NCBI GenBank assembly: GCA_001789205.1
Contig: MFYT01000097.1
Coordinates: 36,549-95,621 of the forward strand
Reading direction: 5' to 3'
DNA length: 59,073 nt
Source: Candidatus Raymondbacteria bacterium RIFOXYA2_FULL_49_16
GTDB taxonomy: Bacteria; Fibrobacterota; OXYB2-FULL-49-7; XYB2-FULL-49-35
Shown: piece by piece, positions 1 to 59,073 of the stretch
Numbering within the stretch: the first letter of the stretch is position 1
Layout of the letters: every line of letters starts with the position of its first letter
Notes under the pieces: model-generated
The model's database searches: none
Seen by the model: only the letters and a program-made list of their open reading frames with translations
Told to the model about the DNA's origin: nothing
Translations under genes and position numbers: made by a program

Positions 1-2
1 TC

Positions 3-938
3 CGCACCAATACCGTTACCCTCCCCGGCTCTGACGCGGCGGTTCTCAGAATAAAGCATTCGAGAAAGGCCATTGCCGTCAGCGTGGACTGCAACGGCAG
101 GTTCTGCTACCTCGATCCGCGAATCGGCGGACGTATCGCTGTTTCCGAGGCAGCGCGCAACTGCGTGTGTTCGGGTGCAAAGCCGCTTGCCATTACCAAT
201 TGCCTCAACTTCGGTAATCCCTATAAGCCTGAGATGTACTGGACATTTGGCGAATGCGTGGAGGGCATGAGCGAGGCGTGCCGCGCGCTTAATACGCCGG
301 TCACCGGCGGTAATGTGTCATTTTACAACGAAAACCCTGATGGCGCGGTCTATCCTACGCCCACGGTGGGCATGGTGGGGCTGCTCAACGACGTGGATAA
401 GCACCAGACCCAGTGGTTTAAAAAGGCTGGCGACCGGATTGTGCTGCTTGGCGAGACACGCGACGAGATCGGCGGCAGCGAGTATCTCAAAGTGGTCCAC
501 GGCCTGGTCACAGGCACACCGCCCGATCTGTCGCTCGAACGCGAAAAGGCGCTCCAGATGCTGGTCTACCAGCTTATTGATGAAGGGCTTGTCAACTCAG
601 CGCACGACTGCGCCGAGGGAGGCTTGGCCGTGGCCTTGGCAGAGTGCTGTATTACCAACCGCAATTGTCCGGTGGGCGCTTCGGTTGCTTACGACTGTGG
701 CCTGCGTATTGACCGCATGCTTTTCTCCGAAACCCAGTCGCGCGTGATTGTATCCATAGACGAGAAACACCTTGAGAAGGTCAAGGAACTGGCCCATCTT
801 TTCCATGTGCCCCTTGCCGGGATTGGGACAACCGGCGGCGACCGGCTTGTCATTAATGGCGTTGTGGATTGCGATATTGAGACCATGACCGAGACATATT
901 TCACCAGCATCCGCCGCATAATGGAAGAACAGTCATGA
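3..938 (+). CDS. purL: Phosphoribosylformylglycinamidine synthase, C-terminal part (partial, runs off left edge)
   Basis: This is the ATP-dependent synthase that converts FGAR plus glutamine-derived ammonia to FGAM in purine synthesis. The reading frame is open to the left window edge, so roughly the last 310 residues are present. The GGNVSFYNE motif and the SAHDCAEGGLAVALAE stretch (equivalent to the HD-x-S/D-GG-L motif of the second AIRS-like half) identify the family. The GTG near position 84 is internal and not a start, because the upstream in-frame codons also read as PurL-like protein. The stop overlaps the next start by 4 bases (ATGA), so the DAHP synthase is probably translationally coupled. 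Whether the full protein is the small (about 730 residue) or large form cannot be judged here. Confidence 0.95.
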   Translation, partial: RTNTVTLPGSDAAVLRIKHSRKAIAVSVDCNGRFCYLDPRIGGRIAVSEAARNCVCSGAKPLAITNCLNFGNPYKPEMYWTFGECVEGMSEACRALNTPVTGGNVSFYNENPDGAVYPTPTVGMVGLLNDVDKHQTQWFKKAGDRIVLLGETRDEIGGSEYLKVVHGLVTGTPPDLSLEREKALQMLVYQLIDEGLVNSAHDCAEGGLAVALAECCITNRNCPVGASVAYDCGLRIDRMLFSETQSRVIVSIDEKHLEKVKELAHLFHVPLAGIGTTGGDRLVINGVVDCDIETMTETYFTSIRRIMEEQS

Positions 939-1951
939 TCATTGTCATGAAGCCTGGCGCAAGCCGGGAACACATTGACCGTGTCATGGAGAAAATCCAA
1001 GGCTTTGGCTACAAGCCGCACCCCATTTTTGGCACGGACAAAACAGTCATTGGCGCAATTGGCGACGAACGGGGCAAGGCGCGGCTCGAATCGCTACTCA
1101 CCTGCGACGGCGTGGAAAACGTTGTCCGCATACTCAAACCTTTCAAGCTGGCCAGTCGCGAGTTCCATCCTGCACCCACGGTCCTTAATCTGGGCGGGGT
1201 GCGTATCGGCGAGGGGTCGTTTACGGTCATGGCCGGGCCATGCAGCGTTGAGAGCGAGGAGCAACTGCTTGCTATTGCGCATGAGGTGAAAAAGGCGGGC
1301 GCCACAATATTGCGGGGGGGCGCGTTCAAGCCGCGCACGTCTCCCTACGCGTTCCGGGGCATGGAGGAGGACGGCCTCAAGCTGCTCGCGCTGGCAAGAC
1401 AGGAGACCGGGCTCAAGATTGTCACTGAAGTCATGAATCCGCGCGACATTGATATCTGCATGAAGTATGCCGACATGCTGCAGATTGGTGCGCGTAATGT
1501 GCAGAATTTCTCGTTACTTACCGAAGTAGGCAGGGCAAAGGCACCGGTATTACTCAAACGGGGCATGGCCACCACCATCGAGGAGCTCATTATGTCGGCT
1601 GAATACATTATGGCCGAGGGCAATATGGAGGTGGTGCTTTGCGAGCGCGGCATCCGTACGTTTGAGACTGCCACGCGCAACACGTTTGATATTTCCGCGG
1701 TGCCAGTTTTAAAGAAGCTCTCGCATTTACCCGTGATAACTGATCCAAGCCACGCCACTGGCATATGGGACCTGGTTGCGCCCATGGCAAAGGCATCGCT
1801 TGTCGCGGGCGCAGACGGCATTATTGTCGAGGTGCACAATAAGCCCGAGGAGGCCTTTTCCGATGGCCCGCAGTCGCTGAAGCCAGCGACATTTGCCGCA
1901 CTGATGCAGGAGCTTCGAAAACTGGCTGAAATTGAAAATAAAAGTATGTAG
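935..1951 (+). CDS. aroF: 3-deoxy-7-phosphoheptulonate (DAHP) synthase, type I beta, with N-terminal ferredoxin-like domain
   Basis: The enzyme condenses phosphoenolpyruvate and erythrose-4-phosphate, the first step of the shikimate pathway. Residues 1-70 look like the ferredoxin-like regulatory domain found in Thermotoga-type DAHP synthases, which in that family mediates feedback inhibition by aromatic amino acids. The barrel follows with AGPCSVES, RGGAFKPRTSPY, QIGARNVQNF, LLKRGM, LCERGIRTFE and DPSHATG; the Cys of AGPCS, the His of DPSHATG and the Glu of IIVEVH are the expected metal ligands. Its 338 residues match the family. The ATG overlaps the purL stop by 4 bases, an unusual pairing of purine and aromatic synthesis. 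The next gene is on the other strand after a 29-base gap. Confidence 0.95.
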   Translation: MIIVMKPGASREHIDRVMEKIQGFGYKPHPIFGTDKTVIGAIGDERGKARLESLLTCDGVENVVRILKPFKLASREFHPAPTVLNLGGVRIGEGSFTVMAGPCSVESEEQLLAIAHEVKKAGATILRGGAFKPRTSPYAFRGMEEDGLKLLALARQETGLKIVTEVMNPRDIDICMKYADMLQIGARNVQNFSLLTEVGRAKAPVLLKRGMATTIEELIMSAEYIMAEGNMEVVLCERGIRTFETATRNTFDISAVPVLKKLSHLPVITDPSHATGIWDLVAPMAKASLVAGADGIIVEVHNKPEEAFSDGPQSLKPATFAALMQELRKLAEIENKSM

Positions 1952-1980
1952 GACTTTGAGCTGACCTAAGTCAAAAAATC

Positions 1981-2202
1981 TCAGGCAACCTTGAGTTTTT
2001 CCGCGATCCAGACCTTGATGACAGACTGCCGCGTGACTCCCAGCCGTTTGGCTTCTTTGTCCAGAGACCCAATCATCCATTCGGGAAAATCGACATTAAC
2101 GCGGCGTGGCTTCTGGTTTGGCCGTGAAGCTTTTGAAAGATCGAGGAATTCGGAAACATCTTCGCCCTTGTCGAATTTTTCGTCAAATGTCTTTGCTTTC
2201 AT
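1981..2202 (-). CDS. brnA: BrnA/CopG-like antitoxin (first BrnT/BrnA pair)
   Basis: This 73-residue protein is the likely antitoxin of the adjacent BrnT-like toxin. The C-terminal half contains a ribbon-helix-helix-like stretch: a short strand with RRVNVDFP, then helices around SLDKEAKRLGVTRQSVIKVWI. BrnA proteins bind BrnT and repress their own operon. It begins inside the toxin gene (20-base overlap) and has a strong ribosome binding site, GAGGAGG six bases before the ATG. The toxin gene itself lacks one, so antitoxin translation should be favoured. The family call rests on the partner, the size and the fold pattern; another CopG-type antitoxin family is possible. Confidence 0.82.
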   Translation of the reverse strand: MKAKTFDEKFDKGEDVSEFLDLSKASRPNQKPRRVNVDFPEWMIGSLDKEAKRLGVTRQSVIKVWIAEKLKVA

Positions 2203-2458
2203 ATAGGTCCTCCTCGTTTTTTCTGGATCTCCGCACCGAGATTATACGGGTCTTTCCTTCCCGGACAGTGATAATGCTAGACCATATCTTTGCCTCTATT
2301 TTCCCAATGACCATGCCGCGCGGTTCGTCCACGGTTTTTGCTGGTATTTCAATTCTGTCCGGGTCTGCCCAGAGCGCTTTGGCTTCTTCGAAATCGATGC
2401 CATGTTTTGTCTTGTTTGCATCGCTTTTTGCCGGATCATAGGTAAATTCAATATCCAT
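2183..2458 (-). CDS. brnT: BrnT-like ribonuclease toxin (first pair)
   Basis: The 91-residue protein matches the BrnT toxin family, which are RelE-fold ribonucleases that stop translation. Family marks are FTYDPAKSDANKTKHGIDF at the N-terminus (K-H-G-x-x-F-E-E-A core), an acidic middle, and RIISVRRSRKNEEDLYE at the C-terminus (the usual RIIS-x-RR signature). The order toxin then antitoxin with a short overlap is typical for brnTA. The ATG has no Shine-Dalgarno sequence; a predicted -10 box ends only six bases upstream of it, so the mRNA may be leaderless. The operon is divergent from the secreted protein gene at 2632. Confidence 0.88.
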   Translation of the reverse strand: MDIEFTYDPAKSDANKTKHGIDFEEAKALWADPDRIEIPAKTVDEPRGMVIGKIEAKIWSSIITVREGKTRIISVRRSRKNEEDLYESKDI

Positions 2459-2464
2459 ACCATA

Positions 2465-2493
2465 AATATACCAAAATAGTAATATAAATTCAA
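2465..2493 (-). promoter_or_regulatory. Predicted sigma-70 type promoter of brnT-brnA (first pair)
   Basis: On the minus strand TTGAAT (2493-2488) and TATATT (2470-2465) are separated by exactly 17 bases. The expected start of transcription, 6-8 bases past the -10 box, falls on or within two bases of the toxin ATG at 2458. That predicts a leaderless toxin message. This is a motif reading, not a mapped start. Confidence 0.55.
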
Positions 2494-2562
2494 CAATAAT
2501 TATACTAAATTTAATTTATGGCCGGATAAAGGTAAAACCCTGTTTTTCTTTTTGAACTTTTT

Positions 2563-2591
2563 TTGCTAATATTTAACTAATAATATATATT
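2563..2591 (+). promoter_or_regulatory. Predicted sigma-70 type promoter for the secreted protein at 2632
   Basis: TTGCTA (2563-2568) and TATATT (2586-2591) are 17 bases apart in an AT-rich stretch. The predicted leader is about 34 bases and carries AAGGAGGT seven to eight bases before the ATG at 2632, a near-perfect Shine-Dalgarno sequence. The 2459-2631 region is therefore a divergent promoter region, with the brnTA promoter facing the other way. Confidence 0.5.
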
Positions 2592-2631
2592 ACAGGCAGG
2601 TCCTTTCTTTTCAATGATTTAAGGAGGTCGT

Positions 2632-4080
2632 ATGAAGCAGGCCATGGCATTGATATTCCTGGTTCTACTTTCGTCCGGTGTTTTTGGTGCAGTGGTTTTA
2701 AACGAACCCTTTGATACAGATGATGGCAACTGGAACGGCGTTTTAGGTTCCACATATGAGATATCAGGAGGAACAATGAATATCTCCTCCGATACTTCAA
2801 ACTCCATCAAATGGGTGGTGCGTAACGGCCTTTTACTCAAGAACTTCATTGTATCGGTAAAAACCGAGGTGCAGGCATTGCACAAGGACGGCGCCATCGG
2901 AATTTCCCTCCGCACTCAATCCAATGGTGACTCTTACTGGTTCCTGATCTATCCCACGGGATTTTACCAGGTCTCAAAATACATCGGCATGTCAAACACC
3001 ACTCTGTATCAGTATGTCCAGCGCAATTCTTTTGTTCGACCCGATGTCAACCGCCTGAAGATCGTGGCTGAGGAGGATACCTTTTCCTTTCTGTGCAATG
3101 GCCAGCTGCTTTGCCGTATTGTCGACGCTGCCATTGCCGCTGAGGGAAAAATCGGGCTTAATGTTCTAGGTGCCACCGTAGCTTTCGATAGCATGCTTGT
3201 CGACGATACGCCCGTGCCCAGTCATGGGCTTTCGTCTTTTGCGGACGACTTTTCAGACACCAGTCTTTTCGGCTGGGCCCAGTTCGACACCACGGGTTCA
3301 TTCAGTGTGGTGAGCAATAAGCTGCGCGCCGTGGGAGACGCCCAGGGCTATATGGGTATGCTCCATACGTCGGGAAACTACGGCACAGACGACACCATTG
3401 AAGTGACCGCGACCAAAGCGAGCGTCGGCACCGCGTACAACTACGGTCTCATGTTTCATTTTGACGATAATCTGAATGAGGGATATATTTTTCTTATCAT
3501 TGACGGCCAGGGATACTCGCTGAGCAAGCTCGATAATGGCCATGCAGACACTCTTTTCACACCAGCGATATCTTTTGACATCAACACCACTACAAACACG
3601 TTGAAGGTCATCAGCTCTGCCAGCGGTGAGATGAAGTTGTATATCAACGGCGTGTTCCAGCGTACGGTGACAGACCATACCTTTCCTTCAGGGTCATCGG
3701 GGATCATGGTTGCCAACAATATTACCATTGATTTTGACAATTTTCGGGTCTCAGGCCAGGCGCCAACGGCCACAGAAGATGGGCCTGCTATTGCGAGTAT
3801 CTCTGACGGTTCACAAATAACAACGGTACCCAATCCGTTCAATCCATCTGTCACGATAGCAGTCAGCGGGCAGCAGACAGCAGGCAGCGATAATGCAAGA
3901 ATAGAAATATTTAATATTCATGGAAAACATGTTCAATCACTGCCAACTGCCAACCGCTCCGTCTCAGGCGGATCCGTTGGTGTTGTCTGGGACGCCTCGG
4001 CGCAGCCATCGGGCGTGTATATCGTTAAAGTGGGAATGGGAAACAGGATGCTGACAAAGGCGATTACATTGGTCAAATGA
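2632..4080 (+). CDS. Secreted protein with two concanavalin-like (LamG/DUF1080-type) domains and a Por/FlgD-like C-terminal domain
   Basis: A 482-residue exported protein. A signal peptide covers about residues 1-19 (hydrophobic ALIFLVLLSSGVFG). Two similar beta-sandwich regions follow, at about 20-200 and 205-395, each opening with an E/D-x-F-D/S-D motif then a W and an SG-G-T/N-M/L pattern, as in LamG or 3-keto-disaccharide-hydrolase-like (DUF1080) domains. After a short linker, VPNPFNPSVTIAV begins a roughly 85-residue FlgD-Ig/Por-secretion-like tail with SGVYIVKVGMGNRMLTKAI, as on type IX cargo and many FCB-group exoproteins. Carbohydrate binding is plausible; no catalytic residues could be assigned. 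It faces the pseudogene at 4094 convergently, and a predicted promoter and ideal ribosome binding site precede it. Confidence 0.75.
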   Translation: MKQAMALIFLVLLSSGVFGAVVLNEPFDTDDGNWNGVLGSTYEISGGTMNISSDTSNSIKWVVRNGLLLKNFIVSVKTEVQALHKDGAIGISLRTQSNGDSYWFLIYPTGFYQVSKYIGMSNTTLYQYVQRNSFVRPDVNRLKIVAEEDTFSFLCNGQLLCRIVDAAIAAEGKIGLNVLGATVAFDSMLVDDTPVPSHGLSSFADDFSDTSLFGWAQFDTTGSFSVVSNKLRAVGDAQGYMGMLHTSGNYGTDDTIEVTATKASVGTAYNYGLMFHFDDNLNEGYIFLIIDGQGYSLSKLDNGHADTLFTPAISFDINTTTNTLKVISSASGEMKLYINGVFQRTVTDHTFPSGSSGIMVANNITIDFDNFRVSGQAPTATEDGPAIASISDGSQITTVPNPFNPSVTIAVSGQQTAGSDNARIEIFNIHGKHVQSLPTANRSVSGGSVGVVWDASAQPSGVYIVKVGMGNRMLTKAITLVK

Positions 4081-4093
4081 GAATGGATGTTAC

Positions 4094-5371
4094 CTAACGC
4101 ATCGCATCAAAAATTCGGTCCGCATTGAAAACAGATATCGTACCGGAGCGGCTGGTTTTGCCCTTTGCCGACCAGCAGGCATAAACAAGTTTTTTGTTCT
4201 CCGTAAAACAAACCCTGGCAGCCTTGCTTTCAAGGTTTTTCAGGACAGATTCGACGCTGATAGCGCCGGTTTTGGCCTCGCCTATCAAGATGTGCTCTCC
4301 GTCAACCGATCTCGCGACTATGTCGATTTCGATTTGGTCTCCATCGCGGTCATTGCCCCAAAACCGCTGCGCTGGCATCCAATCGATGTTTCCGATTTTG
4401 AGGCGCGGCACTGATTCCCGTGCAAGCTCCTCCCATATTTCGGCAACCTGCCGGACAAATCGTTCCTTGTTCAGGGATTCGACGGCCGTGATCTGGTCCT
4501 GTTCGAGCAGAGCTACATAGGGCTGGACGCACCGGTACCAGAAGAGCAAAAAAGGATCAGCGATCTTATAGAGAGAACGTTTTGCGGCTTTTGGGTCGGT
4601 TCCGAAAGGAATTTCGCGTCTGATATACCCAAGATCAATCAGGTTTTCCAGTGGTCTGCTCAGGCTTGCGGCGTTTTTGGCAAGCCGGGAGGCGATTTCC
4701 GACAACCGGTTTGCCCCGTTGGCGATAACTCCAAGAAGCGAATGGGACTGCACCGAGCTCCGCATGTCATCCATAAGCAGCCGTTGGGGTTCCATATGCA
4801 AGAAGGCCGTCACGTTCATATACTAGGCCGCGAATGGCGTCCTGCCTGTTGCTGAAACGGATGGCTTGTTCCCAGTAGTGCGGCACACCGCCCCATACAG
4901 CAAAAGACTGGCGGGTACACCTCGCATGTGCAGGGCATCGCGTATCCATCCGGCCGCCAATGGCCGTACCTTGATTATTTCAGAGGCCCGTCCATACAGC
5001 GGCGCTGAGGAGTCAAGGACCATTCCTTGCATCATTTTTTGCGAAGAACCGCATACCACCAAGGCGAATTGGAGGCCGGACCGTTGATCAACGAGTTTTT
5101 GAATGATGCTGGGGAGTTCGGGGGCCATTTGGGCCAAATAGGGAAACTCATCGATCGCGACCACTAATCCGTTCGTCGGGCGTGTATTCAGGGCCGAGAA
5201 AAGAACGTCCCACGACGGGTATACCGCCTGATCGAACCCCGGCACCATCCGTGCGATCTCAATGGCGAATGCCTCCCGCTGAAGCGTGGGCTCCCGTTGG
5301 TCGGCCAGGAAATACACGTGCTTCTGACCAAGGACTTCCTGGAGGAGTCTTGATTTTCCACGCGTGGGCAA
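4094..5371 (-). pseudogene. Decayed AAA-type ATPase with DUF234 C-terminal domain (N-terminally truncated, two frameshifts)
   Basis: Three reading-frame pieces together read as one archaeal-type ATPase/DUF234 protein. Piece 1 (5371 to about 4917) has a damaged Walker A, with only RGKSRLL left of the usual G-R-R-R-x-GK-T/S-R-LL, plus Walker B LVVAIDEFPYL and VVCGSSQKMM. Piece 2 (about 4917-4803, another frame) has FAVWGGVPHYWEQA, the expected continuation. Piece 3 (about 4801-4094, first frame again) is the DUF234 nuclease-like half, ending near FNADRIFDAM. An in-frame stop lies directly before the truncated Walker A, only 16 bases from the stop of the neighbouring gene. The lost N-terminus cannot be a sequencing slip; the two indels could be. 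These ATPases are mobile accessory genes of unclear function. Confidence 0.82.
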
Positions 5372-5386
5372 TTATTTTTTGATCGG

Positions 5387-7288
5387 TTATTCGTTGACCG
5401 AGATATTGTAGAGCTGGATCCTGAACCTGCAGAGCCTGACGCGGTGTTTGCGGCAGAGGTCCTTGACTTCGGCTTCGTGGTTGCCGTTGATATATCCCGT
5501 GGAAATGACAATGCGCTGCACCTGGTAGGCGAGGATGATGTTTTCGAGATCGTTGAGACTTCCCAGGACCGTATAGCCCGATATGGAGCGGTTGAGCTTT
5601 GAGGGATCGTCGTCAATGAAGCCGATGGGACGATAATCGAGGTTGTCTTCCTTGATGAATGTGTGGAGGATGGTGACCCCCGAATCACCTGCGCCGTAGA
5701 TAAGTACCCGTTCGCCTCCTGAAAGTTTCCGTAATTCCCGCTTCTGGTACGTGGCATAGAAATTGAAGATGATCCTGCTTGTGCTCACGAAGACCATGAG
5801 AAAGAGGCCCAGGACCAGGAAATGACCTGGCTGCAATGCTCCCGAGGGGTTGAGCCAGGTGAGGGCAAAGTAGGCGAGAAGTGTGCCGCTGAACACGCCT
5901 TTGATATATTTACCAATGGCATGGATATCGATGTACTTCCATAGTTCACGATAGAAGCCCAGGATAAAAAAGGGACCATAGCAGCATAGCGCTATCATGA
6001 GTAATTGGTCGCGGTAGACGGACCAGTCCGAGGAAAGCGCTTTATAGCCTTCAAAGATAATCCGGGTCAAAGCGAGTGAAAGGGCCATAAAAAAGAGGTC
6101 GAGTAGCACCTCAATGACGCGATTTCGCGTGATGTACCTAATCCAGGCCGACACCGGCTTATCGGAACTCACATACAGGTCGTGGTAGAGCCGTTTTTTG
6201 TTCGCGTCTCGTTGCTCGCGCATTTTCAGCAGGATGGTTTCCACATAGCCCAGCCGTTGCACACCGATGTAAATGATGATAGCAACCACAAAGAGTAGGC
6301 CCGCGGCGGTTTCGTTGCGGGCCGCGGTGAGTAAAAAGGCGACGAGGCCAAAGACGATGCTGATGATGTAGAGAATGATGACGGTTTGGCGCTGGTTGAG
6401 GCCAAAGGCGAGGAGCCGGTGGTGGACATGCTGGGCATCGGCGGTAAAGGGGCTCATGCGGGTGACCACGCGCCGGACAATGGAAAAGAGCGTGTCAAAA
6501 ATGGGGACTCCCAGAGCAATGAGCGGGACGAGGATGGAGACCGTGGTTGAGCTGATAAGCGACCCTTTAATCGAGATAGTGGCCAGGACAAAGCCGAGAA
6601 AGAGGCTGCCGGTATCGCCCATGAATATCTCAGCTGGGTTGAAGTTATATTTCAGGAACCCGAGGAGTGCACCGGTAAGGGCCGCTGAGATAAGACCGGT
6701 TGCCGGATGGTTGGTGATGAGCGAGACCGCGAACATGGTAATGGCCACTATGAGTGAAACGCCCGAGGCCAAGCCGTCCAGACCGTCGGAAAGGTTTATC
6801 GCGTTGGTGACACCGACAATCCACAATATGGTGATAGGATACGCGAGGACGCCCAGATGAAATGGCCCGCTCCCAAAGGGGTTGGTCACCTGCTCTATCA
6901 GCAGGCCAGAGTGTACCACGTAAATGGCAATGACGACCTGGACAAGGAACTTGATTCTGGCATTGACACCAAACTTATCGTCAAACATACCCAGGAGCAA
7001 CATAAGGAACGATCCGATGAGGATATTAAAGTATCCCTTGGAGACCAGCAGGACAAAGGCCTCTTTCCTGAACAGATAGAGAATTCCCACGGATGTCAGG
7101 ACTCCGAAAAAGATACCCAACCCTCCCATACGGGGGATTGCTCCAGCGTGGATTTTTCGCGTTTCAGGCTTGTCTATGGCGTTGAGCCCAACGGCAAACC
7201 GTTTGACCAGCGGGGTAATGATCAATGTACCGAAAAAGGCGCTTGCACATACGAGGAAATGAGTAAAAATTGGAAGGTTTGAAGACAT
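5387..7288 (-). CDS. Fused undecaprenyl-phosphate sugar-1-phosphate transferase (WecA/MraY family) and CapD-like nucleotide-binding membrane protein
   Basis: A 633-residue membrane protein. The first ~330 residues are a WecA/TagO-type polyprenyl-phosphate glycosyl-1-phosphate transferase with about ten membrane segments: GMFDDKFG supplies the paired aspartates, NAINLSDGLDGLASG and EIFMGDTGSLFLG the further acidic motifs, and DAQHVHHRLL the histidine motif. Residues ~380-630 hold four or more membrane helices and then a Rossmann domain with LIYGAGDSGV and FIDDDPSKLNRSI, as at the N-terminus of CapD/PglF-type sugar-nucleotide dehydratases. The catalytic dehydratase half of CapD is absent. I place the start at the ATG at 7288 because an upstream extension would overlap lgt. 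It is last in the mre-lgt minus-strand run, so it probably starts synthesis of a surface glycan or wall polymer. Confidence 0.85.
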   Translation of the reverse strand: MSSNLPIFTHFLVCASAFFGTLIITPLVKRFAVGLNAIDKPETRKIHAGAIPRMGGLGIFFGVLTSVGILYLFRKEAFVLLVSKGYFNILIGSFLMLLLGMFDDKFGVNARIKFLVQVVIAIYVVHSGLLIEQVTNPFGSGPFHLGVLAYPITILWIVGVTNAINLSDGLDGLASGVSLIVAITMFAVSLITNHPATGLISAALTGALLGFLKYNFNPAEIFMGDTGSLFLGFVLATISIKGSLISSTTVSILVPLIALGVPIFDTLFSIVRRVVTRMSPFTADAQHVHHRLLAFGLNQRQTVIILYIISIVFGLVAFLLTAARNETAAGLLFVVAIIIYIGVQRLGYVETILLKMREQRDANKKRLYHDLYVSSDKPVSAWIRYITRNRVIEVLLDLFFMALSLALTRIIFEGYKALSSDWSVYRDQLLMIALCCYGPFFILGFYRELWKYIDIHAIGKYIKGVFSGTLLAYFALTWLNPSGALQPGHFLVLGLFLMVFVSTSRIIFNFYATYQKRELRKLSGGERVLIYGAGDSGVTILHTFIKEDNLDYRPIGFIDDDPSKLNRSISGYTVLGSLNDLENIILAYQVQRIVISTGYINGNHEAEVKDLCRKHRVRLCRFRIQLYNISVNE

Positions 7289-7316
7289 ATAAAATTGATA
7301 TAATATACTCTTTTTT

Positions 7317-8108
7317 TTAGGGCCTCGACCATTTTTTCGCAAAAAGGATCGCAAGTATCACTGAGGCGATAAAAAGGACAATCTGGTTATGCGTAAATCC
7401 TGCGTGGAGCTCTGATCGGGGATAGTACCTGAAACAGTCGACAATGCTTCGGTCTATACCGTAAAAAATAACAAAGAGAATGGTTGTGTGACCATTGAAT
7501 CGTTTGTACCGTTCCAGCGCAAGGAGCAGCAGGCCCACGGTCAGGGCGCCAAGGGTCATGTAGATCTGCGAAGGGTGGAGATGGGCTGCATGCACCGCTG
7601 CCTGGTAGTAGCCAGCGGGGCTGTCGGCTGGAAAGCTCATGCCCCAGGGAAGGGTGCATGCTTTGCCAAAGCAGCAGCCATTGAGCAGACAGCCGATGCG
7701 GCCTATGGCAAGGCCAAAGGCAACGCCGGGCACAACAATGTCCAGCGTCGCGAGCACAGGTTTCTTTTTCATCAGCATATAGGCGATGGTTGTTGCCGAC
7801 GCACAGATGAGGCCGCCGATAAAGACAAGGCCGCCGCAGCCAAAGGTACCATTGTCCTGCATTGGGTTGATGATGGAAAAGAGATCGCCTTTGAATTCGG
7901 AGAAATTCAGCGCGACATAGAGAATGCGTGCGCCGAGTATGGCGCCCGCTATGACGAAGAGCAGGAGGTCGCCTATGAAGGCTGGGTCGAACCCGGCCTG
8001 TTTCGCGCGTTTGACTGAAAGCGCGTATCCGATGAGAAAGCCCGCGGCAAGGCAGAGGCCATAGGTGTGTACGGCAAAGGGGCCGATCTGGAAGAGGGTT
8101 TGGATCAT
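7317..8108 (-). CDS. lgt: Prolipoprotein diacylglyceryl transferase
   Basis: Lgt transfers the diacylglyceryl group of phosphatidylglycerol to the lipobox cysteine of prelipoproteins at the inner membrane. The 263-residue protein has seven predicted membrane segments and the family marks VHTYGLCLAAGF near the N-terminus, the GRIGCLLNGCCFG signature (the GR-x-G-N-F-x-N loop of E. coli Lgt, with the Arg kept) and HPSQIYM. Its length is normal. It follows rodA with a 2-base gap, and the next gene starts 28 bases after its stop, so it is likely co-transcribed with the cell-shape genes. Several lipoproteins in this window are its expected substrates. Confidence 0.95.
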   Translation of the reverse strand: MIQTLFQIGPFAVHTYGLCLAAGFLIGYALSVKRAKQAGFDPAFIGDLLLFVIAGAILGARILYVALNFSEFKGDLFSIINPMQDNGTFGCGGLVFIGGLICASATTIAYMLMKKKPVLATLDIVVPGVAFGLAIGRIGCLLNGCCFGKACTLPWGMSFPADSPAGYYQAAVHAAHLHPSQIYMTLGALTVGLLLLALERYKRFNGHTTILFVIFYGIDRSIVDCFRYYPRSELHAGFTHNQIVLFIASVILAILFAKKWSRP

Positions 8109-8110
8109 AG

Positions 8111-9343
8111 CTAGTAGTCCTCGCTTTTTTTTCTTAGGGACGCGGCCAGTCCTATCAGGATCATTGAGGAGATGAGGGACGAACCGCCGTAGCTCAGGAA
8201 TGGAAGGGGCAGGCCTGTCACGGGCATCATGCCCACGGTCATAGAGATATTTATCAGAACATGAAACGCCAACTGGGAAGAGATGCCCACCATGACTAGG
8301 TTGGAGAAGCGGTTCTTGTTTTCACTGGCAAGGGAGAAGAGCCGCGCGATCAGGACCGAAAAGAGGAGTAGGACAAAGAATGTACCTAGGAACCCGAACT
8401 GCTCCCCCAGTACCGAGAAAATGAAATCCGTGTGCTGTTCTGGTAAAAAGCTCAAGCTTGTCTGGGTGGCTTTCAGAAAGCCCTTGCCAAGGATTTTGCC
8501 CGAGCCAATGGCCACTTTGGACTGGATGACCTGGTAGCCCGCGCCAAAGGGGTCGTTGGTGGGGTCTATGAACGAGACAATGCGGCTTTTCTGATAGTCG
8601 TGGAGTCTGTTCCAGACAATGGGAAGCACAATGCCGATGAGGAAATTGATGGTAAGAATCGATGATATGTGGATTATGTTCCTGCTGAATTTTACCAGCA
8701 GGAAAAAGAGTAGTATGAAAAACCCCGCCCAGAGATAGATGTTAAAGGCGAAGACCAGGCTGAGGACCGGAGAGACGAAAAAGAAGAGTTCGAGCACCGA
8801 CAGGCCGCCCCAGTAGATCATGGGAATGAACACGGCGCAAAAGACCAGCGATGTGGATAGGTCGGGTTGTTTGACGATCAGCGCCATTGGGAAAAGCAGG
8901 ATGGCGAGTGGCACGACAAAGCTGGAGATATTCTGGAATGATACCGGATGCGAGGACAGGTGGCGCGCTAGGGCCAGGATCACGGCTAGCTTGGCGAACT
9001 CCGAAGGTTGGAGCTTGATGGGTCCAATGGCGAACCAGCGGGTCGCGCCCGCAGCGCTGCTGCCGGTGATGAGCACCATGACAAGTATACACAATGAAAG
9101 CGCGTAAAAGACATAGGTGAAATCGTAGATGAACCTGAAGGGGACAAGGACGACGATGTATATGCAGACCACGCCCACAAGGGTCCAAATGAGTTGCGTC
9201 TTGTAGAGCGTCTGCATGGCGGGGTTGTCCGCTAGGTGGGTGGCGCTGTATATAAGTATAATGCCGATGATGATAAGGATAAACATGAGGATCAGAGCGA
9301 TGGGATCAACGCGCCGATTCAGGGAGCTGAGACGGTGTTCCAT
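8111..9343 (-). CDS. rodA: Rod shape-determining protein RodA (SEDS peptidoglycan glycosyltransferase)
   Basis: SEDS-family enzyme that polymerises lipid II during cell elongation together with PBP2. The 410 residues contain about ten membrane helices. Family marks are LIYSATHLAD near helix 1, GATRWFAIGPIKLQPSEFAKLA (the catalytic-region loop with G-P-x-x-x-QPSE) read from its two halves, RIVSFIDPTNDPFGAGYQ, GFLPEQHTDFIFSVLGEQFG-type loop around residue 300, and GLPLPFLSYGGSSL near the end. It lies 7 bases after mrdA and 2 bases before lgt, the classical mre-PBP2-RodA order. Confidence 0.96.
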   Translation of the reverse strand: MEHRLSSLNRRVDPIALILMFILIIIGIILIYSATHLADNPAMQTLYKTQLIWTLVGVVCIYIVVLVPFRFIYDFTYVFYALSLCILVMVLITGSSAAGATRWFAIGPIKLQPSEFAKLAVILALARHLSSHPVSFQNISSFVVPLAILLFPMALIVKQPDLSTSLVFCAVFIPMIYWGGLSVLELFFFVSPVLSLVFAFNIYLWAGFFILLFFLLVKFSRNIIHISSILTINFLIGIVLPIVWNRLHDYQKSRIVSFIDPTNDPFGAGYQVIQSKVAIGSGKILGKGFLKATQTSLSFLPEQHTDFIFSVLGEQFGFLGTFFVLLLFSVLIARLFSLASENKNRFSNLVMVGISSQLAFHVLINISMTVGMMPVTGLPLPFLSYGGSSLISSMILIGLAASLRKKSEDY

Positions 9344-9350
9344 GTATTGG

Positions 9351-11177
9351 TTACCTCCCTGGCTTGTTGAAATAGGTCCGCAGTATCTTTCCCGCTATGG
9401 GCGCCGCCACAGAACCCCCGTGGCCCGCGTTTTCCACCACCACAGCGACCGCGATGGTCGGTTTTTTCAGGGGACCAAGAGCGAAAAAGAGCGCATGATC
9501 GTTTCCCTGGGGGTTTTGGGCCGTCCCGGTTTTACCGCCTATGTCAACGCTGTCCACCCGCGCATATCCGCCTGTACCGCCGGGCTCGATGACCGCCCTG
9601 AGCGCCTGGATGAGGATCATGCGCGTTTCGTCTTTCAGGTCAATGTATCCCAACGTGTCGGCCTTCCAGGTCTCCCTGGCGCCGTTGGTCCGGGGGGAAT
9701 AGAGAAAAAGATGGGGTTTAAAGAGCGCGGTTTCTTTTACAAGGGCGCCGGGATAGTTGGCGAGTTGGATGGGGGAGACCACCTGGCCCTGACCAATGGC
9801 GGAATTGAGTATTTGACCTTTTGTCCAGATCCATCCCCTGTCCTTGAATTTTTCGTTGTACGTCCTTTCGTCGAGGATTTCTCCGGCTGATTCCTCGGGA
9901 AGGTCGACCCCGGTCTTCTGGCCGAAACCGAACATGTGCGCGTATTGGGCTATATAGTCGATGCCGGTTTTGAGCCCCACTTGATAGAAATAGACATCGC
10001 ATGATTTCTGAACGCCGTTGATCAGCGAGAGCGCGCCATGTCCCTTGGGTTGCCAGCATTTATAGGTACGGGAACCGAACTGGAAGCTGCCGAAACATGG
10101 TTTGAAGGTTTCATGGACGTCGATGATGTTTTCGTTCAAGCCGGCCGCGGCCGTGACCAGCTTGAAGGTGGAGCCGGGCGGATACAGGCCCGTTGTGGCC
10201 CTGTTGTTCAGCGGCTTCTTTGGGTCGAACAGCAGGCGCCGCCAGTGGCGCGAACGGTTTTTCGACGACTGGGTAAAGATGTTGGGGTCAAAACGCGGCG
10301 AACTGACCATGGCTAGGATATCACCGTTTTCGGGATTGAGCGCCACGACCGCGCCGCAGAGAGAATCAGGAAAGGCCTCCTCGGCGACCTTTTGGAGGGT
10401 ATAATCGATGGTGAGATAGATGCCCCTTCCTTTTTTCACCTTTCTACTGGGCATGTCCTCAATGGCCCTGATTTCGCGGCCAAAGGCGTTGACCATCACG
10501 TATTCTTTGCCGTCGACACCGCGGAGATAACCGGACTCATATTGCTTTTCGAGGCCGAAGACGCCGACCTGGTCGCCGTACTGGTAGTCAAAGTTGGTCC
10601 GCATGCTGTCAAAATCGTTCTCCGAAATCTCGCCCATGTAACCCAGGGCGTGGCAGGCGAGCGTGCCAAAGGGGTATTCGCGCCGCGACTCGTTTTCCAC
10701 GATGATGCCGGGCAGGTCAGTGATGTGCTCTTCGACCACAGTGACCACGTCGAGCGGCACGTCATCAGCGAGTTTGATGGGCTCAAAGCTGCGCCTGCGC
10801 GCGCGCCAGAACTGGTCCTTTAGCTCGCGCTTGTTGAAGATGGTATCGCCCTCGCTGTCCCTGATCCGCATGAGCGTCTCCATGAGTTTTTTCTGGTCAT
10901 CCACTTTGTGGTAGAGCAGGGAAATCGCGTAGGAGGGGCGTTCGCGCGCGAGCATGACGCCGGTGCGGTCGTAGATGGCGCCCCGGGGAGCTTTGTTGAT
11001 TTTGAGGCGCATCATGTTTTCAAGGGAGAGGCGCGAGTAATAGCTTCCCCGAATTATCTGAATATGGACGAACCGGAGAAGAATGAGGGAGAAGAGCGCC
11101 AGCCAGAAAAAAATGAAAAGGCGGCTTTTGAACTGGCGCGCGTATTGCTGGTCATCCAGAATGTTTCGCGTCGCCAT
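9351..11177 (-). CDS. mrdA: Penicillin-binding protein 2 (elongasome transpeptidase)
   Basis: The class B transpeptidase cross-links peptidoglycan during elongation. The 608-residue protein has one N-terminal membrane anchor (about residues 18-38, FIFFWLALFSLILLRF), then the pedestal domain with NKAPRGAIYDRTGVMLA, and the transpeptidase domain with the nucleophile motif GSTFK (in YPPGSTFKLVTA), the SxN-type motif SCDVY, and the KTGTA motif (GGKTGTAQNP). Length and order fit PBP2. Its start overlaps the end of mreD by 26 bases. It is one unit of the mreB-mreC-mreD-mrdA-rodA block. Confidence 0.96.
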   Translation of the reverse strand: MATRNILDDQQYARQFKSRLFIFFWLALFSLILLRFVHIQIIRGSYYSRLSLENMMRLKINKAPRGAIYDRTGVMLARERPSYAISLLYHKVDDQKKLMETLMRIRDSEGDTIFNKRELKDQFWRARRRSFEPIKLADDVPLDVVTVVEEHITDLPGIIVENESRREYPFGTLACHALGYMGEISENDFDSMRTNFDYQYGDQVGVFGLEKQYESGYLRGVDGKEYVMVNAFGREIRAIEDMPSRKVKKGRGIYLTIDYTLQKVAEEAFPDSLCGAVVALNPENGDILAMVSSPRFDPNIFTQSSKNRSRHWRRLLFDPKKPLNNRATTGLYPPGSTFKLVTAAAGLNENIIDVHETFKPCFGSFQFGSRTYKCWQPKGHGALSLINGVQKSCDVYFYQVGLKTGIDYIAQYAHMFGFGQKTGVDLPEESAGEILDERTYNEKFKDRGWIWTKGQILNSAIGQGQVVSPIQLANYPGALVKETALFKPHLFLYSPRTNGARETWKADTLGYIDLKDETRMILIQALRAVIEPGGTGGYARVDSVDIGGKTGTAQNPQGNDHALFFALGPLKKPTIAVAVVVENAGHGGSVAAPIAGKILRTYFNKPGR

Positions 11178-11652
11178 AATAGCCCCGTCGGATGAGCAGC
11201 AGCAGAATGATGCCTCCGCACATGGTCGAATAAATTGCGGCCGGGAGAATATTGGACAGGAGCAGACGGCCGAACGTGGGGCCGCTGCCGTACACGCCGA
11301 CCGATGTGATGGCGTCGTGAACGACGGACGCGAGAAAGAGCACGATCAGTTTGTACCGGTCATCGATTTTTATGTTTCTCTCGTCGAGCAGTCCGGCCAG
11401 ATATCCCACCACGCTCTTCGCGAACGACCCGATGCCCAGATACTGGGGAGCGTAGACATCGAGGAAGAGACCGGTGAAGAAGCCCGCATAGACGCCAACC
11501 AGGGCGCCTTCTTTCATGCTGAGGAAAACAAGGAAAATCATGACCAGGTCGGGTTTGATGCCGCGGATCGAAATTGCGTGCACGACCGTGGTCTGCAGTG
11601 CGACCACCGCTATAAATGCAATGAAGTAACTAAGGAACCTGATTTTGCTCAA
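11152..11652 (-). CDS. mreD: Rod shape-determining protein MreD
   Basis: A 166-residue inner-membrane protein with five to six membrane segments. The start ISIRGIKPDLVMIFLVF and GFFTGLFLDVYAP are typical of MreD, whose partners are MreC and PBP2 in the elongation complex. The identification rests on the hydropathy pattern, these motifs and the position between mreC (23-base overlap) and mrdA (26-base overlap). The tight overlaps suggest translational coupling across the three genes. Confidence 0.92.
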   Translation of the reverse strand: MSKIRFLSYFIAFIAVVALQTTVVHAISIRGIKPDLVMIFLVFLSMKEGALVGVYAGFFTGLFLDVYAPQYLGIGSFAKSVVGYLAGLLDERNIKIDDRYKLIVLFLASVVHDAITSVGVYGSGPTFGRLLLSNILPAAIYSTMCGGIILLLLIRRGYYGDAKHSG

Positions 11653-12433
11653 AGGGTTTCCATTGGGTTCGGATGTTCATCACAAAAATATGTTCTATGT
11701 TGTCCAGCCCAGGGTGGAGCCTAATCTCCGCGGTTTTAAAAAGGTTATCCACGGGCCGCACGCTGGCGACCACGCCTACTGGAAGCCCCTTGGGATAGAT
11801 ACCGCCCATACCCGAGGTGACCACCGTGTCTCCCGGCAGGATGTCGCTATGCGCGGGTGTGTTGATAAGGGGAGCGCCGCTGGAGCAGTCGAGAATGCCT
11901 GGCGAGTTGGTGCGGCTGAAAGTTATGCCCGTGCGACAGAAGGGGTCGGTGATGAGCTGCACGTTCGCGGTGAAGGGGTAGACTTCCAGAATTTTGCCGA
12001 TGACGCCCTGAAGCGATATGACCGGCATGTCCTTTTTTACGCTATCCAAGGACCCGGCCGCTATGATAATATTGCCGCCAAAGGCGGTCTGGTTCTGCAC
12101 TACAACCGGCGCCGGGACAAGGATGAAGGGGCTCTGTTCCCGGTAGCCCACCGTTTTTCTGAGGGTCATGTTTTCGCGTTTGGCCTCGTTCAGCATGCCG
12201 TTTTCCGCCTTGAGGCGCGCATTCTCCTCGAGCAGGACGCGGTTCATTCTGATGATGTTTTTTATATGGGAGAATTTGCTGATGACCGCCTGGACCGGCG
12301 CCAGGACCGTGACCTGCAGTCCCCGGGCAATGGCATACCGTTCGTGGATGTCGCGTGCGCTTAGCCAGAGCGAAACCAAGACAGTGAGGACCAGCGAGAG
12401 GAATTTCCGATAGTGGACAATGAGGGAGAGCAT
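11630..12433 (-). CDS. mreC: Rod shape-determining protein MreC
   Basis: MreC is a periplasmic scaffold of the elongasome, anchored by one N-terminal helix (about residues 8-25, KFLSLVLTVLVSLWLS). A coiled coil follows (VLLEENARLKAENGMLNEAK), then the two beta-barrel domains with SPFILVPAPVVVQNQ, INTPAHSDILPGDTVVTSG and IYPKGLPVGVVASV, which are highly typical of MreC. The 267-residue length is normal. It starts 13 bases after mreB ends and overlaps mreD. Confidence 0.95.
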   Translation of the reverse strand: MLSLIVHYRKFLSLVLTVLVSLWLSARDIHERYAIARGLQVTVLAPVQAVISKFSHIKNIIRMNRVLLEENARLKAENGMLNEAKRENMTLRKTVGYREQSPFILVPAPVVVQNQTAFGGNIIIAAGSLDSVKKDMPVISLQGVIGKILEVYPFTANVQLITDPFCRTGITFSRTNSPGILDCSSGAPLINTPAHSDILPGDTVVTSGMGGIYPKGLPVGVVASVRPVDNLFKTAEIRLHPGLDNIEHIFVMNIRTQWKPFEQNQVP

Positions 12434-12446
12434 GCGCGCGGGGGCT

Positions 12447-13472
12447 CTACCGGCCCGAATTCAGGAGTACCTTCCGGTATTTATCGATATTCTCAAGGAT
12501 TTTCGCGGTGCCAAGGGCAACGCGCGAGAGCGGGTCATCGATGAGGTTGACCGGCAGGTTGGTCTCCTGCCGCAGCCGTTCATCGAGGCCGCGCAGTTGC
12601 GATCCGCCGCCAGTCATGACAATGCCTTTGTCGAGGATGTCGGCTGAGAGTTCGGGCGGCGTCTGCTCGAGCGCTTGTTTGACGGCAAGGACGATATTGT
12701 TGACCGGTTCGGTGAGCGCTTCGCGAATTTCGGCTGAGGAGAGTTTCAGTGTCTTGGGAATGCCCGCCACCAGATCACGGCCTTTGACTTCCATTTCAAG
12801 CTCTTCCTCGAGGGGAAAGGCCGATCCGATCTGCATTTTTATCTGTTCGGCAGTGCTCTCGCCTACCAGCAGGTTGTAGGTTTTTTTGAGGTATAAGATG
12901 ATGGCTTCGTCCATTTCATCGCCGCCCACCCGTACCGAAGCGTCGCAGACAATACCATAGAGGGCGATGACCGCGATCTCGGCCGTACCGCCGCCAATAT
13001 CGATGACCATGTTCCCTGATGGGTCCTCGACCGGAATGCCCATGCCGATGGCGGCCGCCATGGGTTCAGCAACGAGGTATACTTCGCGCGCGCCAGCGGA
13101 GGTAAGTGAATCCATGACCGCCCTTTTTTCAACCTCGGTAATGCCCGAGGGCACGCCGCACACCACGCGCGGCCTGACAAAAAAAGAGTATTTTTGGCAG
13201 CGCCTGATGAAATGTTTGAGCAGCGCCTCGACAAGATGGAAATCGGTGATGACGCCGTCCTTCATGGGACGCACGGCATGTATGTCCTCGGGGGTCCTTC
13301 CCAGCATGCGCTTGGCCTCCATGCCAATGGCCACCACCTTTCCCGTATGCTTGTTTACCGCCACGACCGATGGTTCGTTTATGACCATTCCCTTGCCGCT
13401 GATATGAATAAGCGTGTTCGCGGTGCCAAGGTCAATTCCCATGTCGTTTGAAAAGAGGTTAAAAAGACCCAT
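12447..13472 (-). CDS. mreB: Rod shape-determining actin homologue MreB
   Basis: MreB forms membrane-bound actin-like filaments that orient side-wall synthesis. The 341-residue protein shows phosphate-binding loop 1 (DLGTANTLIH), the membrane-attachment N-terminus (GLFNLFSND), loop 2 (VIDIGGGTAEIAVI), the adenosine motif (VMTGGGSQLRGLDE) and AEPMAAAIGMGIPV. It is the first gene of the core cell-shape block. The 94 bases between it and the PorV-like gene upstream contain no obvious terminator, so transcription may arrive from the outer-membrane genes upstream as well as from a local promoter. Confidence 0.97.
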   Translation of the reverse strand: MGLFNLFSNDMGIDLGTANTLIHISGKGMVINEPSVVAVNKHTGKVVAIGMEAKRMLGRTPEDIHAVRPMKDGVITDFHLVEALLKHFIRRCQKYSFFVRPRVVCGVPSGITEVEKRAVMDSLTSAGAREVYLVAEPMAAAIGMGIPVEDPSGNMVIDIGGGTAEIAVIALYGIVCDASVRVGGDEMDEAIILYLKKTYNLLVGESTAEQIKMQIGSAFPLEEELEMEVKGRDLVAGIPKTLKLSSAEIREALTEPVNNIVLAVKQALEQTPPELSADILDKGIVMTGGGSQLRGLDERLRQETNLPVNLIDDPLSRVALGTAKILENIDKYRKVLLNSGR

Positions 13473-13566
13473 GCGTTAACCTTTTTGTTTAATAGGAAAT
13501 TATCTTTATCGTGTTAAAAATTAATCATTTACGGCGCCTATGGCAAGAAATAAATGTATATGGGGT

Positions 13567-14502
13567 TTAAATACCGATACCAAGGGCAAAAAACTGGGGG
13601 GTGCTGCCCGCGTTTATATCATCGAGGTATCTAATATAACAATAATCTATGGTCAGGTTGCCAAAGACAAGTCCTACTCCCGCGGAGAAGGAGCGAGTAT
13701 CGTGCAGGAAATGATATCCGGCCCTGAACGAGAGCGCCGAATAGGTGAGTTCGACGCCCGCGGGCATGGTGAAATATCCGTCAGCGGACATGTTCATATC
13801 GAGAAGCAGCTTTGATTTGACTGATTCGTTCACCGGACGGGAGTAGACAACACCGGTACGGAAGAGGGTGGAGAGGGGATACCTGTTTTCAGCCAGCGCG
13901 GACATATACCCCGCATTCATGAGCGCCGCGCCTGCGATGAGGCCCTGCACCGGGGTGCGCCAGGTGGCGCCCAGGTCGCAGGCAATACCGTTCATACTTT
14001 GGGTCCAGATGCTTTCGCGCAATCCTTTTATTGTAGCGCCCACATTGAAAGCGCCCAGAGTCACCTTTGAGGTGAGCATGACCGCTGCGTCGTAGGCATG
14101 GAAGGTGTTGGCCTCGTCATAGTCGCCGCCATCGCGCGTAAGCGGCGCCGCGCCCATGTCGAAATACTGGACCGCGACGCCCACGCTTAGACGTTCGTAT
14201 TTCAGCGTTGCGCTCAGGTATTCGGACTTCATGTCCATGAAGTAATTCATATGCTCGAGGAAGATCAGGTCGTCGTCGATTGCCGCTATGCCCGCGGGAT
14301 TGACGGAAGCGTAGGCGCCGTCGCGCACATCAGCGGCGCCAGCGTCGCCCAGGGCGCGCATGCGCGCGCTTGCCGGCAGCGAGAGGGACGGAAGGCAGGT
14401 CCCCCCTTTTTCATACAGGAACGCGTATGCAGGCATAACGCCGGCCGCGGCCAGCAGCAGGATGAGCAGGTGTTGTATCATGGTTGTCCGGAAAATAAAC
14501 AT
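13567..14502 (-). CDS. PorV/PorQ-type (UPF0164) outer-membrane barrel protein
   Basis: A 311-residue exported protein with an N-terminal signal (LLILLLAAAGVMPAYA). After cleavage comes the family hallmark SARMRALGDAGAADVRDGAYASVNPAG, given here in pieces: a small-residue ALGDAGAA segment, then the S-V-NPAG-I turn. The rest alternates like a beta barrel and ends in FFALGIGI. PorV-type barrels in FCB bacteria shuttle type IX cargo or have unknown outer-membrane roles. Neither the ATG at 14502 nor the one at 14481 has a clear ribosome binding site. It follows the related gene at 14510 by 7 bases. Confidence 0.72.
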   Translation of the reverse strand: MFIFRTTMIQHLLILLLAAAGVMPAYAFLYEKGGTCLPSLSLPASARMRALGDAGAADVRDGAYASVNPAGIAAIDDDLIFLEHMNYFMDMKSEYLSATLKYERLSVGVAVQYFDMGAAPLTRDGGDYDEANTFHAYDAAVMLTSKVTLGAFNVGATIKGLRESIWTQSMNGIACDLGATWRTPVQGLIAGAALMNAGYMSALAENRYPLSTLFRTGVVYSRPVNESVKSKLLLDMNMSADGYFTMPAGVELTYSALSFRAGYHFLHDTRSFSAGVGLVFGNLTIDYCYIRYLDDINAGSTPQFFALGIGI

Positions 14503-14509
14503 AGGAAAA

Positions 14510-15526
14510 TCACCAGGTCATTGTCCACGAGAGGCCATTGTTGATGCCTGAGCCGTTAGGTTCGAGAGAAAAGACATAGTCTATTTTGCTGTTGCTGAAT
14601 TCGCCGTTCCTGAAATGGAAGCCCGCGCCCATGGAAAAACCCTCGTTGGTTGCAAAGCCCAGGCGCACGGGAAATTCGGGCGTTACGAAGCACTCGATTC
14701 CCGCATGGTGTTCCACAACGCGGCTTCCGTTGCGCAGTTTGCTGGTCCACGAAGCGTTCCGGGAATCGTCCGGTACCAGGAAAATGCCGGCGTCGTAGGC
14801 CGCGGCGCAGGCGCGTCCATAGAGGGAGCGCCTGTAGGCGATACCTGCCTTTATGTTGACAGGCAGTGTGTTTTCGATGGAGGCCTTGTAGTCGCTTCCC
14901 AGGAGCGGCGCTTCCCATTTCATGGCGCTGGCCAGGTGTTTGATGTTGAGACCCAGGGAAAGATCTTTTCTGAGCGCATAATACGCGGAGAGATCGAGAT
15001 TGGGGAGCGCGTAGGTGCTGGTCTGGTCGAGTTCGTTATCGCCCGCGGTAAGCGAGCTGCTGTAGATGGTGGTGTTGATACCGAGCGAGAAGCGGCGGTT
15101 TACCTTGTAGGCGAGGCAGATGTGCATTGCCACTGAGAGAAAACCGCCGGTGTAGACTTTGGTGCCGTCGTCGTTGTAAATGGGAATGTCCCTGTCGCCG
15201 TGGTAGAGCAGGGCGAACCCGAGGGCCATGCGCGGAGGCACAAGGGTCTGGAACGAGACATGACCCTGCCTTCTGCCCAGGCTCATGAAACGGTAGCTGG
15301 TGGAGAGGGTCTGTTTGCCCGGTATCATGACAGCCATGGCCGGGTTCCAGTAGGCCGCGACTGTCGTTGGTTCGCATAGCGCTACCTGCGCATTGCCCAT
15401 TGCCTGGGCCCTGCTGCCAATGCCCATGCGAGTAAAAGGCCCTTCCCTTCCCGCGAGAACATTGTCACTTGCCCACAGCGGTACGAGCGCACAGAGGGCC
15501 ATGAGCGCGGAAATTGTTTTAATCAA
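14510..15526 (-). CDS. PorV-type (UPF0164) outer-membrane barrel protein
   Basis: A 338-residue exported protein. I choose the TTG at 15526: it has GGAG nine bases upstream and gives a clean signal peptide (IKTISALMALCALVPLWA), overlapping the previous stop by 8 bases. Longer upstream starts would run deep into the previous gene. The mature protein opens with GSRAQAMGNAQVALCE then TTVAAYWNPAMAV, the PorV/UPF0164 hallmark, and continues as alternating barrel strands. With the next gene it forms a pair of diverged family members directly after a FlgD-tailed secreted protein, a pairing expected if PorV-like proteins serve secretion of such cargo; that link is inference. Confidence 0.75.
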   Translation of the reverse strand: MIKTISALMALCALVPLWASDNVLAGREGPFTRMGIGSRAQAMGNAQVALCEPTTVAAYWNPAMAVMIPGKQTLSTSYRFMSLGRRQGHVSFQTLVPPRMALGFALLYHGDRDIPIYNDDGTKVYTGGFLSVAMHICLAYKVNRRFSLGINTTIYSSSLTAGDNELDQTSTYALPNLDLSAYYALRKDLSLGLNIKHLASAMKWEAPLLGSDYKASIENTLPVNIKAGIAYRRSLYGRACAAAYDAGIFLVPDDSRNASWTSKLRNGSRVVEHHAGIECFVTPEFPVRLGFATNEGFSMGAGFHFRNGEFSNSKIDYVFSLEPNGSGINNGLSWTMTW

Positions 15527-17438
15527 AATTTTTCGCTCCAAAGACCATGATTTTTCCAAACAGGTTCTGGCTGCCGCCGGAAATTTTATAGTAATAGACG
15601 CCGGGCGCCACAGGCCTGCCCGAACCATCGTTTCCGTCCCATCGGTCGTCGCTGGTGTCGCTCCGGTCGCCTTTTTTACGCGGACTGTTGTTCACGAGCG
15701 TGCGCACCTTGCGCATGGAAAAATCGAAGATTTCTATGGTAATGCGCGCGTCTTTGTCGAGTCCATAGGCGATGCGCGCGCTCTTGTATCCCGGCCGTAT
15801 GACCGTGGGATAGGCGTAGGTCTCGCCGCTGCCTGCAGGCCTTTTGAACTCATATCGGTTCCATGACGTCCTGCCATACGGCAAACGGTAGAGTCCTTCG
15901 TCCGTACCGGCCCAAAGATCGTAACCGCTGCCAAGGGGCACTACGGCAAGAACATTGATACCGAGCTGGGGCTCCAGGAAATCGCTGATGGAAACCGGTG
16001 CGCTCTTCCAGACGCGCAGGGTGTCGGTGCCGTGCAGCGAATCGGCCTGGTAATACTTGATAAGACCGTGGCGCCCGGAACTGCCGTATGAGACAAAGGC
16101 CGTGTCTTTGAATAAACAGAAATCCGAAGGTCCGAATTCCACGCCTGGTAGAACGTTCCATCGCTTAATCGAGTCAAGGTGCAGCAACTGAAGGCTGTCA
16201 GGGGAAAGGGAAAGGTCCGGTACGTTGCCCGAATAGGCGATGGTGTCGCTCAATGTATAGATCCATATTCTGAAAGAATCCGGGTCCGTGGCGTGTTTCA
16301 CTGTCTTGTAGACCATCTGGACCGAGCCGTCCTCGCGCATAAGGGGGGAGCCCGGGGCATTAAGCATGCCGCCTTTGAAGGTCCGGGTGCTGTCGATTGA
16401 AATAAGCAGGCCGCCGGAGGTACCCAGAAAGAGCGCCTTTGAATCGCCGGCTATCGAGAAAATGTAAAAGCCGAAAACCATGCTGTTGCCATTGTATGTA
16501 TAATTGTCCGGCGGATAGTCGGCAGGCCGTATTTCCGAGAAGACCGTGTCGTACCTGTTGTGGAGCGTATCGATTTCAGCGGCCAGCGAATCGAGGGTAA
16601 GAGGAATGGCGGAATCGGCGATTGTCGCGAGCCTGGACCCGAGGCTGGCAAGGGTATCGGCAAAGGCGAAGGTATCGTTGTATGTTTCCCACGCAAAGGC
16701 CACGGAATCGCTGATATGGGTGAAGGAATGATAGTGCAGGGCGGCAAAGAGCGAGTCATTGGCAAAAAAGGAGTCGCACCGCGTTGCGAGTGTAGCGCTG
16801 GCAAGCGCAAGCGTGTCGGCAAAGTAGTGAAAACTGTCCGCGGCCGCTGACAGTTTTTCGCGTAAGGCCAGGCGGCTGGCAATGAGGTTCTGGAAGGTGG
16901 TGGGTTTGATAAGGATCGCGCGCCAACCTGTGTCAGAAACAGGGACCCGGTTTTTCAGCATGGTGCCGGAAAACATGGACACATAGACAAGCGAATCCGC
17001 AACGTGTACAAAGGTGGGACCGCGCAGGTGTTCGTCGTCCCTGAAGGCGGGGTCGTATGCGATAAAACGCGGGCTCCCTTGTGCCTTGTAATAGATCTTT
17101 CCGCCGTTTATGTTTCCGTCCTTTTTATCGTACGCGGCAACGAACATTGTGCTGTTTCCCAATGCCGCGGAGCTGAAATAAAGACTGGTATTGAAACTTT
17201 CGCTGCCGAAATTGTACCAGGTAGACGCGGGTGAGCCGGAATCGTTGAGCACGGTGTAACTCAGCCCTGATCCGGTAAGCACGAGGAGCAGGGAATCGGC
17301 CGGGGAATAGAAGATATCACCGATGATATTGCCGGAAATGAAACTGGATGGCGTGCCCCCATAGGCGCCTGCCGCGTTCGACGGCGTGCGCAGGCTTCCC
17401 ACGATCAGGAGTGCACAGATGATGCAGGAATGGCGCAA
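15519..17438 (-). CDS. Large secreted protein with helical insert and FlgD-Ig-like C-terminal domain
   Basis: Unrecognised as a named family. I place the start at the TTG at 17438, just past the lolA stop; it gives a signal peptide (CIICALLIVGSLRTPSNAA). The mature part looks like WD/propeller-style beta repeats (ADSLLLVLTGSGLSYTVL; LGSGYDLWAGTDEGLYRLPY). A segment of about 120 residues (about 182-304) rich in D, S, A, L and F is predicted helical. The last ~90 residues are a FlgD-Ig-like domain (RITIEIFDFSMRKVRTLV, then GRPVAPGVYYYKI), common on exoproteins that end in a sorting-like tail. It lies between lolA and two PorV-like genes. The start is uncertain because no good ribosome binding site precedes it. 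Confidence 0.65.
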   Translation of the reverse strand: MRHSCIICALLIVGSLRTPSNAAGAYGGTPSSFISGNIIGDIFYSPADSLLLVLTGSGLSYTVLNDSGSPASTWYNFGSESFNTSLYFSSAALGNSTMFVAAYDKKDGNINGGKIYYKAQGSPRFIAYDPAFRDDEHLRGPTFVHVADSLVYVSMFSGTMLKNRVPVSDTGWRAILIKPTTFQNLIASRLALREKLSAAADSFHYFADTLALASATLATRCDSFFANDSLFAALHYHSFTHISDSVAFAWETYNDTFAFADTLASLGSRLATIADSAIPLTLDSLAAEIDTLHNRYDTVFSEIRPADYPPDNYTYNGNSMVFGFYIFSIAGDSKALFLGTSGGLLISIDSTRTFKGGMLNAPGSPLMREDGSVQMVYKTVKHATDPDSFRIWIYTLSDTIAYSGNVPDLSLSPDSLQLLHLDSIKRWNVLPGVEFGPSDFCLFKDTAFVSYGSSGRHGLIKYYQADSLHGTDTLRVWKSAPVSISDFLEPQLGINVLAVVPLGSGYDLWAGTDEGLYRLPYGRTSWNRYEFKRPAGSGETYAYPTVIRPGYKSARIAYGLDKDARITIEIFDFSMRKVRTLVNNSPRKKGDRSDTSDDRWDGNDGSGRPVAPGVYYYKISGGSQNLFGKIMVFGAKNFD

Positions 17439-17442
17439 CAGT

Positions 17443-18090
17443 TTATTCGCGCATGTCAATGACTTCAGTGCCCTTGGGCGGCGTAATAGTGAAGAGGGCG
17501 CCCGGAAGCCCAGGTCCGACAGCCATGCTGCTGATGAGGTAGGTCGCATTGTTCTCATTCTTGTCAATTGTTTCAAGCTTGAGGGGTAGTCCTGTTTTTT
17601 CGCTGATCCATGCCGTCAGACTGGTGAACCGCGCTTTATCTTTTGGCGCCATCCTGATCGTGAAGCATTTCTCGCCCGCCAGGACCGCGGTCTCCATGGC
17701 AACAGGCGAATAATAGGCCGAATAGCTGAAGAGCCATTCGCCCGGCTGGAAGTCGTTCTGCACATCGAGGATGTCGTTAATGACCAGTTGCCTGTTCTTC
17801 GGCGAATAACGCCAGAAGGTCTCGCCGTCCGTGACGTACATGCTGCTGTCGAGTTCAATCCGGTATTTCCCCGGTTTTTGAAGAAAGAGTTTCCCTTTTT
17901 TCTTTTCGACCGTTTCCCTGAGTTTCCAGCGGATTTCCAGTGAAAACTCAGCGGTCAGGCTTTTTGCGCCGGCAATTGTCTTTTCAGTTTTTGCGATAAC
18001 ACTGTCCGGTGACTGGGCCCATGCGCCATGAGAAAAAAGATAGTAAATGAACGCGGCTGAAAGAATACGTGCGCGGCAGCCCTGATGCAT
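17443..18090 (-). CDS. lolA: Outer-membrane lipoprotein carrier protein LolA-like
   Basis: LolA carries lipoproteins across the periplasm from LolCDE to the outer membrane. The 215-residue product has a signal peptide (ILSAAFIYYLFSHGAWA) and then the LolA pattern: a helix with VIAKTEKTIAGAKSLTAEFSLEI, GKLFLQKPGKYRIEL, DGETFWRYSPKNRQL, and a later strand with WISEKTGLPLKLETID. The half-barrel signatures fit; identity to any specific LolA is not known. It starts 9 bases after the small Sm-like gene and is followed directly by the FlgD-tailed gene. Confidence 0.85.
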   Translation of the reverse strand: MHQGCRARILSAAFIYYLFSHGAWAQSPDSVIAKTEKTIAGAKSLTAEFSLEIRWKLRETVEKKKGKLFLQKPGKYRIELDSSMYVTDGETFWRYSPKNRQLVINDILDVQNDFQPGEWLFSYSAYYSPVAMETAVLAGEKCFTIRMAPKDKARFTSLTAWISEKTGLPLKLETIDKNENNATYLISSMAVGPGLPGALFTITPPKGTEVIDMRE

Positions 18091-18099
18091 GGGGGAGTG

Positions 18100-18324
18100 C
18101 TAGCGGAGTATCTCGACGAACGAGATGGTTGAGACAGGGACAAAGGAGATTTTCTGGGTTGGGGAAAAGGCCGTGGTGGTTTTATCGAAGGTCATGAGAT
18201 TTACCTTGATGAAATCGTCGTATGTCTCGATGATGCTGCAAGTGAGAGAGAGTTTGTCGCCGAAGGTGATACTGATGGTCCTTTTTTCGTCTTTAACTGA
18301 CCGAAGAAAATCAATGAACTTCAT
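18100..18324 (-). CDS. Small protein of 74 residues, possible Sm/SH3-like beta barrel
   Basis: Function unknown. The ATG at 18324 is chosen over the one at 18360 because GAGGAG lies eight bases before it. After a short helix (KFIDFLRSV) the sequence reads as five strands: RTISITFGD, KLSLTCSIIET, YDDFIKVNLMTF, QKISFVPVST and ISFVEIL. That pattern (a strand, a bulge, D-D-F-I-K-V, then an I-S-x-I final strand) resembles Hfq/Sm or other small SH3-like barrels, but the Sm1/Sm2 RNA-binding residues are not evident. It is the first gene of the minus-strand envelope run and lies 9 bases before lolA. Confidence 0.6.
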   Translation of the reverse strand: MKFIDFLRSVKDEKRTISITFGDKLSLTCSIIETYDDFIKVNLMTFDKTTTAFSPTQKISFVPVSTISFVEILR

Positions 18325-18442
18325 GTTAGGAAATCTCCTCTTCTGAAATGCTTCAATCAACGTGTTTAAAGATAGTAATCAAAAATCAGCATAGGCAATA
18401 AAATTTTCTATTTTTAGAATTTTATAATATTTTTTAAATTTG

Positions 18443-18472
18443 TTGAAACACCCTGTATTTAAAATGTATTTT
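18443..18472 (+). promoter_or_regulatory. Predicted promoter of the small HTH gene
   Basis: TTGAAA (18443-18448) and TATTTT (18467-18472) are 18 bases apart, with the start expected about 12 bases before the ATG at 18492. AGGA is seven to eight bases upstream of the ATG. The rest of 18361-18491 is very AT-rich and must also carry the start of the minus-strand gene at 18324; no clear box was seen for it. Confidence 0.35.
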
Positions 18473-18491
18473 ATTCAAAAAAGGACGAACT

Positions 18492-18707
18492 ATGGAAAAA
18501 CTATATAAACCCAGTGATATCGCAAAAATCTGCAATGTGACCACTCCGACAATTCATAACTGGATTAAAAAAGGGGTGTTAAAAGTAGTTAGTTTTCCCT
18601 ATGGCAGGAAAAAGATATCCCGGGCAAATTTGGAGGCCTTTTTAAAAGAGAGCGGCATGGAGTCCGTTAAACTGACTGATGCTCCGGTAAAAAGCGCTGA
18701 ATCCTAG
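18492..18707 (+). CDS. MerR-like/excisionase-type helix-turn-helix DNA-binding protein
   Basis: A 71-residue protein with one winged helix-turn-helix of the MerR/AlpA/excisionase class: KLYKPSDIAKICNVTTPTIHN is the HTH (shown up to 20 residues apart in two pieces: KPSDIAKICNV, TTPTIHNWIKKG), followed by the wing VVSFPYGRKKISRANLEAFL. There is no effector domain. It is a single-gene unit divergent from the envelope operon, so it could regulate that operon, but nothing in the sequence proves this. Its TAG stop and the stop of the convergent gene share the palindrome CTAG at 18704-18707. Confidence 0.75.
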   Translation: MEKLYKPSDIAKICNVTTPTIHNWIKKGVLKVVSFPYGRKKISRANLEAFLKESGMESVKLTDAPVKSAES

Positions 18708-19591
18708 GTCTTGTTGCCAAAGGTTTGTTCCGCCCTGGTAATCTTGTCTTTTAATTCCCCAACCAGCTTATAGTCCTCGCGTAGAAAAGCGCCTATTCTT
18801 TTAATATATAGTTCGAGCAGACTGCGCACATCCTTCTGAGTAGGATCAGCGCCCGATGCAAGTGCGATGATTTTTTCAACCTCGCCCGGGTATTTGTACC
18901 CGGCCATGAAGGAACGGAATCTTTTAACCCATCCGTCCAGTTCACCCTGGTCAGCATGGCTGTAAATGAGTTCGGGCAGGAATTCAGCGTTGAGTTTGTG
19001 TTCAACCGTATCCGGATGTTCGAGATAGTGGCCGCTTTCCGACACTTCCTGGGTTGCCGCTGAGAGCATCTTATCGATTTCCTGGGCAATGAGCAGGGCC
19101 ACCTGTTCCCGGTAGAGCGCCTGATAGAGTATGGGAAAGGCGTTGATGGCAAGATTCGCGTTTGCGAGGCGGTCGAAGCGGCCAAGGTAGAAAATGTCCG
19201 CATCGCGGGAGAGCAGTTCGTGTTCCGCGTCAAAGACCTCGAGCCGAGCAGGCGTGGGTATTAGCTCCTCGTAGTCCTTGAGTGATTCGAGTTTTTTCCT
19301 GATGAAGTCGGGGTTGGCGTTTGGCGGAATACCGGCGATTGCCGCATTTTCCGATTTTCCCAGGTCGTCGAGTGAAATGCCCAGCTCCTTTTTCAGGAAA
19401 TCTTCGAGGCTCTTCTGGGTGCGGTAATCGCCCATGGCCGCGATGATCCCGGTTTTCGCCATTTCGTATATGGGGCTTTTCCGGTTGTCCTCGGTTTCAG
19501 GGTTATTTATGACCGCGTAGACAATAACCACTCCCTTAAGCGACGATGGGTCGCCTTTTTTCTGTTCGTAGAAGAGGTTGTTTTTTAGCAT
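18704..19591 (-). CDS. Conserved-looking soluble protein of unknown function, 295 residues
   Basis: I do not recognise the family. No signal peptide or membrane segment is visible. It begins with a strand-rich segment (GVVIVYAVINNPETEDNR) and is otherwise mostly helical with many charged residues; a central region has FDAEHELLSRDADIFYLGRFDR. The C-terminal half (residues ~150-290) is all helix. It is the last gene of the yicC-rpoZ-coaBC-UDG run, 14 bases after the glycosylase, with ordinary codon use, so it is likely a genuine cytoplasmic protein of that operon. A link with DNA repair is only positional. Confidence 0.7.
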   Translation of the reverse strand: MLKNNLFYEQKKGDPSSLKGVVIVYAVINNPETEDNRKSPIYEMAKTGIIAAMGDYRTQKSLEDFLKKELGISLDDLGKSENAAIAGIPPNANPDFIRKKLESLKDYEELIPTPARLEVFDAEHELLSRDADIFYLGRFDRLANANLAINAFPILYQALYREQVALLIAQEIDKMLSAATQEVSESGHYLEHPDTVEHKLNAEFLPELIYSHADQGELDGWVKRFRSFMAGYKYPGEVEKIIALASGADPTQKDVRSLLELYIKRIGAFLREDYKLVGELKDKITRAEQTFGNKT

Positions 19592-19605
19592 GGCTCTAAT
19601 AAAAA

Positions 19606-20307
19606 TTAGGTTACGGTCCGAGTCAAAGGCAAGCCCATTTCGCGCATGAGCATTTTAAGATCGTTCCACGCCTCATGTTTCCATTCGGCATGGCGCAGCA
19701 GCGCGGACGGATGGTAGGTGACTACCACCTTGAACGGTCCGGCAGCGTGCACCCTGCCGCGCATGGACACGAGGGTCGCTTTCTCGTCAAGGCCAAGGAT
19801 GGTACGGCCCGCAATTCTGCCCAGGCAGCATACAAATTCAGGCTCGATGATTTTCATCTGCTCGCGTAAAATGGCCACGCATTGCCGGATCTCTTCGGGC
19901 AGAGGGTCCCGGTTGTTGGGAGGACGGCATTTCAGGATATTTGCTATATAGACCGCGCTTCGTTTCAGATGCATGCCATCTTCGATCATTTTCGTGAGGA
20001 GTTTGCCCGCTTCACCCACAAAGGGCGCACCCTGCCGGTCTTCATCAGCGCCTGGCGCCTCACCCACGAACATGAGCCGGGCGTTTGGGTCGCCTTGGCC
20101 AAAGACAAGGGAACCGCGTGTTTGCGCAAGACCGCAGGCAGCGCACGCAGCGTACTGGGCGCGTATGGCCTCGAGCGCGGCGTATGAACCGGGTTGCAAT
20201 CCAGTCATTGGCGGGAAAACGGATGGGGCAGGCGTGTCTTCAATGTAGAAGGTAGAAAATCCCAGGTCGCGCTGCTGACGCGCATAGGCGAAAATACTCT
20301 GGTTCAT
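19606..20307 (-). CDS. udg: Uracil-DNA glycosylase, family 4 (iron-sulfur)
   Basis: Removes uracil from DNA as the first step of base-excision repair. The 233-residue protein has motif [18 protein letters not shown] and motif B YHPSALLR, diagnostic for family 4. Four cysteines in family-like spacing (CAACGL near residue 55, KCRPP, and RQCVAIL further on) would hold the 4Fe-4S cluster. The N-terminal ~45 residues are an extension, as in many bacterial members fused to SPO1 polymerase-like pieces. The start overlaps the coaBC stop by 4 bases (ATGA), so it is translationally coupled. Confidence 0.92.
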
Positions 20308-21479
20308 AGGGCCGCGATACGGTCGAGAATGGCTTCGGCTGCGTCTTTTTTTGTCATTGGTCCAAGCTCTATGGCGGAACCGTCTTTTGCGTAGAGAGTG
20401 AGGGCCGTGGTTTCACTGCCGATGGCCATTGGGGGGTTGGCGACAAGCAGGTCGCATTTTTTTTCAATGAGCTTCTTCCTTGCCTGCGCGGCCCGGTCAT
20501 CAGAATCCAGGGCAAAGCCGACGATAACGCGCTTTCCTTTTTTCCTGGACGCCTCTTTCAGGATGTCCTGTGCGGCAACCAGGTTGAGCGTGAGGCCCTG
20601 GGCTTGTTTCTTGATTTTCTTCCGCGCCACGGTCTTGGGTGTGAAATCGGCCACTGCGGCCGCCATGACCAGGATATCGTTTTTGGGAAAACGGGTCCTC
20701 ACTTCGCGGGCCATGTCCGCGGTAGAGAGCGCGGGCACGGCAAGAAGGTATTGGGGCGCGGCTTGCGCAAGAGCGCCATGCACGAGCGTCACCTGCGCGC
20801 CGCGCTCAGCCGCCCGGATGGCGAGTGCAATGCCCATTTTACCCGTGCTTTTGTTTGAGATAACGCGCACAGGATCAATCTGTTCCTGGGTACCGCCGCA
20901 GGTAATGAGCATTTTTTTTCCCGCCAGGTCTTGGGGCGAGAGCGCTTTCCTCACGGCAAAGACAATTTCCTTCCCGGGCGCGAGGCGTCCGGCGCCTGAA
21001 CTGCCGCAGGCAAGATCGCCTGACGCGGGCGGAACAATCACCACGCCCCGTTTCCGGAGGATGGCGAGGTTTTCCTGCGTTGCCGGGTGTTCCCACATGA
21101 CGGTGTTCATGGATGGCGCGCAGAGCACTGGTGTTTTGAGCGAAAGATAAAGCGTGGAGAGAAAGTCGTCGGCTATGCCGCAAGCGAATTTTGCCAGTAT
21201 ATTGGCGGTTGCCGGTGCGACCAGAAGAGCCTCCGCCCAATCTGCAGTGGCAATGTGGCGGGTTGAAACCGGTTCGGTCTGGTCAAAAAGGCTTGTGATG
21301 ACCGGTCTGCGGGTGAGGGTGGCAAGTGTTGCTTTTGCCGCAAAGCGCTCGCCGTTTGCAGTCAGTATCGCCTGCACTTCACAGTCTTGTTTCAGGAGCA
21401 TCCGGATGATCTGCGGCATCTTGTACGCCGCAATGCCGCCGCAGATACCTACGGCGACGCGCCTGCCGGCAAGGGTCAT
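20304..21479 (-). CDS. coaBC: Bifunctional phosphopantothenoylcysteine decarboxylase/phosphopantothenate-cysteine ligase
   Basis: Two steps of coenzyme A synthesis. Residues 1-190 are the CoaC flavoprotein: GICGGIAAYK, the active-site histidine in STRHIATAD, the FMN-side motif APATANILAKFACG, the substrate motif PSMNTVMW and the catalytic cysteine in DLACGSSGAGRLA. Residues ~195-391 are CoaB: ITCGGTQEQIDPVRVISN, KSTGKMG, AAAVADFTP and KIKKQ. Length is normal. It overlaps rpoZ and the glycosylase gene by 4 bases on each side. Confidence 0.95.
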   Translation of the reverse strand: MTLAGRRVAVGICGGIAAYKMPQIIRMLLKQDCEVQAILTANGERFAAKATLATLTRRPVITSLFDQTEPVSTRHIATADWAEALLVAPATANILAKFACGIADDFLSTLYLSLKTPVLCAPSMNTVMWEHPATQENLAILRKRGVVIVPPASGDLACGSSGAGRLAPGKEIVFAVRKALSPQDLAGKKMLITCGGTQEQIDPVRVISNKSTGKMGIALAIRAAERGAQVTLVHGALAQAAPQYLLAVPALSTADMAREVRTRFPKNDILVMAAAVADFTPKTVARKKIKKQAQGLTLNLVAAQDILKEASRKKGKRVIVGFALDSDDRAAQARKKLIEKKCDLLVANPPMAIGSETTALTLYAKDGSAIELGPMTKKDAAEAILDRIAAL

Positions 21480-21682
21480 GCGTGTTCGTCGTTTTTGATG
21501 GTGACGACCCTGCCGTCAAAGACCTTGGCCATGGCCTCGGTGGTCACCTTGGTCTTGAGTTCCACGTTGTCGGTCTTGATCTGGTCGTTGATAAAACGGG
21601 CTGCCTGCGACGCCACGTTGACCAATTCGAAATAGTTGTGATCATTTTTGTCGAGTTCTTCTCCAAAATTCCGTTTCTGCAT
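21476..21682 (-). CDS. rpoZ: RNA polymerase omega subunit-like protein
   Basis: A 68-residue protein. The ATG at 21682 has AAGGAG seven bases upstream, whereas the longer start overlaps the yicC stop. Omega stabilises the beta-prime subunit. Sequence marks are FELVNVASQAARFINDQI and the C-terminal acidic tail; the usual VA-x-RA-x-QL box is changed to VASQAARFIND. The call leans on length and on its place between yicC and coaBC, where rpoZ is normally found. No guanylate kinase gene sits between yicC and rpoZ as it does in many bacteria. Confidence 0.8.
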   Translation of the reverse strand: MQKRNFGEELDKNDHNYFELVNVASQAARFINDQIKTDNVELKTKVTTEAMAKVFDGRVVTIKNDEHA

Positions 21683-21705
21683 ATAGGTCTCCTTGGTATA
21701 GGTCA

Positions 21706-22605
21706 CTATTCGAGATTTTGCACCTGTTCGCGCATCTTCTCCAGCTCTTCCTTGACGGCAACGCAGGACGATATAATATCCGGGTCCTGCGCTTTTGCCG
21801 AGAGCGTATTGATTTCGCGGTTCATCTCCTGGAGCAGGAACCCGAGCCGTTTACCGGGCTCGGTCATGCCTTGGAGCGCGTCCGAAAACTGTTGCGTATG
21901 GCTCTTGAAGCGGGTGATCTCCTCGGATACGTCCATTTTGTCAGCCATAATGGCGAACTCGGAGAGCAACCGCATGCGGGTTGTCTCATCAGCGCCTTCT
22001 TTGATCACATCAGCGACTTTTTTCTCGAGCCGCTGTTTGTATGCGTCCATACGCGCCGGGATTTTTTCCTGGATATTGGCAAGGTATTTTTCAGTGAGGA
22101 TGATGCGGGCCGCAAGGTCTTGGACAAGCGCCGAGCCTTCCTTTTGGCGCATGACATTTAGTTCGTCAACTGCGCCTTGTACAGCTTCGAGAATGTCATC
22201 GGCAAGGGTCTTGTCCTTTTCCGCGGACGAATAGGTCCTGATGACATCGGGGAGTCCCAGAAGAAAGGAGAAGGGGATGGGATCGTTCCGCTTGAGCGTG
22301 CGCTGCGCTTTTTCGAACAAGGATTCGTAGGCTCTGATCAGCGGAAGGTTTAAATAGGGGACAGTCGCTGACTCCTCGAATTCCTGAACATTGACGAATA
22401 GGGTCACAGACCCACGTTTTATGGTTTTTTTCAATAGGCTGATTATAGAGGCCTCAAACGGGTCCAAAATGTAGGAACCCTTTAGCTGAAATTCGAAAAA
22501 GCGGTTGTTTACTGACTTGAGTTCAGCGGCAATCTTGCGTTTTTTTGACTGGAACAGGCCTTTGCCATATCCGGTCATGCTATAGACAGGCTGTTTTTTT
22601 GTCAT
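21706..22605 (-). CDS. yicC: YicC/YloC-family endoribonuclease
   Basis: The family is reported to include endoribonucleases acting on RNA and small RNAs. The 299-residue protein has the N-terminal signature SMTGYGKG and AELKSVNNRFFEF, and the C-terminal helical domain with ETTRMRLLSEFAIMADKMD (read in pieces), EEITRFKSH, GKRLGFLLQEMNREINTL and VAVKEELEKMREQVQNLE. It starts one base from the stop of the small membrane protein gene upstream and precedes rpoZ. Everything matches the family over full length. Confidence 0.9.
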   Translation of the reverse strand: MTKKQPVYSMTGYGKGLFQSKKRKIAAELKSVNNRFFEFQLKGSYILDPFEASIISLLKKTIKRGSVTLFVNVQEFEESATVPYLNLPLIRAYESLFEKAQRTLKRNDPIPFSFLLGLPDVIRTYSSAEKDKTLADDILEAVQGAVDELNVMRQKEGSALVQDLAARIILTEKYLANIQEKIPARMDAYKQRLEKKVADVIKEGADETTRMRLLSEFAIMADKMDVSEEITRFKSHTQQFSDALQGMTEPGKRLGFLLQEMNREINTLSAKAQDPDIISSCVAVKEELEKMREQVQNLE

Positions 22606-22815
22606 TTAAAAAAGATTGTTGATGACAAACCCGAAGGAAAAGACGGTGATGTATAAAAGCCAAACTAGCCTGATAGGATAATCGACATACATATCGGACG
22701 ATGTAAGGTCCTTGTTTTTTATTCTTTTCTGGAGCAATTCAATGTTCCTATACCAGGAAAACCCGGTCAATGTTATTGCCATCGCACCGACGATAAGTAT
22801 TATTGCTGTTTGCAT
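22606..22815 (-). CDS. Small membrane protein, 69 residues, two predicted transmembrane helices
   Basis: Not recognised. Helix 1 spans about residues 4-24 (ILIVGAMAITLTGFSWY) and helix 2 about 49-66 (LVWLLYITVFSFGFVI). Between them is a short hydrophilic loop with KNKDLTSSDMYVD. The gene abuts yicC directly (stop adjacent to the next start), so it is first in the yicC operon. A predicted promoter lies at 22854-22883. Upstream there is a strong minus-strand terminator and a possible structured RNA. It could be a YggT-like or TMEM-type helper, but nothing supports a specific name. Confidence 0.6.
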   Translation of the reverse strand: MQTAIILIVGAMAITLTGFSWYRNIELLQKRIKNKDLTSSDMYVDYPIRLVWLLYITVFSFGFVINNLF

Positions 22816-22853
22816 TGAACTCTAACCTTTTGTCTTTAAAATAGTTGCACAAG

Positions 22854-22883
22854 AATATAGTAAAAACTCCCCTTTAAATTCAA
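22854..22883 (-). promoter_or_regulatory. Predicted promoter of the small membrane protein-yicC operon
   Basis: On the minus strand TTGAAT (22883-22878) and TATATT (22859-22854) are 18 bases apart, giving a leader of about 30 bases before the ATG at 22815. The box lies directly after the terminator at 22886-22914, so this promoter would act independently of transcription from further upstream. Confidence 0.5.
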
Positions 22884-22885
22884 TT

Positions 22886-22914
22886 AAAAAAGGCAAGTTT
22901 TGCAACTTGCCTTT
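22886..22914 (-). terminator. Strong rho-independent terminator facing the minus strand, in a region with no minus-strand gene upstream
   Basis: An 11-base-pair perfect stem (arms 22889-22899 and 22904-22914) closes a GCAA tetraloop when read on the minus strand. It is followed by a six-T tract. On the plus strand only three Ts follow the stem, so the minus strand is the functional direction. No minus-strand protein gene lies between this point and the next plus-strand gene at 23120, so it most likely ends a non-coding transcript or acts as an attenuator of the yicC operon. Confidence 0.7.
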
Positions 22915-23008
22915 AGAGGTTGAAAAACAGAACTCGTTTTAACAGCGGCAAAAAAGGTTTTTGGGGAAGCTGTTTTGCCGCTCCACCAAGGGAAGGTGAT
23001 TTAAAACG
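22886..23008 (-). ncRNA. Candidate small RNA: three-way junction plus terminator
   Basis: Upstream of the terminator are three nested helices on either strand: P1 (22935-22942 with 23001-23008, 8 pairs), P2 (22944-22953 with 22973-22982, 10 pairs, 19-nt loop) and P3 (22984-22987 with 22995-22998, 4 pairs). The linkers are only 1, 1 and 2 nucleotides, which forms a compact three-way junction. A mutually exclusive pairing of AACAGC (22941-22946) with GCTGTT (22969-22974) overlaps P2. Together with the minus-strand terminator this suggests a transcript of about 120-130 nt. No known family was recognised, and no clear promoter was found near 23020-23050. A leader or attenuator is the alternative. 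Confidence 0.4.
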
Positions 23009-23119
23009 GTCCGCCTTCATATCATTTATCGGTTGAAGTTTGGCATCGCTTGAGAGCAAAATTGATTACATCCATGCTTTTTCCTGGATACTTTGGACGT
23101 TGTTTCTTATTTTTTAAAC

Positions 23120-25378
23120 ATGTTTTACCGGAATATGGCGCTGGTTGCGGTCCTCTTTTTGTTTTGGGGCCATGGATTTGCGGGAACCTATTCCCTAGAG
23201 GCCCAGCAAAGGGCCATGGAATTGTGGCGTTTGATCACCATGGACCACGACCAGTTCCTCAGAGAAGGGCATATTCCGATTAAGTGCGCCACTGGCGTTG
23301 TCCGGGTGCTCAGAGAGGACTTTGATGAACTTCCGTGGACCTTTCAGCAGGACTTTCTGAGTCAGACCATGGCAAAAAGCGCCGCGGTCTTGGATGAAGT
23401 ATATACCACGGCCAGCGGAAAATTCACCATCCATTTTGTGCGTACTGGCAGGGATTCGGTGCCGTCCAGGGACCAACTTACCCTTTCCAATCGCGCTTTT
23501 TTGACAGGGGCAAACGGCATACCCGATTACGTGGAATACGTGGCCGAATCATGCGATTCTGTGTTCAGCTACATCACGGGCACGCTCGGGTATAACTATG
23601 CCTATCCGCGCGTGGGCGTGTGCATGCGCGATCTGGGCAATGTGTACGGGTATGCGTATACTGAAGATTCAATTGCTATTGACAATGATCTTGATTTTCT
23701 AAGCAAGCAGGGTCTTGATGTGCGGGGCGGTTACGGCGTCACTGTTGCGCATGAATTTTTCCACATGGTCCAGTTCGGCTATACGACATATTTCAACTTC
23801 TTTAATGAACCTTCCTCAGTCTGGATGGAGGATAAAGTATACCCTGAGGTGAATGATTATCTTCAATATATCGACACAGCAGCCGCTTCCACGTACCACC
23901 ATCCTGAATACAATATTATGACATCGCCCGATCGTCCGCTCGACGGATTCAACCCGGACATGCCGGGCAACTACGACAAGGTGGTGTGGCCCAAGTTTCT
24001 TGACGAGCGTTTTTCTCCCGAAGTGATCCGATATGCATGGGAAGAGTATGGGCAGGGCATGACATCAACAGGCGAGGTTTTCACACACGCGCTCCAGCAC
24101 TATGACAGCGCCTTCACCTTTGTAAAAGCATTCGCGGAATTCGGCGTATGGCTATATTATACCGGAACCCGGAGCGGTCTCAAACAACAGGTCTTTACAG
24201 ACGCGGCGCTCTGGCCTCTTGTCCGCACCGATTACCTTTCATACCAGGATTTTGTGGTACAGGCGACCAAGGGGATACGGCCCCTTTCCCTGCAGTATTG
24301 GGCCCTGGGCAATAGGGACCGCCACGAGATCGGGGTTCACGCGGCAAACGGCGAAGGATCGGTTAGTTTATATACCGCGGGAATCTCGGGCGCCTCGGTT
24401 GACGACTCGCTTCTTGTGCTGGCGTCTCCGGTCATTGACATTGATTGGTGGGCGGGACGGACCTTTCCTTCGGAGTTATTGGCTGTCCAGAACGCTGATT
24501 CGGCGCTCATAACACTGCGGTTGCTCCAGCTCGATTCAGTGTATCAGTTTATCGCGGGAGAGACCATTACCCAAAACGCGCTTTCCGGCGTATCGGGCAG
24601 CATCACTATTCTCGATTCCTTTGTTTGCATTCTCAAGGATTCCACCGGCAGCTCGGACACACCTGACCGGGCCCTTTTTGAACAGATTTACAATGTTACA
24701 GGTATGGTCTGGCAGATGGACCCGGACGCCTATGCGCCGCTGCATCCGCTTTCCGTGTTCAAGGTCACGGTTGATTCGGTCCTTGATCGAATGGCTGAGC
24801 AGGGCGTTCTTTCATTGCGGTTTAATTTCGTTGATTCGTCCAACTATTATTTCAATTACCAGATTTTTACCGCTGCCTCGCGCACCGGACCGTCACGGGC
24901 CGTTACGCGCGGGGAAAACAACGTCTTTTTCGTTGCCTACGACTCCGTACGCGGCAGCATGACGCACGACGACACGTCCCAAGGGCGCGCGTGCAAATCG
25001 TTTCTTGTCTATAGCGCGGGCCTTTCCGGCATTGGGTCCACGGTGCACGTGTTTCCCAATCCGATCTCCCGGGACCAGGCCAGACTTACCATAGTATGCG
25101 ACAGCCTTTTTGCGACAGGCGCGTGCCGCATCTACTCGCTGTCCGGCTCTCTGGTGCGGATGCTTGATTCAGGCAGGCAGGGAGAATTCATCCGTATGTA
25201 CGAGCCCGGCAATACGGGAGGGTCGCGAGCGCTTTTTTTCTGGGACTTGAAAAACAGGGCCAACCGCCGTATCGATCCGGGGATTTATTTTTATTATGTT
25301 TCAGGCAGGTCGCTCGAAGGAGGACCTATTGGAGCAAAGTCGGGTAAGGTAGCGGTGGTGAAGGCGAGGAACCCATGA
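23120..25378 (+). CDS. Secreted MXAN_6640-type putative metalloprotease with Por/FlgD-like C-terminal domain
   Basis: A 752-residue exported protein. The ATG at 23120 gives a signal peptide (MALVAVLFLFWGHGFA); a TTG at 23093 is the alternative and no start has a good ribosome binding site. The central zinc motif HEFFH in VTVAHEFFHMVQFGY (an HExxH site), with ENVYGYA-like upstream region and W-M-E-D downstream, matches the MXAN_6640 family of putative metalloproteases. After a roughly 250-residue region of unknown beta structure, VFPNPISRDQARLTIV begins a ~100-residue tail with DPGIYFYYVSG, a Por/FlgD-like sorting domain as on two other proteins here. It is followed, with a 4-base overlap, by a lipoprotein gene, so the two are probably one operon. 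Confidence 0.78.
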   Translation: MFYRNMALVAVLFLFWGHGFAGTYSLEAQQRAMELWRLITMDHDQFLREGHIPIKCATGVVRVLREDFDELPWTFQQDFLSQTMAKSAAVLDEVYTTASGKFTIHFVRTGRDSVPSRDQLTLSNRAFLTGANGIPDYVEYVAESCDSVFSYITGTLGYNYAYPRVGVCMRDLGNVYGYAYTEDSIAIDNDLDFLSKQGLDVRGGYGVTVAHEFFHMVQFGYTTYFNFFNEPSSVWMEDKVYPEVNDYLQYIDTAAASTYHHPEYNIMTSPDRPLDGFNPDMPGNYDKVVWPKFLDERFSPEVIRYAWEEYGQGMTSTGEVFTHALQHYDSAFTFVKAFAEFGVWLYYTGTRSGLKQQVFTDAALWPLVRTDYLSYQDFVVQATKGIRPLSLQYWALGNRDRHEIGVHAANGEGSVSLYTAGISGASVDDSLLVLASPVIDIDWWAGRTFPSELLAVQNADSALITLRLLQLDSVYQFIAGETITQNALSGVSGSITILDSFVCILKDSTGSSDTPDRALFEQIYNVTGMVWQMDPDAYAPLHPLSVFKVTVDSVLDRMAEQGVLSLRFNFVDSSNYYFNYQIFTAASRTGPSRAVTRGENNVFFVAYDSVRGSMTHDDTSQGRACKSFLVYSAGLSGIGSTVHVFPNPISRDQARLTIVCDSLFATGACRIYSLSGSLVRMLDSGRQGEFIRMYEPGNTGGSRALFFWDLKNRANRRIDPGIYFYYVSGRSLEGGPIGAKSGKVAVVKARNP

Positions 25379-25932
25379 GCACTCCGGCGATTCAGGTAAT
25401 AGCGGGCATTACCGCCATGTGTGTTTGCCTGATAGGCGGTTGCGCCCCAACGCCCAAAAAGATGGTGCAGGCCATTGACGCGAGTTTTGCCACGCTTTCA
25501 TTCAAAGGCATTCACGATTTTTCCGATGTCTCGTCCATTGAGAACTGGCCAACTGACTCATTGCAAAACAAGGCGCTGCTTGCCTATTTTTCCCAGATTG
25601 GCGATGCCATGCGCGATGAATTGAAAAAGGACGCGAAAAAGGGACGATACACCTACGCGGACCGTGAAGACCTTGCCGATCTTACTGTTGAATTGAATTT
25701 TCTCAAGCACGCCTTTGCGGGAAAGACCCTGATGGTGCCAGTTGAGGTGGTTGTCCGCGATATGCGGTCACAGCAGATGAACCGGTGGAGCTTCACGACC
25801 TTTGGCGAAAACGCGGCCAATGGAACTGCCGGCGATGACGATTACTACTTCCACCTCTTTGGCCTCTATATGGCTGGGATACAGCGGAATTTTCCCTACA
25901 GCCAAGTTGGGGGGCTCTTCTATGCCCACTAA
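25375..25932 (+). CDS. Lipoprotein of unknown function, 185 residues
   Basis: A type II signal peptide ends in the lipobox LIGGC (cysteine at about residue 23), so the protein is likely lipid-anchored after Lgt processing. The mature part is unrecognised: it has helical stretches (QNKALLAYFSQIGDAMRDELK) and a beta segment with KTLMVPVEVVVRDM. Its ATG overlaps the protease stop by 4 bases (ATGA), so it is expressed together with the secreted protease and might assist its export or activity. That role is inference from position only. Confidence 0.65.
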   Translation: MSTPAIQVIAGITAMCVCLIGGCAPTPKKMVQAIDASFATLSFKGIHDFSDVSSIENWPTDSLQNKALLAYFSQIGDAMRDELKKDAKKGRYTYADREDLADLTVELNFLKHAFAGKTLMVPVEVVVRDMRSQQMNRWSFTTFGENAANGTAGDDDYYFHLFGLYMAGIQRNFPYSQVGGLFYAH

Positions 25933-25943
25933 GAACATAGATA

Positions 25944-25972
25944 TTGACTTGGGTACGGGGAGAAAATAAATT
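25944..25972 (+). promoter_or_regulatory. Predicted promoter of the FGE-like gene at 26006
   Basis: TTGACT (25944-25949) and TAAATT (25967-25972) are 17 bases apart, with the ATG 34 bases after the -10 box. GGGGGT lies four to five bases before the ATG. Confidence 0.45.
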
Positions 25973-26005
25973 TACAGGTATCAATACACAAACCGGGGGT
26001 CTTTC

Positions 26006-26896
26006 ATGCCGCAGATATTCGCCAGACTTTCAGCGTTTTTTTTCCTGAGTTTCGCCTTTGCGGTACTTGCCGCGCCGCCGGTCTATACCGGTGAAGACGA
26101 TGCGGGTGATGCGGGCATGCCTCAACAGGGGGTTGATGAATCCAGCAGCCAGGCCGCACCCGGCTATACCGATACGGGCGCTGATTCCAGTGACCAGCTT
26201 CCTCTGGACGAAGAGCCGCCGCTTCCCAAGGCCCCGATCATTAAAGGCATGCTCAAAGAATGTCCTCCTGACATGGAATATGTGATCGTCGATTACAATC
26301 CGAAACACATCTACGAGGTCTGCATAGACCGATACGAATACCCCAATCAGAAGGGCCGTTTTCCTCTTGTCAATGTTTCATGGTACAAGGCGAAATCGAC
26401 CTGCGCGGCCCTGGGCAAATATCTCTGTTGGGACAGCGAATGGAAAGAGGCGTGCACCGGGCTCAACAACTGGGACTACAGCTACTACAACGTGTACGAT
26501 GAAGCCAAATGCAATGTTTCCTTAAAAACGTATCGGAAGAGCGGGGACAACCCCGGATGCAAGACCCATAATTATGAAGTCTTTGACCTTATCGGCAATG
26601 TACGCGAATGGACGGGCGGCGGCGGTATCGGCGCCTTTGGCGGTTCGTTTAATGACGGCAAGAGCGCGCGCTGCTCAAAATGGGACGGGCTTTCCATAAA
26701 AAAGAGATACAAAGACGTGGGCTTCCGCTGCTGCGCAAAGGTGAACACAGGCCGGTACGGCAAGGTCAAAAAGGAAGTTTTTCAGCAGAAGCAGGGTGGG
26801 GCGCCTGACACCAGCGTTTCCCCGGCGCCTAATGGGCAGCAATCAGCGCCGGACAGCGCTGCCGCTCCCATTCCAGCGCCAATACCCCAGCAATAA
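26006..26896 (+). CDS. Secreted formylglycine-generating-enzyme/SUMF1-domain protein
   Basis: A 296-residue exported protein with signal peptide (FFLSFAFAVLAAPP). Residues ~25-85 are an acidic, proline-rich linker. The FGE-sulfatase (SUMF1) domain spans ~90-255: FPLVNVSWYKAKSTCAALGKYL, WDSEWKEACTG, YEVFDLIGNVREWTGG, GAFGGSFNDGKSARCSKW and VGFRCC. The same fold includes lipoprotein GldK/GldJ-type and sulfatase-activating proteins; formylglycine formation in sulfatases is only one possibility, and no sulfatase gene is near. The C-terminal tail is rich in P, Q and A. It follows the protease and lipoprotein genes by 73 bases with its own predicted promoter. Confidence 0.75.
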   Translation: MPQIFARLSAFFFLSFAFAVLAAPPVYTGEDDAGDAGMPQQGVDESSSQAAPGYTDTGADSSDQLPLDEEPPLPKAPIIKGMLKECPPDMEYVIVDYNPKHIYEVCIDRYEYPNQKGRFPLVNVSWYKAKSTCAALGKYLCWDSEWKEACTGLNNWDYSYYNVYDEAKCNVSLKTYRKSGDNPGCKTHNYEVFDLIGNVREWTGGGGIGAFGGSFNDGKSARCSKWDGLSIKKRYKDVGFRCCAKVNTGRYGKVKKEVFQQKQGGAPDTSVSPAPNGQQSAPDSAAAPIPAPIPQQ

Positions 26897-26920
26897 TCGT
26901 GATGCGCAGCCAAAGCCAGG

Positions 26921-26959
26921 ATAAAAAATAAAAACCCCGCAAGCCGTTCCCTGCAGGGT
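26921..26959 (-). terminator. Rho-independent terminator of flgM
   Basis: An 8-base stem with one mismatch (26934-26941 with 26952-26959) is followed on the minus strand by a T-rich tract (GGGGTTTTTATTTTTTA, coordinates running down to about 26921). It lies 28 bases after the flgM stop at 26987. On the plus strand the tract is weaker (CAATTTT), so it may also slow transcription of the FGE-like gene that ends at 26896. Confidence 0.55.
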
Positions 26960-26986
26960 CAATTTTCCGATAAATATTTTTTTTGA

Positions 26987-27301
26987 TCAACCAATGCCAA
27001 AGTCGCGCATGATTTTTTCAGCGAGCTGATCGATGAATTCCTCAGAATCGTAGAAGCCGCTCTGGATTTTCTGCTTGGCCTCCTGCACCTTTTCAGGACG
27101 AATTTCGGGGTGCGCTTCAGCCTGGGCTTTGACTGCGCCTACATCGGCGGATGATGCGCTCAGGCGTTTGGCATCGTCTGAAAAAACAGACGAATCCTTG
27201 TTCGCCTTGTTTGTGGTTGTGATAGAGGCGCTTTTGCGTTCCTGGTCTATTTTCTTGATCGCATCAGCGTTGATATGTGATGAAATCCCGGAAATCCTCA
27301 T
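26987..27301 (-). CDS. flgM: FlgM-like anti-sigma-28 factor
   Basis: FlgM holds the flagellar sigma factor FliA inactive until the hook is complete. The 104-residue protein ends with the FlgM pattern IRPEKVQEAKQKIQSGFYDS, then EEFIDQLAEKIM, as in FlgM C-termini that bind sigma-28. Its first half is unstructured and rich in S, T and D, typical for the family. It is a single gene with its own sigma-28 type promoter (27323-27349) and a GGGAGA ribosome binding site about six bases before the ATG. No other flagellar gene is in the window. Confidence 0.83.
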   Translation of the reverse strand: MRISGISSHINADAIKKIDQERKSASITTTNKANKDSSVFSDDAKRLSASSADVGAVKAQAEAHPEIRPEKVQEAKQKIQSGFYDSEEFIDQLAEKIMRDFGIG

Positions 27302-27322
27302 ACGATTATCTCCCTACTTCGA

Positions 27323-27349
27323 ATATCGGCACATCTTGAGAAAACTTTA
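27323..27349 (-). promoter_or_regulatory. Sigma-28 (FliA) promoter of flgM
   Basis: On the minus strand TAAAGTTT (27349-27342) is followed after exactly 11 bases by GCCGATAT (27330-27323). The published FliA consensus is TAAAGTTT-N11-GCCGATAA, so this is 15 of 16 matches with the right spacing. It would put flgM under the very sigma factor that FlgM inhibits. Confidence 0.85.
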
Positions 27350-27429
27350 ATAATTTTATTAATAATTTAGTTTAAATTACTTTAAGAAGCAATTGAATTA
27401 TTTTAGCTGCCATCCTAACCCTTTGAAAA

Positions 27430-28563
27430 TCAAAGGTCTGTCCAGATAGCACCTTTTGTTGAGCTCTCAACGCATTTAGCGACAAATTTCATACCCCGTA
27501 TGCCGTCGTGCACAGACGGGTAGTCTCTTGCCAGTGGTTTATTGGCCTTCAATGCCTTGATGTCTGCAATGGCGTTCCTGTAGATATTACAAAAAGCCTC
27601 AAGATATCCTTCGGGGTGGCCTGCTGGAATTCTGCACAGAGTAAGCGCCTCCTTGCAGGCCTGGGACCTGTTGGTGCGCATGACCTGCATGGGCGCTGAG
27701 GGGTATTTTATAATCAGATTGTTCGGCTCCTGCTGATGCCATTCGATGGACGCCTTTGTGCCGTAGATGCGGATACAGAGGTTGTTCTCCTCGCCTGTGG
27801 CGATCTGCGAGCAGGTAAGGAAACCCTTGCCGCCATTTTCGAGCCGGAGCAGAATATTGGCATCGTCCTCCAGAGGCCGGCCCAATACAAAGGTTGTGAG
27901 GTCAGCACATACTGATTTGATCTTTATCCCGGTGATGTATTCCAGAAGGTTCTCACCATGCGTGCCAATATCGCCGACGCAGCACGATATTCCCGCCTTT
28001 GCCGGGTCTGTGCGCCACGAGGCCTGTTTCTGCCCCTCTTTTTCAATGGGGCTGCTGAGCCAGTCCTGCAGGTATTCTACAATGACTTTGCGGATGCCGC
28101 CTAATTTCCCTGACCTAGCCATGTCCCGCGCCTCGCGTACAAGCGGGTAACCCGTGTAATTGTGCGTAAGGGCAAAGACGATCTTCTTTTTCTCCACCAG
28201 TTTGCCGATCTCCTCAGCCTCCTCAACCGTAAAGGCGAGGGGTTTGTCGCATACAACGTGGATGCCTTGTTCCGCGAAAGCCCGTATAACCGGGTAATGC
28301 ATATGGTTGGGCGTGGCGATCATGACAAAATCAATGCCATCTGGAAGCATCTTTTCCTTTTTTGCCATGTCCTCAAAAGAGGCGTAAGAGCGTTTGAGAT
28401 ACCAGTCTTTGGCTGATACCTCAGCCTTTTCCGGATCGCTTGAGAGCGCTCCGGCGACAAGTTCCGCCTCGTTGTCCAGCGTTGCGGCGATCCTGTGGAC
28501 CGTGCCGATGAAAGCGCCCCTGCCGCCGCCAACGATTCCTGCGCGGAGTTTACGGTGTTCCAT
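27430..28563 (-). CDS. Gfo/Idh/MocA-family NAD(P)-dependent sugar oxidoreductase (copy 4 of minus-strand operon)
   Basis: A 377-residue member of the Gfo/Idh/MocA fold, which usually oxidises or epimerises sugars and inositols with NAD(P). The Rossmann start is GIVGGGRGAFIGTVHRIAA and the D/EKP motif is VVCDKPLAFTVEEA. The GAFIGTVHR type N-terminus marks a subfamily usually found next to xylose-isomerase-like TIM barrels, as here. The C-terminal domain keeps a catalytic-type GTHGENLLEYI and H-containing region. It is the last gene of the operon, 110 bases after a TIM-barrel gene, with two palindromic repeats in the spacer and GGAGG eight bases before the ATG. Substrate unknown. Confidence 0.9.
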   Translation of the reverse strand: MEHRKLRAGIVGGGRGAFIGTVHRIAATLDNEAELVAGALSSDPEKAEVSAKDWYLKRSYASFEDMAKKEKMLPDGIDFVMIATPNHMHYPVIRAFAEQGIHVVCDKPLAFTVEEAEEIGKLVEKKKIVFALTHNYTGYPLVREARDMARSGKLGGIRKVIVEYLQDWLSSPIEKEGQKQASWRTDPAKAGISCCVGDIGTHGENLLEYITGIKIKSVCADLTTFVLGRPLEDDANILLRLENGGKGFLTCSQIATGEENNLCIRIYGTKASIEWHQQEPNNLIIKYPSAPMQVMRTNRSQACKEALTLCRIPAGHPEGYLEAFCNIYRNAIADIKALKANKPLARDYPSVHDGIRGMKFVAKCVESSTKGAIWTDL

Positions 28564-28580
28564 GATATTCCTCCGTGTTG

Positions 28581-28601
28581 GGGTGACCCGCCGGGTCGCC
28601 C
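28581..28601. repeat. REP-like palindrome, GTCGCCC type (site 1)
   Basis: A 10-base inverted repeat (GGGTGACCCG, 28581-28590, with CGGGTCGCCC, 28592-28601) has one central base and one G-T wobble pair. CTTACG follows, as at the related site 3. It lies in the spacer between a TIM-barrel gene and the oxidoreductase gene that starts at 28563. Confidence 0.75.
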
Positions 28602-28631
28602 TTACGAGGCGCGATGACCGCGCCAGTACCG

Positions 28632-28668
28632 GATTGTAGGGGTGGGTTTCAAACCCACCCCTACAATC
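28632..28668. repeat. Near-perfect REP-like palindrome, GGGTTTCAAACCC type (site 1)
   Basis: Two perfectly complementary 18-base arms (28632-28649 and 28651-28668) flank a single centre base, with the core GGGTTTCAAACCC. The same spacer holds the GTCGCCC-type palindrome. Between the two palindromes lies a GGCGCGATGACCGCGCC-like segment that resembles a piece found at 30955-30980. Confidence 0.85.
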
Positions 28669-28673
28669 TTCGG

Positions 28674-29720
28674 TTATATTCCTAATATTTTTCTGTTTGT
28701 CTGAGTGTCTGTTCCGCTGCCTGCGAAATCGTCAAAGGCCTTTTCCGGCGTGTCGATGAGCATGGAGGCGATAAAGGACGCGCCCTCTTTTGCTCCCTGC
28801 GCAGCGTCCTTGATGCAGCATTCCCATTCCAGCACTGCCCACGACGCATATCCGGCTTCGGTCAGTTTTGTAAAGACTTGTTTGAAATCAACCTGCCCAT
28901 CGCCCAAGCTGCGGAACCTGCCTGCGCGCGATTTCCAGTCAGCAAAGCCACCATACGCCCCGCATTTTGCCGTTGGCCTGAATTCAGCATCTTTTACATG
29001 AAACGCCTTTATTCTTTCGCTGTATTCAGAAATAAAACCGATATAATCAAGTCCTTGCAGAATAAAGTGCGATGGGTCATAATTTATGCAGCAGCGCTTG
29101 TGATTGCGTACTGCTTTCAGGAACCGGTCGAACGAGAGGCCGTCGTGCAGATCTTCGCCCGGATGGATTTCAAAAGCCACGTCAATGCCTTGACGGTCAG
29201 CAAAGTCAAAAATGGGTTTCCAGCGTTTTGCCAGTTCCTTAAAGCTTTGTTCAACAAGACCAGCGGGCCGCTGGGGCCATGGATACAGGAAAGGCCAGAG
29301 CAGGGCGCCGCTGAACGTGGGCATGACCGTGAGCCCAAGGTTTTTGGAGGCTTTGATTGCCTTCATGAGCTGGCCGTTCGCCCATGCAGTGCGCGCTTTG
29401 GGATTGCCTTTGACCGAAGGATCGGCAAAACTGTCAAACAGGGTGTCGTATGCCGGATGCACGGCAACGAGTTGGCCCTGCAAGTGCGTGGCAATTTCAG
29501 TTATAGCAAGGCCATTGCACCGACCTTTTAATTCGTCGCAGTATGTTTTTGATGCGCTTGCTTTGTCCAGGTCAATGCACCGTTTGTCCCATCCGGGCAA
29601 TTGCATACCCAGATAGCCGAGTGATTTTGCCCATTGTGTGATGTTTTCCAATGTGTCAAAGGGCTTTTTGTCACCCATAAATTGTGCCAGGAAAATAGCT
29701 GGTCCTTTAATCTGTGCCAT
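28674..29720 (-). CDS. Xylose-isomerase-like TIM-barrel sugar isomerase/epimerase (copy 2)
   Basis: A 348-residue sugar-phosphate-isomerase/epimerase-type TIM barrel. The ATG at 29720 is preferred to the upstream one at 29762 because AAGGAG lies five bases before it. Metal-site-like residues appear in DVAFEIHPGEDLHD, CCINYDPSHFILQG, and KAFHVKDAEF, the E...D...H...E pattern of the IolE/xylose-isomerase fold. Members isomerise or epimerise sugars and inositols, including 2-keto or 3-keto compounds. It follows the oxidoreductase ending at 29734 by 13 bases and precedes the one at 28563. Confidence 0.88.
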   Translation of the reverse strand: MAQIKGPAIFLAQFMGDKKPFDTLENITQWAKSLGYLGMQLPGWDKRCIDLDKASASKTYCDELKGRCNGLAITEIATHLQGQLVAVHPAYDTLFDSFADPSVKGNPKARTAWANGQLMKAIKASKNLGLTVMPTFSGALLWPFLYPWPQRPAGLVEQSFKELAKRWKPIFDFADRQGIDVAFEIHPGEDLHDGLSFDRFLKAVRNHKRCCINYDPSHFILQGLDYIGFISEYSERIKAFHVKDAEFRPTAKCGAYGGFADWKSRAGRFRSLGDGQVDFKQVFTKLTEAGYASWAVLEWECCIKDAAQGAKEGASFIASMLIDTPEKAFDDFAGSGTDTQTNRKILGI

Positions 29721-29733
29721 GAATACTCCTTTT

Positions 29734-30834
29734 TTAATCCAGCATACCCATTGCCCGTCCAAGCGGCATGAGTGCTGGCCGTTTGCAGGAACTTTTTATT
29801 TTCAGGTGCTTCTGGGCTTTTGACGCTTCAAGCAGACTTTCCATTACATCCACTGAGTGATAGGCGATTTCGCCGTTTGCCCGGTGGTCCCGTTTGTTCA
29901 TGACCGCGTGGACTATGTCTGCTGCGCCAAGGCCCCGGAAATTCTCGGCATAGGGAAACATGACCGGAATATCCACAAATTCAGCGATCCCCATGCGACG
30001 GATCTGGATAGGGCCGCCAAAGGTGTTTGGATCAGGAACCGCAAGGGTCGCTTCGGAGCCGTAAATTTCAATGCGCGGGGTTTTGGTGCCCCATACATCA
30101 AAACTGGTGATGAGCGTGCCAATTGCGCCATTGGCGAATTCCAATGTCCCGGCAACATGGGTCGGTGTTTTCACCTCAATTGTTTTGCCAAAGTGCTCTT
30201 TGCTTGTGGCAAGGCGTTGCTTAAAGCTCATGCGCGCCATGGACGCCACGGTTTTTACCGGACCAAGCAGCGTGATGAGCGCCGCGACATAATAGGGGCC
30301 GACGTCGAACAGCGGGCCAGCGCCAGGCTCATAGAAAAAGAAGGGATTGGGATGCCATGCCTCTGGTCCATGGCCCATCATGAACGCGGTCGCCGCAACA
30401 GGTTTGCCGATCCAGCCGTCGTCGATAATTTTCTTACAAGTCTGGATGCCGCCGCCAAGGACCGTGTCCGGCGCGCAGCCGATCCGGAGTTTTTTTCGTT
30501 TGGCAACTTCAATGACCCTGGCCGCGTCCTTACGTGTGGTGGCAAGCGGTTTTTCACTGTACACATGTTTTCCCGCGTTCAACGCCCTGATAGATACTTC
30601 CGCGTGCACCACGGGTATGGTCAGATTTACTACAAGCGAAATGTCTTTGTCCGCCAGCAGTTCATCGACCGTACAGGCCCGGGGAACGCTGAATTCCGCT
30701 GCCTTGGCTTTCGCCTTTTTTATGTCAATGTCCGCGCAGGCAGCCACCTCGACAGTGGGAAATTTTCGCAGCGAGGTGAAGTAGATGCCGCAGATGGTTC
30801 CGCAGCCGATGACGCCGATCTTTGTGGGTTTCAT
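29734..30834 (-). CDS. Gfo/Idh/MocA-family sugar oxidoreductase (copy 3)
   Basis: A 366-residue oxidoreductase. The ATG at 30834 has AAGGAG seven bases upstream and is preferred to the one at 30879. Motifs are KIGVIGCGTICGIYF, the YSEKPLATTRKDA loop, and TAFMMGHGPEAWHPNP with DVGPYYVAAL in the C-terminal domain. The gene at 31760 is its close paralogue: matching segments include VAACAD, GIGKPVAATAFMM-like text and PRIEIYG. Substrate unknown. Both are followed, with 1-13 base gaps, by a TIM-barrel gene. Confidence 0.9.
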   Translation of the reverse strand: MKPTKIGVIGCGTICGIYFTSLRKFPTVEVAACADIDIKKAKAKAAEFSVPRACTVDELLADKDISLVVNLTIPVVHAEVSIRALNAGKHVYSEKPLATTRKDAARVIEVAKRKKLRIGCAPDTVLGGGIQTCKKIIDDGWIGKPVAATAFMMGHGPEAWHPNPFFFYEPGAGPLFDVGPYYVAALITLLGPVKTVASMARMSFKQRLATSKEHFGKTIEVKTPTHVAGTLEFANGAIGTLITSFDVWGTKTPRIEIYGSEATLAVPDPNTFGGPIQIRRMGIAEFVDIPVMFPYAENFRGLGAADIVHAVMNKRDHRANGEIAYHSVDVMESLLEASKAQKHLKIKSSCKRPALMPLGRAMGMLD

Positions 30835-30884
30835 GTTTGTCTCCTTTTTTATGCCGGTGTCGGGTCGTGTTCCAAACATTTTAA

Positions 30885-30921
30885 AGGTGCAGGGGCGGGT
30901 TTGAAACCCGCCCCTGCACCT
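30885..30921. repeat. Near-perfect REP-like palindrome, GGGTTTGAAACCC type (site 2)
   Basis: Arms of 18 bases (30885-30902 and 30904-30921) pair perfectly around one base, with core GGGTTTGAAACCC. It is a sibling of the palindrome at 28632, with C-G substitutions kept in both arms, as expected for compensating change. It lies in the spacer between the TIM-barrel gene ending at 31000 and the oxidoreductase at 30834. Confidence 0.85.
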
Positions 30922-30953
30922 GGGTTTTTTTGGCGATCTTGATTACCCATTTG

Positions 30954-30990
30954 CTGGCACGAAAACCGCGCCCGTGCGTCGCCCTTACGG
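30954..30990. repeat. Second REP-like module, degenerate GTCGCCCTTACG copy (site 2)
   Basis: The stretch contains GGCACGAAAACCGCGCC and then GTCGCCCTTACGG. The first resembles the piece between the palindromes at site 1, the second the right arm plus tail of the palindromes at 28581 and 32860. Here only the right half is clear, so this may be a degraded copy. Confidence 0.5.
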
Positions 30991-30999
30991 GTATACGTA

Positions 31000-31758
31000 T
31001 CATCGTGATCTTCCGTATCCTTGCTTTACGAGATAGGATATGCTTTTTTTCACTGCTTCCCCCATGTCCGTGCCGCACCGGTCCAGCTCTACGACCAGAT
31101 ATTCAAGCGTTGCCGGATCAGCTGCCTCGATAATGGGTTTCCAGTTCATTTTTCCTTCGCCAACAGCGGTCATGGGAAGGTCCCTGTTCAAAGGACCGTC
31201 CTTGATGTGCAGCGTGGGGATACGCGCCTTATATTTTTTGATAAAATCAGACGGTTCCTGGCCAGCCACTTTTACCCAGTACGTATCGACCTGCAGAAAC
31301 ATGGAGGGCGCATTTTCTGCAACCACTTCCATCGGCAGCTTGCCGTTGAAATTCTTGTCGAATTCCCACCAGTGGTTGTGATACCCGAACGTAAGCCCCT
31401 CTTTTTTGAGCATTTGGGCCGCATTTTCGAGCAATGCGGCTGTCTTTTTGCATTCTTCCTCAGAGGCAAAGAAGGCATCTCCCCGGCCGCAGATATGACG
31501 CGTGAATCCTAGCGTATGCGCGGCCTCTGCAATATCCCTGATGTTGCTTTCATCCGGAAGCGCGCCATGCGTGGACGACGCTTTAAGTGAAAGGGTGTCG
31601 AGAATTTTGCGCAATTCTTTTAATGGCACATTATGATACCCTGCGAATTCAACTGCAACGAACCCCATGCTTGCGATTTTTTTCAGTGTTGCGGGAAAAT
31701 CGAGTTTTGCCTCTTCGCGCACAGAATAGAGCTGGACCGATGTTGGGTACGATTTCAT
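31000..31758 (-). CDS. Xylose-isomerase-like TIM-barrel sugar isomerase/epimerase (copy 1)
   Basis: A 252-residue protein; the ATG at 31758 has GGAAG eight bases upstream and starts MKSYPTSVQLYSVREEA, the typical N-terminus of this isomerase/epimerase family. Later motifs are VAVEFAGYH, FGYHNHWWEF, LQVDTYWVKVAG, TLHIKDG and EYLVVELDRCG, giving the metal-type E, D, H and E residues. A longer open frame to 32169 exists but overlaps another gene wholly. It is one base from the oxidoreductase before it, so the two are tightly coupled. Substrate unknown. Confidence 0.9.
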   Translation of the reverse strand: MKSYPTSVQLYSVREEAKLDFPATLKKIASMGFVAVEFAGYHNVPLKELRKILDTLSLKASSTHGALPDESNIRDIAEAAHTLGFTRHICGRGDAFFASEEECKKTAALLENAAQMLKKEGLTFGYHNHWWEFDKNFNGKLPMEVVAENAPSMFLQVDTYWVKVAGQEPSDFIKKYKARIPTLHIKDGPLNRDLPMTAVGEGKMNWKPIIEAADPATLEYLVVELDRCGTDMGEAVKKSISYLVKQGYGRSR

Positions 31759-31759
31759 G

Positions 31760-32842
31760 TTATCTTCCTTTCCTTGGTGTAAGAGCAGCCGGTTTTTCGC
31801 AGATACTTTGTATGCGTATGTGCCTGCCTTTGGCCGAGGCTGCGTGGAACGCATGCATGACCTCGAGCACATGGCAGGCCATTTCTCCATTGGCCCTGTG
31901 TTTTCCGCCAGAGACAAGCGCCCGTGCCATGTCTGAAACCCCAAGGCCGCGAGAATTGGCAGCATAGGCATGGGTAAGCCCGATCTTTTTTTCTTTCCGG
32001 TCAGGGGTGATGAGGGTGACAGGACCGTCAAAAGTATTCGGGTCGGGCACGCGGAGCGTGCCTTTTGTCCCGTATATTTCAATGCGCGGCAGCTGGGTGG
32101 GCCATACATCAAAGCTGGTGATGATGGTTGCCACAGCGCCCTGTTTGAAGTCCATGATCCCGGCCGCATGCGTGGGCACTTCTACTCTTATCTTCTTCCC
32201 GTACTGGGGTTTGCTGGTAATGGTTCGGGTGGGAAACATGATCTGCGATGAGCTGGTGACCCGTGCAACAGGGCCAAGCAGGGAGACAAGCGCGGTCACA
32301 TAATAGGGGCCCATATCGAGCATGGGGCCGCCGCCTCTTTTATAGTAGAATTCAGGCGCCGGGTGCCAGCTTTCATGGCCATGGCACATCATGAAGGCGG
32401 TAGCGGCAACAGGTTTGCCGATAATACCTTTGTCCATGAGCCTGCGGCAGGTTTGCAACCCTGCGCCCATGAAGGTGTCGGGAGCGCAGCCAACAAGGAC
32501 CTTTTTCTTTTTTGCCAATGCCAGCAGTTTTTTCGCATCGGCCAGGTCTATTGTCAGCGGCTTTTCATTGTATACAGACTTGCCGGCAGCCACTGCTTTG
32601 AACGCGATCTCGGCATGCGCTTTGGGAATGGTCAGGTTCAGGATGATTTTTATTTCCGGGTCTGCCAGAAGTTCTTTTACCGTGCAGGCTTTTGCGATTT
32701 TGTATTGTGCTGCCTTTGCCTGCGCGCGTTCGAGCACCAGGTCAGCGCACGCAGCCACTTCAGTGTTCGCGAATTTTTTAAGGTTCTGGAAATAGATGTC
32801 GCAGATATTTCCGCAGCCGATGATGCCGATCTTGATTTTCAT
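31760..32842 (-). CDS. Gfo/Idh/MocA-family sugar oxidoreductase (copy 2)
   Basis: A 360-residue enzyme, close paralogue of the one at 29734. It has KIGIIGCGNICDIYF, VYNEKPLTIDLADA (NEKP in place of SEKP), CAPDTFMGAGLQTCRR and MCHGHESWHP with DMGPYYVTAL. GGAG lies eight bases before the ATG, and a palindromic repeat sits between that site and the stop of the ThuA-like gene. It is followed by a TIM-barrel gene one base away. Substrate unknown. Confidence 0.9.
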   Translation of the reverse strand: MKIKIGIIGCGNICDIYFQNLKKFANTEVAACADLVLERAQAKAAQYKIAKACTVKELLADPEIKIILNLTIPKAHAEIAFKAVAAGKSVYNEKPLTIDLADAKKLLALAKKKKVLVGCAPDTFMGAGLQTCRRLMDKGIIGKPVAATAFMMCHGHESWHPAPEFYYKRGGGPMLDMGPYYVTALVSLLGPVARVTSSSQIMFPTRTITSKPQYGKKIRVEVPTHAAGIMDFKQGAVATIITSFDVWPTQLPRIEIYGTKGTLRVPDPNTFDGPVTLITPDRKEKKIGLTHAYAANSRGLGVSDMARALVSGGKHRANGEMACHVLEVMHAFHAASAKGRHIRIQSICEKPAALTPRKGR

Positions 32843-32859
32843 GGTTATCTCCTGTGTTG

Positions 32860-32880
32860 GGGCGACCCGCCGGGTCGCCC
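32860..32880. repeat. REP-like palindrome, GTCGCCC type (site 3)
   Basis: A perfect 10-base inverted repeat (GGGCGACCCG, 32860-32869, with CGGGTCGCCC, 32871-32880) around one base, followed by TTACGG. Site 1 reads GGGTGACCCG then the same right arm and TTACG. It lies 18 bases upstream of the oxidoreductase ATG at 32842 and 7 bases after the end of the ThuA-like gene. Confidence 0.8.
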
Positions 32881-32887
32881 TTACGGA

Positions 32888-33541
32888 TTATTTGCTTGCC
32901 CAGAGCATGCCGCGCTGGACAATGGTCTTCACTTCAGGTACGTTGAAATCCTTTGCCACATGACCGAGCGCAGTGTAGAAAACCCGGCCCTTCCAATAGG
33001 GCCTTTTCCAGACCATGGGCATGACCGTGCCTTTGATCCAGGAAATGTCCTCGTATTCCCCGCTGAACGTTGTTGTGGCAAGCACTTCATTTGAAGGGTC
33101 CACATGCATGAAGTACTGTTCGCTGGTCATGGAAAAATCCTTGAGTCCCTGCACGATCGGATCTGTTGGTTTTTTAATATTGACCATGTACTGTGCCTCA
33201 TCTCCACCCGGATGCGCAATCCACTGGCCGCCTACCATGAACTGATATTTAGTGTTGTTCCGGAAAGAGTCACCCATGCCGCCGTGCCAGCCGGCAATGC
33301 CGACGCCGGATTTGACCGCAGAGAGCAGGCCTTGTTCCTGTTCTTTAGTGATGGTACCCATGGTCCATGCCGGGACAATGAGATCTAACGCCATCATTTT
33401 TTCCGTGTTCAGATATACATCGAGATTGTCAAAGACCTCGACCTGATATCCTTTTTCCTTCAAGAACGGCTCAAAAATGTCAACGCACTGTTTGGGTTCG
33501 TGTCCGTCCCAACCGCCCCAAACCATGATGGCTTTTTTCAT
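32888..33541 (-). CDS. ThuA-like protein, glutamine-amidotransferase fold (copy 2)
   Basis: A 217-residue protein of the ThuA-like family, which has a class I glutamine-amidotransferase-like fold and is linked to trehalose use and 3-keto sugar metabolism. Motifs are [67 protein letters not shown] and [13 protein letters not shown]. It is a different branch from the ThuA protein at 34605. It starts 14 bases after the oxidoreductase at 33556 and precedes the copy 2 oxidoreductase across a repeat-bearing spacer. Confidence 0.82.
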
Positions 33542-33555
33542 GGCGCTCCTTTTTG

Positions 33556-34608
33556 TTATAGTGTAACTTTGACTGGTCTTCCTGTCGTGTCTGAAAGCAC
33601 GCTGTAGTGCTGGTATGCCTGGACTTTTACCCCATTGGCAAAATCAGACGGGTCGTTTTTCTTTGTACGTATGGATGTGACAAAGCGTTCCCACATAGTG
33701 GGCGTACGGGCGCATTTCACTGTTGTCCAAAGACCTTTTTTCATAGCAGCCGCTCCTCTGACCACCTGGAATTCATCGGCTGCGCGGTCAAGGTCTATTT
33801 CGACCGCGCCTTTGTCGCCATAAACCCTTACTCTGATGCTGTTCATATGGCCGGTTGCCCACCGTGTTGAGTGGATTGAGCCGATGGCGCCATTTTTAAA
33901 CCGCACTGTTGATACAAAACTGTCATTCGCGTCTAGCAGATAGGGCCCGATTTTACCGCCTTTGTCGAACGTTTTCAGGGTACAGGCGATTTCACTGATG
34001 TCGCCGCACAACAGGAGCGCGGTATCGTATATGTGGCACCCGAGGTCGCCCAGCACGCCCGCGCTGCCGTGTTTTGTGGAGAGCCGCCAGGTCCAGGCTG
34101 GGATTGTGCGCCAGTCGCCCCAGGCGGGTTGTGAAAGCCAGCTTTGCAAATAGCTTGCCTCAACGTGCATAATGCGGCCAATGTTGCCCTTTGCAATGTA
34201 CGCTGCCGCTCCCTGGACCGCGGTCACTCCCCGGCGGGTGAAGTCGACCATGTTGATGACGCCTGTTTTTTTCGCCACAGCGAGCATTTTTTTTGCGTCA
34301 GCAAGGGTTGTGGCCAGGGGCTTTTCGCAGAGAATGGCAATGCCTTTTTTCATGGCAGCGATGGAAATAGGCGCGTGCATGGAATCCACCGCGACATTGG
34401 ATATACCGTGCAGCTTTTCCTTCTCAAACATGGTTTTATAGCCGGTATATACACGGGGAATGGACCATTTTTCAGCAAAGGCGGCTGCCCGGTCCTTGTT
34501 GATATCGCAGCATGCGACCAGCGCAACGCCGGACATGTTTGTATAGGCCCTGGCATGCGCGTTTGCCCACCCGCCTGTGCCGATGATGCCCAGGTGTATA
34601 GGTTTCAT
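33556..34608 (-). CDS. Gfo/Idh/MocA-family sugar oxidoreductase, ThuB-like position (copy 1)
   Basis: A 350-residue enzyme with [34 protein letters not shown] (EKP motif) and [19 protein letters not shown] in the C-terminal domain, which supplies the D-x-x-x-H type catalytic pair. Its ATG overlaps the ThuA stop by 4 bases. In Sinorhizobium the ThuA-ThuB pair makes 3-keto derivatives of trehalose and related disaccharides, and this gene has the place and length of ThuB; actual identity was not tested. Confidence 0.88.
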
Positions 34609-35354
34609 ATGGGTTTCCTTTTTGTTATGGGCGCCAGAGGGGTTTTCTGGTTGGGGACGTCATTGGTGGAGAGCCGTATTGGCGAATATGCCCAGCGCGC
34701 GCTGTTCGCGAGTATACGCAGTATGGTTTTGTCATAGAAGATGGGATAGGTCTCGTGGCCAGGGCTGAAGTAGAAGATTTTCCCATTGCCGCGTTTGAAC
34801 GTGCAGCCGGAACGGAAGACATTGCCGCCTTCGTACCAGGATACAAAGAGGAGCTGGTCGGGTTCGGGAATGTCGAACCGTTCACCGTACATTTCAGACC
34901 CGGGGAGTTCAAAGGATCCGGCAATGCCCTGGGCAATGGGATGGCTTGGCGCAATGTTCCAGACAATCTCCCGTTCGTCGGCCACGCGCCAGGTAAGTGA
35001 GCAGTTGGTTCCCATGAGGCGCCTGAATATCTTTGAAAAATGGCCGGAATGGAGCACTACAAGGCCCATGCCGTCGAGTATCTTCTGGTGGATCCTTTTT
35101 ACGATTTCATCGTCCACCTGGCCGTGCGCCATATGGCCCCACCAGAACAGAACATCCGTATTTTTCAGGACCTTTTCTGTGAGGCCGTGTTCAGGCTGTT
35201 CCAGAGTGGCAGTCTGTATAATAAACCCCATCTCTTTCTTTAGCCCCTGCGCAATGGCGTTGTGGATTCCATCCGGGTAGACTTTTTTTACCGCAGCGTC
35301 ATTTTTTTCATGCACGAATTCGTTCCAGATCGTGACCCTGATTTTTTTTACCAT
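34605..35354 (-). CDS. thuA: Trehalose-utilisation protein ThuA
   Basis: A 249-residue ThuA-family protein. [26 protein letters not shown] (read in two pieces: [24 protein letters not shown]) is highly typical, as are [36 protein letters not shown]-type region and [13 protein letters not shown]. ThuA works with an oxidoreductase in conversion of trehalose and similar glucosides to 3-keto compounds. It is the first structural gene behind the LacI regulator, 17 bases downstream, and overlaps the ThuB-like gene. Confidence 0.9.
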
Positions 35355-35371
35355 ATCACAAGCTCCTTTGT

Positions 35372-36394
35372 TTATCCGTGCGGTTTGCCTGTTGATTGCC
35401 GTATGATGAACCCGGTATCGAGGCGTATCTGACGCGGGTCATTGGTCCTGGTTTCAAGCGTGTCGATGAGAAGCTGTGACGCGGCCTTTCCTGTTTCGTC
35501 CACGGGGTTGTCGATGGTGGTAAGGGCCGGGTGCACATAGGCCGCAGGGTCGAGGTCATCAAACCCAATGACACTCACTTTGTCCGGAATAGCGATGGCA
35601 TGATCGCGGCAGTATTCGAGTACGCCCAGGGCCTCCCTGTCAGAGGAGGTCATGATCGCCGTGACCGGCGCTCCCTGGAGCAGCTTGCCCGCGCAATAAT
35701 ATCCCGATGTTTTTGAAAAATTTCCCACCTCAACCTGCGTTGTGACCTTGAACTTTTCCGCGAGTGTTTTAAACGCTTCAAGCCGGTCAATCGCATTATA
35801 ATAATGCATGTCGCCTGAGATGTAGCCAATGGTCGTATGGCCAAGGGAGATCAGGTGCTCGAAAGCCGCGGTCATGCCGGGCAGCGGGTTGTTATCAACG
35901 CTGGAAAACCCCTTGCCATAGCTGTTTATCAGCACAAAAGGGACATTGTTTTTTTTTAGTTCCGGTATGCGGAGGTCATTGATTTTATTGATGGCAAGCA
36001 GCAGGCCATCGACCTCTTTGCTCTGCACTATTTTTGAAAGGTCTTTGTAGGTGTCGCCCGTCGTATCTACAATAATGGTAATGGAATAGCCTTTTTCTTC
36101 GGCGCCTGTCACAAGTCCGTTGAGCAATGCTGGAAAGTATGATCTGGAGAATGGAGGTATTGATTTATAGTAGGGAACTACAAAACCGAGCCTGAGCGTC
36201 TTTTGCCGCGCCAGGAGCGATGCTTGTCTGTTTGGCGTATAGGCCATCTTCTCAGCGATCGCCCTGATTCTTTCCCGCGTGGGTTCTGAGATGAGCGGTG
36301 AACCGGAAAGGGCCCGGGAAACCGTGGAAGCGGATACCCCTGCCTTTTTTGCCACCAGTACTCTGTTTGCGCTCGCGTGCGATAGCTTTATCAT
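35372..36394 (-). CDS. LacI-family transcriptional regulator
   Basis: The N-terminal HTH ([20 protein letters not shown], in pieces [10 protein letters not shown] and TVSRALSGS) plus hinge helix ([20 protein letters not shown]) are classic LacI, followed by the periplasmic-binding-protein-like effector domain ([56 protein letters not shown]). The 340 residues are normal. It is first in the minus-strand sugar operon, 17 bases before thuA. Its own promoter (36439-36467) and an operator-like palindrome over the start site (36422-36437) suggest autoregulation and control of the whole operon. Effector unknown. Confidence 0.93.
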
Positions 36395-36421
36395 AGTAAA
36401 ATAAATAATTTTATTTTATTT

Positions 36422-36437
36422 ATGCACCCGTGTGCAT
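36422..36437. promoter_or_regulatory. LacI-type operator palindrome over the lacI start site
   Basis: ATGCACCCGTGTGCAT is symmetric at 14 of 16 positions around a central CG, the hallmark of LacI-family operators. It begins just past the predicted -10 box and covers the expected transcription start about 28-43 bases before the lacI ATG. Confidence 0.7.
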
Positions 36438-36438
36438 T

Positions 36439-36467
36439 AATATAAACATTTTACGGGAAAAAAGCAA
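36439..36467 (-). promoter_or_regulatory. Predicted promoter of the lacI-thuA-oxidoreductase operon
   Basis: On the minus strand TTGCTT (36467-36462) and TATATT (36444-36439) are 17 bases apart. The -35 box lies inside the terminator hairpin of the upstream otsAB gene, and the operator follows the -10 box at once. Confidence 0.6.
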
Positions 36468-36480
36468 TAGGCTTTTTTCC
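36456..36480 (-). terminator. Terminator-like hairpin after otsAB
   Basis: A perfect 10-base stem (36456-36465 with 36471-36480) and a 5-base loop lie 10 bases after the otsAB stop on the minus strand. Six Ts are inside the 3-prime arm rather than after it, so termination efficiency is uncertain. It suggests that otsAB is a separate transcript from the lacI operon. Confidence 0.45.
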
Positions 36481-36490
36481 TGGACGTTTT

Positions 36491-38710
36491 TTAGGAGGTG
36501 ATGAGTTTATCGAGAAGCGTATGCACTTCCTGCTGACTTTTGAGGTTATATTTTGCCCTGGTGGTTTTGAGGCCAATCTTGATAGTATGCGCTTCAGCCG
36601 GAAGCGCCCTGAACAGGTCCTCGTCTGTCTTATCGTCGCCCAAAGCCAGAATGAAGTCCGGTGTTTGGGCTGTTAGAAATCGCGAGGCAGCAACGCCTTT
36701 GTCGTAACCCGCGCGTTTGATCTCAATGACCTTTTCCCCTTCGAGAACTTGCAGCCTGTTTTCCGGTACAATCAGGGTCCGCAACTCCTCGGTAAGTTCT
36801 TTCGCCTTTATCGCGGCGATCTCCTGAGGCGAGTTGCGGAAGTGCCATGCCAGGGAAAAGGCCTTTTCCTCGACAAAGGAGCCGCTGCAACGGTGATAAT
36901 AGCGCTGCAGCACGGGCGCAATGGCTTTTTTCCACTCAGCGTCAGGATCGAGTTCGCATGCCCATTCAGCGCCTGGCGCTTTGGTAAAGGCGCCATGCTC
37001 GGCAATGAGGTGTACGGGATAGCCGCTGAACCATTCGTTGAGAAACTCTTTTGATCTGCCGCTGATAATGACCACCGCGTTCGCCGCGGGTGTTGCAAGG
37101 GCCTTGAGCTGGTTGAGCGAATACTCGCTGGGCACCGCGAGTTCGGGGTATTTTGAAAAAGGGACCAGGGTGCCGTCGTAGTCGAGAAAAATGACACGTT
37201 GCCGCGCAGCCGTATAGGCGGCAATGACCCGTTCGCGTATCTCCGTATTCATGATGGTGACTTTGCTCATTTCCTGTTCCTTTTTGGTATCGTCCATACT
37301 GGAGATGAAGTCCTGCGTCCAGGCAAAGACATCGTAGGTTTTTATGCGCTTCTGCATGCGGTCCATGAGCAGTGCGCGCTCTTTTTGCGGCATGGTGAGC
37401 GCGCGGTTGAGGGCCGTGGCCATTTCCTTGCGGTCAGTGGGATTGATAATGAGCGCTTCGCTCAGTTCAGCGGCCGCGCCGGCCATTTCGCTGAGGATGA
37501 GCACGCCCTTGTCATGGCTCTGGCAGGCCACGTATTCCTTTGAAACCAGGTTCATGCCGTCCCGGATGGGGGTGATGAGCGCTACATGGCTGTGCGAGTA
37601 GAGCGCGATGAGTTCGTTGAACGAGAGGGACTTGTACTGGTAAATGATGGGATGCCAGGCAATGGTCCCATATTTGCCGTTGATCCGGCCCACCATGGCT
37701 TCAATGTCCTTTTTCATCTCGTTATATTTTGGTATTTTGTCGCGCGAGGGAACCACAACCATGTTGAAAACCACATCTTCCCGCCACTCGGGGAAATGTT
37801 CAAGAAAATATTCGAACCCTTCGAGCCGGTTCAGGAAGCCCTTGGTGTAATCGAGACGGTCGACCGAGAAAATGAGTTTTTGGTCGCTGAGGATATCCGA
37901 AAGAGACGCCTTTACCTGGTTTACTTCAGTAGAGTTCGCTGCCGCATCGGAGAATTTATCATAATCGATGCTGATGGGAAAGGAATCGAACTTCACGATC
38001 CGGTCGTCCATGAGCACGGTGTTCATGGTAATGTCGTGGTTGAGTATCCGTGAAACGGCCTTCTGGAAGTTTTGGCAATAATCGAAGGTGTGAAATCCCA
38101 CCAGGTCGGCGCCCAGCATTCCCTGCAGAATGGCTTCGCGCCATTGCCGGGGCAGCATGCGGAAAAGCTCAAAGGGCGGAAAGGGGATGTGCAGGAAAAA
38201 GCCGATGTGGGCGTGCGGCCGTTTTTCACGTACCAATCCAGGCACCAAAAAGAGCTGGTAGTCGTGGATCCATATGAAATCATCATCGCGGATTTCCTGC
38301 AGCAGGGCATCTGCGAACAGCGTATTCGCTTTGACATAGCTTTCGTACGAGGTTTCGGAAAAAATGGCAAACGAGGGGAAGGAATGAAAGAGCGGCCAGA
38401 TAAGGTTGTTACTGAAGCCGTTATAGAACCGGTCGTTTATAACAGGCGGGATATCGACCGGGACAATGGTGCACTCGCTTTGCCCGCGATTCATCAGTTC
38501 CAGGTCTTTGGGTGAAAGCTTGTCCACGCCCGCCCAGATAAGACTGGAAAAGGGCGATGATGCGTTGTCTCCCTCTCTGTGTTTGACAAGGGAAAGCATG
38601 GCCGACACCAGACCGCCCGTGTTTTGGACAACACGGTCTCCCTCAATGTCATGCTCTATGCCATAGGGCAGCCTGTATGAGGCAACGACGATTCGGGAGT
38701 ATCGAGTCAT
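36491..38710 (-). CDS. otsAB: Bifunctional trehalose-6-phosphate synthase/phosphatase (OtsA-OtsB fusion)
   Basis: A 739-residue two-domain enzyme that makes trehalose from UDP-glucose and glucose-6-phosphate. Residues 1-480 are a GT20 synthase: VVQNTGGLVSAM, WIHDYQLFLVPG, FFLHIPFPP, DRLDYTKGF and RDGMNLVSKEYVA. Residues ~500-739 are a HAD phosphatase: FLDYDGTLVPF (motif I), IISGRS, GDDKTDEDLF (metal motif). The ATG at 38710 has GGAG 11 bases upstream; the longer TTG start at 38749 is less likely. It ends 97 bases before lacI, and a terminator-like hairpin follows. Making trehalose beside a ThuA-type locus is suggestive, but trehalose need not be the locus substrate. Confidence 0.94.
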   Translation of the reverse strand: MTRYSRIVVASYRLPYGIEHDIEGDRVVQNTGGLVSAMLSLVKHREGDNASSPFSSLIWAGVDKLSPKDLELMNRGQSECTIVPVDIPPVINDRFYNGFSNNLIWPLFHSFPSFAIFSETSYESYVKANTLFADALLQEIRDDDFIWIHDYQLFLVPGLVREKRPHAHIGFFLHIPFPPFELFRMLPRQWREAILQGMLGADLVGFHTFDYCQNFQKAVSRILNHDITMNTVLMDDRIVKFDSFPISIDYDKFSDAAANSTEVNQVKASLSDILSDQKLIFSVDRLDYTKGFLNRLEGFEYFLEHFPEWREDVVFNMVVVPSRDKIPKYNEMKKDIEAMVGRINGKYGTIAWHPIIYQYKSLSFNELIALYSHSHVALITPIRDGMNLVSKEYVACQSHDKGVLILSEMAGAAAELSEALIINPTDRKEMATALNRALTMPQKERALLMDRMQKRIKTYDVFAWTQDFISSMDDTKKEQEMSKVTIMNTEIRERVIAAYTAARQRVIFLDYDGTLVPFSKYPELAVPSEYSLNQLKALATPAANAVVIISGRSKEFLNEWFSGYPVHLIAEHGAFTKAPGAEWACELDPDAEWKKAIAPVLQRYYHRCSGSFVEEKAFSLAWHFRNSPQEIAAIKAKELTEELRTLIVPENRLQVLEGEKVIEIKRAGYDKGVAASRFLTAQTPDFILALGDDKTDEDLFRALPAEAHTIKIGLKTTRAKYNLKSQQEVHTLLDKLITS

Positions 38711-38849
38711 GCGGGGGTTTACTCCATAGGGAAGAGGGTTGTCTGACAATATAAAATAAATATCCGGTAAAGGGAATGTTTAAAGCAATTTATACGTAAG
38801 GACAAGGGAAATTTTACTTAATTAAGCCGAAACAAGGCCAATAATTATC

Positions 38850-38878
38850 TTGAAAACCGGCCATATATATGGTATATT
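38850..38878 (+). promoter_or_regulatory. Predicted promoter of the DegT-oxidoreductase-OPT genes, with palindrome in the spacer
   Basis: TTGAAA (38850-38855) and TATATT (38873-38878) are 17 bases apart. The spacer ends in a perfect 12-base palindrome, CCATATATATGG (38861-38872), a possible operator. The leader is about 58 bases. Confidence 0.6.
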
Positions 38879-38942
38879 TTTCCTCTTTCAAAATGATGAA
38901 AAATTGAACGTTAAATCAATTAACTCTTAAATGGAGGACGCA

Positions 38943-40067
38943 ATGGCAGTTTCAAAAGTATCATTCTACGGACATGTACGGCAGTACACCAACATCAAAA
39001 GCGAGATCGACGCCAATATACAGAAAGTACTCATGAGCGGCGAGTATGTGACTGGCCCAATGCTCAAGCAGTTCGAGGCGGAGCTTGCCAAATACGCTGG
39101 CACAAAGTACGCTATTGGCGTGGCAAACGGTACAGACGCGCTCTGGCTCGCTATGATGGCCCTTGGCCTCAAGGCTGGCGACGAAATCATCACCAACGCC
39201 AACACCTTTTTTGCCACAGCCGAAGCCGGCTGGATCACTGGCTGCAAAGTGGTGCTGGTCGACTGCGACGAGAAAACCCGCTGCATCGATATCGCCAAGC
39301 TCAAGGCCGCCATTACCCCAAAGACCAAGGCAATTGTGCCTGTGCATCTGTATGGCCAGTGCGCCCCCATGCGCGAAATCCGGAAAATAGCCGATGAACA
39401 CAAGCTCTTTGTCATAGAAGACAACGCCCAGGCCATCGATGCCCATGGCGACAACTTCAAAATCGGCGAACTGTCCGACGCGGTCTGCACCAGTTTTATC
39501 ATCCAGAAAAACCTGGGTACTTTCGGTGACAGCGGAGCAGTGTACACCAATAATCCCGATATCGACGCGAAGATCAGGAAACTCCGTAACCACGGTTCGG
39601 CCAAACGTAACTGCCATAGCTTTGGTTTCAACAGCCGCCTCGACGACCTCCATGCCGGCATCCTTTCCGCAAAGCTCAAGCACATAACCGCCTGGACCGA
39701 CACCCGCCGCGCCAAGGCAAAACGCTATACCGAAGGTCTCAAAGGCGTGGATTTCATCACCCTGCCAACCGAACTTCCCGGCTATCGCCATGTCTATCAT
39801 CTCTATGTTGTTGAGACCAAGGACACTGCTGATCGCGACAAACTCCTGAAGCATCTGAACGACCATGGCGTTGACGCGAAGACCCATTATTCCATCGCCA
39901 TCCACCAGCAGGAAGGGTATCCGTGGGGCAAGGACGCGGAAATCCGCGGCACACTCGCCAACGTGGAAAAGAACGCGGCTTCCTGTGTTTCTCTCCCTCT
40001 CTATCCGGAGATCACGGACGAAGAGGTTGATTACACCATTCAGATGGTGAAGTCGTACAAAAAGTAA
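38943..40067 (+). CDS. DegT/DnrJ/EryC1/StrS-family PLP sugar aminotransferase
   Basis: A 374-residue fold-type I aminotransferase acting on keto-sugars. The ATG at 38943 has GGAGG six bases upstream. Motifs are VANGTDALWLAMMALGL, NTFFATAEAGWITG, VPVHLYGQCAPM, EDNAQAIDA (PLP ring contacts), and FIIQKNLGTFGDSGAVYT with the Schiff-base lysine in QKNLG. Members make 3- or 4-amino sugars for surface glycans or antibiotics. It forms a pair with the oxidoreductase 31 bases downstream, resembling the dehydrogenase-plus-aminotransferase pairs (NtdC/NtdA, WlbA/WlbE) that make 3-amino sugars; this similarity is in arrangement only. Confidence 0.92.
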   Translation: MAVSKVSFYGHVRQYTNIKSEIDANIQKVLMSGEYVTGPMLKQFEAELAKYAGTKYAIGVANGTDALWLAMMALGLKAGDEIITNANTFFATAEAGWITGCKVVLVDCDEKTRCIDIAKLKAAITPKTKAIVPVHLYGQCAPMREIRKIADEHKLFVIEDNAQAIDAHGDNFKIGELSDAVCTSFIIQKNLGTFGDSGAVYTNNPDIDAKIRKLRNHGSAKRNCHSFGFNSRLDDLHAGILSAKLKHITAWTDTRRAKAKRYTEGLKGVDFITLPTELPGYRHVYHLYVVETKDTADRDKLLKHLNDHGVDAKTHYSIAIHQQEGYPWGKDAEIRGTLANVEKNAASCVSLPLYPEITDEEVDYTIQMVKSYKK

Positions 40068-40098
40068 TGCAAGTATTTTTTCGCACGCAAGGAGAAAC

Positions 40099-41175
40099 AT
40101 GAGCACTCAATACACCGTTATGGTTGTGGGCCTGGGAAAGCGTGGCATGCACCATGCAACGCATTTTCATGCAAACAAAAACTTCAAAGTGGTCGGCATT
40201 TGTGATATTAAGGAATCCCTGCTTGTCGAGCCCGCAAAACAGCTGGGCAATCCAAAAACAGGGACCGACGCGTCTGCCATGGCCAAAGAACTGAAGCCCG
40301 ACCTTTTCTGTTTCTGCACGCTCCCGAACATACGTTCAGAGATGATTAAAATTGGGCTCGATTGCGGCGCCAAAATGATCGCTTTCGAAAAACCAGTGGC
40401 CCTTACTTCTGATGAAGGCATGCGCGTCAAGCAATTGCTGGGCAACAGCAAGGTCAAGGTAGTGGTCAGTCATCAGCACCGGTATGGAAAACACTACCAG
40501 GCGGTCAGCGATGTCATTGCCTCTGGAAAGATCGGCAAGGTGCACACGGTCTATGGCTACGCTCACGGATGGGCCGCCCACATGCTGTCGCACCTCATCG
40601 ATTATTCAATGTCGTACAACAACTATGCCGCGCCAGTCTGGGCAATGGCCCAGGCAGCGGGCAAGGCCAAGTTCGCCGATCCAAAAATGCACGTATCTCC
40701 CGATTATATCGCCGGGTTTGTGCAGTTTGCAAACGGTGTGCGAGGCGTGTACGAGTGCGGCGGCGGGGCACCGGATATTCCCGAAGTAGAGCGCTGGTGG
40801 GGCAAAAACCGCATGGGCGCAATCGGGACCGAAGGCTACGCTGAGGTCTACACGGGCAATGGCTGGAAAGCGGTCACCAAAAACGGCATACTCTCGGGCG
40901 ATGGCTGCATGGACTACAACCTCGACATGCCCGGGTATATCCAGGACATGGCCGAGTGGCTCAACAGCGACGCAAAGGTGCATCCCTGCTGCTTTGCAAA
41001 TGCTTATGCGGGCTTTGAGGTCATGATGGGCATGTTCCGCAGCGCAGCACAGGGCGGCCAGGTCAGCCTGCCGCTTTCATCGGGAATGGACGAGCTCGAG
41101 GCCATGCAAAAGGCCATACCCGATGCAAAAGCTCTGGTCACACTGGAAGAGAGTAAAAAAGAATACAACGCCTGA
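40099..41175 (+). CDS. Gfo/Idh/MocA-family oxidoreductase paired with the DegT enzyme
   Basis: A 358-residue oxidoreductase with MVVGLGKRGMHHATHFHAN, IAFEKPVALTSDEGM (EKP motif), and a C-terminal domain with AAHMLSHLIDYSMSYNN and RMGAIGTEGYAEVYTG. AAGGAG lies five bases before the ATG. The C-terminal half differs from the minus-strand copies, so it probably uses a different substrate. Coupled behind the aminotransferase gene, it could supply the keto-sugar that the aminotransferase uses. It ends 54 bases before the OPT transporter. Confidence 0.88.
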   Translation: MSTQYTVMVVGLGKRGMHHATHFHANKNFKVVGICDIKESLLVEPAKQLGNPKTGTDASAMAKELKPDLFCFCTLPNIRSEMIKIGLDCGAKMIAFEKPVALTSDEGMRVKQLLGNSKVKVVVSHQHRYGKHYQAVSDVIASGKIGKVHTVYGYAHGWAAHMLSHLIDYSMSYNNYAAPVWAMAQAAGKAKFADPKMHVSPDYIAGFVQFANGVRGVYECGGGAPDIPEVERWWGKNRMGAIGTEGYAEVYTGNGWKAVTKNGILSGDGCMDYNLDMPGYIQDMAEWLNSDAKVHPCCFANAYAGFEVMMGMFRSAAQGGQVSLPLSSGMDELEAMQKAIPDAKALVTLEESKKEYNA

Positions 41176-41229
41176 CGGTTGTCAAATTTACCGGTACAGC
41201 GTGATTTGTAAAATCATAGGCGTTCTCGC

Positions 41230-43083
41230 ATGAATCCAAAAAGCGACGAACGCCTGTTTCCTTTTATTCCCTCACATCAAAACCTTCCCGAATGGACTCT
41301 GCGCGCGTTACTTTTAAGCGTGGTGCTTGCTGTTGTGTTCGGGGCTGCAAACGCGTATCTTGGGCTCAAAATAGGCATGACTGTCTCTGCCTCCATTCCG
41401 GCGGCGGTCATGTCCATGGCTATCTTGCGGATTTTTTTCAGAAACGTTTCGATTCTTGAAAACAATCTTGTGCAGACAAGCGCCAGCGCGGGTGAGAGCC
41501 TTATCGCCGGCGTGGTCTTTGTTGTTCCGGCCTTGTTTTTTCTTAATCTCGCACCCTCGTTTCTTATCATTTTCCTTATGGCAGCGGCAGGGGGCATTCT
41601 GGGCGTGGTGATGATGGTGCCGTTGAGACATACACTGATGATTACCGAGCATGCGGTGTTGCCTTTTCCCGAAGGGACAGCATGCGCGGAAGTGCTCAAA
41701 ACAGGGGAACGAAAGGCAGGAGAGGCGGGTCTGGTCTTCAAAGGCATGGGCATTGGTGCATTGTTCAATATTGTCCGCAGTGGATTGGGCCTTTTTCCCG
41801 GCAGCATTGAGTTTTCGTTCAGACGGCTCTACAATCTCACTGTTGGTATGGAGCTTTCTTCCATTATGCTGGGTGTTGGTTTTTTGGTTGGACCCAGTGT
41901 GGCGTTTACTCTGTTTGCCGGAGGAATTCTCCGGGGCTGCGTGGTGCTTCCGGCAACAACCTGGTTTCTGGGACCAGCGGCAGACCCTGTGGATATTGGA
42001 CTCTTTGTGCGCATGATTGGTGCAGGCGGGGTTGCCATGGGCGGTCTTATCAGCGTTGTCAAGGTGGTTCCAGTCATGTACCAGTCATTCTGCGCGGTCA
42101 TCAAGGAGTATGCCAAATCAGATGCGGGAGAGTCGGAGCGTACTCATCGTAATCTTTCTCCGAAAATCCTGGCGTTTCTTGTCCTGTTTGCCGTGGTTTT
42201 GTCTTTTTTCAGTTTGCCCCGTCTTACGGTGGTGTTCCCTGTCTCTTATGGTGTTGTCATTCCAGTTATACTGCTGCTTATTCTTGTAACCAGTTTTTTC
42301 TTTGTCGCGGTTTCGGCGCGTATGGTCGGCCTTATCGGCACCACCAGCCAGCCTGTCTCTGGCATGACCATCTCCGCACTGCTCCTGGTGTCTGTTGTAC
42401 TATACTTCATGGGCGTACGGGGCCACCAAGGTATGGCGCTTGCATTGTGTGCGGGAACCATCATCTGTGTTGCCATTTGCCTGAGCGGCGATATTTCCCA
42501 GGACCTCAAGACCGGTGCGTTGTTAGGAGCAACCCCTTCGCGTCAGCAGGCGGCCGAACTTGCGGGTGTGCTGGTTGCGGCCCTTGTCGCCGGCGCCATT
42601 GTCATTTTGTTCCAGAGATCAGGCGATCTGCAGAGATTGCCCGCGCCTCAGGCGCATCTCATGGCTGATATTGTCAAGGCTGTGATGACCGGGCAGGTAA
42701 ACTGGGTGCCTATTGGCGTTGGCGCTGGCCTGGCGCTTGCGGTTTTTGCCTGCGGTGCTTCGCCCCTAGCTTTTGCCATAGGTCTCTATCTTCCTGTCTC
42801 CACTTCCTGTGCGCTTATCGTGGGCGGTTTTATGCGGAGATATTTTGATAAAAACAGTGCCAGTGTTTCGGTTGAAAAGTGTGTGCTGCTGGCCTCTGGT
42901 CTGATAGCGGGTGAGGCGTTGGTAGGAGTGGTGCTTGCCGGGGTTGCGCTGGCGGGCGTCAGCTTATCACTGGGTATTACCCCTGGTCTGGCTGCCGGGA
43001 GCGCGATTTCAATCGCGGTTTATGCGTGCATGGCCGCGTATTTCTTCCGGCAAAGCAGAAAAAAAGTTATCTTACAAACCTAA
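41230..43083 (+). CDS. OPT-family transporter
   Basis: A 617-residue inner-membrane protein with about 14-16 hydrophobic segments. LRALLLSVVLAVVFGAANAYLG and PLRHTLMITEHAVLPFPEGTACAEVL (read in pieces: GAANAYLGLKIGMTVSASIP; LPFPEGTACAEVL) are the oligopeptide transporter (OPT) signatures. OPT proteins import peptides, metal chelates or glutathione-like compounds; a sugar link is not established. It lies 54 bases after the oxidoreductase gene, and its stop overlaps the ATG of the zeta-like gene in TAATG. Confidence 0.9.
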   Translation: MNPKSDERLFPFIPSHQNLPEWTLRALLLSVVLAVVFGAANAYLGLKIGMTVSASIPAAVMSMAILRIFFRNVSILENNLVQTSASAGESLIAGVVFVVPALFFLNLAPSFLIIFLMAAAGGILGVVMMVPLRHTLMITEHAVLPFPEGTACAEVLKTGERKAGEAGLVFKGMGIGALFNIVRSGLGLFPGSIEFSFRRLYNLTVGMELSSIMLGVGFLVGPSVAFTLFAGGILRGCVVLPATTWFLGPAADPVDIGLFVRMIGAGGVAMGGLISVVKVVPVMYQSFCAVIKEYAKSDAGESERTHRNLSPKILAFLVLFAVVLSFFSLPRLTVVFPVSYGVVIPVILLLILVTSFFFVAVSARMVGLIGTTSQPVSGMTISALLLVSVVLYFMGVRGHQGMALALCAGTIICVAICLSGDISQDLKTGALLGATPSRQQAAELAGVLVAALVAGAIVILFQRSGDLQRLPAPQAHLMADIVKAVMTGQVNWVPIGVGAGLALAVFACGASPLAFAIGLYLPVSTSCALIVGGFMRRYFDKNSASVSVEKCVLLASGLIAGEALVGVVLAGVALAGVSLSLGITPGLAAGSAISIAVYACMAAYFFRQSRKKVILQT

Positions 43084-43688
43084 TGGCAAAGAAAAAAGCG
43101 CCTCAATTATATATCATCGCTGGGCCAAATGGTGCTGGCAAGACTACCTTTGCCCAGACTTTTCTGCCTCAGTATGCCAAATGCATTGAATTCATTAACG
43201 CGGATCTTATTGCCCGGGGGCTTTCACCATTCAAGCCTGAAAGCGCAGCCATTGGCGCGGGCCGGCTCATGCTCCAAAAGATCAAGGAAATGGCGCGGAA
43301 GAAAATGGACTTCGCATTTGAGACGACTTTGTCTGGGAAAACCTACATCCCGCTTATCAACGACCTGAGACAGCAGGGATATGCTGTTCATCTGATTTTT
43401 CTGTGGTTGCCCAGTGCGTCTCTTGCCTGTAGACGAGTGGCTGACAGAGTAAAACAGGGTGGGCATTCGATACCCAAGGATGTAATAAAAAGACGATTTT
43501 TATCAGGTATGTTGAATTTTCATACTGCGTACACCCCTCTTTGTGATACCTGGACTTTGATTGATAACTCATCCGGTTATTTGAATGTTATCGCCAAATT
43601 TATCGTGTCTCTTGAAGTTTTTGATGAAAAGGCATATGCCAAAATAACCAGGAAGTCAGGAAGCTATGAAAAAAAACAGAAAGTTTGA
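43083..43688 (+). CDS. Zeta-toxin-like P-loop kinase
   Basis: A 201-residue P-loop protein with IIAGPNGAGKTTFAQ (Walker A), the NADLIARGLSPF motif, FAFETTLSGKTY, and WLPSASLACRRVADRVKQGGHSIP. This is the zeta-toxin/predicted ABC-type kinase family; zeta toxins phosphorylate UDP-N-acetylglucosamine. The catalytic residues of true zeta toxins were not aligned, so toxicity is inference. It starts within the OPT stop (TAATG) and overlaps the next small gene by 23 bases. Confidence 0.82.
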   Translation: MAKKKAPQLYIIAGPNGAGKTTFAQTFLPQYAKCIEFINADLIARGLSPFKPESAAIGAGRLMLQKIKEMARKKMDFAFETTLSGKTYIPLINDLRQQGYAVHLIFLWLPSASLACRRVADRVKQGGHSIPKDVIKRRFLSGMLNFHTAYTPLCDTWTLIDNSSGYLNVIAKFIVSLEVFDEKAYAKITRKSGSYEKKQKV

Positions 43689-43866
43689 ACAAGTGCCTGA
43701 AATGGCAGCTGCTGCTATGAAAGAGGCTGTTGCTGGGGTTGTTGCGACTCATAAAAAACTTGGTCTGCCCTTGTGGGTAGAACAGAACGGCAAAGTCGTT
43801 GCAATCCCTGCCGGATCAGCACGGAAACGCAAACGTTCCATGCTTCGTACGGCAGTCAAAGAATAG
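43666..43866 (+). CDS. Small basic protein downstream of the zeta-like kinase, antitoxin-like partner candidate
   Basis: A 66-residue protein with AGGAAG five bases before the ATG. The core is VATHKKLGLPLWVEQNGKVVAIPAG, read as K-x-x-G-L-P-L-W-V then N-G-K-V-V-x-I-P, a short motif seen in small proteins next to zeta-like genes. The C-terminus is very basic (RKRKRSM). It overlaps the kinase gene by 23 bases, so the two are surely co-translated. Whether it neutralises the kinase is unknown. Confidence 0.7.
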   Translation: MKKNRKFEQVPEMAAAAMKEAVAGVVATHKKLGLPLWVEQNGKVVAIPAGSARKRKRSMLRTAVKE

Positions 43867-43887
43867 GTGACTTACTTGCACAGACCG

Positions 43888-44781
43888 TTATTTTTTTGAA
43901 AAATTATATGTTAGCCCCACGGAGAAAATCTCCTTTAACCGCAGCTTGTTGCTTATATCCCTGTCGTAGAACGCATAAGCCGAAACATTAAGCATGATAT
44001 ATTTTGCCAGCGACAATGAGAGCGAATTTTCCCATTTGAGGTGCGGGTACCGCCAGTAGTCGGCGGCGACTGTTCCCTGGGCTTCTTCGGCCTTTGAGCT
44101 GAGCAGCGCCTCATACAGGGTCAGGGAACTCAGAAATTTCAGCCATTTCTGCGCGTTTTCAGCCTTAAGGTTCATGCTCAATTCCAGGCCGCCGTCATTT
44201 GTCACGTCTGTTGTGCGTTTTCCATTTGCCGGATCAAGATGTTTGCGGTCAACCAGTTGCCGTGCTGCAACGCCAATACGGGTGGACCAGTCCATGATGT
44301 CGTTTTTACGCAATGTACGGCTTACGCCCAGTGCTTCGGTAATGTCCAATGGATTGACATATCGGACAATCAATGCGTCTCTGTTGTCCTGAAACTGGCT
44401 TATGACACGGGCGCTCGCAAAAGGGTCGAACCACGCGCCTGTGGTATATCGCAACAGTTCTTCAGCATCGATGAGGTCGGTCGATTTTTCAGGCGCACCC
44501 CATCGCTTGGTTGTATTATTCTGCACCTTTGTCTGGCCAAACTGCAGTTTGAGCGTTGTTTTGGTGTTCAGTTTGTTTTGCAGCTGACGTTCTGCAATGC
44601 CGATAAACTGCGAACCCCAGGTGAAGGACCCTGCTTCACCGCCGATCCAGCTGTCGCTGTACGAATTTATGGTGGTGGTCACGTTGGCGTTGATATCCAG
44701 TTTCCACGGTTCTGCGCCATATGCGAGTGTGAGTGCAAGAACTAGTACTGTTGCCGTGATTGATGTTAGTGTTGTTTTCAT
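43888..44781 (-). CDS. DUF3078-like outer-membrane protein
   Basis: A 297-residue exported protein with signal peptide (ATVLVLALTLAYGA). It has the DUF3078-type pattern: WKLDINANVTTTINSYSDSW near the start, a QNKLNTKTTLKLQFGQTK strand pair, and regular alternating strands to a C-terminal aromatic end (LTYNFSKK), typical for a beta barrel of about 12 strands. The family is of unknown function in FCB bacteria. The start overlaps the mscL stop by 4 bases, an odd partner for a barrel protein. Confidence 0.7.
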   Translation of the reverse strand: MKTTLTSITATVLVLALTLAYGAEPWKLDINANVTTTINSYSDSWIGGEAGSFTWGSQFIGIAERQLQNKLNTKTTLKLQFGQTKVQNNTTKRWGAPEKSTDLIDAEELLRYTTGAWFDPFASARVISQFQDNRDALIVRYVNPLDITEALGVSRTLRKNDIMDWSTRIGVAARQLVDRKHLDPANGKRTTDVTNDGGLELSMNLKAENAQKWLKFLSSLTLYEALLSSKAEEAQGTVAADYWRYPHLKWENSLSLSLAKYIMLNVSAYAFYDRDISNKLRLKEIFSVGLTYNFSKK

Positions 44782-45215
44782 GATTTCTCCTTGAGTAAGT
44801 CGCGTATTTCCGTAAGAAGCTGCTGGTCTTTTGTGGGCGCCGGAGGCGCGGCAGCCGCTTTTTGCTTGGATCTGCCGATAACCCCTATAAATTTAACGAT
44901 GAAAATGAAAAGTACAGCCGCAATGATCAGGAAATTGACCACTTCGCCGATGAAAAGGCCATAGGGTATTTCCTTTGCGCCCACTACGAGTTTCCAGCCA
45001 AGATAGCCTTTTTCTCCCGGCAGCAGAAGGCTGATTACGGGCATCATGATTTGCTTGACGAACGAATCGATTATTTTGCCGAACGCAGCGCCAACGATGA
45101 CGCCCACGGCCATGTCAATGACATTGCCTTTGAAGGCAAAGGCTTTAAACTCCCCGAAAAGAGAAAAGGCTTTTTTTGCAGGATCAAGCCCTGCAATTTT
45201 CGGAACTGAATTCAT
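44778..45215 (-). CDS. mscL: Large-conductance mechanosensitive channel
   Basis: A 145-residue channel that opens under membrane tension in hypo-osmotic shock. Helix 1 has VIDMAVGVIVGAAFGKIIDSFV, read as GNVIDMAVGVIVG then AAFGKIIDSFV, the most conserved MscL part; helix 2 is IGEVVNFLIIAAVLFIFIV. The C-terminal helix is TKDQQLLTEIRDLLK. It has an extended N-terminus of about 20 residues. AAAGGA lies about eight bases before the ATG. It is followed at once by the DUF3078-like gene. Confidence 0.93.
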   Translation of the reverse strand: MNSVPKIAGLDPAKKAFSLFGEFKAFAFKGNVIDMAVGVIVGAAFGKIIDSFVKQIMMPVISLLLPGEKGYLGWKLVVGAKEIPYGLFIGEVVNFLIIAAVLFIFIVKFIGVIGRSKQKAAAAPPAPTKDQQLLTEIRDLLKEKS

Positions 45216-45539
45216 TATGGGTCCTTTCTATGTGTATTTAGTGGTAAGAAAAATAACCCTTCCAGATGGCGGAAAGAAAGGTAAATAGAACTCTTCCCCT
45301 ATGGAATTTATTTAAGTTTGCCCATGCGTATATGATTTGATTCGCTGATTATGGGAAGAATCAACGGATAGTTAGATTTAATACAAAACATCTTGGGTTT
45401 GACCCCTTTTTAGTGCCGGATATGCCTTTATTTTGCTGATGTGACAGGTTTTGCCACATCTGGGTGTTATATTTATAGGGCACTCATGCTAAGGCAAAAA
45501 CGCGAAAAATAAAAAGAAATATGACATCCTTTCAGCTTA
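45216..45539. other. Gene-poor stretch between mscL and the second brnTA pair
   Basis: About 320 bases without a supported gene. It contains the mscL leader, a small GGGT-TTG-ACCC hairpin followed by five Ts (near 45395-45413), and GATGTG/CACATC (6-base arms, near 45440-45465). None is strong enough to call. No tRNA or coding pattern was seen. Confidence 0.4.
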
Positions 45540-45568
45540 TTGATATTTATATTAATAAATACTATATT
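45540..45568 (+). promoter_or_regulatory. Predicted promoter and operator-like palindrome of the second brnTA pair
   Basis: TTGATA (45540-45545) and TATATT (45563-45568) are 17 bases apart. The spacer and -35 edge hold a perfect inverted repeat, TATTTAT-ATTA-ATAAATA (45544-45550 with 45555-45561), a candidate BrnA operator. The expected leader before the toxin ATG at 45585 is only about ten bases and has no Shine-Dalgarno sequence. Confidence 0.6.
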
Positions 45569-45584
45569 AAATATAAGAATATTT

Positions 45585-45851
45585 ATGCTATTTGAGTGGG
45601 ACGAGTACAAGAATCTGGAAAATATCGTCAAGCACGGTGTTTCATTCGAGGAAGCGCGAAAGGCGTTTGTCGATGCGGCAAGGGTCATTAAATTCGACGA
45701 CAAGCATTCCCAGCACGAAATGCGTTTTTATTGCCTTGGAAAGGTTGAGGGGCGGATAATGACGGTCCGGTTTCTTTACAGAAACGCCAGGATCCGGATT
45801 TTCGGCGCTGGTTTCTGGCGTGAGGGAAAGGAGAAATATGAGCAAAAATAA
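45585..45851 (+). CDS. brnT: BrnT-like ribonuclease toxin (second pair)
   Basis: An 88-residue protein; the ATG at 45585 is preferred over the one at 45540 because the predicted promoter lies at 45540-45568. BrnT marks are MLFEWDEYKN, IVKHGVSFEEARKAF, and RIRIFGAGFWREGKEKYE, the usual RI-x-x-G/S-AGFWR-x-x-E end. The protein is closer to the common BrnT type than the first copy (2183). It overlaps the antitoxin by 14 bases. No ribosome binding site is evident. Confidence 0.9.
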   Translation: MLFEWDEYKNLENIVKHGVSFEEARKAFVDAARVIKFDDKHSQHEMRFYCLGKVEGRIMTVRFLYRNARIRIFGAGFWREGKEKYEQK

Positions 45852-46101
45852 GGGTTATTCCGAGGCGCCTCCTGACGTGGCCGCGGAATTGGAGCGCTCC
45901 GTCACGGTCAAAGATTTTCTTCCTTCGCCCGATGAAATCGCGGCGGTCCTCAAAAAAGAGGAGACCATTCCCGTCACCATGAAGCTTAAAAAGCGCACTG
46001 TTGAGAGATATAAAAGATATGCTCGGGAAAAAGGGATCAAATACCAGACTTTTGTCTCGGCAATTTTAGATAATTACGCGCGAAACATACTGGGCCGATG
46101 A
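45838..46101 (+). CDS. brnA: BrnA-like antitoxin (second pair)
   Basis: An 87-residue protein with AAAGGAG eight bases before the ATG at 45838. A C-terminal ribbon-helix-helix-like region runs through TIPVTMKLKKRTVERYKRYAREKG, in pieces PVTMKLKKRTVERYK and AREKGIKYQTFVSAIL. It would bind the upstream BrnT and repress the operon. The sequence is unlike the antitoxin at 1981 except in general fold, so the two pairs should not cross-neutralise strongly. Confidence 0.85.
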   Translation: MSKNKGYSEAPPDVAAELERSVTVKDFLPSPDEIAAVLKKEETIPVTMKLKKRTVERYKRYAREKGIKYQTFVSAILDNYARNILGR

Positions 46102-46243
46102 ATCCGTGACCCCGTTGCGCGCGCAATTCCAGGGACGCGTGCTGTTGAAGAACACGAAGAATCCCTCGGTCAAAGCAACATTGGAAGCACTGGAAAAGGC
46201 CGGACAGCAGGCGATTACCAACGGCTCAAGAGGTCTGCAATAA
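46070..46243 (+). pseudogene. Possible 3-prime relict of a protein-coding gene
   Basis: The frame through 46100 gives a protein-like stretch without a start: TPLRAQFQGRVLLKNTKN, then PSVKATLEALEKAGQQAITNG and a TAA at 46241. The mixed hydrophobic and charged pattern (VKATLEALEKAGQ) looks like a real helix end of some protein, but I cannot name the family. It overlaps the antitoxin end and lies before the barrel gene, so this could equally be chance coding. Confidence 0.3.
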
Positions 46244-46318
46244 TGTTGGGGTGAACTATGCACCAAGCTTAAACCGGGTTTAGAAAAAGTGCGAGGTTGT
46301 TTAACATAAAGGTGAACC

Positions 46319-47290
46319 ATGAAAGTCGTGACCATAGTTTTATCAGTCCTCCTGTTATCCGCCACAGTTTTCCCATATTCCGTATGGTCCACTGAACAGC
46401 GGAATGTTTTCCAGGAGGATTTCGATAAGAACTGGAACGCCTTGGCTTTCCAGGATTATAACCCGAGTTTTCTCGGGCAATACGATTGCCATGTGTTGAA
46501 TTTCGGTCTGGATTACACCCATAGGGACAGGGGGCGTTTTATTACACGGTTCACCCGCTCGTTTTACCCGCAACTCACATCAGGTCTTTTCGTGAATTTC
46601 CCCTACCTCGGGCTCATCCCTTCATTTTTTGACCCGGCGAATACAGACATCATGCTGGCCAATTCCCTGCAAATCGGGAAACACCATCTGGGTGCGGCTT
46701 ATAAGCTGCGATCGGGCGATGTAAATCCTGAGAACGAAAATTCCTCGAATTATCTGAACCTGCTGGATTTGGGATACTCATATACCCCGGACCAAAACTG
46801 GCTTGCGTTTTTTTCAGTCAATCACATCGGACTGACCGCCATTAGTGTAAAAATGCATATAGAGCCATATTACTATTACTATGGTCCTCTCTATCGCGGT
46901 CATGCTTCCTTTTCCACAGCGGGATATGATACGACCTACAGAATTTATGAGACGCCGGAACTAAATGCGGGCCTCCGGTATATGTATCCCGTATCAAAAA
47001 GATCATTCATAATGGGGAGCGTAAAAGTTGAATACGATTACAATGCCGAACCCAGTGATCCGCAAACAATGATTTCGCTTGGGGCCGGGGCACGCCTCCG
47101 GTTTCTGGGGGCGAATATAGAGCTCAAGAAATATGAATACAGGCAATGGATCCCCGGATATTCTCACGACCTATCCCTGTTCTCGAGGATCAGCCTTTAT
47201 TTCAAATATTTCTCTTTTGAATGGACGACGGTATGGGGTGACGCTCAATTCGGCGCCGTGAACGTGGTTATCTCAACCGGGATTTTCTAG
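46319..47290 (+). CDS. Predicted outer-membrane beta-barrel protein, 323 residues, unknown family
   Basis: Signal peptide VVTIVLSVLLLSATVFP, then strand-rich aromatic sequence (FGLDYTHRDRGRFITRF; KHHLGAAYKLRSGD; LDLGYSYTPDQNWLAFFSVNH) and a final strand ending in GAVNVVISTGIF, with a terminal aromatic residue as in barrels. I do not recognise a family. AGGTG lies six bases before the ATG. A small palindrome TAAACC-G-GGTTTA lies at 46270-46282 in the upstream region. It stands alone between the toxin pair and glyS. Confidence 0.65.
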   Translation: MKVVTIVLSVLLLSATVFPYSVWSTEQRNVFQEDFDKNWNALAFQDYNPSFLGQYDCHVLNFGLDYTHRDRGRFITRFTRSFYPQLTSGLFVNFPYLGLIPSFFDPANTDIMLANSLQIGKHHLGAAYKLRSGDVNPENENSSNYLNLLDLGYSYTPDQNWLAFFSVNHIGLTAISVKMHIEPYYYYYGPLYRGHASFSTAGYDTTYRIYETPELNAGLRYMYPVSKRSFIMGSVKVEYDYNAEPSDPQTMISLGAGARLRFLGANIELKKYEYRQWIPGYSHDLSLFSRISLYFKYFSFEWTTVWGDAQFGAVNVVISTGIF

Positions 47291-47372
47291 GTATAGATCC
47301 CATTTTTACGTTCCTCAGCCATCCTGGTAATTTTTATATTATTGCCATCATTCATTCACGAGAGGAACCAGC

Positions 47373-48764
47373 ATGGCCCAGCAAAAGACCGACATGAAGC
47401 AAGTCGTTTCGCTCTGTAAACGCCGCGGATTCATTTTTCCCGGGTCCGAGATATACGGCGGCCTGGCAAACACCTGGGACTACGGCCCCTATGGCTGTGA
47501 ATTCAAAAACAACGTCAAAAGAGAGTGGTGGCGCTCGTTTGTGCTCATGCGCGACGACGTGGTGGGTTTGGATTCGCCCATTCTGCTCAACCCCAAGGTC
47601 TGGGAGGCATCGGGCCATCTCAAGTCCTTTGCCGATCCGCTTATGGATTGCCGCGACTGCAAGGAGCGCGTGCGTGGCGATCAACTCATCGAGGCGAAAC
47701 TGGGCGATGGCGCATCGCGCGGCATGGATTTCAAGGCCATTTACGAAACCATTGTAAAGCACGACATACGGTGCCCGCGCTGCGGCAACAAGAATTTCAC
47801 AGAACCGCGCGCCTTTAATCTGATGTTCAAGACGTTCCAAGGCGTCATCGAAGACGCCACGGCTGTGGTCTATATGCGGCCCGAGACCGCGCAGGGCATT
47901 TTCCTCGAATTCAAGAACGTGGTCACCACCTGCAGACAGAAGGTGCCTTTTGGTATTGGCCAGATAGGCAAGGCCTTCCGCAACGAAATCACTCCGGGCA
48001 ACTTTATCTTCCGTACGCGCGAATTCGAACAGATGGAACTGGAATTTTTCTGCAAACCAGGCAGCGAGATCGAATGGTTCGAATACTGGAAGACGTATTG
48101 CACCGAATGGCTCTACGGCCTTGGGTTAAAAAAAGAGAAGATGCGCGTGCGCAACCATGAGAAAGACGAATTGTCGCATTATTCAAACGCCACCTGCGAT
48201 ATCGAATACGAGTTTCCGTTCGGCTGGGGTGAAATGTGGGGCATTGCTTCGCGAACCGACTTTGATCTCAAGGCGCACATGACCCATTCAGGCGAAGACC
48301 TCCAGTATATTGACCAGGCAAAGAACGAAAAATATGTCCCCTACGTCATTGAACCGTCCCTGGGAGTGGACCGCTGCCTGCTCACCTTCCTTATCGACGC
48401 ATACGATGAGGACGAGATTGAAGGGGAGAAGCGTATTGTCCTGCGGCTCCATCCACGGCTTGCGCCCGTCAAAGCGGCTATTCTTCCGTTACTCAAAAAA
48501 GAGCCAGTCATGCCCCTTGCTGAGAAGATTTTTAAAGATCTGATCAAATCCGGCAAATGGAACCTCGAATTCGATGAGTCTGGATCAATCGGCAAACGGT
48601 ACCGAAGGCAGGACGAATTGGGCACGCCCTTCTGTTTTACCGTTGATTTTGATTCGCTCAACGACAATAAAGTGACAATCAGGGACCGGGACACGCTCAA
48701 ACAGGAACGGGTCGATATATCCGCGATCCAGACCATACTCCAAGAAAAGATCGAACAGTCATGA
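47373..48764 (+). CDS. glyS: Glycyl-tRNA synthetase, single-chain (eukaryote/archaeal-like) type
   Basis: A 463-residue class II synthetase of the alpha2 type rather than the alpha2beta2 type. N-terminal signature [20 protein letters not shown], a four-cysteine zinc insertion ([14 protein letters not shown]), the RPETAQGIF motif, motif 2 around FRNEITPG and [10 protein letters not shown], and motif 3 in [13 protein letters not shown]. The C-terminal anticodon-binding domain follows ([17 protein letters not shown]). The stop overlaps the ddl start by 4 bases. No beta subunit gene is present, as expected. Confidence 0.96.
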
Positions 48765-49816
48765 ACAAAACCAGGGTCGCGGTCATCATGGGCGGTACGT
48801 CTGGCGAGCACCCGGTGTCGCTCAAATCAGGCAATGGGATTGTCAATAATCTTGATTATACTGAGTATGCAACATGCCCGGTGATCATCGGTACTGACGG
48901 CATGTGGCACTGCGCCGGTTCATACGCTGACTACGAAAAGAACAATCCCTTTGACAGCGCCGCGTTCCTCAAATCGAGCTCTGACGGTACGCCCTATTTC
49001 CCCCCTTTTCTTCTTTTAGCCCAGGGAAAACCCGACATAGTATTCCCCATTGTGCACGGCACAGGAGGAGAGGACGGCACACTCCAGGGCTTGCTCGAAA
49101 TCTACGGACTTCCTTATACTGGATCGGGTGTTTTAGGCAGCTCCCTTGCCATGCACAAACGCAAGGCAAAGGAACTTTACATTCAGTACGGACTCACTAC
49201 ACCCGATTATTCGTATTATACACGCGAACAGTGGCGGATTGGCGCAGCGACCATCCCCAGTCATGTCACCGATAAACTGGGACTGCCTGTTTTTGTGAAA
49301 ATACCCACGGGTGGCTCGAGCATTGGCATGGGCATGGCCCAGTCCCGCGATGAAATTCGCGACCTGTGCGAACGCTTTTTCAGCGAAAGCAGGGAAGTGC
49401 TCTTTGAGAAGGCGGTCAAGGGTACGGAGGTGTCGTGCGGCGTACTCGATTCAGCTGACGGCGAACCCGAGGCGCTTGCCGTAACCGAGATTGTTCCGGT
49501 AAAGGCGGCTTTTTTTGACTATGAGGCGAAATACGAAAAGGGAGCGAGCAGGGAGATAACCCCTGCCAGAATCTCCGCTGATCTGACGCAAAAGGTGCAT
49601 CGGGCCGCGGTCATGGCCCACAAGGCGCTTCATTGTTCGGGTTTTTCACGTTCCGATATTATCATCGCGAACCAGAAACTCTATACGCTCGAGACAAATA
49701 CGCTTCCTGGTTTTACTGAGACGTCGCTATTGCCCCAGATGGCGGCCGCCAGCGGCCTCACCTATGCCGAATTTCTCGACCGGATCATTCAACAGGCCCT
49801 GGCGCGAGCACGCTAG
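48761..49816 (+). CDS. ddl: D-alanine-D-alanine ligase
   Basis: Makes the D-Ala-D-Ala dipeptide of the peptidoglycan stem. The 351-residue ATP-grasp enzyme has [66 protein letters not shown] and [18 protein letters not shown]. It has the substrate and metal motifs of a full Ddl. The ATG overlaps the glyS stop (ATGA), and tsaB follows after 12 bases. Confidence 0.95.
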
Positions 49817-49828
49817 AGTTTTTTGCGT

Positions 49829-50509
49829 ATGCGCAACGGACGTGACCATATTCTTGTTCTCGATTCATCCACAGCCTCCCCCTTTGTGTGCCTGGTGCGT
49901 GAAGGACGCATGGTTTGCAGCGCGGGAGCAGCGGTTGAGCGCTCCTTTTCGCAACAGGGCATGGACCTCATTCTGCGGATACTTCAAGAAACTGACTTGG
50001 GACCAACCGATCTTTCAGCTGTGGCGTGCGTCACGGGTCCGGGATCGTTCACGGGTGTGCGTATTGGCCTGGCCATGATCAAGGGATTGCTTTTCCGCAC
50101 CCAGGTCCCGGGCATTGCCCTTTCCTCGCTGCGCCTATTTGCCCAACTCTGCCTGGGAAAGGGGTCCATGGTGTGTCCGATTATTGACGCGCGCATGGGC
50201 GATGTGTATGCGGCCGCGTACGACAGAGATGGAAACGAGGTTCTCGGTGCGCGCGCTGAGCCGCCAGCTGATTTTGCGGCACGGCTCTCGGGACAGGCGC
50301 TTTTCTGCGGGCCCAATCCCGCGGCCTTTTCATCCGTGTTTCAGGCATGTTCCGGGATTGTTCCCGCATATGCGACACCTGGCAGCGAAGCGTACCAACA
50401 GGCGGCCGCTGATGTTGCATGGAAGGATTTTGAAAAACATATATTTGTTCCAATTTCAGAAATGGAGCCGGTGTATCTGAGAAAATCGTATGCTGAGATG
50501 CGGGCTTAA
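49829..50509 (+). CDS. tsaB: tRNA threonylcarbamoyladenosine biosynthesis protein TsaB
   Basis: TsaB partners TsaD and TsaE in making t6A at position 37 of ANN-reading tRNAs. The ATG at 49829 is taken; a TTG at 49823 is in frame upstream. The 226-residue protein begins with ILVLDSSTASPFVCLV and has SAVACVTGPGSFTGVRIGLAM, the ASKHA-fold signature of the TsaB/TsaD family. It follows ddl by 12 bases and faces the FGE-like lipoprotein gene convergently. The tsaD and tsaE genes are not in the window, but rimI is nearby. Confidence 0.93.
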   Translation: MRNGRDHILVLDSSTASPFVCLVREGRMVCSAGAAVERSFSQQGMDLILRILQETDLGPTDLSAVACVTGPGSFTGVRIGLAMIKGLLFRTQVPGIALSSLRLFAQLCLGKGSMVCPIIDARMGDVYAAAYDRDGNEVLGARAEPPADFAARLSGQALFCGPNPAAFSSVFQACSGIVPAYATPGSEAYQQAAADVAWKDFEKHIFVPISEMEPVYLRKSYAEMRA

Positions 50510-50523
50510 GGGGATAAAGGTAT

Positions 50524-51657
50524 TTAGTTGTTTAATCTGCTGAAGTAATTGTAATAGGTCCAGAAGACAGAGTTTTCGATCACCAACCGCACGCCGATTT
50601 TACCATCAAGAGTTGAATCCGGATGTTCGGAATAGCTTTCAGTTGTCTTGAGGTTGGGCGACGATGCTTTGTCGGAGAAACAACCACCTTTGATCACCTT
50701 GGCCGGGAATTTCGGGGTTGAATCAGTGACTGAATAGATTCCCCTGGCGCTCCACCAGTCTTCGGTCCATTCCCACAGGTTTCCGGTAACGTCATAGAGC
50801 CGGTAAGGGTTTGAGAGTTTTGATCCAATATTGGCGGGCGCGCTTTTTCCGTATACAGCGCTTTCTTCCGAGAGTTTTCCATTGTACGTGCTGTAGGAGA
50901 TCCCCCGTCCTGCAAGAGCGAATGTTTCCCATTCTTCTTCAGTCGGCAGTCTGAATCCGTAGTTTCCAGGGATGCGTGTATAAAAGGCCACGGTGAAGGT
51001 GTCGGGGTACAGGACAAGAGTATCAGAGTAGCGTTCCATTGTCGAGGCGAGACTTTTCAGGCATGTAGAATCGGGCAGGGTATCAAACAGGAAGAAATAC
51101 TTGCCCTGATATGCAAAGAAGGTATCGAGTGAAGCGGAACAGCCAGATCCTGGAATTGAATCCGTGGCAGCCGCCGTGTCTGCGCAATATATATAATTTG
51201 CTCCAATGATTCTGGGCGTCAGGAGTGTGTCTATGCCCAGAGAATCATAGACAGGATCAAATAAAAGAGCGTTAAGTATGGTATCGTTAATCGAGTGGAT
51301 GAGTAGGGTGTCTATTAACACCTGCAGCACGTTGTCGCATTTTTTCGTTAGTGAATCGGCAAATTGGGCAGCCTGATACCAGGAGAGCGTTTTGGGGAGC
51401 TCTGACACGGATCCGTTGTTACCCATGACCGCGCTGTACACAGCTTCGGAGATCTCTTTCCTGCAGACCCAGAGGGTATCGGTTCCCATGGGCACTCGGA
51501 TGAATTCAATAGAGGCGCCTTGCATGGGAAGGGTCGCGCTTACGAGAGAAGCTTTTGCCAGGGTATCGTCAACGTCTGTTGTCTTGGCTGGATTGTCGGA
51601 ACAGCCCCACGCAAGAAGGAGTGCGCAGGTTGCCGCGGCAGAGATATAGGTTCTCAT
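50524..51657 (-). CDS. SUMF1/FGE-domain lipoprotein with a large insertion
   Basis: A 377-residue protein. The ATG at 51657 gives a lipoprotein signal peptide ending LLAWGC (lipobox cysteine). The FGE-sulfatase domain begins with IEFIRVPMGTDTLWVCRKEI and SWYQAAQFADSLTKKCD and ends with GFRLPTEEEWETFALAG, YDVTGNLWEWTEDWW and VIKGGCFSDKASS. Between the halves, about 120 residues (rich in D, S, L and T, roughly 90-215) replace what is normally a short loop. It starts 59 bases from the divergent rimI start. Function is open: such proteins may be sulfatase activators or outer-membrane motility and adhesion lipoproteins. Confidence 0.78.
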   Translation of the reverse strand: MRTYISAAATCALLLAWGCSDNPAKTTDVDDTLAKASLVSATLPMQGASIEFIRVPMGTDTLWVCRKEISEAVYSAVMGNNGSVSELPKTLSWYQAAQFADSLTKKCDNVLQVLIDTLLIHSINDTILNALLFDPVYDSLGIDTLLTPRIIGANYIYCADTAAATDSIPGSGCSASLDTFFAYQGKYFFLFDTLPDSTCLKSLASTMERYSDTLVLYPDTFTVAFYTRIPGNYGFRLPTEEEWETFALAGRGISYSTYNGKLSEESAVYGKSAPANIGSKLSNPYRLYDVTGNLWEWTEDWWSARGIYSVTDSTPKFPAKVIKGGCFSDKASSPNLKTTESYSEHPDSTLDGKIGVRLVIENSVFWTYYNYFSRLNN

Positions 51658-51716
51658 TTGATAGTAAATTAAGATAACAATTAATGAAAGCGCCAATCAA
51701 TAGTTATATTGTTGTC

Positions 51717-52157
51717 ATGGTGACCATACGCACCATGGCGGAGTCCGATCTCCCTGCGGTTAAAGGAATTGAAGATGTTGTTTTTACCGACCCGTGGTCA
51801 TTTCAGCAGCTTCGGGAAGAACTGGAGCAGAAGGCTTTGGCCTTTGTCGCGGAGGACGAAGAGGGCTTGGTCGGATACGCCTTCGCACGCCCTATTATAG
51901 ACCAGGTCGAAATCCTTAGTATTGCGGTTGCCCGGCATAAACAGGGAAAGGGGACTGGAACAGTGCTCCTTGATTACATCATTGCATACGCACGGACGCA
52001 GGGAATAGGCAAGGCTTTTTTGGAAGTGAGGGTGTCGAACACAGCGGCTATCAATTTATATAAATTAAAACTTTTTCAGGTATTAAGCACCAGAAAGGGA
52101 TACTATTCTGATGGTGAGGATGCCTTTGTTATGGAAAAGACCATTGATTTTGCTTGA
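51717..52157 (+). CDS. rimI: Ribosomal-protein alanine N-acetyltransferase RimI-like (GNAT)
   Basis: A 146-residue GNAT. The ATG at 51717 is taken; an earlier ATG at 51684 is also possible and neither has a clear ribosome binding site. It has RTMAESDLPAVKGIED, the acetyl-CoA loop RHKQGKGTGTVLLDYI, LEVRVSNTAAINLYK and STRKGYYSDGEDAFVMEK, the last being the RimI/ArdT-type end. RimI acetylates the N-terminal alanine of ribosomal S18. It sits close to tsaB, a common pairing in bacteria. Confidence 0.88.
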   Translation: MVTIRTMAESDLPAVKGIEDVVFTDPWSFQQLREELEQKALAFVAEDEEGLVGYAFARPIIDQVEILSIAVARHKQGKGTGTVLLDYIIAYARTQGIGKAFLEVRVSNTAAINLYKLKLFQVLSTRKGYYSDGEDAFVMEKTIDFA

Positions 52158-52205
52158 AAAAAATATTACTATATAAGTATCTTAAATCATATAAAGGGGT
52201 TAAGT

Positions 52206-52853
52206 ATGAAATTCCAGGCTCTTATAGTTGTGTTCATTTTTATTGGGCTTGGACCGGTTTTTTCCCAAATTGATCTGAAGGAAAAGGCGCAGCTGATCGG
52301 CATACAACCCGATGAACGCAAAGGAGCGACCGAGCAGGAACATCAAACCGATATTGCCTTTATTTTCATGTCGCAACCGAGCGCCTACTACCACCAGCGG
52401 AAAGAAAATACCATAATTATTGAGTTTTATGATGCCATGCTGGGCGAGGACCCGCTATCGCCTATTGCAGTGCCGCCTTTTGCCAGCAGCAAGGTGAGCA
52501 ATGAAAAGGTCGATGTCAATGCGGGCATCGAAGGGCTGCAAGCTGATCTGAAGGACATTGTGAGGGTCGAATTGACGTTCGATGAGGGCGTTGAACTCGA
52601 TCTTACTCTTAATCAGGATTTTAACGTCATCACCCTTGCCACAGTCTGGTCAAGGGGCGGGAAACTGAAGAGCGCGGTCACAACCAGGAAATCAAAGACA
52701 TGGATCTGGATGATAGGCGGTTTTGTGGGCATTACAGGCGCGGCAGTTGGTGTTCTGTACAGCACTGGTGTGATTGGCGGCAAAGAGGATACGGTCGTCA
52801 CTAATAACGGGTGGAAGCCTCCGCCGCTTCCAGGCATACCAACCCCTCCATAA
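52206..52853 (+). CDS. Exported protein with C-terminal membrane helix, tandem paralogue 1
   Basis: A 215-residue protein with AAAGGGG six to nine bases before the ATG. Signal peptide LIVVFIFIGLGPVFSQ, then the shared domain DLKEKAQLIGIQ, FIFMSQPSAYYHQRKEN, IIIEFYD, VDVNAGIEGLQADLKDIVRV and TLNQDFNVITLATVW. A C-terminal helix (WIWMIGGFVGITGAAVGVLY) and a proline-rich end follow. The strand pattern resembles an AMIN-like beta domain, but I cannot confirm that. Probably anchored in the inner membrane with the domain in the periplasm. Followed by its close copy at 52882. Confidence 0.72.
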   Translation: MKFQALIVVFIFIGLGPVFSQIDLKEKAQLIGIQPDERKGATEQEHQTDIAFIFMSQPSAYYHQRKENTIIIEFYDAMLGEDPLSPIAVPPFASSKVSNEKVDVNAGIEGLQADLKDIVRVELTFDEGVELDLTLNQDFNVITLATVWSRGGKLKSAVTTRKSKTWIWMIGGFVGITGAAVGVLYSTGVIGGKEDTVVTNNGWKPPPLPGIPTPP

Positions 52854-52881
52854 CCAAACAATCAGGGAAAGAGAAGACTCT

Positions 52882-53526
52882 ATGAAAACATTTCTGTTCT
52901 TCATGACAGCGTCGTTGCTCTGTCTCCCGGTCTTTTCCCAGCTCGATCTCAAGGAAAAGGCGCAGCTCATCGGCATCCAGATTGAGGATAAAAAGGGCGC
53001 CACGGAACAGGAAATGCTCTCTGACGTCAGTTTCATTTTTATTTCCCAGCCCAGCGCTTTTTATCACCAGCGCAAGGACAGTCTGGTCACTATCGAATTT
53101 TACGACGCAACGCTGGGGGAGGAGCCTATTCCTTCGATTATTCAGTCACCGTTTGTCAATAGCTGGGTTTCGGTTGATAAGGTCGACGTCAACGCTGGCA
53201 TCGAAGGCCTCAAGGCCGATTTCAAGGACGTTGTCAGGGTCTCCCTCGAGATTGAAAAGGGCATTGACATCGATTTTACCATGAGCCAGGATTTCAACGT
53301 CTTCACTCTTGCCACGGTCTGGTCAAAGACAGGCAAGACCGCCACCACTCTCACCCAGAAAAAGTCCAATAAAAAAGCGTGGATCTGGATGGCCGGCGGC
53401 AGCGCCGTGCTTATAGGCGGCGTGGTGGGAGTTCTGCTTATAGCAAACGATGATGGCGACGGGACTAAAACCGCAGTCTGGCCGGTGCCCGCACCGCCGT
53501 CGCTTCCACCGGCGCCTGCGAATTAA
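52882..53526 (+). CDS. Exported protein with C-terminal membrane helix, tandem paralogue 2
   Basis: A 214-residue copy of the preceding protein. Signal peptide FFMTASLLCLPVFSQ, then DLKEKAQLIGIQIED, FIFISQPSAFYHQRKDS, IEFYDATLGEEP, VDVNAGIEGLKADFKDVVRV, DFNVFTLATVWSK, the helix WIWMAGGSAVLIGGVVGVLL and a proline-rich tail. Most of the domain is conserved between the two, while the loop after EFYDA and the tails differ. GAGAAG lies eight bases before the ATG. The pair precedes the large TPR protein. Confidence 0.74.
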   Translation: MKTFLFFMTASLLCLPVFSQLDLKEKAQLIGIQIEDKKGATEQEMLSDVSFIFISQPSAFYHQRKDSLVTIEFYDATLGEEPIPSIIQSPFVNSWVSVDKVDVNAGIEGLKADFKDVVRVSLEIEKGIDIDFTMSQDFNVFTLATVWSKTGKTATTLTQKKSNKKAWIWMAGGSAVLIGGVVGVLLIANDDGDGTKTAVWPVPAPPSLPPAPAN

Positions 53527-53548
53527 CTTTTAAATAGCCGCTTGTGCA

Positions 53549-56500
53549 GTGCGCCTACTGTTTTTTTGCCTTATTGTAGTCTTCGTGTGCATGTCTTCTC
53601 CAGGAGGAGAGACTGATGACATCCTGCGGCTTGGCGACAAATTCTACGACGAAAAACTGTATAGTCTCGCGGTCGAACAGTACGAGAAATTCCTGAAAGT
53701 CCAGCCCGATCACGAAAAGGCGTCCCACGCGCTCTTCCGCCTGGGTCACAGCTACTTTTTCATGGGGAATTTCGGCCGTGCATCGGAATATTTCGACACC
53801 TATCTGAAGAGATATCCCAAGGACGCCCTCGTTGCCGCGGTCCTGTTCAAACAGGCCCAGTCGCTTTTCGAACTCAAGCGGTATGCTGAGGCCGCCCCGT
53901 GTTTCGCCCGGGTCTTTGACGAATACACATCCAGTCCTTCGGCCCAGGAAGCGCTCTATCGCAGCGGCCTCTCGTTTTATCGCGACAACGCCTTTGATAA
54001 AGCGCGTGAACAGCTCACCAAGTTTTTCGACCGGTATCCCAAGGGTCCTTTGGCCGCTGATGCCCTGGCCGCCCTTGCCGGCATGGCCCTTGCGGATGGA
54101 GAAAAGGACAATGCGATACAATACCTCCAGCAGTGCGTCTCTGGTTTTCCAGGGAGGACCGACCTTCTACCGCGCATCCATTACCGGCTTGCCGCCATCT
54201 ACCGCGACATAGACAACAAGGACCTTGCGATAAAGGAGTACCAGATAGCGCTGGCCGCGGCCGACACTCTGGCGCCGGGGTATGGCATGCTCGCTGAATT
54301 TTCAGATTACCTGTACGAGAAGAAACTTTGGGGAGCTTGCGCCGATTTGACGCGCCGGTATATTGAAAAAATGGCCGGTCAAGCGGCCCCGGCCTATTAT
54401 TTCCGCCTCCCTGAGGCGTTTTTTTACGCGGGCCAATACCGGAAGGCAGCGGACGAATACGACACCTTTGTGCTCAGATATCCCGACACCTCGGCCGTAA
54501 GTCTGGCCAAGTTCACCATTGCGCAGTGCTATGTCATGCTCAGACAGAACGAGACGGCAATCGAGTACCTCGAGGAATTGGCCCAACGGTTCGCGAACGA
54601 CCGCTATGGAGCGCGCGCCATACGGCTCATGGGCGATCTCTATTACGGCGATAGCCTCTATCTCAATGCGGTCAATATGTACCGGAAATACCTGCGTTCC
54701 ACAGCAGCCCAGGACCGTGACAGCGTGGCTTTCCGCATTGCCGCGATCTACGAAAAAGAATTCGGGAAAAACGCGTACGCGGTCTCCGAGTATCAGAAAT
54801 TCATCCAGGAATACCCTTTCAGCGAGCTTCTTGACGATGCACAGTTCGCCATCGGCCGCTGCGAGGAGGCAACGGGAAATTATCCGGTTGCGCTTGTCGC
54901 CTTTGACCGCCTGGTCGAGAATTATCCGTCCAGTCCTTTTGCGGTTGAGGCCGGTGAGCGTATGGAGTACATACGAAACTACCTGGTAAAAGATTATTCG
55001 GCGGCCATGGAACGTTTCACGGACATTGCGTTGACTACAGCCCTCACCGATGAACTCCGGTATTTCGCTATCGCCGACATCTTTGAATTCAATCTGAAGG
55101 AATTCGGCAAGGCTATTGTCACACTCGAGGATTACCGCAAGGAATACCCCAATTCCCCGGCGCTCGCCTCAGTGGGCTTCCGTATAGGCCAGCTCTACGA
55201 GAAACTCTCTCAGCGTGCGGCCCTGGAGTCAAACCCGCAGCTGGCGGCGCAGTACCGGGACAAAGCGCTTGCCGCCTACCGGATGGTAATCAAGGACTAT
55301 CCCGCTGATACGCTGGTCGACGATATAAATCTCAAATTACTCAAGGCCGCCAAGGCGCCCCTTAAAGAGTTCGAAGACTTCCTGAGCGTGTACCCGAAGA
55401 GCGGTCTCTTTCCCGAGGTGAGCTGCTATGTGGCGCAGCACTATATAGAAAGCGCGGGTGGCAGGGACGACAAGCGGATCACACTTGCCATTGAACGGTA
55501 CCGTAAGGCGATTGAATTCGATTCCCGCGGGGCCATGGCGCCGCGGGCTTATTTTGGCATGGGCAAGTGTTATCTGCTTCAGGGCAATCCCAAGGCAGCG
55601 GAATTTCAGTTCCAGCAGGTCATTCAAACCTATCCTCAGCACGCATTGGCGTCCGAAAGCCATTATATCCTGGGTGAAATCGCCCGCGCAGACCAGAAGT
55701 TTGCTGACGCACTGGGCTGGTACCGGAAGCTCATGTACAAGTTTCCCTTCTCGGCTTTTACCGAGCTTTCCGCGCTCCGGTCAGCGGATTGCCTTTATTT
55801 TCAGAAGGAGATCACCGGTGCGCTGAAGCAGTACCGGAATTTCCTGGCAAGTTATCCCAAGAGCGCGTTTACTGCCGAGGCCCAGGCTGGTCTGGGCGGC
55901 TGCTACGAATATATGGAAAAAACAGACGCAGCAATCAGGGAATACCGAGTGGTAGACGAACAATATTCCGCATGGCAGGGCGTTGGCGCCATACGCCTCA
56001 GGCTCGCCCGCCTTTACCGGTCATCGGGCGACAACCGGCAGGCAGTGGCCTATTTCAGGAAAGTCCTGGATGCCGATTCCCTCAAACGGGAACATGCGTC
56101 CGCTCTGGCCGAGTTCGGCGAAGTATTGTACGATCTCTCCAATTTCAGGGAGGCTGAAACGTGTTTCAAGCGCGGGCTTGCATGGGCGGCCGCGCCGCAG
56201 GACAGCGTAAAGGCCTGGAGCGGGTATATCCGCTGTCTTATCATTGAAGGAAATACTAAAGAGGCGAAAACGCAGAAGAGCCTCTTCAAGGACAGGTTTT
56301 CGAACGAGAAGAACGCCATTGCAAGCATGTATTTCACCGAGGGCATGTATCTTATCAACCGGAGTTCCTACGAAAAGGCCGAGAAACGGTTTTTTGAAAT
56401 TGTGGATGATTTTTCAGGGACTGATGCCGCGCCCGACGCGGTCTATTTTCAGGCATTCTGCAGGTATCAGCAGGGGTCACGGGCCGAAGCACTCGACCTT

Positions 56501-57172
56501 TTCAGAAAATTCCTCCAGCAATACCCAGGGCATCGTTTTGCCGACCAAGCCCGTTTTGCCTGCGCCGACATCCTGGAACAATTAGGGGATCTTCAGAAGG
56601 CGGCCGACGCCTATGCGGCGGTTGCCGCGTCTCGGGCAGCACCCCAGAAGTTGGCGGCCCGCGCGGTTGAAAGCGGCGCAACAGTCTACGGAAAAATAAA
56701 TGCGTGGAAAAAGGCCTATGAACTCAGGTATTTTTATGGAGAGAGGACCGGATTCGACAAATTGGGTGTACGCGAGCTTATCCAGCTCGGTTTTCTAGCG
56801 ACCCAGAGCGGCGATTTTCCCAAGGCGCTGGAATGGTTTACCGTTGCCGGGACAAAGGCCGGCGCCGACCAGATGGCCGAGGTCACCTACTGGATAGCCA
56901 AGTGCGCGGCTTCAACCGGCGACGACCAGAAGGCCATTGTCGAATATCTCAAAGTGCCTTTCCTGTACAAGGACGGAGGCATGTGGGGGTTTACGGCGAA
57001 ACTCGAGGCAGCGCAGCTCTATGAGAAGATTGGCGACATGGCAAACGCGAGGAATATATATGAGCAGATTGTTTCCGCAGACACTCCCGAGGGCAGGTTC
57101 GGCAGGGTTGCCGCTGCTCGCATAAAGCGGATCGAAATCATGGCGGGAAATCAAAACAGGGAAAAGGAATGA
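53549..57172 (+). CDS. 1,207-residue TPR-repeat protein, periplasmic
   Basis: GTG start with a signal-like N-terminus (LLFFCLIVVFVCMSSPGG). Repeats of about 34-40 residues fill the protein from residue ~25 to 1180, with the pattern A-x-x-Y-x-K-F-L-x-x-Y-P, for example YSLAVEQYEKFLKVQPDHEK, YPKDALVAAVLFKQAQ, and KEYPNSPALASVGFRIG. The Tyr-Pro pair and the YbgF/BamD-like spacing suggest a periplasmic scaffold. No catalytic domain is visible. It ends 4 bases into the next gene (ATGA), so it is coupled to the Crp-type regulator. Function: a protein-protein scaffold in the envelope. Confidence 0.85.
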   Translation: MRLLFFCLIVVFVCMSSPGGETDDILRLGDKFYDEKLYSLAVEQYEKFLKVQPDHEKASHALFRLGHSYFFMGNFGRASEYFDTYLKRYPKDALVAAVLFKQAQSLFELKRYAEAAPCFARVFDEYTSSPSAQEALYRSGLSFYRDNAFDKAREQLTKFFDRYPKGPLAADALAALAGMALADGEKDNAIQYLQQCVSGFPGRTDLLPRIHYRLAAIYRDIDNKDLAIKEYQIALAAADTLAPGYGMLAEFSDYLYEKKLWGACADLTRRYIEKMAGQAAPAYYFRLPEAFFYAGQYRKAADEYDTFVLRYPDTSAVSLAKFTIAQCYVMLRQNETAIEYLEELAQRFANDRYGARAIRLMGDLYYGDSLYLNAVNMYRKYLRSTAAQDRDSVAFRIAAIYEKEFGKNAYAVSEYQKFIQEYPFSELLDDAQFAIGRCEEATGNYPVALVAFDRLVENYPSSPFAVEAGERMEYIRNYLVKDYSAAMERFTDIALTTALTDELRYFAIADIFEFNLKEFGKAIVTLEDYRKEYPNSPALASVGFRIGQLYEKLSQRAALESNPQLAAQYRDKALAAYRMVIKDYPADTLVDDINLKLLKAAKAPLKEFEDFLSVYPKSGLFPEVSCYVAQHYIESAGGRDDKRITLAIERYRKAIEFDSRGAMAPRAYFGMGKCYLLQGNPKAAEFQFQQVIQTYPQHALASESHYILGEIARADQKFADALGWYRKLMYKFPFSAFTELSALRSADCLYFQKEITGALKQYRNFLASYPKSAFTAEAQAGLGGCYEYMEKTDAAIREYRVVDEQYSAWQGVGAIRLRLARLYRSSGDNRQAVAYFRKVLDADSLKREHASALAEFGEVLYDLSNFREAETCFKRGLAWAAAPQDSVKAWSGYIRCLIIEGNTKEAKTQKSLFKDRFSNEKNAIASMYFTEGMYLINRSSYEKAEKRFFEIVDDFSGTDAAPDAVYFQAFCRYQQGSRAEALDLFRKFLQQYPGHRFADQARFACADILEQLGDLQKAADAYAAVAASRAAPQKLAARAVESGATVYGKINAWKKAYELRYFYGERTGFDKLGVRELIQLGFLATQSGDFPKALEWFTVAGTKAGADQMAEVTYWIAKCAASTGDDQKAIVEYLKVPFLYKDGGMWGFTAKLEAAQLYEKIGDMANARNIYEQIVSADTPEGRFGRVAAARIKRIEIMAGNQNREKE

Positions 57173-57858
57173 ATCCAATGGACAAGGTAAAACTCCTTTC
57201 ACGGGTGCCGCTTTTCAGGGCGCTGCACGAGAAGGACATCAAGCGGCTCGCTGATGTCGTCATTCTCAGGAAATATGACAAGAACCAGGCCATCCTCCGC
57301 GAAGACGACAAGCATACCAGTTCCATGTTCATCATCGTCACGGGGAAGATCAAGGTCATGATCACCAGCTATGAGGGCAAAGAGGCCATTCTCGACATCA
57401 TGGAACCGGGCGATTACTTCGGTGAAATGTCCATCATCGACGGCGAACCCCGTTCGGCGAGCGTGTATGCCGTGGAACACACAGAGCTCCTTATACTGCG
57501 GCGTGAGGACCTGTTGGTCCAGATCGAGCGCAATCCAAAACTCGCCCTCTCCATGCTTATTGAATTTTCCCGGAGACTCCGCATCGCCGACCGCCGCATA
57601 TCGAGCCTGGCCCTGCTGGGTGTGTACGGCCGTATCGCCAATCTCATCATAGACCTCGCCAACAAGAAAGGCGAGGCCGTGGGAAAAATCATTGTTGTCA
57701 AGGACCGTCCCACGCACCAAGAGATCGCCGACATGACCGGCACCACGCGTGAGACCGTGAGCAGGGTGCTCAACAAGCTCCAACGTTCCGGGTCGCTTTT
57801 AGTCGAACGCGACAAACTTATTGTGCTGCACAAGGAAGAGCTTGAGAATGTTGAATAG
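57169..57858 (+). CDS. Crp/Fnr-family transcriptional regulator
   Basis: A 229-residue protein. The cyclic-nucleotide-binding domain spans 1-125 (LFRALHEKDIKRLADVVILR; TGKIKVMITSYEGKEAIL; PGDYFGEMSIIDGEPRSASV, with the phosphate-cassette pattern G-E-M-S and R-S-A-S-V). The winged helix has RPTHQEIADMTGTTRETVSR and VLNKLQRSGSLLVERDKLIVL. No cysteine cluster as in Fnr is seen, so it is a Crp-like sensor of cAMP or c-di-GMP, or without ligand. It overlaps both neighbours (TPR protein and PASTA protein), a strongly coupled arrangement. Confidence 0.92.
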   Translation: MNPMDKVKLLSRVPLFRALHEKDIKRLADVVILRKYDKNQAILREDDKHTSSMFIIVTGKIKVMITSYEGKEAILDIMEPGDYFGEMSIIDGEPRSASVYAVEHTELLILRREDLLVQIERNPKLALSMLIEFSRRLRIADRRISSLALLGVYGRIANLIIDLANKKGEAVGKIIVVKDRPTHQEIADMTGTTRETVSRVLNKLQRSGSLLVERDKLIVLHKEELENVE

Positions 57859-58585
57859 ACCTTCACGCAGGGACGTGGTCCTTATATTCATTTTTACCAT
57901 GGTCTTTCTCGGGATCCTTGGTTTTGCCGCCGACCTTCTGATTATTCCCTTCCTCGAGGGCAAATTTTTCAACAAAATCGCAATACCCGAGCTGCGCGAT
58001 CTCGATTCGGCGGCAGCGTGCAGCCAATTGACCGGCAAAGGTCTTGCCGTGGGCGACATACACCGCGGGTTCAGCATGTCCGCGCGTTCCGGTGCGGTCA
58101 TGTACCAGACCCCTTTTGCGGGACAGATCGTCAAAAAGGGACGGCGTGTAAGTTTTGTACTCAGCGCTGGACAGGAGATGGCCACTGTCCCCAACCTCCG
58201 CGAACTTTCGCCCTCGCAGGCCAGTGACACCCTGCAGCGCCTGGGGCTGCGCCTGGGAGAGACAAAGGAGGTCTACAGCCAGCGCTGGACGCCGGGAAGC
58301 ATCATTCATTCCAACCCCGCTGCCGGAGACAGCGTTCCCCGCGGGAGCGTTGTGGACATTACCATCAGCCAGAACAGCATCACGGGTAAAACATATGTTC
58401 CTGATTTTGTGAACCTCTCCCTCGAACAGACCAGGGAGATGGCTCGGAAATACGAATTGGCCCTGAGGCGGACCTCCTATCGGACCGAAAGCGAATTGGT
58501 CCCGGGTACGGTCCTCGAACAATCTATAAAAGCGGGTTCAAAGGTTGACAAAGGCACCTTCATCGACCTGGTTGTTTCCCAGTAG
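57848..58585 (+). CDS. PASTA-domain membrane protein
   Basis: A 245-residue protein; the ATG at 57848 lies 11 bases inside the end of the Crp gene with AAGGAAGAG upstream. One membrane helix (about residues 10-32, VVLIFIFTMVFLGILGFAADLL) is followed by three PASTA-type repeats (about 45-113, 115-182 and 184-245), each with a valine-proline start such as VPNLRELSPSQASDTLQRLG or VPDFVNLSLEQTREMARKY. PASTA domains bind peptidoglycan stems or beta-lactams, but no kinase or transpeptidase domain is fused here. It looks like a wall-sensing or anchoring protein. Confidence 0.83.
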   Translation: MLNRPSRRDVVLIFIFTMVFLGILGFAADLLIIPFLEGKFFNKIAIPELRDLDSAAACSQLTGKGLAVGDIHRGFSMSARSGAVMYQTPFAGQIVKKGRRVSFVLSAGQEMATVPNLRELSPSQASDTLQRLGLRLGETKEVYSQRWTPGSIIHSNPAAGDSVPRGSVVDITISQNSITGKTYVPDFVNLSLEQTREMARKYELALRRTSYRTESELVPGTVLEQSIKAGSKVDKGTFIDLVVSQ

Positions 58586-59073
58586 CGTTTTTCTCTGCTG
58601 CCTGGCGTTTTTGGCCGCGGGGTGCGCTTCCTTTAAAGTCAATAGTCCGGCGCCGGATGCACGCGCCCCGTCTCTTCCCTGCGGCGATCCGTACGCCATA
58701 TTTATCAACGGGAAGGTCTACGAGATCGCTGGCAGCTATGACATGGCTGAGGCGCTCTATCGTCGCGTCATCGAATGCGATTCAAACGCCCTCTATGTGC
58801 GCTATCTGCTTGCGCGGGGGCTTTTTTTCCGGAACCGGAACGACTCGGCGGAAGCGCTCCTTGCGCCAGTGGTGGCGCGCGACACCACGTTCGATTATTT
58901 TGTGCTCTGGGGCGACCTTCTCTACCGGAAGAAAGAGCTGACTGACGCGCTGAACGCGTATGAAATCGCGCTCGCCCGGTCCGCGGGAGATCCGCGTATT
59001 ATTAAAACACTCGCCTATCTCTACGAAGAAACCGGTCAGTACGAAAAGGCTGCCGCATATTATGAGTCGCTTG
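58572..59073 (+). CDS. TPR-containing lipoprotein (partial, runs off right edge)
   Basis: The frame from a TTG at 58572 (overlapping the PASTA gene by 14 bases) gives a lipoprotein signal SVFLCCLAFLAAGC, whose lipobox cysteine is followed by ASFKV. TPR-like repeats appear from about residue 60: AGSYDMAEALYRRVIECDSN, and NAYEIALARSAGDPRIIKTLAYLYEETGQYEKAAAYYESL in pieces. About 167 residues are present and the gene continues beyond the window. No Shine-Dalgarno sequence is seen, so another in-frame TTG upstream could be the start. It fits the envelope character of this cluster. Confidence 0.7.
   Translation, partial: MFPSSVFLCCLAFLAAGCASFKVNSPAPDARAPSLPCGDPYAIFINGKVYEIAGSYDMAEALYRRVIECDSNALYVRYLLARGLFFRNRNDSAEALLAPVVARDTTFDYFVLWGDLLYRKKELTDALNAYEIALARSAGDPRIIKTLAYLYEETGQYEKAAAYYESL

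Follow-up and report, generated by a model that had tools for sequence, protein, structure and literature searches.

A candidate three-way-junction small RNA with a predicted intrinsic terminator between divergent genes of a Candidatus Raymondbacteria bacterium

The systems closest to the locus described here are of two kinds. RsaE/RoxS (RF01820) are Gram-positive sRNAs with C-rich loops, independently transcribed and ending at intrinsic terminators, and C-rich sRNAs pair with purine-rich ribosome-binding regions. The purine, TPP and c-di-GMP-I riboswitch leaders combine a short-linker three-way junction with a terminator on the same strand. In a 59,073-nt stretch of contig MFYT01000097.1 of Candidatus Raymondbacteria bacterium RIFOXYA2_FULL_49_16 (the window), a compact folded stretch between two divergent genes (minus strand, 22886-23012) ends in a strong predicted terminator and resembles both. 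It is like RsaE/RoxS-type sRNAs in size, in its terminal hairpin with U-tract and in its unpaired C-rich segments; it differs in lacking sequence homology to them (14.8 bits, E 5.1, with the RF01820 covariance model, whose gathering cut-off is 79), in its three-way junction scaffold and in its host genome, which has no recognised Hfq or ProQ gene. With the riboswitch leaders it shares a short-linker junction followed by a same-strand terminator; unlike them, it has neither an Rfam match nor an anti-terminator, and its terminator precedes rather than follows the promoter match of the downstream operon.

In its minimum-free-energy structure the minus strand forms precisely a three-way junction and, after it, the terminator hairpin. 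The junction domain including the extended P1, delimited by this fold and by pair probabilities, spans 22930-23012 (-27.1 kcal/mol). Its closing stem P1 pairs the 5' arm at 23001-23008 with the 3' arm at 22935-22942 over 8 bp and, beyond a bulged base (22934), is extended by four further pairs (22930-22933/23009-23012), including a G-U pair possible on the minus strand only, the plus strand reading A.C there. P2 is a perfect 10-bp pairing of 22973-22982 (5' arm) with 22944-22953 (3' arm), closed by a 19-nt loop (22954-22972) that contains CUUCCCC, while the P3 hairpin (22984-22998) has 4 bp (22984-22987/22995-22998) and the loop UUCCCUU; both C-rich segments are unpaired in the fold. The stems meet through linkers of 1 nt (22943), 1 nt (22983) and 2 nt (22999-23000), and pair probabilities of P1-P3 in the minus-strand ensemble range from 0.73 to 1.0. 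A single-stranded linker, UGUUUUUCAACCUCU (22915-22929), unpaired in the ensemble, leads from the junction domain to the predicted intrinsic terminator (22886-22914, minus strand), which has a perfect 11-bp stem, a GCAA loop and six T. A preliminary description of this DNA had listed the three stems with these lengths and linkers, as well as the terminator hairpin with its GCAA loop and minus-strand T6, and the sequence bears out every one of these elements. The extension of P1 beyond the bulge was not among them.

With dinucleotide shuffles as reference, the minus-strand junction domain has a z-score of -3.85, 2 of 1500 shuffles being equally good, and the plus strand a weaker one of -2.8. 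Junction and terminator together give -4.37 on the minus and -4.74 on the plus strand, with none of 200 shuffles as good. Among all intergenic 83-nt segments taken from the genome itself, about 1.4% lie at z <= -3.5, and 18 of 128 intergenic regions (14%), each represented by several segments, hold at least one of them. Since so many intergenic regions score as well, the fold is not rare in this genome, and on its own it is a real but modest signal.

The terminator is the more distinctive feature of the locus. Strict criteria (perfect stem of at least 7 bp plus a T-run), applied to both strands of a 456-kb sample comprising the window and L128-L147, yielded 14 perfect-stem terminators; four are intergenic, three of these not behind a gene, and among the three the stem at 22886-22914 is the longest; under looser criteria this site is among nine intergenic sites with stems of at least 9 pairs, all of these counts depending on heuristic gene calls. 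The possession of a terminator of its own, as expected of an independent sRNA, is thus indicated by sequence prediction and by the rarity of such terminators in this genome. Genes, too, are seldom followed by an intrinsic terminator: of 349 heuristic gene calls in the same sample 3-5 were, the figure of 5 being that under looser criteria, which suggests that transcription termination in this genome relies mostly on other means, e.g., Rho.

The divergent neighbours are a putative secreted-protein gene on the plus strand (start at 23093 or later) and a minus-strand operon with the gene order 69-aa ORF, yicC, rpoZ-like ORF and coaBC. The yicC product carries the Pfam YicC-like N and C domains; the rpoZ-like ORF and coaBC are presumptive names that we assigned by reading their translations. 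The terminator sits 70 nt ahead of the 69-aa ORF, the first ORF of the operon, on the same strand. Directly downstream of it lies the best sigma-70-like match of the minus strand, TTGAAT-18-TATATT (22883-22854), with a score of 11.27 against 11.2 for the 95th percentile of best scores in shuffles. This is the predicted promoter of the operon, by consensus match only, and because it begins right after the terminator the RNA would end before the operon starts. The operon thus most likely begins beyond the RNA, which argues against a leader. Upstream of the presumed start of the RNA no sigma-70-like promoter was recognised, all of the best-scoring matches on the minus strand lying at or after the terminator, and no usable promoter consensus was obtained from the tRNA and SRP upstream regions. 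The missing recognisable promoter, in a search that covered the sigma-70-like type, genuinely weakens the case for an sRNA.

The only other genome of the same order (G001) retains the block of 70-aa ORF, yicC, rpoZ-like ORF and coaBC, but its divergent neighbour is another one and the RNA is absent. The 69-aa ORF of the window (22606-22815, minus strand) is clearly common to this block (70-aa ORF at L012:1283-1495), with shared residues such as IKNKD...SD.Y.DYPIR..WL.YI..FS.GF..NNLF. The ORF directly before yicC had no Pfam match in either genome and appears to encode an unnamed small conserved protein.

Searches for known families and relatives gave a consistent picture. No Rfam 15 family matched within the window at gathering cut-offs, in agreement with the earlier statement that no family of this shape and sequence was known; the best sub-threshold match by score was Srn266 (20.6 of 63 bits), and none of the loose-threshold candidates was credible. 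A divergent 6S RNA (RF00013) was rejected, there being no covariance match anywhere in the genome and the shape being unlike a hairpin of ~180 nt with a central bubble. The bacterial small SRP RNA (RF00169) of this genome is located elsewhere (contig C64, 65 bits). A search of the genome for a second copy, as expected of a CRISPR-associated RNA or dispersed repeat, returned chance fragments of 14-30 bases only, and no match among plasmids or phages pointed to a mobile origin. Neither blastn against 60 near genomes nor a covariance model built from the one sequence and run over 168 phylum genomes turned up a relative; four weak covariance hits (E 0.06-0.5), read base by base, had P1 or P2 broken or were low-complexity. 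The yicC-anchored loci recovered from genome contigs all belonged to other lineages (32-39% identity) and were uninformative for this RNA, and nothing relevant to this locus came from the literature on three-way-junction sRNAs rich in C or on YicC together with the sRNA RyhB. The candidate RNA thus appears, so far, to be restricted to this one species. Although the assembly is rated 100% complete, nothing in the genome reached the family thresholds for 6S RNA, Hfq or ProQ.

We give an even chance to the reading of this locus as an orphan, stand-alone, non-coding sRNA of ~125 nt with exposed C-rich segments that acts without Hfq or ProQ. Transcription would start at about 23013, proceed leftward and stop at the intrinsic terminator, which ends at 22886. 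The three-way junction would serve as a stabilising 5' scaffold that displays the C-rich loops of P3 and P2, and an open linker, CAACCUCU, would precede the U-tailed terminator. On the model of C-rich sRNAs, the RNA may pair with the purine-rich ribosome-binding regions of mRNAs. Since neither Hfq nor ProQ was recognised among the genes, it would do so without these proteins, or with another partner. Several observations favour this reading: the minus-strand fold is better than the plus-strand fold and includes a G-U pair in P1 specific to that strand; the perfect 11-bp T6 terminator, of a kind rare here, lies on the same strand; and the C-rich segments are unpaired in an organism that has AGGAG, GGAGG and AAGGA motifs before gene starts, AGGAG and GGAGG being enriched there. 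Counted against it are the unrecognised promoter, the want of a relative for covariation, a gene-like 48-codon frame and the similar scores of 14% of intergenic folds. If verified, the sRNA would offer a first handle on RNA-based regulation in this lineage, the genome having no recognisable Hfq, ProQ or 6S RNA; at present it is one orphan candidate, and this orphan status limits its significance. A bolder form, in which the locus specifies a new lineage-restricted three-way-junction sRNA that acts as an antisense RNA independently of Hfq and ProQ and may have a functional link to the neighbouring YicC (a family named endoribonuclease YicC-like by Pfam), seems to us quite improbable.

Among the alternatives, the best placed, though still unlikely, is that the terminator acts as an insulator, shielding the yicC promoter against leaky leftward transcription out of the divergent promoter region, and that the fold upstream of the terminator is functionless. 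The position of the terminator immediately before the yicC promoter match fits this explanation, as do the lack of a recognised promoter for a dedicated sRNA, the equally good folds of other intergenic regions and the lack of detected conservation. It accounts less well for a junction that so few shuffles match and whose pair probabilities are near one, and for the presence of a strong terminator in a genome where such elements are rare even behind genes.

Distinctly unlikely is a short mRNA for a protein of 35 or 48 residues (MKADRFKSPSLGGAAKQLPQKPFLPLLKRVLFFNL when read from the ATG), its stop codon directly followed by the terminator. The corresponding 48-codon frame (22913-23059, minus strand, TTG start; 35 codons from the ATG at 23020) is open across the whole junction domain and its stop codon touches the terminator stem, so that the preliminary remark that no minus-strand gene lies upstream of the terminator holds for genes of ordinary size and fails for this frame, which ends there. 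Its codon score of 0.103 per codon compares with a gene mean of 0.111-0.120, but of the intergenic frames free of stop codons 22% do as well, and a strong coding signal relative to mononucleotide shuffles vanished when real intergenic frames served as the control. No AGGAG-type Shine-Dalgarno-like sequence lies upstream, although the genome uses one; no credible protein relative was found in 168 genomes, nor any Pfam match, and perfect inverted repeats within a reading frame would be unusual.

Less probable again is a leader of the plus-strand gene, in which the structure would form within the 5' untranslated region of the plus-strand transcript. Transcription from a promoter match on that strand, TTGAAC-16-TAAAAT (22815-22842), would give an RNA of this kind, and the plus-strand fold that includes the first hairpin has the z-score of -4.74 given above. 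The promoter score of 10.25, however, is below the 90th percentile of the shuffles' best scores (10.8), the junction alone folds better on the minus strand, the T-run is confined to the minus strand, and ~80-110 nt would still separate the fold from the start codon.

The preliminary description had offered an sRNA and a leader or attenuator of the yicC operon side by side, and had pointed to an alternative pairing as in switching RNAs. The competing 6-bp pairing (22941-22946/22969-22974, AACAGC/GCTGTT) does exist in the sequence, but it has an ensemble probability of ~0, and structures that include it reach at best -33.7 kcal/mol, against -43.0 kcal/mol without it, a difference of 9.3 kcal/mol. 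In the best of them the terminator hairpin is unaltered and no anti-terminator forms, so that the mutually exclusive terminator and anti-terminator folds of similar energy expected of a riboswitch or attenuator are not seen. A 5' leader, attenuator or riboswitch of the operon from the 69-aa ORF to coaBC, with the terminator as expression platform, is therefore a long shot despite the shared strand, the 70-nt spacing and the competing pairing, given the promoter match after the terminator, the untouched terminator, the order-mate's operon without the RNA and the lack of a riboswitch match in Rfam; of the two original proposals, the independent sRNA is the better supported.

Elsewhere in the window, two near-perfect intergenic palindromes (28627-28672 and 30885-30921) have the form GTAGGGGTGGGTTT-CAA-ACCCACCCCTAC. 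This sequence has 16 matches at E <= 0.001 on nine contigs of the genome, the strands of the palindrome being counted apart, and appears to be a REP-like dispersed repeat. Strong tandem hairpins were also observed at 36405-36490, with a z-score of about -6.9 on the plus strand.
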